A DNA stretch of 20,133 nt from a virus. Of the stretch, positions 1 through 20,133 are shown piece by piece (position 1 is the stretch's first letter; each line of letters opens with the position of its first letter). A model generated the notes under the pieces. That model saw only the letters and a list, made by a program, of their open reading frames with translations. It did no database searches and was not told the DNA's origin. The stretch is from positions 1 through 20,133 of the IMG/VR virus record IMGVR_UViG_3300025128_000465. One strand, given 5' to 3'. Both the position numbers and the translations under genes were made by a program.

Positions 1-436
1 CAGCACCGCCACCGCCTCCACAGCCACCATCTCCACCGTCTTCAGTATTAAAACCTCTACCGCCCTTACCGCCTCCGTTAGCCACAACTACAGCGGGAAA
101 ACCAGATTTTGTAAACGAAGAATTGCCTCCGTTTGTAGCTTCTGTGCCATTAGAGGAATTAACACCACCTGTACCTCCTGTGCCTACAGTTACGGTGTAT
201 GTTTCTCCTGCGGTTACTTGTAGTGAGTTTCCTGCTGAATAAAAAACAACACCTCCTGCTCCTCCTCCAGCACCTCGAACCCCACCTCCTCCTGCACCAG
301 CTCCAACAATAAGTAATTCTATGGTGTTTACACCTGCTGGAACAGTAAATGTGCCTGTGGAATTAAAAGTTTCTACGACAGCTCCACCGTCTCCACTTGT
401 GAAATTAGTCATTAAAAGTTGATGGCTTCCGATCAT
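1..436 (-). CDS. Glycine-rich tail fibre or adhesin-like protein (C-terminus beyond left edge)
   Basis: This frame is open from an ATG at 436 to the left edge, giving about 144 residues with the C-terminus missing. An AGGAA ribosome binding site precedes the ATG. Residues about 9-35 read as a short beta segment with FTSGDGG and TFTVPAGVNTIELLIVGAG, followed by long glycine runs (GAGGGAGG, TGGTGGVN, GGDGGCGGGGG). The pattern 'F-x-x-x-G-x-F-x-VPAGV' followed by Gly-rich sheets matches glycine-rich domains found in phage tail fibres and adhesins. It is the last visible gene of the minus-strand tail module, 9 bp after the next tail protein. A role in host-surface recognition is inferred from composition and position. 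It could also be a minor virion protein of another kind. Confidence 0.75.
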   Translation of the reverse strand, partial: MIGSHQLLMTNFTSGDGGAVVETFNSTGTFTVPAGVNTIELLIVGAGAGGGGVRGAGGGAGGVVFYSAGNSLQVTAGETYTVTVGTGGTGGVNSSNGTEATNGGNSSFTKSGFPAVVVANGGGKGGRGFNTEDGGDGGCGGGGGA

Positions 437-445
437 TATTTTTCC

Positions 446-1294
446 TTAAGAAATATTGCCTGTGAGTACAGCTAAATCGGCTGTATAAGTAAACACAATA
501 CTTGCAACTCCATTTGCATCTAATGTATGCAAAGCAGTCGCCGCTAAATCACCTGCTTTTACAGCATTAATAGCAGTGCAAGCCAGACTAGCAGTGCATC
601 CGTTTACAGATACAACAGATATTATATCTCCTACAGCAAAGGTTGCAGAGGGAACTGTTATTACAACATTCGCTGAGTTAACAGTTAATTGATTCCCTGC
701 ATCTCCTATAGCTAATGTATAGTTACCAGATAAATTTTCACTTACAGGTATATCTCTTAAATCACCATCTTGGTCTGATACTGTAGATGAACCCGTTATA
801 GCTTGTGCTACATTTAACACGGATGCCGCCGAAACTCCTCCGTCAAAATGCGTTGTTCTTGCAACCGTTAACTGTGTTATCTCTGCGGTGTTTAAACTTG
901 TGACTGCATCCACTACACCAGATCCTGTGCTGTAAACTATAGCTGATCTTCCATCAGGTACAGTTACTTGCGCTCCAGAAGAATTTTTTATACCTACATC
1001 TACGGAAAGACCGTTGTTTATTATGTAATTTTTTTCTATATCTGGAACAGTTAAAGTTATGCCTGCTGACCCAGTGCCTGTTAAATTAAGACGTAAATGT
1101 CTAGCTACCTGAGTAGTGTTAGCATCAGTTAAACTTAATGAAAGACTATCGCCAGAAAAAGCAACATTTGCCGATTCGCAAATGGCTTCTTCTATGGCTG
1201 TACCTAAGTTTGTATTTGTAATAGTACCCCATTGGCCTGAATTATCTCCAGTTCCCATGAGTTGTATTTTTAAATTTGAATATGATGAAGCCAT
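446..1294 (-). CDS. Tail fibre-like structural protein
   Basis: This 282-residue, beta-rich protein is poor in Cys and in charged residues and rich in Ser, Thr, Ala and Val, as expected of a virion fibre. Its N-terminus (residues about 6-40: SNLKIQLMGTGDNSGQWGT followed by ITNTNLG) matches an opening I recall from tail-region proteins of marine phages. It may be the part that anchors to the tail. Residues about 175-282 are a Thr/Val-rich repeat-like region. The start is the ATG at 1294, preceded by GGAG. It lies 9 bp upstream of the glycine-rich protein and 9 bp downstream of a Trp/Gly-rich protein. Membership of the tail module is well supported; the exact role is not. Confidence 0.75.
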   Translation of the reverse strand: MASSYSNLKIQLMGTGDNSGQWGTITNTNLGTAIEEAICESANVAFSGDSLSLSLTDANTTQVARHLRLNLTGTGSAGITLTVPDIEKNYIINNGLSVDVGIKNSSGAQVTVPDGRSAIVYSTGSGVVDAVTSLNTAEITQLTVARTTHFDGGVSAASVLNVAQAITGSSTVSDQDGDLRDIPVSENLSGNYTLAIGDAGNQLTVNSANVVITVPSATFAVGDIISVVSVNGCTASLACTAINAVKAGDLAATALHTLDANGVASIVFTYTADLAVLTGNIS

Positions 1295-1303
1295 TTTTTT
1301 CTC

Positions 1304-1894
1304 CTATGCCGCCTCTTTTATTGTCTGCCAATTGGGGGTTTGATCCGTATTTATTTCTCCCCAAACTAATTCATTGCCTAAATTTGATATCATTGAAAAT
1401 CCTGTAACATTTACATTAGCGTCTACAATTAAATCTATGTTGCCTAAACTAGAATTTCCACTAATACTACTTGCATTTATCCTGTTAACTAATTTTTGAC
1501 TAGTAGCTCCAAGATTACCTGTTAAACCAAAACCAGTAACACTTATATTGTTATTGGTTCTTACTTCTTCATCTCCTAAAAACTTTAATGCGCTAACTCC
1601 AGATAAACCACTAACATTTGCATCCGCACTGGTAAATATGGAGCCAATGGCTCCAACCATACTCATATCGGGTAACTGAGTAGCCTCGTTCCAAGCACCA
1701 GAACCCCACGAACTTCTACCCCATCCTCCTTGAGTTGCTACTCTACCTACCGTGACTGTTGCTGATTTTTCAATTCCAGCAGACCCTACACTACCTGAAG
1801 CGGGAACACCTGTTACCTCAACTGAAATTACTGATACACCACCCCATCCAAAGTCTGAGGTTCCCCAAGTATTTTGGCCCCAGCCGTTTGACAT
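1304..1894 (-). CDS. Trp/Gly-rich tail-region structural protein with internal VTG repeats
   Basis: This is a 196-residue protein. Two Trp/Gly patches (residues 5-19 and 57-69, with WG spaced by 3-4 residues) flank a short beta segment. From residue 23 on, a degenerate motif of the type (V/I)-x-V-(T/S)-G-(F/L/V) recurs at about 25-29, 93-97, 117-122 and 161-166. Two copies are especially close: ISVTGFGLTGNLG (117-129) and VNVTGFSMISNLG (161-173). The C-terminus, VWGEINTDQTPNWQTI, resembles ends I recall in marine phage virion proteins. There are no cysteines and few charges. It lies in tight series with tail genes on both sides (9 bp and 2 bp gaps). It is probably a fibre or tail-tip component; the function has not been established. 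Confidence 0.7.
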   Translation of the reverse strand: MSNGWGQNTWGTSDFGWGGVSVISVEVTGVPASGSVGSAGIEKSATVTVGRVATQGGWGRSSWGSGAWNEATQLPDMSMVGAIGSIFTSADANVSGLSGVSALKFLGDEEVRTNNNISVTGFGLTGNLGATSQKLVNRINASSISGNSSLGNIDLIVDANVNVTGFSMISNLGNELVWGEINTDQTPNWQTIKEAA

Positions 1895-1896
1895 TG

Positions 1897-2364
1897 TTAG
1901 GCTATCCTAATAATTGCATCTGCGCTTGTATTACTTGGGAATATTATAGTAAAGTCTCCGGCAGTAGAAGTTTTAGTTCCTCCGAAATCCAATACGCATA
2001 CAGCCGCATTTGTTAAAGTAGCCCCCGAATTATCATTTGTAGAAGGGCTATTATTATAAATTAAACAACCAGCCGCATTTACAGTTACTGTGCTAAATGT
2101 CAAATCACTGAAATCTAAAAATCCAGTAGAATCTCCTGTAGTTACTCCTAAGTTTGTTAGTGCTGAACCGCCTGCGGTATATCCTGTTCCAACAGATTCG
2201 CTATCAGTAACATATGCTGTGGTTCCGGCGCTTAACGCCGCTCCGGCCGAATACAACGCTAATTTAAAAGTGTCTGATGTAGCAGATGCGTCAGGTCTAA
2301 AATCATGTACTCCCAATAATACTTGGGCTTTAAAAGATGTACACATTGCTTGTGTAATAGCCAT
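1897..2364 (-). CDS. Conserved virion (tail-region) protein
   Basis: This is a 155-residue protein. The N-terminus (about 1-20: MAITQAMCTSFKAQVLLGVH) is helical, followed by a beta-rich body containing DTFKLALYSAGAALSAGTTAY and a GTGYTAGG loop near residue 60. This combination resembles a small virion protein I recall as common in marine phages, usually beside tail fibre genes. The body looks like a beta-sandwich, but that is inference from the Val/Thr alternation. The start is ATG 2364, with GAGGAG 7 bases upstream. It sits 2 bp before the Trp/Gly-rich protein and 3 bp after a small helical protein. The function is unknown beyond likely virion structure. Confidence 0.68.
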   Translation of the reverse strand: MAITQAMCTSFKAQVLLGVHDFRPDASATSDTFKLALYSAGAALSAGTTAYVTDSESVGTGYTAGGSALTNLGVTTGDSTGFLDFSDLTFSTVTVNAAGCLIYNNSPSTNDNSGATLTNAAVCVLDFGGTKTSTAGDFTIIFPSNTSADAIIRIA

Positions 2365-2367
2365 TTT

Positions 2368-2658
2368 TTACTCCTCTAATAATTTAATTAATTCAGGATA
2401 TCCCATTTCTTTAAACCTATGAGCTAAGGTTGTATTGTGGCTCCTGACCATTTCTTTCATATATCGAACCAAAACTTTTCTTATATCTTTTTTAAAAGCT
2501 TCGGCTTGCGCTCTCACCGCTGGGTGTGAATCACTACCAACGGCTATTATTTTATCTAATGCTCTTTCCGCAACTTCCTCTGCATTAAAACCTCTACCAG
2601 AGGTAGTCATAACTTTTACTCCACCACCTAATAATACTGATGTACTATTCCCAATCAT
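2368..2658 (-). CDS. Small helical conserved phage protein
   Basis: This 96-residue protein has a short Gly/Ser-rich head (residues 1-24). A helical remainder follows, including FNAEEVAERALDKIIAVGSD and AVRAQAEAFKKDIRKVLVRYMK, which is amphipathic and rich in Lys, Arg and Glu. The ATG (2656-2658) overlaps the stop of the adaptor gene by four bases (ATGA), so the two are probably translationally coupled. The segment 'EEVAERALDKI-x-x-VG' resembles small proteins I recall next to adaptors in marine phage genomes. It may be a connector or tail-completion accessory protein, which is an inference from position only. Confidence 0.62.
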   Translation of the reverse strand: MIGNSTSVLLGGGVKVMTTSGRGFNAEEVAERALDKIIAVGSDSHPAVRAQAEAFKKDIRKVLVRYMKEMVRSHNTTLAHRFKEMGYPELIKLLEE

Positions 2659-3332
2659 CTTACCGGATACCTCGCTTGTTCGTTTCTATACATATCTTGC
2701 CTGTTCTTTCCTTCGCTTAATTGTTTAAGACCAGACAAGGCCTCCCCATATCTCTCTTTGTACGCATTAAATACGTCTGACTCACCTTTCATAAAAACTT
2801 GAGCCTCTAATAAAGATCCGTACAAGAGAACTGAGTCATAATTATCTCCTAACCATGAAGTATTTGCCGTAACAATAGACTGTGGATAAAAGAAATAATG
2901 TAATTCGGTTGTATAACTTTGATCTGGAGTTGGTCCTAAAATATAGGAGTCCTGATCAAACAAAGCATAATGCGTTGGTTTACCAGTAGCCGTTGGGTCT
3001 GGAAAAGATTCTCTAATAAAATTTACATCTTTGTTTAAAAGATAGGAATAAACACCTGTGGAATCTATTACAGCTAAAGAAAAATTAGCCAACCAATCAG
3101 ATGGTACTGTTAAATATTGATTTCCAGAGGCCATATTTCCTGTAACATTTTTTCTTAAATCAAGAATTTGCACAGAATTAAATATTCTTCTTTCAGCTTG
3201 TCGAATAAACGTATTGATTTGCTCTTGACTGGTAAATGTGGCAGAAGCCCCATCCGTGTCAGAAAAAGAGGTATCAGGGAAATCGTTTTCACAATATCCT
3301 TTTATAGTTTCAAAAAGCTGTGTGTAATTCAT
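2655..3332 (-). CDS. Phage adaptor / head-tail connector protein (gp11-like type)
   Basis: This is a 225-residue protein. The N-terminal helix carries MNYTQLFETIKGYCENDF. Next comes FTSQEQINTFIRQAERRIF, a pattern typical of phage adaptor proteins in which a helix pair forms the ring on the portal. The middle (about 65-165) is beta-rich, with YLTVPSDWL and YILGPTPDQSYTTELHYFF. The C-terminal helices include LLYGSLLEAQVFMKGESDV. Length and pattern fit the T7 gp11 / SU10 adaptor class that joins portal to tail tube. It is coupled by four-base overlaps to the genes on both sides. A second, different connector-like protein lies at 3915-4628, so the two may form successive rings. The family call is from memory of patterns, without a search. 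Confidence 0.72.
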   Translation of the reverse strand: MNYTQLFETIKGYCENDFPDTSFSDTDGASATFTSQEQINTFIRQAERRIFNSVQILDLRKNVTGNMASGNQYLTVPSDWLANFSLAVIDSTGVYSYLLNKDVNFIRESFPDPTATGKPTHYALFDQDSYILGPTPDQSYTTELHYFFYPQSIVTANTSWLGDNYDSVLLYGSLLEAQVFMKGESDVFNAYKERYGEALSGLKQLSEGKNRQDMYRNEQARYPVR

Positions 3333-3547
3333 TTACCTTTAGACCCGTTAGAAACAGCTTTTTTTAAGCTTGGTAAAAATCTATAACTCAAAGAATGAGA
3401 AACATCTATAGCTCCAGAAGAATAGTTTAAACCTTTTGTAGCGGCTCCTGTCCCTCTAGTTTTTAATGTTTGTGTTTTTCTAACATCATTAGGATAACCG
3501 CTCGCTTGAGGCACCGGAACACTTTTTGGTTGCTTTATAATCTTCAT
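3329..3547 (-). CDS. Small basic virion-region protein with KTRGTGAATKG motif
   Basis: This 72-residue protein is strongly basic and poor in acidic residues. Residues about 18-40 contain YPNDVRKTQTLKTRGTGAAT followed by KG. The RGTGAA-(T/I)-(K/R)-G core is one I recall from small proteins in many marine phages. Ser-rich segments follow, and the C-terminus is Lys-rich (SLKKAVSNGSKGK). The start is ATG 3547 with AGGAG about 7 bases upstream. Its stop overlaps the adaptor start by four bases. It is probably a small head- or connector-associated protein, possibly one that contacts DNA, but nothing in the sequence proves a function. Confidence 0.62.
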   Translation of the reverse strand: MKIIKQPKSVPVPQASGYPNDVRKTQTLKTRGTGAATKGLNYSSGAIDVSHSLSYRFLPSLKKAVSNGSKGK

Positions 3548-3555
3548 AAATTCTC

Positions 3556-3915
3556 CTATTCTGTGGTAACTATTACGTTACCCACATTTGCATCTGCAAT
3601 TAAACTATTAGGATAACCAAGACCAAAAGGGTCTCTTAATCCAACTGGATTAAAACCATACTGAGTATTTCTAGCTTTTGATGTAGGATTGGCGTTTAAA
3701 TCTGGCCTTGGGTTCCTTAAAGCTTGTGGGTCGTCAATAGGCTTCATTCCAACTTGCAGTTGCGGCTGATCTTGCTCAAAACATTCAGGACAAACTAAAA
3801 TGTTTACCTTTTTTGTCTTGATCGTTAACTGCTTTAACTGCTTTAATTTAAATCGAAATCCGCACCTATCACATTCTGCAATAGCGTGTTTGCCAGAAGC
3901 ATAAGCCCTACCCAT
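3556..3915 (-). CDS. Small zinc-ribbon virion-region protein
   Basis: This 119-residue protein has two CxxC knuckles. They are C15-D-R-C18 and C42-P-E-C45, separated by a basic KLKQLKQLTIKTKK stretch, which together form a convincing zinc ribbon. The rest is Pro/Asn-rich (LRNPRPDLN, YGFNPVGLRDPFGLGYP) and looks extended. The combination 'CDRCGFRxKLKxLK' with a later 'CPECFExDxPQLQ' is one I recall from proteins beside head-tail connector genes in marine and Roseobacter-type phages. The ATG overlaps the stop of the upstream connector gene by one base (TAATG). Zinc binding is inferred from cysteine spacing. A structural part in the neck is likely from context; transcription control is less likely. 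Confidence 0.72.
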   Translation of the reverse strand: MGRAYASGKHAIAECDRCGFRFKLKQLKQLTIKTKKVNILVCPECFEQDQPQLQVGMKPIDDPQALRNPRPDLNANPTSKARNTQYGFNPVGLRDPFGLGYPNSLIADANVGNVIVTTE

Positions 3916-4628
3916 TACCTTGCAGAGAACGAACTAGTAGGTACGACCCTAATAGACGCTTTTTCTCTGTCCTCTTCTGAGGCAAGATTCCATTGCTCCT
4001 CATAATCCTGCTTTAAAGGACCAATTCTTCCTTCTGCTCCCGGTATTTTAACAGATAAATAGTATGCTAATCCAGCAATTAAACAATTATAAAATCTAAA
4101 TGGTATCGCTTGTGTGTTCACTCCGTTACCTGCGTCATCAATTCTTTTTAATCTCCAGTAAACAAAAGTATAAGTTTCAGATGTATCTGGCGCTGGATAA
4201 AGATTAATTTGAGGAGGAACTGAACCAGATGATGTTGTTGCTCCTGACCTTCTATCTATATAAACCTGTATAGGTCTGCCTGTAGAGTTTTTATTAGGTA
4301 TGGTGGCGTAAGTTGAAACACTTATCCTTGTTATGCTTAAATCTTGTTGGGTAGAGCCTGTTCCTGTTCTGATAACATGCTCCAATAAATCTATGGTATC
4401 TGCCGGTAAATCATAAGTTATAGTCCCCGGAGTTAGTGCCACCGAACCTTCTTCTATTGTCCATAAATTTACTCCACGATTAGACCACTCGATTGTTAAT
4501 AAGTTAAGTGACCTTCTAGCAGTCCTAAAATGATAACCAGTTCTAGCTTCTACCCCACATCTTTCAAAGGCTTCTTCTATGATTTCATTAACATTTGGTG
4601 TAAAACTTGTTGTTCCTGTTGTAGTCAT
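3915..4628 (-). CDS. Head-tail adaptor protein (tail tube A / gp4-like)
   Basis: This is a 237-residue protein. The N-terminal part holds NEIIEEAFERCGVEARTGYH and ARRSLNLLTIEWSNRGVNLW. This helix pair is characteristic of the tail tubular protein A / P22 gp4-type adaptor families that plug the portal after packaging. A beta-rich centre follows (residues about 60-165: GTITYDLPADTIDLLEHV, INLYPAPD, YTFVYWRLKRIDD). A C-terminal helical part contains FRFYNCLIAGLAYYLSVKIP. It is coupled to its neighbours by a four-base overlap upstream and a one-base overlap downstream. Together with the protein at 2655-3332 it probably forms the neck. The distinction between the two adaptor types is by pattern only. 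Confidence 0.78.
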   Translation of the reverse strand: MTTTGTTSFTPNVNEIIEEAFERCGVEARTGYHFRTARRSLNLLTIEWSNRGVNLWTIEEGSVALTPGTITYDLPADTIDLLEHVIRTGTGSTQQDLSITRISVSTYATIPNKNSTGRPIQVYIDRRSGATTSSGSVPPQINLYPAPDTSETYTFVYWRLKRIDDAGNGVNTQAIPFRFYNCLIAGLAYYLSVKIPGAEGRIGPLKQDYEEQWNLASEEDREKASIRVVPTSSFSAR

Positions 4629-4918
4629 TTCTTTTTAACACTATTTATATATTTTCTATACACTCCAGCGGCATCTTTTTTACCCATGACTCTGGCTCTC
4701 TGTTCCATCGCTATAGCGGCTTGTATCTTATGAGCTTTAGATCTACCACTATTTCTGATCTTACTTATACTTTTTACTGCATCATCTCTCGTAGCAAACT
4801 TTAATCCTTTTATTGTACCCTTTGGATTTTCATCCGTATATAAATCAGAATGTTTCTTAGACCTTGCGGGTTGTCCTTTTTTTCTTGGTATTCTTGGTTT
4901 TGAGGATGGTTTTAACAT
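4625..4918 (-). CDS. Small basic conserved phage protein (SKKHSDLYTDENPKGT type)
   Basis: This 97-residue protein is Lys/Arg-rich. It contains GQPARSKKHSDLYTDENPKG near residues 16-35, then TIKGLKFATRDDA, a helix with GRSKAHKIQAAIAMEQRAR (58-76), and VYRKYINSVKKK at the end. I recall this pattern from small proteins of phages and some large eukaryotic viruses, with no known role. Its start lies 62 bases inside the 3' end of the upstream basic gene, an unusually long overlap. The likely ribosome binding site (GGGAGG, 11 bases before ATG) is inside that gene. The high charge suggests contact with DNA in the virion; that is inference. Confidence 0.72.
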   Translation of the reverse strand: MLKPSSKPRIPRKKGQPARSKKHSDLYTDENPKGTIKGLKFATRDDAVKSISKIRNSGRSKAHKIQAAIAMEQRARVMGKKDAAGVYRKYINSVKKK

Positions 4919-5150
4919 TTGTTGGTTTACCTCCCGGATTCCCAGCCGCTCTTTTTCTCTGAACCGCTGATTTTATTTGTGAAGCTGTCATTGTTTTTGC
5001 TTTTGCTCTTGGGACGCATTTTGGATAGCCACGTTTGCTGGTCTTCGTTGATTTGCGTCCACAGGATTGGTATTTTCCTTTTTTTTTAGGCGCACCTATA
5101 TCGACCCAGTCACCTTTCTTGCCTTTACCAAACCATTCTTTTAGAGACAT
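4857..5150 (-). CDS. Small basic conserved phage protein (VDIGAPKKKGKYQSCGR type)
   Basis: This 97-residue protein starts MSLKEWFGKGKKGDWVDIGA. It continues with a Lys-rich stretch holding CGRKSTKTSKRGYPKCVPRA, in which two cysteines sit 14 residues apart. A helix follows (MTASQIKSAVQRKRAAGNPG) and then a Lys/Thr-rich tail. The pattern 'W-V-D-I-G-A-P-K-K ... C-G-R-K ... YPKCVP' is one I associate with small conserved proteins in phages and algal or giant viruses. The last 20 codons overlap the start of the next gene in another frame. It belongs to the basic-protein cassette between tail and capsid genes. The function is unknown; a DNA-binding virion role is plausible from charge. Confidence 0.72.
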   Translation of the reverse strand: MSLKEWFGKGKKGDWVDIGAPKKKGKYQSCGRKSTKTSKRGYPKCVPRAKAKTMTASQIKSAVQRKRAAGNPGGKPTNVKTILKTKNTKKKRTTRKV

Positions 5151-5153
5151 TAG

Positions 5154-5354
5154 TTAAAAACCCCCATTTGCCCGTATTTCTTTTGCTTTTTGTTCTGCAT
5201 CATCAAATGTATTAAAAATAAATTCTTTAGTTCCCAGACTTTTTACCCAATCTTTTAAATTATAAAAAGAACAATGAACCCTATAATAATTTCTAAATTT
5301 ATAAAGTAAAATTTTGTTAGAGTCGTAACTATAGTTTTTTAAAAAAAATCTCAT
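5154..5354 (-). CDS. Small hypothetical protein, Phe/Tyr-rich
   Basis: This 66-residue protein is rich in Phe, Tyr, Lys and Asn (MRFFLKNYSYDSNKILLYKF at the start). It ends with FNTFDDAEQKAKEIRANGGF, a helix typical of small domains that follow a beta hairpin. The ATG overlaps the stop of the preceding GTG-started gene (ATGA), and a very strong Shine-Dalgarno-like run (GGAGGGGG) lies 8 bases upstream. The local DNA is among the most AT-rich in the window. I recognise no family. It sits inside the small-protein cassette, and no function can be assigned. Confidence 0.6.
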   Translation of the reverse strand: MRFFLKNYSYDSNKILLYKFRNYYRVHCSFYNLKDWVKSLGTKEFIFNTFDDAEQKAKEIRANGGF

Positions 5355-5524
5355 TTGTAACCCCCTCCTCTGGCTTTATAAGTTCTAACTAACCATCCAT
5401 TTGCATACGCAGAAGGATATACATCAAACTTACGCTTTGCTTCAGCTTTTACACGAGCATATAAAGCAGGGTTTGTAGGAGTAGAACCTGATTTCTTTTT
5501 AGTCGTTTTCTTTTTTGTAGCCAC
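5351..5524 (-). CDS. Small basic conserved protein with GTG start (FDVYPSAYANGWLVR type)
   Basis: This 57-residue protein begins with GTG at 5522-5524 and ends with TGA at 5351-5353. Its N-terminus is a Lys/Thr run (ATKKKTTKKKSGSTPTNPAL). The conserved core is YARVKAEAKRKFDVYPSAYA followed by NGWLVRTYKARGGGYK. The core is strikingly like a short protein I recall from many phages and algal or giant viruses, usually of about this length. GGGAG lies about 5 bases before the GTG. The gene overlaps the upstream coiled-coil gene by 26 bases and the downstream gene by four (ATGA). It is easy to miss because it has no ATG. The function is unknown; its basic charge fits the surrounding cassette. Confidence 0.8.
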   Translation of the reverse strand: MATKKKTTKKKSGSTPTNPALYARVKAEAKRKFDVYPSAYANGWLVRTYKARGGGYK

Positions 5525-5735
5525 TTCTCTCCCTTTCTACTCTTAACTCTTCTCTTAACTTTTTAATTTCTTCATCTCTTTCATTCAGTTTAGTCATAAA
5601 ACTTTTGACTAACTCTCCGCTGACTTCATAATGCTTAATTAAATCATCTTGCCTCTTACTGGCATCTTCTTTCATCGCATTAAAAAGTCTTTCTGAATAC
5701 TCTATTTGTTGTCTTATGTAGCCTGCTACCTCCAT
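5499..5735 (-). CDS. Small coiled-coil protein
   Basis: This 78-residue protein is almost wholly helical by composition. From about residue 8 it shows heptad-like spacing of Ile, Leu, Met and Val among Lys, Glu, Arg and Asp. Examples are RLFNAMKEDASKRQDDL and KLNERDEEIKKLREELRVER. A coiled coil over residues about 40-70 is the best reading. The start at ATG 5735 has AAGGAG 7 bases upstream. Its 3' end overlaps the next, GTG-started gene by 26 bases. It may be a virion oligomerisation or assembly factor, but no family is recognised. Confidence 0.62.
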   Translation of the reverse strand: MEVAGYIRQQIEYSERLFNAMKEDASKRQDDLIKHYEVSGELVKSFMTKLNERDEEIKKLREELRVERERSGYKKEND

Positions 5736-5746
5736 TTAACTCTCCT

Positions 5747-6484
5747 TTACATTTTACCACCCATCCTCGCTGGTGCGGGTCTCATTCCCATTGTACCACT
5801 TGGCCTACCTCCCTTGCCACCTCCCATTGGCGAGGGTTGTTGCATTTGTTGGCTAAAATCATCTCTCATCACTCCTATTGGTCTAGGAGAATATGGACTA
5901 AAAGGTTGGGTGTTTTTAGAAAATTGCTCACCTGATGAAAATAACTGAGGTTTATCTTTGGAGAAATATTTTTTTCTATCTTCCTCGGTAGGAGATGCAT
6001 GGACACGAAATCTGTCGGAAAATCTGGATTTGTAGCTATTCATTCGATTGCCTTGATATTGATTCATATAGTTCTGAGAATACGGATTAAAATTATAATC
6101 TGAGTATCTAGGCCTACTCGCTATGTTTTGTCTAGCTATCGCTCCTCTAAAATCATAAGGATTTAAAAACGTATTTCTGTAATAATCTAATCCAGATATT
6201 CTAGGACTTGTAGATGGTAAAGCTTCCCTCATGTAAATACCTAACTGAGGGGCTTCAGCGGGCGCTTCTGGAGGTTGGGAGGGTGGAGTCCCGCCAACGC
6301 CCGCTTCCGCCGTTTTTTCTGGTGGAGTATATCCGGGAACAGAGGTCATCTCCCTCTGTAAAGATTGACTTTCTATTTCATCTAACTCAGAGCCAAAACG
6401 ATTGGCATGATAAGATATTTCTTCTTGCGAAGCTGGTCTTCCATAAGTTTCTATGTATAGTTGGTTGATAGCCTCCGCACTCAT
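5747..6484 (-). CDS. Pro/Gln/Gly-rich virion-region protein with short DUF4214-like N-terminus
   Basis: This is a 245-residue protein. Residues about 1-30 contain INQLYIETYGRPASQEEISY, which looks like the helix-turn segment of DUF4214-type repeats ('LY...GR.A...E..Y'). The rest is low complexity. It has a Pro/Ala/Glu linker (PPEKTAEAGVGGTPP, QPPEAPAEAP; about 54-82), a Tyr/Asn/Arg-rich middle (YSDYNFNPYSQNYMNQYQ) and a Met/Gly/Pro-rich end (SPMGGGKGGRPSG, ending PARMGGKM). The protein is probably largely disordered. It lies between a repeat protein and a coiled-coil protein in the basic cassette. An internal virion or ejected protein is one possibility; there is no direct evidence. Confidence 0.62.
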   Translation of the reverse strand: MSAEAINQLYIETYGRPASQEEISYHANRFGSELDEIESQSLQREMTSVPGYTPPEKTAEAGVGGTPPSQPPEAPAEAPQLGIYMREALPSTSPRISGLDYYRNTFLNPYDFRGAIARQNIASRPRYSDYNFNPYSQNYMNQYQGNRMNSYKSRFSDRFRVHASPTEEDRKKYFSKDKPQLFSSGEQFSKNTQPFSPYSPRPIGVMRDDFSQQMQQPSPMGGGKGGRPSGTMGMRPAPARMGGKM

Positions 6485-6486
6485 AA

Positions 6487-6942
6487 TTAAACCATTCTGC
6501 CCCTTGTTTTACCTTTTCTAGCTATTCCGTCGGCTCTGGTTACTTTTGTACCACCGCTAACGCCACCCTTTGTACCACCTTTGGAAGCCATACCACCGCC
6601 ACGCATTTTAACAGCACCGCCTTTTGCCATGGTTTTTACTGCCCCACCTTTAGCCATTCCTTTGGCTGTTTTCTTATTTTTTATTTCGTCTATAGCGCCA
6701 CCAATATTATAGCCTTTAGCCATGCCGCCGCCCATCATCTTTTTAACAGCACCTCCTTTGGCCATCTTTTTAACAGCGCCTCCTTTAGCCATTACTGCAC
6801 CGCCTTTTGTGCCGCCTTTAGCCATGCCGCCGCCACGCATTTTAACTGCTCCTCCTTTAGCCATTTTACCTTTGCCGTCCATAGCAAATGTAGGAATCAT
6901 TTTTCCTGTTTTTGGGTCTCTACTCATAGGCATCTTAGCCAT
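6487..6942 (-). CDS. MAKGGAV-repeat basic protein with ADGIA-RGKTR C-terminus
   Basis: The preferred start is ATG 6942 (151 residues), because GGAG lies 6 bases before it. An in-frame ATG at 6948 abuts that site with no spacing. The heptad MAKGGAV occurs exactly five times (about residues 27, 51, 60, 96 and 105). Variants such as MAKGGTKGGAV and MAKGYNIGGAI fill the gaps. A block of about 22 residues near 27 recurs near 105. The protein is rich in Gly, Lys and Met, with almost no acidic residues. It ends RADGIARKGKTRGRMV, nearly the same as the end of the protein at 7622-8296. Short Gly/Lys/Met repeat proteins with this end are familiar to me from marine phages, always without known function. 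Binding to nucleic acid or an internal-virion role is inferred from charge. Confidence 0.72.
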   Translation of the reverse strand: MAKMPMSRDPKTGKMIPTFAMDGKGKMAKGGAVKMRGGGMAKGGTKGGAVMAKGGAVKKMAKGGAVKKMMGGGMAKGYNIGGAIDEIKNKKTAKGMAKGGAVKTMAKGGAVKMRGGGMASKGGTKGGVSGGTKVTRADGIARKGKTRGRMV

Positions 6943-7609
6943 CTTCATCTCCTTTGTATAGGTTGTTAAATGTTACTTCTGGGTCCATGTACGAGTCATC
7001 CTGCTCAGCGCAGTGTGTATGTTGGCTTGGTCTAAAATCAGGTGCGCCTTCACCTGTAACCCAAAGAGCAGGACTTGTAACTCTGACTCTATTATTAGGT
7101 AATGCAACCATGTTGCCCTTCCAAGGTCCGTCTGTCAACACCATAACGTGACTCTGCTTGTGCTGGGCTGGACAGTCTGCGATTTCGCTTTCGGTGAAGT
7201 CCACAGTGAAGAGATATCTCGATGTATGAAACTCCCCGGCGATCTTACATAACCATGGGCTAGGCTTACACCTGTTAAAGGACACAATGGAGTGGTGGTG
7301 TGATGGACAGTCCCACGGTTGTGCGAGGTGGGTTTCCATTCTTTCAGGCCACTCATCCATTGGGATGTCCCCACATAAGGCTGTGATGGGCATCCTTGCC
7401 CACATGGCACCTCCGTGCGGATTACTTTCGCCTTCTTCCTCTTCACATCCTGTAAATATGATTTGGAAACTGAGACATCGGTCCGGCATTGTTGTGACTG
7501 CGACTGCCAGTCCGTGTATAAACTCTCCGTGATATTTTTGATGTCCATGTGTAAACTCTTTTCTAATCCAAACTTTTGTATATGGAATGTTACTAATTAA
7601 ATATGCCAC
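6935..7609 (-). CDS. Conserved marine-phage protein, Cys/His-rich, GC-richer than neighbours
   Basis: This is a 224-residue protein. It opens MAYLISNIPYTKVWIRKEFT and contains GGAMWARMPITALCGDIPMD (about 67-86) and WDCPSHHHSIVSFNRCKPSP. A beta-rich middle follows (SRYLFTVDFTESEIADCPAQ, SHVMVLTDGPWKGNM), and the C-terminus is acidic (GDEDG). The pattern is one I recall from conserved unannotated proteins of marine phages and cyanophages. It holds several Cys and His residues that could bind metal, but no standard spacing. Sampled DNA (7141-7260 and 7321-7380) is about 52% G+C, against 27-35% in sampled lines of neighbours. That suggests transfer or strong constraint. It overlaps the MAKGGAV gene by 8 bases. 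The function is unknown. Confidence 0.7.
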   Translation of the reverse strand: MAYLISNIPYTKVWIRKEFTHGHQKYHGEFIHGLAVAVTTMPDRCLSFQIIFTGCEEEEGESNPHGGAMWARMPITALCGDIPMDEWPERMETHLAQPWDCPSHHHSIVSFNRCKPSPWLCKIAGEFHTSRYLFTVDFTESEIADCPAQHKQSHVMVLTDGPWKGNMVALPNNRVRVTSPALWVTGEGAPDFRPSQHTHCAEQDDSYMDPEVTFNNLYKGDEDG

Positions 7610-7621
7610 CCTAATCCTCCT

Positions 7622-8296
7622 TTATCTCATCTTACATCTAGTTTTACCTCTAATGGCTATGCCATCTGCTTTCCTCTTGCCATTTCCTACTGCTCCGCCT
7701 TGAGAAAATCTAAGTTTTCCTCTTTTCATAAAGTCTTTAAAAGCATCTTTGAAGTCTAAATCTTTTAGCATTTGACCAGTTGTTCTGAAGTCCTTAGTTC
7801 CTCCTTTACCTTTGGTGCTCCTAATATTTTTACCTGTTTCACCAATTCTACCTGACCTTGGGGTAAGGACTCTTCCTACTTCTTTAGTTCCCCCGGTACC
7901 CCTAGTATCTCTAATGTTTTTTTTGCTACCCATTTTTGGCAGAGGTCTTACAACTGTTTTTAAGTCTCTTGCTTTCTTTTCAGGTTTTTTTTCTACAGGT
8001 TTTAAAGCTGATTTAGCTATATTTTTAGAACTACCTAATACAGGTTTTCTAGGTCTACCAGAGCCTTTTAAGGCTTTAGGGTCTATGTTTTTTGCGCTAC
8101 CCATGACTGGTTTTCTTCTAGCTTCTTCTGCTTTTGTCTTTGTAGAATATTTTTTACCTCGCCATGTGAAAGTTTTTCGACCTTCATCTTTAAATTGTTT
8201 AAACGCTTTTGCAAACGATAAGTCGTCCGTATCGGTTGCTTTCCTTGTGCTTCTATCTTTGACTCCTGAAAAAGCCGCATAGCTACTAGATCTCAT
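7622..8296 (-). CDS. Basic repeat protein with GSxKNI motifs and ADGIA-RGKTR C-terminus
   Basis: This is a 224-residue, very basic protein. Residues 27-51 (SFAKAFKQFKDEGRKTFTWR then GKKYSTK) match a short 'FxxAFxxxxxxGxxxFxWRGKxY' module I recall from phage structural proteins. A partial second copy, FKDAFKDFMKRGKLRF, lies at 182-197. Between them a motif recurs: GSAKNI (66), GSSKNI (88), GSKKNI (123) and TGKNI (154). The latter two are each followed by a TRGTGGTK- or TKGKGGTK-like block. The C-terminus, about 206-223, is KRKADGIAIRGKTRCKM, shared with the MAKGGAV protein. GGGGAAAA precedes the ATG at 8296. It is likely a disordered, DNA-contacting virion protein; this is inference. Confidence 0.72.
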   Translation of the reverse strand: MRSSSYAAFSGVKDRSTRKATDTDDLSFAKAFKQFKDEGRKTFTWRGKKYSTKTKAEEARRKPVMGSAKNIDPKALKGSGRPRKPVLGSSKNIAKSALKPVEKKPEKKARDLKTVVRPLPKMGSKKNIRDTRGTGGTKEVGRVLTPRSGRIGETGKNIRSTKGKGGTKDFRTTGQMLKDLDFKDAFKDFMKRGKLRFSQGGAVGNGKRKADGIAIRGKTRCKMR

Positions 8297-8297
8297 T

Positions 8298-8600
8298 TTA
8301 TTTTCCCCAAAATATTTGTTGAATCATAATAATAAAAGCAGTTACAGCACTACCTGCGCCTGCCGCCCACATTAAAGTTTTCCATCCGCCTTTGGCTTCT
8401 GATAACACTTTATGAATATCAGCTAAAGATTTTTTAATTTCTTCTATGTCTGATTTCATTTCATCCATGTCGTCTTGTATATGTTTGATTTCATTTGCCT
8501 GAACAGCAACTTTGCTCTCAATTTCCACAGGTTTTCTTCCTTTACGTTTTCTTGGTTTCTTGTTGAAAATTTTATTTATTTCTTCTTTTTCCATTACCAT
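8298..8600 (-). CDS. Coiled-coil protein with C-terminal membrane segment (holin- or XhlA-like candidate)
   Basis: This is a 100-residue protein. A basic head (KKPRKRKGRK, residues 14-23) precedes a coiled coil at about 32-68 (IQDDMDEMKSDIEEIKKSL). A single membrane segment follows at about 74-96 (LMWAAGAGSAVTAFIIMIQQ), with a short GK end. This coiled-coil/GGWKTL/one-TM layout is typical of XhlA-like and holin-like proteins of phages. A lysis role is therefore the best guess, though no endolysin lies in the window. The ATG at 8600 overlaps the upstream gene by 7 bases; an in-frame ATG at 8594 forms a TAATG junction and could be the real start. A spanin-like or virion membrane role remains possible. 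Confidence 0.68.
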   Translation of the reverse strand: MVMEKEEINKIFNKKPRKRKGRKPVEIESKVAVQANEIKHIQDDMDEMKSDIEEIKKSLADIHKVLSEAKGGWKTLMWAAGAGSAVTAFIIMIQQIFWGK

Positions 8601-8887
8601 TTCACCTTATCCGCCCAGTAAGCCGCCGAGGACTTTCCTTTGGCTATGTTTTTACCATGCCTTGCCTTGAAACTTTTACGCTTGGATTTCATTCTGGCTG
8701 ACTCTCCTGCCTTGGGTTTTCCTGCCGTTCCTGATACAGTTCCGACTTTCTTTCCCTGTTGGCCGAAACGAATAATCTTTTCTTTTCCATTAAAACACGC
8801 TTTTACAATATGTGATTTTTTAGGGTGAGAGGGGGTTCGCCTCGGCTTATTACAAGGCATTGCTTTTTTATTAACTTGTGAAGCCAT
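8594..8887 (-). CDS. Small basic conserved phage protein (PCNKPRRTPSHPKKSH type)
   Basis: This is a 97-residue basic protein. It contains CNKPRRTPSHPKKSHIVKAC (about 12-31), GKEKIIRFGQQGKKVG, then GKPKAGESARMKSKRKSFKA and RHGKNIAKGKSSAAYWADKV followed by KW. I recall this pattern from small proteins spread among phages and large DNA viruses. They have been placed in domain-of-unknown-function families; I am not sure of the number. GGAGAA precedes the ATG at 8887. A later Met at codon 10 is an alternative start with no better signal. It is the first gene of the basic-protein cassette after the beta-rich capsid-side proteins. DNA contact is possible from charge, and the role is unknown. Confidence 0.75.
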   Translation of the reverse strand: MASQVNKKAMPCNKPRRTPSHPKKSHIVKACFNGKEKIIRFGQQGKKVGTVSGTAGKPKAGESARMKSKRKSFKARHGKNIAKGKSSAAYWADKVKW

Positions 8888-9187
8888 TTAAGCTTCTCCG
8901 CCACCTTCATAAAACAATGTCACGCTAGTAATTGCGGCAGTGTTTCCATTTGTCATATGGATACCATCATCAAATACAATTCCGTTTTGAGGAATAGATA
9001 CTCCCTGAACTCCTATTGCACTGGGTGCTGTTATTTGTAACAAAGTTGTCCCTGTGGAAGTAGCTCCATTACTAAACGTAAGATCAGCACTAGCGCCGTG
9101 AACATACTGTATACCTTGGAGTCTGCTTCGACCATCAATAACTTGACCTGTCTCTTTTTTAGTGACAGCTTTTACGTCGTCATTCAT
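8888..9187 (-). CDS. Small beta-rich virion protein
   Basis: This is a 99-residue protein. The N-terminal segment is VKAVTKKETGQVIDGRSRLQ. Alternating small and hydrophobic residues follow (DLTFSNGATSTGTTLLQITA, GIQYVHGASA). The end, AAITSVTLFYEGGGEA, looks like a closing beta strand. 'TGQVIDGRxRLxGI' is a pattern I recall in marine phages directly after capsid-module genes. It begins at ATG 9187, preceded by GGAG. It is probably a head decoration or minor capsid protein. That is inferred from composition and from its position behind the capsid gene. Confidence 0.65.
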   Translation of the reverse strand: MNDDVKAVTKKETGQVIDGRSRLQGIQYVHGASADLTFSNGATSTGTTLLQITAPSAIGVQGVSIPQNGIVFDDGIHMTNGNTAAITSVTLFYEGGGEA

Positions 9188-9197
9188 AGCCTACTCC

Positions 9198-9668
9198 TTA
9201 TGAGTCAGTTACATTTAGATTTACGTTCTGTAGGTATTTAACAGTTACGTCAGCGATACCCGCTGTTCCATCTGCTGTTACTGCTGGGGAATATGTAGCG
9301 ATTACTGTACGGTCAGTTGTTCCAATATTAATAGAAGCTGTAGCCATTCCGGTGCTATATGTTAAAGCAATTGCCTTAGCATTTGTACCATTTAGTAAAG
9401 CTGTTGTAGCCCCTGAGAATCCTACTGAAACAGTAGCCGCCGCAGAGTTATCTGAAGCCTCTACAACATTTAACATGACTTCTGTAATCTTTGAATTTGC
9501 TGGAATAACACCAACTGTGGAGGTAGCGGTTGTTCCGGTTATATCAATTACGGCTGATTGAGCCATTAATACAAAACCAACATTATTTACATCGGTTCCT
9601 ACAGTCGTGCCTGTAGTTTCTTTAATTGTTCCAGATTTAACTGGACCTGAAAATGTCGTACTTGCCAT
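9198..9668 (-). CDS. Beta-rich virion protein, capsid-decoration candidate
   Basis: This 156-residue protein opens MASTTFSGPVKSGTIKETTG, an opening I recall from virion proteins placed near the capsid gene of marine phages. The body is nearly all Ala, Thr, Val, Ser and Ile with regular alternation (VIDITGTTATSTVGVIPANS, ITEVMLNVVEASDNSAAATV). It has few charges and no cysteines, as in beta-sandwich or beta-barrel decoration or tail proteins. The end, VTVKYLQNVNLNVTDS, reads as a strand. The ATG at 9668 has GGAG 9 bases upstream. An 82-bp gap separates it from the small gene at 9751, with no clear promoter. The exact role is unproven. Confidence 0.68.
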   Translation of the reverse strand: MASTTFSGPVKSGTIKETTGTTVGTDVNNVGFVLMAQSAVIDITGTTATSTVGVIPANSKITEVMLNVVEASDNSAAATVSVGFSGATTALLNGTNAKAIALTYSTGMATASINIGTTDRTVIATYSPAVTADGTAGIADVTVKYLQNVNLNVTDS

Positions 9669-9750
9669 TTTTTTTCTCCGTGTATTAGCACATTGTCACA
9701 CCATCTCTAATACGTCAGCTAGGTCTGTTGGTGTAACTAATTAACCCTAG

Positions 9751-9903
9751 TTATTTTTTAATTGCTTCTTGAATCCAATTAAAAGGAGCCTGTGATTGCT
9801 CGACCATCGCTTTTGCAACACTACAATTAATATCAATAACTTGATTTGTGTTTTGTATAAACTGGTCTTTACAAGCAGTTAAAAATTTAAAATATAAATC
9901 CAT
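9751..9903 (-). CDS. Small hypothetical protein (50 aa) just after the capsid terminator
   Basis: The frame runs from ATG 9901-9903 to TAA 9751-9753. AGGAG lies 6 bases upstream of the ATG, one of the best ribosome binding sites in the window. The protein starts MDLYFKFLTACKDQFIQNTN and ends APFNWIQEAIKK. It is amphipathic and predicted helical, with two cysteines. It lies immediately behind the terminator hairpin, so it is made only from read-through or from an unseen promoter. I recognise no family. The pattern of hydrophobics suggests a small oligomerising or capsid-associated helix, but this is speculative. Confidence 0.7.
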   Translation of the reverse strand: MDLYFKFLTACKDQFIQNTNQVIDINCSVAKAMVEQSQAPFNWIQEAIKK

Positions 9904-9913
9904 GTCTTCTCCT

Positions 9914-9940
9914 AAAAAACGAAGGGGGCAAAGCCCCCCT
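9914..9940 (-). terminator. Rho-independent terminator after the major capsid gene
   Basis: Read on the minus strand, a six-pair, all-GC stem (GGGGGC / GCCCCC, loop TTT) is followed by TTCGTTTTTT. It begins 10 bases past the capsid gene stop. A perfect GC stem plus a U tract in this position is a standard intrinsic terminator. It probably limits expression of the tail and cassette genes relative to the capsid, by partial read-through. Confidence 0.9.
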
Positions 9941-9948
9941 CATCAAGA

Positions 9949-10857
9949 TTAAGCTCCGGGTGAACCAAACATTCCCAATGGGTCAGAGAACCCAAAAGAA
10001 TATCTTTCACGAGCCTTATAACGAACGTTACCTGTGTCAAAGTCTCCCTCCATGGAAGTAGCCATAGGTGTACGAACGAAATGCTTAAGTCCATTTGGAA
10101 CATCCGTTGTTAGGAAGTAAGCGTCTCCGTCGGTTAGGTAGTGGTTAACTGCATAACCTTCTGGAATAGCTCCTGTCGTTCTAAGAGCGTTGATATCGTT
10201 ATCAGCAGTTCCAGTTCTTAGGTCTGTTTGTAACAAACGAGTAGCCACGAACATTAGATCTGGTGGGATAATCAACTTACGAGGTTTAGCCGCTATCAAC
10301 AGTCCTCTTTCATCTGTCCACTTAGATATTTGAATAACATGAGCCTCTAAAGAGGTTTCATTCAAATCAGTAGCAGTTGCTGGTCTGTTTGAGTTTGAAC
10401 CACCTGATACCAATGGGTGAGCTGTAGAAAATAATGCTACACCGTCACCGCCCGGAAATGCGCTGTCAAATCCTTGATTAAGGATATTAGCCGCCTTTAC
10501 CTGTTTAGTGTATGCCATAGCACGAGCTAAAGCCTTGGTGTAACGAGCAGACAAAGAATCATAGAGGTTGTCCTCCATGGCTTCTTCTGTAATCGAAAAA
10601 CCGAGAGCAACTGTCTCATGGTTATAGCGTGAAGTGTATGCTTCCTGAGCATTGTCAAATGCGATGGCTTCGCCTTCGTTTTTAACAGGTGCCGCAGAAA
10701 AACCGGATAGTTTCGTCTCCTCCTCGAAAGAACGCTCGGAAGTTTCTGTTTCAAAAATTTCTTTGTGCTCTTCGCCGTATTTTGCGTACTCAAGCCCATA
10801 TAGAGCGTTAAGTCCCGGAAGGAGTTCTTTAAGTAATTGTGCTCTTGAAATAGCCAT
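9949..10857 (-). CDS. Major capsid protein
   Basis: This is a 302-residue protein. It begins MAISRAQLLKELLPGLNALY and carries SFEEETKLSGFSAAPVKNEG, ALGFSITEEAMEDNLYDSLS and ANILNQGFDSAFPGGDGVAL, ending with RERYSFGFSDPLGMFGSPGA. 'LLPGLNALFG...Y' with 'FSITEEAMEDN-x-Y' is a pattern typical of phage major capsid proteins of the HK97 fold, Mu gpT-like class. AAGGAG lies 8 bases before the ATG. It follows the accessory structural gene by 12 bp and is followed by a strong terminator. Both facts suit a very highly expressed shell protein. The DNA here is visibly more codon-adapted (frequent cgt/cgc-type codons) than in the small-protein cassette. Confidence 0.9.
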   Translation of the reverse strand: MAISRAQLLKELLPGLNALYGLEYAKYGEEHKEIFETETSERSFEEETKLSGFSAAPVKNEGEAIAFDNAQEAYTSRYNHETVALGFSITEEAMEDNLYDSLSARYTKALARAMAYTKQVKAANILNQGFDSAFPGGDGVALFSTAHPLVSGGSNSNRPATATDLNETSLEAHVIQISKWTDERGLLIAAKPRKLIIPPDLMFVATRLLQTDLRTGTADNDINALRTTGAIPEGYAVNHYLTDGDAYFLTTDVPNGLKHFVRTPMATSMEGDFDTGNVRYKARERYSFGFSDPLGMFGSPGA

Positions 10858-10869
10858 TTAAAAATCTCC

Positions 10870-11703
10870 TTATACCGCTGTTGCGTCTTGATATGAATGA
10901 ATCTCAAAATTCAACTTAACCAATACTTCAGGATACTCTCTGAATAGAATTGTTGAATCTGCCGGAATTGCTGTAACACTTCCCGGAACAGCGATAGCTG
11001 AATTTATTGTTACAGAGGTGGCTCCTGCCGCCGCCGCAACTGACACAAAAGAAGCAGTTTGAATAATCTGCCCTCCTGAATCTAAATACGCTACATCGGT
11101 TCCGTGAGGAATAGCATTTGGTAGTGCGGTACAAGTGATTGTTGTAGAGGAAGAGCTTCCTGTTACGGATGTAGTCTTCTTAGTGTCATCAACAACTCCC
11201 ATGATTCTTACTGGAAATGCCGCTGTTGTTAGCGTATTTCCAATGTGGACAGCGTTTGCACTGTTTCCAGTGTTTCTGCTACCTGTGTTACTGAGCATTC
11301 TTTGATTCTGCCCTACTAATGCATGGTTACCTGAAGCTACGGTCGTTCCAGTAGAACAAACCACAGCTTTATACACAACATCGGGATCATCAGAAACATA
11401 AGCCATTATGTCGCCAGCTTTTGTTCCAGATGGATAATATTGTGCAAATTGTTTTTGTTTTGTCGTTGGGTCTGTGTAAGTGCAACCCAAAAATATACCG
11501 ACCATACCTGAGTCGTCAGCGTCGTTTGTTACCGCCTGATGTTCAACATTACCACGAACCAATTTAACAAAATCACCGTAAAAGATATCTGTTCTGTAGT
11601 CATATTGAATTGGTAACATGCGGGTAGAACCCGCAAACGGAACGCCTCCGATGAGGTTAATCGGCTTTAGCCCGTAAGGGGCACCAACTGTAGGATAAGC
11701 CAT
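10870..11703 (-). CDS. Capsid-associated structural protein (decoration-like)
   Basis: This is a 277-residue protein. Its start, MAYPTVGAPYGLKPINLIGG, and VPFAGSTRMLPI lead into YDYRTDIFYGDFVKLVRGNV. That opening I recall from structural proteins placed directly before the major capsid gene in marine phages. The middle is Thr/Ser/Ala-rich with strand-like patterns, and the C-terminus (ILFREYPEVLVKLNFEIHSY) is again strand-like. There are few cysteines (four) and no enzyme motif. GGAG precedes ATG 11703 by 8 bases. It is 12 bp upstream of the capsid gene and shares its operon. A decoration or minor capsid role is inferred from position and beta content. Confidence 0.75.
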   Translation of the reverse strand: MAYPTVGAPYGLKPINLIGGVPFAGSTRMLPIQYDYRTDIFYGDFVKLVRGNVEHQAVTNDADDSGMVGIFLGCTYTDPTTKQKQFAQYYPSGTKAGDIMAYVSDDPDVVYKAVVCSTGTTVASGNHALVGQNQRMLSNTGSRNTGNSANAVHIGNTLTTAAFPVRIMGVVDDTKKTTSVTGSSSSTTITCTALPNAIPHGTDVAYLDSGGQIIQTASFVSVAAAAGATSVTINSAIAVPGSVTAIPADSTILFREYPEVLVKLNFEIHSYQDATAV

Positions 11704-11719
11704 TCTGTTTCTCCGTTAT

Positions 11720-12160
11720 TTATCCTCTACTGCCTTTGGTAGTGGTTGATTTCTTTTCACTAAACATTGGCATACGAGGGTCATTTTGTCTATATAGATT
11801 AGCGTCCACAGCGGCCTGCTGGTCTGATGTTTTCTTAGCTATGTATTCTTTTTTAGCTTGCAACAAACCTTTAGGTGCCTTGTGAAGCATTAATCCACCA
11901 ATTTCAACTTCATTTCCAGTGTTACCCCATGAGGGGATTTCTGGATGATCTTCTTTTTTGCAAGGTATATATCCTTGTGACCTTTTCTTCATAACGTTTC
12001 TTACATCATCTTGCCCCATAACAGAGGTTCTTACATATAAGAATTCGTCATCACCGTTAGGTGTTGGGTTAGGCAGTACGTCATCACTGAAATCTTTTAT
12101 ATTGTATTTTGTTTGGCTCATTTCACGAGTTTCTGATTCACGATTATTCCTATTAGCCAT
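11720..12160 (-). CDS. Conserved head-region structural protein of unknown role
   Basis: This 146-residue hydrophilic protein has FSDDVLPNPTPNGDDEFLYV followed by RTSVMGQDDVRNVMKKRSQG. It then has YIPCKKEDHPEIP and GNEVEIGGLMLHKAPKGLLQ, and a Lys/Ser-rich tail (SEKKSTTTKGSRG). The 'GY-x-P-x-x-x-E-D-HP' and 'GGLML-x-K-x-P' pieces are ones I recall from proteins between scaffold and capsid genes in marine phages. It overlaps the scaffold-like gene by 8 bases, and GGAG lies 8 bases before ATG 12160. It may be a scaffold partner or minor head protein. No catalytic signature is visible. Confidence 0.68.
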   Translation of the reverse strand: MANRNNRESETREMSQTKYNIKDFSDDVLPNPTPNGDDEFLYVRTSVMGQDDVRNVMKKRSQGYIPCKKEDHPEIPSWGNTGNEVEIGGLMLHKAPKGLLQAKKEYIAKKTSDQQAAVDANLYRQNDPRMPMFSEKKSTTTKGSRG

Positions 12161-13016
12161 TAGCTTGCTCCTTCATAATTTGTTCTGCGTATTTTTCAAT
12201 AGGTACTCCAAGACGTTTGGCAATGGATACCTGAGTTTTAGTTAATCTAACTTTATTAGAACCAGACGTTCTTGATGCTGGAGCAACTACGTTGGCGGGT
12301 TTTTTCCCGAATTTGTTTGGAAATTCCTCACGCATACGGGCATCTATCTGGCTGTAATATTCTTCTGAACCAGAAGGAACCCCACGCTTGACTAATTCAT
12401 CGTGAATTCCGAAGGCGGCACCTCTCATAACTGCGTCGGTTTCAAACCAACGATTTTCAGTAACCCACTGACGGGTGCGTTCGTCAGGTACTACTTGTTG
12501 TTGTACACTATTTTGAGTTTCTTGTAAAGGTTTTTGGTGAACAGGTTCATAGGTTTCTACCTCTCTTTGTTCTACTGTAAACCTAGCTAACTTCTTCTGA
12601 GCCTCCACCATTTTATCTGGCTCTCCCGCTTCGTAAGCGTCTTTATATTCCTTTTCCGCTTGTGCGAGTTCAGCCCCAACTCTGTTTTTGTGACTCTCAA
12701 GAAGGACGGTTTCACCTCTGGATAGCTTATCTTGCAAAGTTTGATTTTGCTCTGCAACTTTTTGTGCATAATTCATAGCCTCCTGTTGCTCTCTCATAAA
12801 ACGTTCTTTATCTCTTCTTTCGTCGTGATAAGCACGTTTTAATTGATTAATCCTTTTTTGAACATTTCCACTGTATGTAGAAATTTCATCCTCTGGTATA
12901 TCTACATCTCCTAAATGTTTTTTTCCTTTATCCTCATCTGGAGTATCATCTACTATCTCTACCTCATTTTCGGATACTTCTTCTTCTATTTCGTAGTTTT
13001 TTTCTTGCTCTGACAT
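12153..13016 (-). CDS. Scaffold-like head assembly protein
   Basis: This protein has 287 residues, starting at ATG 13016 (MSEQEKNYEIEEEVSENEVE). AGGAG sits 7 bases before this ATG; the frame could be extended to a GTG at 13034, but that lacks a site. The N-terminal 45 residues are strongly acidic. A long coiled coil covers about 55-170 (RINQLKRAYHDERRDKERFM, EQNQTLQDKLSRGETVLLES). The C-terminal 40 residues are basic, with VRLTKTQVSIAKRLGVPIEK followed by YAEQI. Acidic head, coiled-coil body and small basic helical C-terminus are the hallmark of phage scaffolds, and the C-terminus would bind capsid protein. It lies three genes upstream of the major capsid gene. The call rests on architecture and location. 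Confidence 0.8.
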   Translation of the reverse strand: MSEQEKNYEIEEEVSENEVEIVDDTPDEDKGKKHLGDVDIPEDEISTYSGNVQKRINQLKRAYHDERRDKERFMREQQEAMNYAQKVAEQNQTLQDKLSRGETVLLESHKNRVGAELAQAEKEYKDAYEAGEPDKMVEAQKKLARFTVEQREVETYEPVHQKPLQETQNSVQQQVVPDERTRQWVTENRWFETDAVMRGAAFGIHDELVKRGVPSGSEEYYSQIDARMREEFPNKFGKKPANVVAPASRTSGSNKVRLTKTQVSIAKRLGVPIEKYAEQIMKEQANG

Positions 13017-13026
13017 TTTTTCTCCT

Positions 13027-13383
13027 TTAAGCACGAGTTATGCCTCGTGGGTCAGCGACAACACCTTCTACAGCGTCATCGTTAATTAATCTAAATTCCT
13101 GCTCACCCTCTTCTGTCTGCACCAAAAATCTAGTTCCGGTATAGGCTCTCATTATTATAAAATCGCCTTCCTTGCACCATGGTCCAGTCAAAAACTTTTC
13201 TTCATCCTTATAGGCTAGGTCTCCAATTTTTGTAACTAACCCGATTATGGAAGCCGTCTCTTCTGCTTTTTTATGCGTGTCAGCTCGTATAATCTTTGTG
13301 TTTTCAAATTTATCGTCTAGCTTTGGTATAGCTATAAGAATTTTGTAGCCTCTTGGTTCAGGCATTTTTAAATTGTCACTCAT
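13027..13383 (-). CDS. GroES-like co-chaperonin
   Basis: This is a 118-residue protein. It has PRGYKILIAIPKLDDKFENT near the start, then ETASIIGLVTKIGDLAYKDE, TGPWCKEGDFIIMRAYTGTR and FRLINDDAVEGVVADPRGIT. Beta-barrel spacing with a mobile-loop-like region (residues about 25-45), the 'GLV-x-x-G' strand and the closing 'DD-x-VEGVV' strand match the Cpn10/GroES fold. Phage versions such as T4 gp31 cap host GroEL for capsid folding. GGAGG lies about 8 bases before the ATG, inside the 45-residue gene it overlaps. No GroEL gene is visible, so the host enzyme is presumably used. Placement between portal and scaffold genes fits a capsid-folding job. Confidence 0.82.
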   Translation of the reverse strand: MSDNLKMPEPRGYKILIAIPKLDDKFENTKIIRADTHKKAEETASIIGLVTKIGDLAYKDEEKFLTGPWCKEGDFIIMRAYTGTRFLVQTEEGEQEFRLINDDAVEGVVADPRGITRA

Positions 13384-13513
13384 CAGGTAAATCCTCCAGT
13401 AGTCTAATTACACGTTGCAAACCTTTAATCTCACCCACTCCTAAAAGATAGACTTCTCTATCAACAGCTTTGTGAATTAAAGAGTCTCCAATTCTTTTAA
13501 TTTCATCCTTCAT
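13376..13513 (-). CDS. Small helical protein between portal and co-chaperonin (45 aa)
   Basis: The frame runs from ATG 13511-13513 to TGA 13376-13378. It overlaps the portal gene by 11 bases and the co-chaperonin gene by 8, so it fills the gap exactly. The protein starts MKDEIKRIGDSLIHKAVDRE and continues VYLLGVGEIKGLQRVIRLLE, ending DLPDE. It is amphipathic and helical. It lacks a strong Shine-Dalgarno and is probably translated by coupling to the portal gene. No family is recognised; a head-assembly accessory role is a guess from position. Confidence 0.68.
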   Translation of the reverse strand: MKDEIKRIGDSLIHKAVDREVYLLGVGEIKGLQRVIRLLEDLPDE

Positions 13514-15911
13514 CTGACTTAGTATCAGCTCTTTCAAGTCCAATTCTTACTCCCTCCTTAAAGTCTTCTTTTTCTTCTCTTTCCTTTCCTTCCTGCATCT
13601 TTTGCTCTGCCTCTAGGCTATCAATGGCAATCTTGGCTCCTTCAATTTCTGCTTGTGTATCGATTCGCTTATTTTCTCTTTCATCTTTTGCCAGTGCCTC
13701 TTGAGATTTAAGATTAAGTTCTGCCTCGTCCATTGCTTTATCGTGCTGAAATCTAGCTTGTTTAAGTTCCAGTTCAGCTTTTTGCATTTGGACAACAGGG
13801 TCTTCTGCTTGTTGTTGAGCTTGTTGTTGTTGTGCTTCCGCCTGTCCTTTCTGTAACAATTTATCAGAAGCCATAGCAACTACTCTGGACAACTCTACTT
13901 CCACATCCTCTGGTAACTTCTCATCTACCGGAGGTAACGGAACGCCCATCATCTTCTCTATTTCAACTCTATATTGGAAAGCTATATGCTCTGCGATATG
14001 TGCCTGTACTGCCGCTTGTATCGCCCCTGCATTTGGACTTTGTCCGACCATCTCCCTTATTTTAGGGTCTTGAGCCATATTCATGTGTGTCTGTATGTGG
14101 GCTTCATGGTCTTGGTATTGAAATGCTTTTGTTGGTTTACTCTTGAGTAAGCTCATGTTTTCTGATACAGGGTCCATAGGTTTAAAATCGTCTTCCAAAG
14201 GAACGATCTTTTGAACCTCTTTGACACCTAAAACCTCTAGCATTTGTCTATGCAACAAAGGCAGATCATATATATCTGGAGCTCCTTGTGCTAACTGTAA
14301 AGCGGCTTGATACTGGACTACTTTTTGCGCCATTGTACTTGCGTTTGGGTCTGACACAGGTATGACTTCCACTAAATCATAATCTGCCATTTTTGCCATT
14401 TGCGGTCCATCAACCTCATATTTGTAAACTGGTGGGGTGTAGTCCCGAATAATTACTGAAATAAGTTTAAACTCTTTTCGCATTGCATTATGGACTCTGG
14501 CCTGCACGGCTGACATAACTTTCAATGTTCGCTCTAGTATTGCCAGAGTAGTTCCTACAGGAGTTTGTCCTGACATGTCGCCAACTTTTAAATCTGCTAC
14601 CGAAGCAAATCTCCTTCCTTCTTCGATAATTTGATTTAATAATTGAAACAAGGTGCCTGAAGGTTCTTTATACGGCAGGGGTACGATAGATTCTTTTATC
14701 GTGATTCCTGTTACATCTACATCTCTAAACTCTCCCGGAGCTATTGGTGTGTCGTCACCTTTGACTCGTAGGTCTTTTGATTTGAATCCGCCCGGTAAAT
14801 TAGAAAGAGTTCCTGCATCTACCAGTTGTCTGAGGATAGAAGTTGCTGATTCTGCAAAACCACCTACTAAATGAATAAGTCCAAACCCATAGAACCCGAA
14901 TCCGGGAACATAGGTGTAGTGAACAAAGTGCATACGTTTCTTTTTGATTGGGTCTTCTTCCAGATAGTTTCTACGGATACCTAATATCTCCCCAGTGGAT
15001 AACATTGTGACCACATAAGGCAAAGCTATTTGTGTGGTTTGCCCGTCTTTCTTGTCCTCGAATCCTGCTAAGTCTAATTCACAATGACACTCAAAAATGG
15101 TATATCTTTCGTCTTTAACTGCCGAATATCCAGTTTCTTGGTCCTGACTTCTTTCTATGGTTGTTGTATTTTTTTCAGGGTCTGGTAAATCTATATCCAT
15201 ATAGAAACCCATGGACATTAACTTTCGCAGTTCGTTTTCTGTCTTTTTCATTCTGTGAGTGATACGAGGAGAAGACTCTAGGTCTGAAGCTCCGTAAGGA
15301 ACAATCAAATCTTCTGCTGGTACAAACATTGCTACTTGCCTGTTTAAACTTGGGTCAAAGTAAACTTTCTTGAAAGCTGACCCAGCGACCGGTAAAGACC
15401 AAAGTAATCTTTCATGCTCTGTCCTGTACTCTGGCATTTTTTCTGTCAACTCGTAGTTCATGCTTTCCTGAACACGATTTGCCGCTTCCTGCTTTTCTAC
15501 ATTTAACTTTCCAACTATCTGTGTTTTTACAGGACCAGATGCAGGGAACGTAGATAATATGGTTTCTGACTGAAACTTTACAACTGCCTCGGATAATACA
15601 GGGTGAAATACCCCGCAGGCTCCGTCCCACGGCTCCGTTCTTTCCTCTATTTTTAGTCCGAGAAGTTTTATTCCGTCAGAATACGTTCTCTCCCATTCCT
15701 TTCGAGAATCAATATCTGTATTAATATGTGAAAGTATTTCATCGGATACTTCGTCAAGTTCACCGAGATCCATAGATTCAGCAAGGTTTTCCTCAAAGGT
15801 TACAGGTTTTACCTCAACTTCGACTTCGACTTCGCCTTCATCTGCGTCAATCTCGATTTCGATGTCCATTTCCGCTGGAACAAGCGGTTCAAGTGGTTTT
15901 TCTATACTCAT
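13503..15911 (-). CDS. Portal protein (P22-like, 802 aa)
   Basis: The protein forms the dodecameric DNA entry ring at one capsid vertex and the docking site for TerL. At 802 residues it fits the large P22/SU10-type portals. Residues about 10-38 are an acidic repeat (IEIEIDADEGEVEVEVEVKP). Conserved-looking core pieces include EPWDGACGVFHPVLSEAVVK, SAFKKVYFDPSLNRQVAMFV, VHYTYVPGFGFYGFGLIHLV and GTLFQLLNQIIEEGRRFASV followed by ADLKVGDMSGQTP. From about 690 on it becomes a Gln/Glu/Lys-rich coiled coil (QQQQAQQQAED, MQKAELELKQARFQHDKAM), perhaps projecting into the head like the P22 barrel. It abuts terL by a one-base overlap (TAATG). The family call is confident. Confidence 0.92.
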   Translation of the reverse strand: MSIEKPLEPLVPAEMDIEIEIDADEGEVEVEVEVKPVTFEENLAESMDLGELDEVSDEILSHINTDIDSRKEWERTYSDGIKLLGLKIEERTEPWDGACGVFHPVLSEAVVKFQSETILSTFPASGPVKTQIVGKLNVEKQEAANRVQESMNYELTEKMPEYRTEHERLLWSLPVAGSAFKKVYFDPSLNRQVAMFVPAEDLIVPYGASDLESSPRITHRMKKTENELRKLMSMGFYMDIDLPDPEKNTTTIERSQDQETGYSAVKDERYTIFECHCELDLAGFEDKKDGQTTQIALPYVVTMLSTGEILGIRRNYLEEDPIKKKRMHFVHYTYVPGFGFYGFGLIHLVGGFAESATSILRQLVDAGTLSNLPGGFKSKDLRVKGDDTPIAPGEFRDVDVTGITIKESIVPLPYKEPSGTLFQLLNQIIEEGRRFASVADLKVGDMSGQTPVGTTLAILERTLKVMSAVQARVHNAMRKEFKLISVIIRDYTPPVYKYEVDGPQMAKMADYDLVEVIPVSDPNASTMAQKVVQYQAALQLAQGAPDIYDLPLLHRQMLEVLGVKEVQKIVPLEDDFKPMDPVSENMSLLKSKPTKAFQYQDHEAHIQTHMNMAQDPKIREMVGQSPNAGAIQAAVQAHIAEHIAFQYRVEIEKMMGVPLPPVDEKLPEDVEVELSRVVAMASDKLLQKGQAEAQQQQAQQQAEDPVVQMQKAELELKQARFQHDKAMDEAELNLKSQEALAKDERENKRIDTQAEIEGAKIAIDSLEAEQKMQEGKEREEKEDFKEGVRIGLERADTKSDEG

Positions 15912-17416
15912 TAGTAGTACTTAGCCCTTCTTTTGTAAAAAGTTGACTCTGGTTCATCTGTAGGAATCTTAATAAAACCACCCTGTCTAAATCTAAGTAG
16001 TGCTTGACTTGTAGAGTCTACCAAGTCGTCGTGATCTCCATTTGGAAATGAAGCTACTTCTTCTACAACTTCTTCTGCCCATCGTTTATCAGGGGCCCAT
16101 ACTAGACCGGATGCGAATAAATCTGAAATAGCGTTTATACGAGCTATCTTATCTGAACCTTTTGAAGGTGTATATTCAGAAATCGGTATCCCTGTCTTTC
16201 TCATTTCATAAATTAACGGGGCACCCGCCGCTTTTTTCTCCACAATCAACGTATCTGGTTGCCATTGGTCATAAAATTCATACGCCGTTTGCTTTAATTC
16301 TGGGAACTCCATCCTATCCTTGTAGGCATCCAAAAGAATTAGATTCGCTATCTCATCACCATTGTCATTTGGTTTATAAAATATACCCCATGTCGTACAA
16401 GCAGAGTAATCTGCTCGATTATGCTTTTCAAAGGCGGTATCCCACGACTGAATAATGTAATCACAAGGTGGGGGGTTGTCTTTTTCCCAAGTTTGCCACA
16501 TATCTCGCTTGATAATTGCACCTTCCTCCGAGGTGGGGTTTTGTTGGTACTGTGCTTCCCACTTGGGTACGGGTATCTCCGCCTTAATTGATTCAAGTTC
16601 TTCCGCTTTCCAGAATTCAGGCCACAAAGGCTTTCCGGACGGCATAATCGCAGGCAGTTCTATCACTTCCCACTCATCTGAATCACGTTTAATCGAATTT
16701 TGTATAATCTGCCCGGTTAAATCTTTCTTTGACCACCTTGTCATCACGACAACTATCGAACCTCCGGGTTGTAGACGTTGTCGGGGGCCAGATGAATACC
16801 ACTCATATACCCTTTCATACACCTGTGGGGATCCCATCATAGCCTCTTGCTCTGAATGGGGGTCATCTATTATCAAAACATCAGCACCTTTACCCGTAAC
16901 CGCTCCTCCGACACCGATAGCGAAATAATCACCACCTTTATCTGTATTCCATCTACCTGCCGCTTTTGAATCTGCCGATAATTTCAAATCAAATATCTTT
17001 TGGAAGTCAGGAGAGTTCACAAGGTTTCTTACTTTCCTTCCGAATCCCACTGCAAGCTCCGCTGTGTGTGCTGTTTGAATAATTTTTTTCTCCGGATACT
17101 TACCTAAATACCACGCCGGAAACAAATAACTCGCAAATTCTGATTTTGTGTGCCGGGGCGGCATGTTTATAATCAACCTTTTCAACTCCCCATTGGCAAC
17201 TCTCTCAAAAGCATCTGCCATAACCTTATGATGTGACCCTCCTATAAAAGCAGACCACATCTCTTGTACAAAAGGTAAGAAAGAATCCCTACAAGTCTCT
17301 GTCTTATGCGCTTGTAACACCTGCCAAACCTTTTCTATCTCCGGAGACCCACTAGGTAACGTATCTATAACCTTAAGATACCTTTTTACCTCTGCCTTAG
17401 TTAATAAATTACCCAC
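15911..17416 (-). CDS. terL: Terminase large subunit
   Basis: This is a 501-residue ATP-driven DNA packaging motor and nuclease. The Walker A-like segment is NMPPRHTKSEF (about 84-94), with Thr in the place where many relatives have Gly. Walker B is VLIIDD (180-185). The coupling motif region is VVVMTRW (222-228). The RNase-H-like nuclease has acidic residues in QSWDTAF (D326), VEKKAAG (E393) and GDHDDLVD (about 460-467). Size and motifs match the Terminase_6-type large subunits. The start is GTG at 17414-17416, with AAGGTG 7 bases upstream. It overlaps the LexA-like gene by 8 bases and the portal gene by one. All key residues appear intact. Confidence 0.95.
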   Translation of the reverse strand: MGNLLTKAEVKRYLKVIDTLPSGSPEIEKVWQVLQAHKTETCRDSFLPFVQEMWSAFIGGSHHKVMADAFERVANGELKRLIINMPPRHTKSEFASYLFPAWYLGKYPEKKIIQTAHTAELAVGFGRKVRNLVNSPDFQKIFDLKLSADSKAAGRWNTDKGGDYFAIGVGGAVTGKGADVLIIDDPHSEQEAMMGSPQVYERVYEWYSSGPRQRLQPGGSIVVVMTRWSKKDLTGQIIQNSIKRDSDEWEVIELPAIMPSGKPLWPEFWKAEELESIKAEIPVPKWEAQYQQNPTSEEGAIIKRDMWQTWEKDNPPPCDYIIQSWDTAFEKHNRADYSACTTWGIFYKPNDNGDEIANLILLDAYKDRMEFPELKQTAYEFYDQWQPDTLIVEKKAAGAPLIYEMRKTGIPISEYTPSKGSDKIARINAISDLFASGLVWAPDKRWAEEVVEEVASFPNGDHDDLVDSTSQALLRFRQGGFIKIPTDEPESTFYKRRAKYY

Positions 17417-17627
17417 GATTCAACACCTTCAGAGTCCTAGATTGCAAAGGAATCATCCTGACATACCGCTCATTTTGTAATTTGTGAACAATTCTATGGA
17501 TGTTACTCCTACTTCTCATGTTTAAACCTTCTGCAATCTCTCTTAAACAAGGTGGGTATCCCTTTATCCTGATAAAAGCTTCTATAAAATCTAAAACTAA
17601 CTGTTGTCTTTCGGTCAATGTTGTCAA
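17409..17627 (-). CDS. LexA-type winged-helix DNA-binding protein (DNA-binding domain only)
   Basis: This 72-residue protein starts MTTLTERQQLVLDFIEAFIR and continues IKGYPPCLREIAEGLNMRSR, then SNIHRIVHKLQNERYVRMIP. It aligns by eye with the N-terminal domain of LexA from its first residues. Helix 1 is the TERQQ-VLDFI segment, a 'GYPP-x-x-REIA-x-x-L-x-M-x-S' helix-turn-helix follows, and then a wing. The S24 peptidase half of LexA is absent, so self-cleavage in an SOS response is impossible. The start is TTG at 17625-17627, with GAGGG 7 bases upstream. It lies between terS and terL and overlaps terL by 8 bases. A role as a small regulator of the phage late or early promoters, possibly on GTTTAAAC sites, is a hypothesis. 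A packaging accessory role is an alternative. Confidence 0.82.
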   Translation of the reverse strand: MTTLTERQQLVLDFIEAFIRIKGYPPCLREIAEGLNMRSRSNIHRIVHKLQNERYVRMIPLQSRTLKVLNRG

Positions 17628-17768
17628 TTAGAGCCCTCAAAACTGTTTACCTAGTAAAATATTGTAATTGAATGTGCAAATTAGTCTGTATAGTACACGT
17701 ACGTGGCTGTGGCTATAGGTGGGGGTGGGGGTACGTGGGGGTCTTGACACTCGCATTTTGCTTTAGCC
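17628..17768. other. Non-coding G-rich gap between terS and the LexA-like gene (possible packaging or regulatory site)
   Basis: This 141-bp stretch has no convincing gene. On the plus strand it carries three 5-G runs (17721-17725, 17727-17731, 17737-17741). GTACGTGG occurs twice as a direct repeat (17699-17706 and 17731-17738), and CACGTACGTG forms a 10-bp palindrome at 17696-17705. The rest is AT-rich. A location directly beside terS, in an otherwise gapless operon, suggests a TerS recognition (pac/cos) site or control region. Neither can be shown from sequence alone. Confidence 0.55.
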
Positions 17769-18290
17769 CTAGTGCGTGTTTAAACTTTTATTATCAAACG
17801 TACTCAACACTGACTCAAGTTCGTGTTTAAGTTTTTCCGGTGATACTTTCTGAGTTATCTCTTGCCTATCTACAAACAGTCCTGATGCCTTACCTAACAT
17901 TTCCAGAGCTCTAACTTGAACGTGTTCATTTTTACTTTCTGTCGCATGTTTAAACAATCGTTCTACGACAGTCTTCCTTAGTTGGTTGCTGTCCTCAAGA
18001 TTACATTCTTGTTGTCTCTCAAATTGTTTGTCTATTTCTCTACGAATAGCCGGTTGTCGTGTAAGTTTGTTCGCAGTACTTTGTATACTCTTTTCTTTGG
18101 TGTTCGGTGATACATCATATGCTTTTCTGTATGAATCACTTGGAGAGTGGCCTTGGCATATTAAAGAGACAAATGCCTTTTGTTTTTCGGTAAGTCTTTT
18201 GGCCGGACGTTTATAGCCTATTGGCTCTCCATTCTTTTTAGTGGCAGGCTCTATACTCTTTATATTATGTTCTAGTTCTTCTTTAGTCAT
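17769..18290 (-). CDS. terS: Terminase small subunit
   Basis: This 173-residue protein recognises phage DNA and hands it to TerL. The N-terminal part has YKRPAKRLTEKQKAFVSLIC, then QGHSPSDSYRKAYDVSPNTK. The segment 'LTEKQKAFV...G...P-S-D-SYRKAY' is the helix-turn-helix signature of Terminase_2-type small subunits. Helices follow with SIQSTANKLTRQPAIRREID, and EHVQVRALEMLGKASGLFVD is typical of the central oligomerisation region. The C-terminus is acidic and hydrophilic. The ATG at 18290 has only a weak AAGG-like site. It is the first late gene of the minus strand, separated from the origin region by AT-rich DNA. GTTTAAAC sites fall within it at 17778 and 17948. Confidence 0.88.
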   Translation of the reverse strand: MTKEELEHNIKSIEPATKKNGEPIGYKRPAKRLTEKQKAFVSLICQGHSPSDSYRKAYDVSPNTKEKSIQSTANKLTRQPAIRREIDKQFERQQECNLEDSNQLRKTVVERLFKHATESKNEHVQVRALEMLGKASGLFVDRQEITQKVSPEKLKHELESVLSTFDNKSLNTH

Positions 18291-18546
18291 ATCTATCTGC
18301 CTTGCTTCGCATTGGTTGCCCCGATTTTATACGAACAAAAGGCGTGAATTATTTTTAACATTACCTGCTATTTTGAACCCTAGCTCGACAAATTGCAATG
18401 TTTAAACGCTAAAAAAAGTACATTTGGAAGTACTGTAGAGATACACAGGCGAAATTGCGTAGCTGTCCTCAAAACAATTTTACATACCAAAGTAAACACT
18501 TTTGTAGAAATGCAGTCAGGGCTCTCTATTCAAGCCTGAAGTTGTA

Positions 18547-18555
18547 TGTGGATAA
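18547..18555 (-). other. Perfect DnaA box
   Basis: The minus strand reads TTATCCACA, the consensus high-affinity DnaA binding site. It is paired with an oppositely oriented copy 110 bp away, in AT-rich non-coding DNA. Confidence 0.7.
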
Positions 18556-18665
18556 CTTAATCAATCCATATTTAGTAATCAAGCATATCTGTTTGTACTA
18601 GATATAGTAATTTTACTGGTCAATAACTATCCAATATTGGGCTCAAAAGCTTGGATTATTTTGAC

Positions 18666-18674
18666 TTATCCACA
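18666..18674 (+). other. Perfect DnaA box
   Basis: The plus strand reads TTATCCACA, immediately followed by a GTTTAAAC palindrome (18675-18682). It faces the copy at 18547-18555 in inverted orientation. Confidence 0.7.
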
Positions 18675-18751
18675 GTTTAAACAAACTTTATTCCTGACAT
18701 TTCTGTTGCTCAGTTGATTAATAGGTATCACTAACTTAAAAGGGGAAGCTT

Positions 18752-18853
18752 ATGAATGAGTCACCATTTGATATTTGGAATTTCTTATTGGTTGTTATTT
18801 ATGTTGTTTGCGGATTGGGGTTGAAGTTTTTAATTTTTTGGAGTCTTTCTTAA
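18752..18853 (+). CDS. Small membrane peptide (33 aa)
   Basis: The frame runs from ATG 18752-18754 to TAA 18851-18853, with AGGGG 7 bases upstream. The peptide has a short acidic start (MNESPFDIWN), a hydrophobic stretch (FLLVVIYVVCGLGL), then KFLIFWSLS. One membrane span covers about residues 11-30. It is the first plus-strand gene after the origin-like region and lies just before the early promoter. No family is recognised; small one-span early peptides are common in phages. It may alter the host membrane, which is inference. Confidence 0.5.
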   Translation: MNESPFDIWNFLLVVIYVVCGLGLKFLIFWSLS

Positions 18854-18893
18854 CAATTTTTATAAAGTTTGTCTATTAATTAACAATATTGTG

Positions 18894-18922
18894 TTGACAT
18901 AGTAAACAGTTTTGACTACATT
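18894..18922 (+). promoter_or_regulatory. Sigma70-type promoter for plus-strand genes
   Basis: A perfect -35 box TTGACA (18894-18899) is followed after 17 bp by TACATT (18917-18922), which matches four of six -10 positions. It lies 45 bases upstream of the ATG at 18967. A GTTTAAAC palindrome at 18942-18949 sits between the predicted start of transcription and the ribosome binding site, where a repressor could act. Confidence 0.65.
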
Positions 18923-18966
18923 AATGGTTAGGGGTAATAACGTTTAAACATTTTGGAGGGGTGCTT

Positions 18967-19719
18967 ATGAAGGAAATCACTATCAACAATCAGTCGGTAG
19001 TCTTAACTGCTAAGTATGCGAATGGTGCTGAGTGGGTTCAGCGAGCATTTCAGGAAGTTAGACCGATAATTAATCTGGCTTTTTCTGATAAATCTGGCAA
19101 GGCTCAGGAGCCTGTTAAGTTTGGGTTTGACTCTAGTCAGTTGGATAAAATCCAATTTGCTGTCGGGTTCCAGTCTCGACGTAATCGCACTAAGAACCCA
19201 TTGACCTGCGAGGTTGTTTTGAATGCGAGCCCTGATGTTCATCAAGTGTCTATCGGGATTGATATTGCAAACGAGCAGGATGCTTTGGCTTCCATGTTGA
19301 CCGGTATTGCTAGAGTCGGTTTCGGTTATTCGCATTTAAAGAAGTTAGAAAAGGATGCAGGGAAACAGGGTCTAAACTTTGATTCATCGGGCTTTGAGTT
19401 TCATGGAGTGAAGATTAAAAACTACCGTTGGTTTTTACGTTGGTTTGGTCTAGATGTATCTGACCCAGTCCGCCCTCGTTCTACCGATAACTTTACTCAG
19501 GAATATTTAAACCTGATACAGGAGTTAGGCGAGTTTCCACATCAGGCGGTGAAGCTTAAAAGTAACAAGCTTGCTAATAATGATAGTCGGGCTATGCTTT
19601 CCGGCAAGTGTACAGAGTGCGATGCCCGTTGCTCTGTACTCAAAGGACAGCTAGACCGGTTCGGCTCACCATTGTGTCCAGTGCACAATACGCCTTACCA
19701 CTTCCCACGTTATCAATAA
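18967..19719 (+). CDS. Early protein of unknown function with C-terminal zinc-knuckle-like motif
   Basis: The ATG at 18967 (250 residues) is chosen because GGAGG (18955-18959) is 7 bases before it. A GTG at 18961 would add two residues but touches the site. The body holds YANGAEWVQRAFQEVRPIIN, DALASMLTGIARVGFGYSHL and FEFHGVKIKNYRWFLRWFGL. The C-terminus has C215-T-E-C218 and C237-P-V-H240, a possible C2CH zinc site. 'PRSTDNFTQEYLNLIQELGE' resembles phage early proteins, but I know no function. No HExxH, nuclease or helicase motif is visible. The DNA is less AT-rich than most late genes. It is led by the promoter at 18894 and followed 15 bp later by the next gene. Confidence 0.72.
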   Translation: MKEITINNQSVVLTAKYANGAEWVQRAFQEVRPIINLAFSDKSGKAQEPVKFGFDSSQLDKIQFAVGFQSRRNRTKNPLTCEVVLNASPDVHQVSIGIDIANEQDALASMLTGIARVGFGYSHLKKLEKDAGKQGLNFDSSGFEFHGVKIKNYRWFLRWFGLDVSDPVRPRSTDNFTQEYLNLIQELGEFPHQAVKLKSNKLANNDSRAMLSGKCTECDARCSVLKGQLDRFGSPLCPVHNTPYHFPRYQ

Positions 19720-19734
19720 TAAGGAGATACGAAT

Positions 19735-20133
19735 ATGACAAAAGGTCAAAAATTACAGTTATCAAAATTGTCGTTACATCAGTTGAAGGCTATAATCGCT
19801 AAGGTTTCTCGAAGCGGTGTAATTCAAATAGACGATCATTCGTTTAATAGACTGACAAAAGAGCAGGCGCTTGAGTTTGTTATGCACCCACGTGTCGGTA
19901 ACAAGTACCAATTTGAGCAGTTGATGTCAGTAGCTAAGGGCGCAGGCACCAGTGAAGGCGTAAAGACTACTGGCGGTAATGAACTCGCAAGCCTTATCAC
20001 TCGTGCTAAGGAATTGCAAAATGAAGTTGACAAACGTTTTGACGATGTCAATGGACGTATGAGTCACCAGTTAAACCACATCGAGCAGACTCTACAAAAC
20101 GCTACAGCCGATATTCAAAACGCATTGAAGCCT
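19735..20133 (+). CDS. Early protein, N-terminal part only (runs off right edge)
   Basis: It starts at ATG 19735, with AAGGAG 8 bases upstream. 133 residues are visible before the edge. The N-terminus reads MTKGQKLQLSKLSLHQLKAI, a basic helical segment. FNRLTKEQALEFVMHPRVGN follows, and the later part is coiled-coil-like (RAKELQNEVDKRFDDVNGRM, QLNHIEQTLQNATADIQNAL). In several phages a helical lead like this precedes an AAA+ ATPase domain, but no P-loop is visible here. The identity is therefore open. It is in the same operon as the zinc-motif gene, 15 bp after its stop. Confidence 0.65.
   Translation, partial: MTKGQKLQLSKLSLHQLKAIIAKVSRSGVIQIDDHSFNRLTKEQALEFVMHPRVGNKYQFEQLMSVAKGAGTSEGVKTTGGNELASLITRAKELQNEVDKRFDDVNGRMSHQLNHIEQTLQNATADIQNALKP

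Follow-up and report, generated by a model that had tools for sequence, protein, structure and literature searches.

The window considered here, a 20,133-base IMG/VR virus record, comes from an uncultured short-tailed phage (podovirus) and represents its head-tail module on the minus strand. The genes follow in the order terminase large subunit (15911..17416, minus strand, as are all coordinates in this sentence), portal protein (13503..15911), GroES-like protein, putative scaffolding protein (phrog_28737, 12153..13034, its role assigned by position), major capsid protein (MCP, 9949..10857), several small genes in a row, and a tail adaptor in the position of P22 gp4 (3915..4628). The MCP gene is the upstream border and the adaptor gene the downstream border of the interval that contains the tagged genes described below; a TM/coiled-coil protein (8298-8600), counted as non-structural, also lies inside it. 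By the comparison of MCP and portal, the nearest isolates are Pag-Yong1/MinM2, HTVC023P, HTVC027P, DSL-LC04 and CRP-901/902.

Two genes of this interval encode proteins with a similar C-terminus, referred to as the tag. The first protein (6487..6948, minus strand) consists of 153 aa, has a Lys/Gly/Met-rich (MAKGGAV)n body, and ends with RADGIARKGKTRGRMV; the tag occupies the final 16 codons (6490..6537, minus strand), followed by the stop at 6487-6489. A segment similar to its head (SRDPKTGKMIPTFAMDGKGKMAKGGAV) is present in other tagged proteins, and no family match was found for the protein. The second protein (7622..8296, minus strand; 224 aa) is basic, mostly disordered, and ends with KADGIAIRGKTRCKMR, again in the final 16 codons (7625..7672, minus strand; stop at 7622-7624). 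The original prediction gave this second reading frame correctly, while for the first one it proposed 6487-6942; position 6942 corresponds to an internal Met, and the true frame extends to 6948. The second protein carries a mini-domain, SFxxAFxxxxxxGxxTFTWRGKxYsTk (residues 28-61; 8114..8215, minus strand), with a predicted helix, a two-strand hairpin and a helix and a central pLDDT of about 90. In the AlphaFold model of this protein only this 34-residue helix-hairpin-helix is folded, and the tag is disordered (pLDDT about 50). The mini-domain can also be found in other proteins of the clade, both tagged and untagged.

When the C-terminal 16-mers of the two proteins are anchored at their ends, 10 of 16 residues are identical and the BLOSUM62 score is 47; among 50,000 random pairs of 16-mers generated from the compositions of the two proteins, the maximum was 36. 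The tag-trimmed bodies give only blastp matches with E of at least 2.6. Thus, the claim that a common end is attached to two unrelated bodies proved correct, as did the observation that GGAV is present in both proteins. The gene between them (6935..7609, minus strand), initially noted as distinct in composition, indeed belongs to a family of its own, phrog_3704 (labelled “ferredoxin”); it has no tag, and its product has no Pfam match.

Tags of two kinds, or dialects, were found. The dialect A consensus, derived from 470 unique reading frames, is R-[AG]-D-G-[CI]-A-x-[KR]-G-[KH]-T-[KR]-G-[KR]-[MIF]-x-COOH (e.g., RADGIAQRGKTRGKMV); both proteins of the window belong here, the second one with the rarer C-K-M-R end. 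The dialect B consensus (151 frames) is R-G-[AC]-G-I-A-x-K-G-V-R-[PK]-[AC]-K-M-[RVY]-COOH (e.g., RGAGIARKGVRPAKMR). With up to 14 extra residues past the tag allowed in the count, the length from the Arg to the stop is exactly 16 residues in 419 of 470 cases for dialect A and in 138 of 151 for dialect B (about 90%); a minority of tags are extended (e.g., ...KGKTKGKMVKMAYGGKAC). The tag should not be taken for a P-loop NTPase motif (PS00017-like G-x4-G-K-[ST]): the Lys, which in a P-loop is invariant and set in a folded nucleotide-binding domain, is variable here (72% in dialect A, with His in 26%; Val in dialect B), and the modelled tag is disordered. In the PDB, sequence searches returned nothing relevant for the tag, MCP, portal or two body families. 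Among the papers searched for the tag motif, no phage paper matched, the single text match being an unrelated paper on endometriosis.

The codons of the tag indicate the level at which it is conserved. For tag codons encoding the same residue, a synonymous difference occurs in 51% of comparisons within one genome, where 61% is expected from the codon usage of the bodies, and in 57.5% between genomes. This is near saturation, so the copies are old and selection acts on the peptide; judging by these codons, the tag is conserved as protein, not as DNA. A recombination site or a regulatory or packaging signal in the DNA, with the peptide as its by-product, could account for the shift of one Gly codon to GGA/GGG and for a next ATG that overlaps or closely follows the stop, as though part of the tag acted as a ribosome-binding site, but this near-saturated divergence among copies in one genome contradicts it for the tag as a whole, and we dismiss it as extremely improbable. 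The shifted codon is number 13, which encodes the Gly preceding K/R-M, as seen across 417 copies of dialect A; in all but nine of these an ATG lies within about 20 bases of the tag stop, often overlapping it. This suggests that the ribosome-binding site of the next gene may be inside the tag.

The bodies to which the tag is attached are diverse. We clustered 552 tag-trimmed bodies with repeats masked and coverage required, instead of by plain single linkage, which chained through KGG repeats. About 280 clusters were obtained, including 215 singletons, and 137 of the 148 contigs with at least two tagged bodies have no related pair among them. An alignment of 102 diverse tagged bodies coincides at the GG and the tag only; the Gly-Gly shortly upstream of the tag is almost invariant. 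Searches of Pfam, PHROGs and NCBIfam with these 102 bodies assigned a function to none of them and gave weak composition-type matches, except for EF-hand-like loops in about five. Such calcium loops (DLTGDGKITRADVL) occur in otherwise domain-free tagged bodies of loci L006, L030, L038 and L490.

The presence of the tag on a recognisable domain can be followed in DUF6321, a family known elsewhere. Without the tag, SLRAWNC-like residues form the exact end of 116 distinct proteins; 33 tagged proteins extend past that Cys, either with ADGGYVTKADGCATKGKTKGRFV or directly with ADGCAIRGHTKGRVV. The tag state changes at least nine times on the gene tree, versus 26-33 times for shuffled labels. The MPSKSKAQHNFM family carries dialect A in some genomes and dialect B in another. 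These two families remove simple full-length homology as the explanation. A single family with a common full-length body had been named in advance as the observation that would speak against different bodies sharing one end; it is contradicted by the roughly 280 clusters and by the coexistence of tagged and untagged DUF6321. A weaker form of homology, in which the disordered bodies of one family diverged past recognition and only the end was kept, can refer to the common composition and KGG words and to the chaining of half of the bodies by single linkage without coverage control. Nevertheless, we consider it very improbable: distinct domains are tagged (DUF6321, MPSKSKAQHNFM, TFTWRGK and EF-hand-like), and at least for DUF6321 it is contradicted by the untagged proteins, by a junction that always falls at one residue, and by the repeated gain or loss of the tag. 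The tag is almost certainly a real modular element. As for DUF6321 itself, it cannot be regarded as a proven cyanophage virion protein; the S-SM1 paper lists T4-GC119, the cyanophage cluster that contains it, as hypothetical.

IMG/VR was scanned for dialect A with three degenerate-codon patterns (DGIA..GKT; DGC..GKT with stop; DG..GHT with stop), each of which gave at least 120 matches. The IMG/VR scans as a whole gave at least 402 tagged contigs (as all our contig counts, a lower bound), mostly fragments, and nearly all of them contain core genes of one podovirus clade. Homologues of the core genes of the window or its relatives are present in 324 of the 329 loci examined, the other five being fragments of 1-4 kb. 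Dialect B, first met in relatives that were sampled by MCP and had no A tag, was found in at least 120 more contigs, all matching the same core gene set; about seven of the dialect B contigs contain neither MCP nor the adaptor in the stretch examined. Similar ends, initially mentioned for marine phages, do occur in related phages; the tag is not general to marine phages and belongs, apart from a few short fragments, to one clade. Among 84,980 bacterial and archaeal genomes scanned, two MAG contigs from GTDB have the tag (L123 and L124); they are phage contigs of the same clade in a Chitinophagales MAG and a Gammaproteobacteria MAG, and represent either infection signals or bin contamination.

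Among cultured relatives, the tag was not found in HTVC023P, HTVC027P, CRP-901, DSL-LC04 and QDWS535, and hence phages of the clade can do without it. The tblastn search of cultured phages with tag peptides of 22-28 aa gave zero matches and was probably insensitive, since the copy in the cultured Planktothrix phage Pag-Yong1 has diverged: its protein UMO75986.1 ends with GGMIGRDGCAKRGRTKGRFI. The gene of this protein occupies the same genomic position as the tagged genes of the window; in contrast to the window, it is the single tagged gene, has a different body, and is annotated only as hypothetical.

The tagged genes are almost confined to one position. Sixteen longer contigs (30-87 kb) have one to five tag sites each, grouped within a few kilobases, and the reversed control pattern had no match in these contigs. 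The core gene order is as in the window in 10 of the 16, and the tagged genes lie between MCP and the adaptor wherever both are present. Over the loci, some of which overlap, 115 tagged frames end inside this interval versus six outside; of these six, two are spurious, and the genuine exceptions are close to the interval. In fragments with the adaptor and no MCP, again with some overlap between loci, 136 of 137 tagged frames are upstream of the adaptor. In the sample selected by MCP homology rather than by the tag, 26 of the 33 contigs with both borders have a strict tag; a variant or degenerate copy is present in six of the other seven, L348 alone having none.

Each genome generally uses one dialect. 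Of the 175 contigs with at least two tags, 141 are purely A, 31 are purely B, and three are mixed (one via a different motif); thus, 172 are pure, compared to a mean of 103 and a maximum of 127 after label shuffling. This is expected if the unrelated proteins of one genome keep one version of the tag because one partner reads all of them. The dialect changes 5-12 times per core-gene tree, i.e., dialects follow phylogeny and the genome-wide coherence is inherited; no single partner stands out in these trees. Taken at the sequence level, the tag is a modular, protein-level, C-terminal element, which is restricted to one clade and one genomic location and is coherent within a genome.

The columns that co-vary most with the dialect, a comparison confounded by phylogeny, are MCP 213, p3556 80 and p10870 16. 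Within the very conserved MCP, column 213 stands out most, with L in dialect A and G in dialect B; there are only three supported independent switches, and independent-pair tests on MCP columns have no power, so we treat this putative dialect-linked site as a lead, not as evidence. The predicted MCP model is poor (pLDDT 37, from an alignment of 30 near-identical rows). The phrog_3704 gene separating the two tagged genes is present in 57 dialect B contigs versus only five dialect A contigs, which suggests that the window derives from a recombinant or early-branching dialect A phage.

It is tempting to propose that the tag is a docking label which loads diverse basic, disordered proteins into the virion, and we give this about an even chance; loading onto the virion seems less likely. 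The tagged bodies have a median net charge of +14, are poor in Cys and Trp, and contain a hydrophobic segment in 5 of 573 cases. The N-terminal 40-50 residues of the most frequent tagged body family are homologous to PHROGs of giant myoviruses annotated as virion structural protein, these annotations being homology-level labels. A virion role is suggested by this homology, the gene position, the basic bodies lacking membrane segments, and the precedent of phage T4. From the location, the exact C-terminal register, the basic disordered bodies and the coherence of dialects, we infer that a sorting or packaging tag for virion proteins, as initially proposed, is the best explanation. Its proposed role in maturation by cleavage finds no support. 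Among the head proteins scanned there was no separate match to a prohead protease family, only weak matches to fused MCP profiles.

Under this mechanism, the tag with its free C-terminus would bind one conserved phage partner during head assembly, the scaffold or the inner face of MCP being the first candidates, and would thereby bring internal or ejected proteins, the set of which changes, into the head. A new body could become cargo by acquiring the tag, in the way that T4 uses its capsid targeting sequence (CTS) at the N-terminus. A more far-reaching version seems to us possible but rather doubtful: open cargo loading across the whole clade, with a 16-residue C-terminal password, at least two dialects that switch jointly for all cargos, and a capsid or scaffold reader that co-evolves with them.

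Three other functions can be considered. The tag could be a tail binding nucleic acid or phosphate, with the proteins condensing phage DNA or binding host RNA or ribosomes; the Gly/Lys/Arg-rich sequence, its likeness to G-x4-G-K-T and the high net charge agree with this. The invariant Asp, Thr and Gly spacing, the fixed distance to the C-terminus and the two discrete dialects are better suited to a protein groove, and the P-loop Lys gives way to His in 26% and to Val in dialect B, which makes such a tail rather improbable. It is also unlikely that the tag directs proteins to a host target late in infection (membrane, lysis or transcription machinery) with no virion role. Non-structural genes of the interval (8298-8600 and phrog_3704) are compatible with it, but one clade, one interval and one dialect per genome are more natural with a partner encoded by the phage, even though a host-range effect could mimic this pattern. 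Finally, there is a small chance that the tag anchors proteins outside the capsid or neck as decoration or cement, where exposed basic disordered bodies would help adsorption or stability. The tagged genes directly adjoin capsid and cement-like genes, and rapidly changing bodies fit surface proteins; on the other hand, strongly basic bodies poor in Cys and Trp are closer to DNA-contacting internal proteins than to surface domains, and none of the 102 bodies has a surface-type domain in Pfam, PHROGs or NCBIfam.

Loading into the virion can be compared with known systems. The cargo-loading peptide of encapsulins is likewise C-terminal, is attached to unrelated cargo through a flexible linker, and is read by an HK97-fold shell; the tag differs in being on phage genes with many cargos per genome, and its binding to the shell is putative. 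We take the peptide sequences themselves to be different. The P22 ejection proteins gp7, gp16 and gp20 are recruited via the scaffold and ejected with the DNA; as with the tagged proteins, the genes of these podovirus internal proteins lie near those for head and tail. The tagged proteins show no family relation in Pfam, PHROGs or NCBIfam. To our knowledge, P22 ejection proteins have no common terminal tag. In T4, diverse basic internal proteins have only a short targeting sequence in common (PMC3012670), and a short conserved terminal peptide is similarly the sole common part of the unrelated small basic tagged proteins of one genome. The T4 sequence is N-terminal and is removed in maturation, whereas the tag is at the C-terminus, has an unrelated sequence and a putative function, and no protease was recognised for it. 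Thus, the tag is not a T4 CTS; by analogy, its mode of action may resemble that of a CTS or of an encapsulin cargo peptide.

Should the tag load virions, a single motif search would expose the internal protein repertoire of an abundant, mostly uncultured group of aquatic phages that are relatives of the pelagiphages; this repertoire would comprise several hundred proteins at present annotated as hypothetical. The tag would also supply a C-terminal signal for encapsidation that is ready to use and has natural variants in specificity, and with the help of the two dialects the reader could be sought via co-variation. The comparable internal set of T4 includes anti-restriction proteins delivered with the DNA, and by this analogy the tagged bodies would be candidate counter-defence or takeover proteins.

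Two minor observations concern neighbouring genes. The 450-aa profile phrog_727 is matched at positions 3-73 by 4625-4918 of the window, at positions 114-195 by 4857-5150, and at positions 349-433 by DUF6321; judging by these matches, it is a natural fusion joining genes of the MCP-adaptor interval. In addition, the window gene at 3329-3547 (minus strand) contains RGTGAATKGLNY, in which a further short motif, RG-x-G-AA-x-KG, can be seen; it is also present in related phages (e.g., RGGGAAVRGMGF in HTVC023P and, C-terminally, RGGGVATQGTKFSRNG in L409 and L439) and is possibly a third tag-like class.

Follow-up and report, generated by a model that had tools for sequence, protein, structure and literature searches.

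The 8-bp palindrome GTTTAAAC recurs throughout a virus record of 20,133 bases (the window, i.e. the whole stretch of DNA analysed) and throughout the genomes of related phages. It is best explained as the dispersed operator set of a small LexA-type protein encoded beside the terminase large subunit gene, terL. Taken as a whole, including the role proposed below, this reading is considered rather likely. Its core, namely that the LexA-type protein at 17409–17627 binds GTTTAAAC as its cognate site, appears very probable. The features of the window are as follows.

890–897: GTTTAAAC inside an ORF of the terL strand
3425–3432: GTTTAAAC inside an ORF of the terL strand
8197–8204: GTTTAAAC inside an ORF of the terL strand
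14465–14472: GTTTAAAC in the portal gene, unchanged in the related contig G001
15342–15349: GTTTAAAC in the portal gene, unchanged in G001
15911–17416, minus strand: terminase large subunit, TerL (phrog_38, 7.1e-107)
17409–17627, minus strand: LexA-type winged-helix protein of 72 aa, putative site binder, between terS and terL (PF01726 LexA_DNA_bind, 2e-17)
17520–17527: GTTTAAAC within the LexA-like gene, unchanged in G001
17628–17768, minus strand: noncoding gap from terS to the LexA-like gene
17769–18290, minus strand: terminase small subunit, TerS (PF03592, 8e-7; phrog_51, 3e-14)
17778–17785: GTTTAAAC at the 3' end of terS
17948–17955: GTTTAAAC inside terS
18400–18407: GTTTAAAC 5' of (upstream of) terS
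18547–18555, minus strand: perfect DnaA box TGTGGATAA
18666–18674, plus strand: perfect DnaA box TTATCCACA
18675–18682: GTTTAAAC abutting the DnaA box
18894–18922, plus strand: promoter-like TTGACA-N17-TACATT, a consensus match only
18942–18949: GTTTAAAC after the promoter-like sequence and ahead of the rightward operon's start

Distribution and conservation of the word

Eleven copies of GTTTAAAC were counted in the window against 0.82 expected from dinucleotide shuffles (0 of 100 shuffles reached 11), and under a second-order model no other 8-mer of the window is as over-represented. Conditioning on the word's own 7-mers, the strictest model, gives an expectation of 5.5, because GTTTAAA and TTTAAAC arise mostly from GTTTAAAC itself. 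Six of the copies fall within 1.43 kb (17520–18949; P ~0.003 given 11 random positions), and the remaining five lie in ORFs of the terL strand. The longer word ATGTTTAAAC is present four times against 0.08 expected. An initial annotation of this DNA had reported the cluster of six, the total of eleven and an extension shared by four copies, all of which are borne out by these counts. Chance or base composition as the source of the excess is ruled out by the shuffles, the second-order model and the dereplicated locus counts presented below. No near-identical phage records were found, and an Rfam search gave no match.

Among the related TerL loci, one group is rich in GTTTAAAC and the other relatives are almost without it. 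The word is spread along whole contigs, with 43 copies in G011 (56 kb) and 34 in G009 (42 kb). Five contigs of 42–64 kb carry 21–46 copies each, and a set of 12 contigs, which takes in the near-identical G006, G007 and G008, holds 220 copies against 8.5 expected. A purely local cluster is rejected on this basis, and the cluster in the window marks where a genome-wide and clade-wide motif is densest. In the same 12 contigs, 185 of the 220 copies are located inside mechanically called genes and 35 are intergenic, against 8.8 expected; most copies are intragenic, yet intergenic DNA is favoured. Such an intragenic majority is unusual for classical operators. The density over seven contigs, with genes called mechanically and classed by strand only as early (opposite to the terL strand) or late (on the terL strand), falls from 2.97 copies per kb for the control zone (the LexA-like gene together with the 1.6 kb upstream) to 1.77 for the rest of the intergenic DNA, 0.92 for early-strand genes and 0.39 for late-strand genes. 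Equal density along the rest of the genome had been named in the initial annotation as counting against its own reading. The motif does occur everywhere, but the control zone is about 3 to 8 times denser than genes.

For 124 sites in genes of at least 100 aa, 67 and 55 fall in the two open reading frames and 2 in the stop-containing frame, and the positions of the sites along the genes cannot be told apart from a uniform distribution (KS p 0.24). Both observations lead us to reject a codon or protein effect as the cause of the word. Gaps between sites outside the control zone look random in the contigs of five relatives (CV 0.97–1.23), and regular spacing is likewise rejected. The intervals of 258, 275 and 267 bp pointed out earlier for the window are correct, but in view of these random gaps they are given no weight as regular spacing.

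The sites are conserved in relatives, as the initial annotation had proposed to check. In alignments of 80–85% identity, 173 of 239 sites were unchanged as compared to 13,246 of 45,369 control 8-mers matched for A+T content, and at 85–90% identity the respective figures were 96 of 113 and 10,940 of 26,090; these counts are not independent, because alignment pairs overlap. Between the window and G001, all three aligned sites were unchanged, against 311 of 2,125 control 8-mers. The alignments thus indicate that the sites resist change, including those far from the origin region.

The LexA-like gene, its protein and the class of the word

A LexA-type homologue is carried by 133 of the 186 related loci, on the terL strand in all 133 and directly beside terL in 128; in the window the gene overlaps the start of terL by 8 bases. 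The 133 gene-bearing loci, which overlap in part and sum to 1.34 Mb, contain 793 copies of GTTTAAAC, where 18.5 are expected. The 34 gene-less loci in which terL is preceded by 500 bp or more contain three copies, where 6.4 are expected. The other 19 of the 53 gene-less loci were set aside, as they have less than 500 bp before terL or miss TerL; they hold 22 copies against 2.9 expected, 17 of the 22 in L081 and L022. Dereplication by TerL likeness reduced 167 loci to 129, of which the 100 with the gene hold 629 copies against 15.6 expected and the 29 without it hold 3 against 5.9. The three main word variants are enriched (P < 0.01) in 90 of the 100 dereplicated gene-bearing loci versus 0 of the 29 gene-less loci, and no enrichment of the tested variants was found in the remaining 10 of the 100.

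One supported clade contains both conditions: gene and motif occur together in L029, L031 and L034 (25 copies against 0.5 expected), and both are missing from L056, L073, L077 and L079 (0 against 0.76). Changes of state on the TerL tree number about 3 for the gene and 11 for motif presence (at least 3 sites), a difference due in part to the shortness of the loci. L035, which has the gene and seemed motif-free, belongs to a contig (G016) that holds GTGTAAAC when taken whole. L103 and L104 show a distant LexA-like match and no motif. A host look-up via genome contigs yielded three binned contigs, these two among them, from three phyla, and was uninformative. Presence alone cannot single out the LexA-like gene, because at least three other families (AAA ATPase, phrog_6361 and VWA) are equally confined to the motif-bearing contigs compared.

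The assignment of the protein is based on profile and model comparisons. PF01726 matches the window protein with 63.2 bits against a cut-off of 23.7, and one match above the cut-off is found in each of 12 other large contigs. A profile built from 71 relatives retrieved LexA structures first (best E 1.1e-8). The predicted model (mean pLDDT 84.8) comprises three helices, with the wing unresolved and the last two blocks at pLDDT 61 and 67. Its nearest solved structures are LexA DNA-binding domains (3jsp, E 2.3e-3, probability 1.00), none of them at or below an E-value of 0.001. The frame ends after 72 aa, i.e. it encodes the DNA-binding domain alone, as opposed to a full LexA repressor with its C-terminal self-cleaving dimerisation domain.

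The word is not the same in all relatives. G020 contains GTGTAAAC 15 times against 0.48 expected, G021 contains ATTTAAAC 22 times against 0.15 and ATTTAAAT 8 times against 0.05, and G022 contains ATGTAAAC 10 times against 0.65; in G023 to G025, GTTTAAAC is the first word and GTGTAAAC the second. The words of all classes fit NTKTAAAY, with one half nearly constant and the other variable. The window word is palindromic and most variants are not. NTGTAAAC resembles a LexA half-site, CTGT.

Among the 72 columns of the protein, the one best associated with word class is residue 48, which lies close to where the recognition helix ends and had been spotted by eye ahead of the 72-column scan. Where this residue is H or Q, GTTTAAAC is the dominant word in 60 of 72 loci, as compared to 2 of 17 where it is another, in a table that leaves out 11 of the 100 gene-bearing loci for having fewer than 3 sites. 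For E. coli LexA, the available text of a published account names residues 39, 41, 42, 44 and 45 as DNA-binding, 48 not being among these (PMC13416735). On the TerL tree about 5 changes at residue 48 stand against 17 of motif class, the latter mostly occurring without a change at residue 48, and L156 keeps H48 with ATTTAAAC as its word. About 5 independent changes at residue 48 do not suffice for a sign test. With TerL distance held, the partial Mantel correlation between motif spectrum and protein was 0.416 for the DNA-facing residues and 0.194–0.289 for three other segments; each of the five protein segments did better than 500 permutations, and the motif spectrum is correlated with GC distance as well (raw r 0.273). 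Judged from these comparisons, a different recognition helix tends to go with a different class of word, often GTGTAAAC or ATTTAAAC. Cognate binding of the word by the LexA-like protein is thus supported by the co-occurrence of gene and motif, by the tendency of the class to follow the helix and by the conservation of the sites.

The same data bear on a word that is linked to methylation or imposed by the host instead of being bound by a phage protein. The model for this is HIP1, described in the available text as an iterated 8-bp palindrome that accompanies methyltransferases (PMC4390886). GTTTAAAC, however, shifts with the helix of a phage protein and peaks in the control zone. Moreover, phage-encoded N6_N4_Mtase was detected in 1 of 12 large contigs of the motif clade and N6_Mtase, MethyltransfD12 and DNA_methylase in 0 of 12 each, host enzymes lying outside this count. 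A HIP1-like origin is accordingly very improbable, and sites for a phage methylase, which the initial annotation had considered, are rejected as a general feature of the clade.

Site placement and a proposed role

When five word variants were mapped in 97 loci, 56 sites fell within 50 bp ahead of the LexA-like start and 42 lay 200–250 bp upstream, as compared to 0 in both bins for a scrambled control of six hand-chosen words. Taken locus by locus, 40 of 94 have a site between −70 and +10 relative to the LexA-like start. The window is not among the 40, as no site is found from −70 to +10 of its own LexA-like start. In many relatives the gap between terS and the LexA-like gene contains a site beside the LexA-like start together with other shared blocks. 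The LexA-like protein may well regulate its own promoter in the clade, as this arrangement of sites suggests. The operator array put forward in the initial annotation gains support, and the LexA-like protein, which that annotation had also named, is the best candidate for its regulator, given the co-occurrence of gene and motif and the sites before the gene start.

A promoter −10 element for a phage or host sigma factor would account for some of these positions: inspection by eye of six loci (L013, L167, L181, L198, L207 and L211) shows it overlapping with a −10-like hexamer that follows a TTG hexamer at a distance of 17 bp. Still, 87 intergenic and 569 coding oriented sites from 12 contigs revealed no TTG peak at the matching promoter distance. 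A general −10 element is rejected on these grounds, and the idea is the least credible of those considered here. In the window, the previously described TTGACA-N17-TACATT is indeed present at 18894–18922, but promoter-like matches there are in no excess over shuffles (6 against 5.9).

Perfect DnaA boxes peak 1–2 kb upstream of terL across the clade, positions being counted from the first start codon of the terL open frame. Among the gene-bearing loci, 60 have more than 1.8 kb of upstream sequence; 45 of these carry at least one perfect box 0.5–2 kb upstream of terL and 37 carry two or more, as against 0 of 16 loci without the gene. The boxes are clustered at one place, as for a DnaA-dependent origin, and motif sites flank the cluster on both sides. 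The copy of GTTTAAAC at 18675, noted earlier as adjoining a DnaA box, directly abuts TTATCCACA at 18666–18674. These flanking sites and the abutting copy are what one would look for if the word were an iteron-like origin element and the remaining sites incidental. However, the sites run genome-wide with random spacing, instead of being confined to the origin and regularly spaced, and they are conserved far from it, including the two in the portal gene shared by the window and G001. Replication control of this kind is quite improbable. Of the earlier suggestion of iterons for replication, the iterons are for this reason not supported, whereas the idea of an origin is strengthened by the peak of DnaA boxes.

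The origin-like cluster also allows for a lysogeny repressor, i.e. a LexA-like protein that silences a dormant genome, perhaps that of a DnaA-dependent phage-plasmid, in the way of P1 C1 or the cluster A repressors. The available texts describe dispersed operators for repressors of the P1 C1, cluster A and SPbeta types (PMC8546580, PMC9283540, PMC10516654), the clade has its DnaA-box cluster, and G009 encodes a tyrosine recombinase. Conversely, that recombinase family is found in only 1 of 12 large contigs, and resolvase/serine recombinase as well as ParA-type AAA_31 in 0 of 12, albeit in contigs that are possibly incomplete; in addition, the gene stands beside terL in 128 of 133 loci. Lysogeny control is considered unlikely. 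ParA-type partition is rejected on the AAA_31 count.

Adjacency to terL in those 128 loci could point to packaging, with the protein as a terminase accessory that marks phage DNA and the dense terS cluster as a pac- or cos-like start. Site density is highest upstream of terL, and relatives share blocks in the noncoding gap that separates terS from the LexA-like gene. Against this, contig starts do not accumulate sharply ahead of terL, as they would at a packaging start, and sites by the gene's own start fit regulation better. Such a function in packaging or self-marking is improbable, somewhat more so than lysogeny control.

Within the preferred reading, a dispersed operator set, the LexA-like protein might silence early functions in favour of the late, packaging phase; we put this forward tentatively. 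Encoded directly before terL, it would be produced together with the terminase as the late genes come on. It would then occupy the origin region, the promoters of the control zone and the sites within early genes, and this occupancy would end early transcription and replication as packaging starts. More speculatively still, a LexA-type domain reading NTKTAAAY, perhaps as a monomer on one LexA-like half-site, could be a genome-wide phage chromosome protein of an uncultured, perhaps lytic clade, which settles on the origin region and early genes and passes the DNA from replication to packaging, with word and protein co-evolving.

Comparison with known systems

Every single element of the system has a precedent, and no description of this combination of protein and word was found in the open-licence literature. 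The LexA repressors (PDB 3jso, 3jsp, 1lea and 3k2z) have the DNA-binding domain in common with the phage protein, as judged by profile and model, but carry a C-terminal domain that the phage protein is without. HIP1 shares with GTTTAAAC the character of a frequent, genome-wide 8-bp palindrome; according to the available text it is tied to methyltransferases (PMC4390886), whereas GTTTAAAC is tied to a phage DNA-binding protein.

The dispersed operator sets used for comparison are those of temperate phages. In the large uncultured clade described here, hundreds of sites, most of them intragenic, are linked to a protein that is hardly more than a LexA DNA-binding domain. In SPbeta, the master repressor MrpR recognises a repeated genomic element, SPBRE. 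The available account reports this 15-bp motif as intergenic and MrpR as a repressor of recombinase fold (PMC10516654), unlike the LexA-like protein. The stoperators of cluster A mycobacteriophages number more than 20 sites genome-wide and are bound by one phage protein. As far as the source describes them, they are 13-bp asymmetric sequences in promoters or short intergenic spaces, recognised by a two-domain repressor (PMC9283540). The sites described here are instead mostly intragenic (185 of 220 in genes) and, in the window's class, palindromic.

Should the preferred reading be true, the clade would offer a directly testable example of how a phage might turn its entire genome over from replication to packaging. 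Its naturally occurring pairs of protein and site would also form a series in which to study changes of specificity in a winged helix. In phage P1, the C1 repressor has 22 operators dispersed over the genome, and its control reaches replication and late genes. These operators are described in the available text as 17-bp asymmetric sites of a lysogeny repressor (PMC8546580); in the present clade the word has 8 bp, and the protein encoded beside terL is a LexA-type winged helix. A regulon of the P1 C1 type would combine one phage repressor with many operators, one of them at the repressor's own promoter; observed here are many sites and a peak before the LexA-like gene's own start in relatives. 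The closest protein is gp6 of the Bacillus thuringiensis phage GIL01, a truncated homologue of LexA; it binds a palindromic site, and late genes depend on it for their timely expression. Like the window protein, it is a phage-encoded LexA DNA-binding domain alone. The available text has gp6 activating a late promoter from one site (PMC6182141), whereas the five contigs of 42–64 kb carry 21–46 copies of GTTTAAAC each, mostly intragenic, with the gene beside terL. In summary, judged from the published texts available, GIL01 gp6 is the nearest precedent for the protein and P1 C1 for the layout of its sites.

DnaA boxes upstream of terS

In the clade loci that carry a homologue of the LexA-like gene, perfect DnaA boxes form a sharp peak upstream of terS, at a distance of 1-2 kb from terL. 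Such boxes were found at 45 of the 60 gene-bearing loci with enough sequence, and at none of the 16 loci without the LexA-like gene (0/16, same region). The peak is regarded as a candidate origin dependent on host DnaA. Its counterpart in the window is:

18547-18674, DnaA-box region with perfect boxes

Further elements upstream of terL

At 41 of 85 loci, the stretch 230-600 bp upstream of terL contains a second palindrome, GAACGTTC. In the six loci whose sequence was inspected (L167, L211, L207, L193, L152 and L164), this palindrome immediately precedes the LexA-like promoter's motif site. The palindrome is possibly the site of a host or SOS-type regulator. Between terS and the LexA-like gene, the noncoding blocks GGTATATA (50/85 loci) and ACGCTCTA (34/85) recur in the same region upstream of terL; a promoter, a hairpin or a packaging site are possible assignments for these shared blocks. 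The window's own gap features G-rich runs on the + strand (17718-17743), the counterpart of the C-rich runs of its relatives.

Gene content and distant LexA-like matches

Two TerL loci with a distant LexA-like match, L103 and L104, reside on contigs binned as Bacteroidetes and Saccharibacteria. The word GTTTAAAC is absent from both, and a different word may be in use there.

Motif-bearing contigs feature an operon of a phrog_6361 protein, a CbbQ-like AAA ATPase and VWA or CobT-like proteins, which was present in none of the seven other contigs compared:

Window 18961-20133, phrog_6361 / AAA ATPase / VWA operon
Phage contig G009, 9495-13557, the same operon
Phage contig G011, 36219-39193, the same operon

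Among the 12 large clade contigs searched for gene families, a tyrosine recombinase domain occurs solely in G009 (25469-25927), and an N6_N4 DNA methyltransferase solely in G011 (25342-26298).
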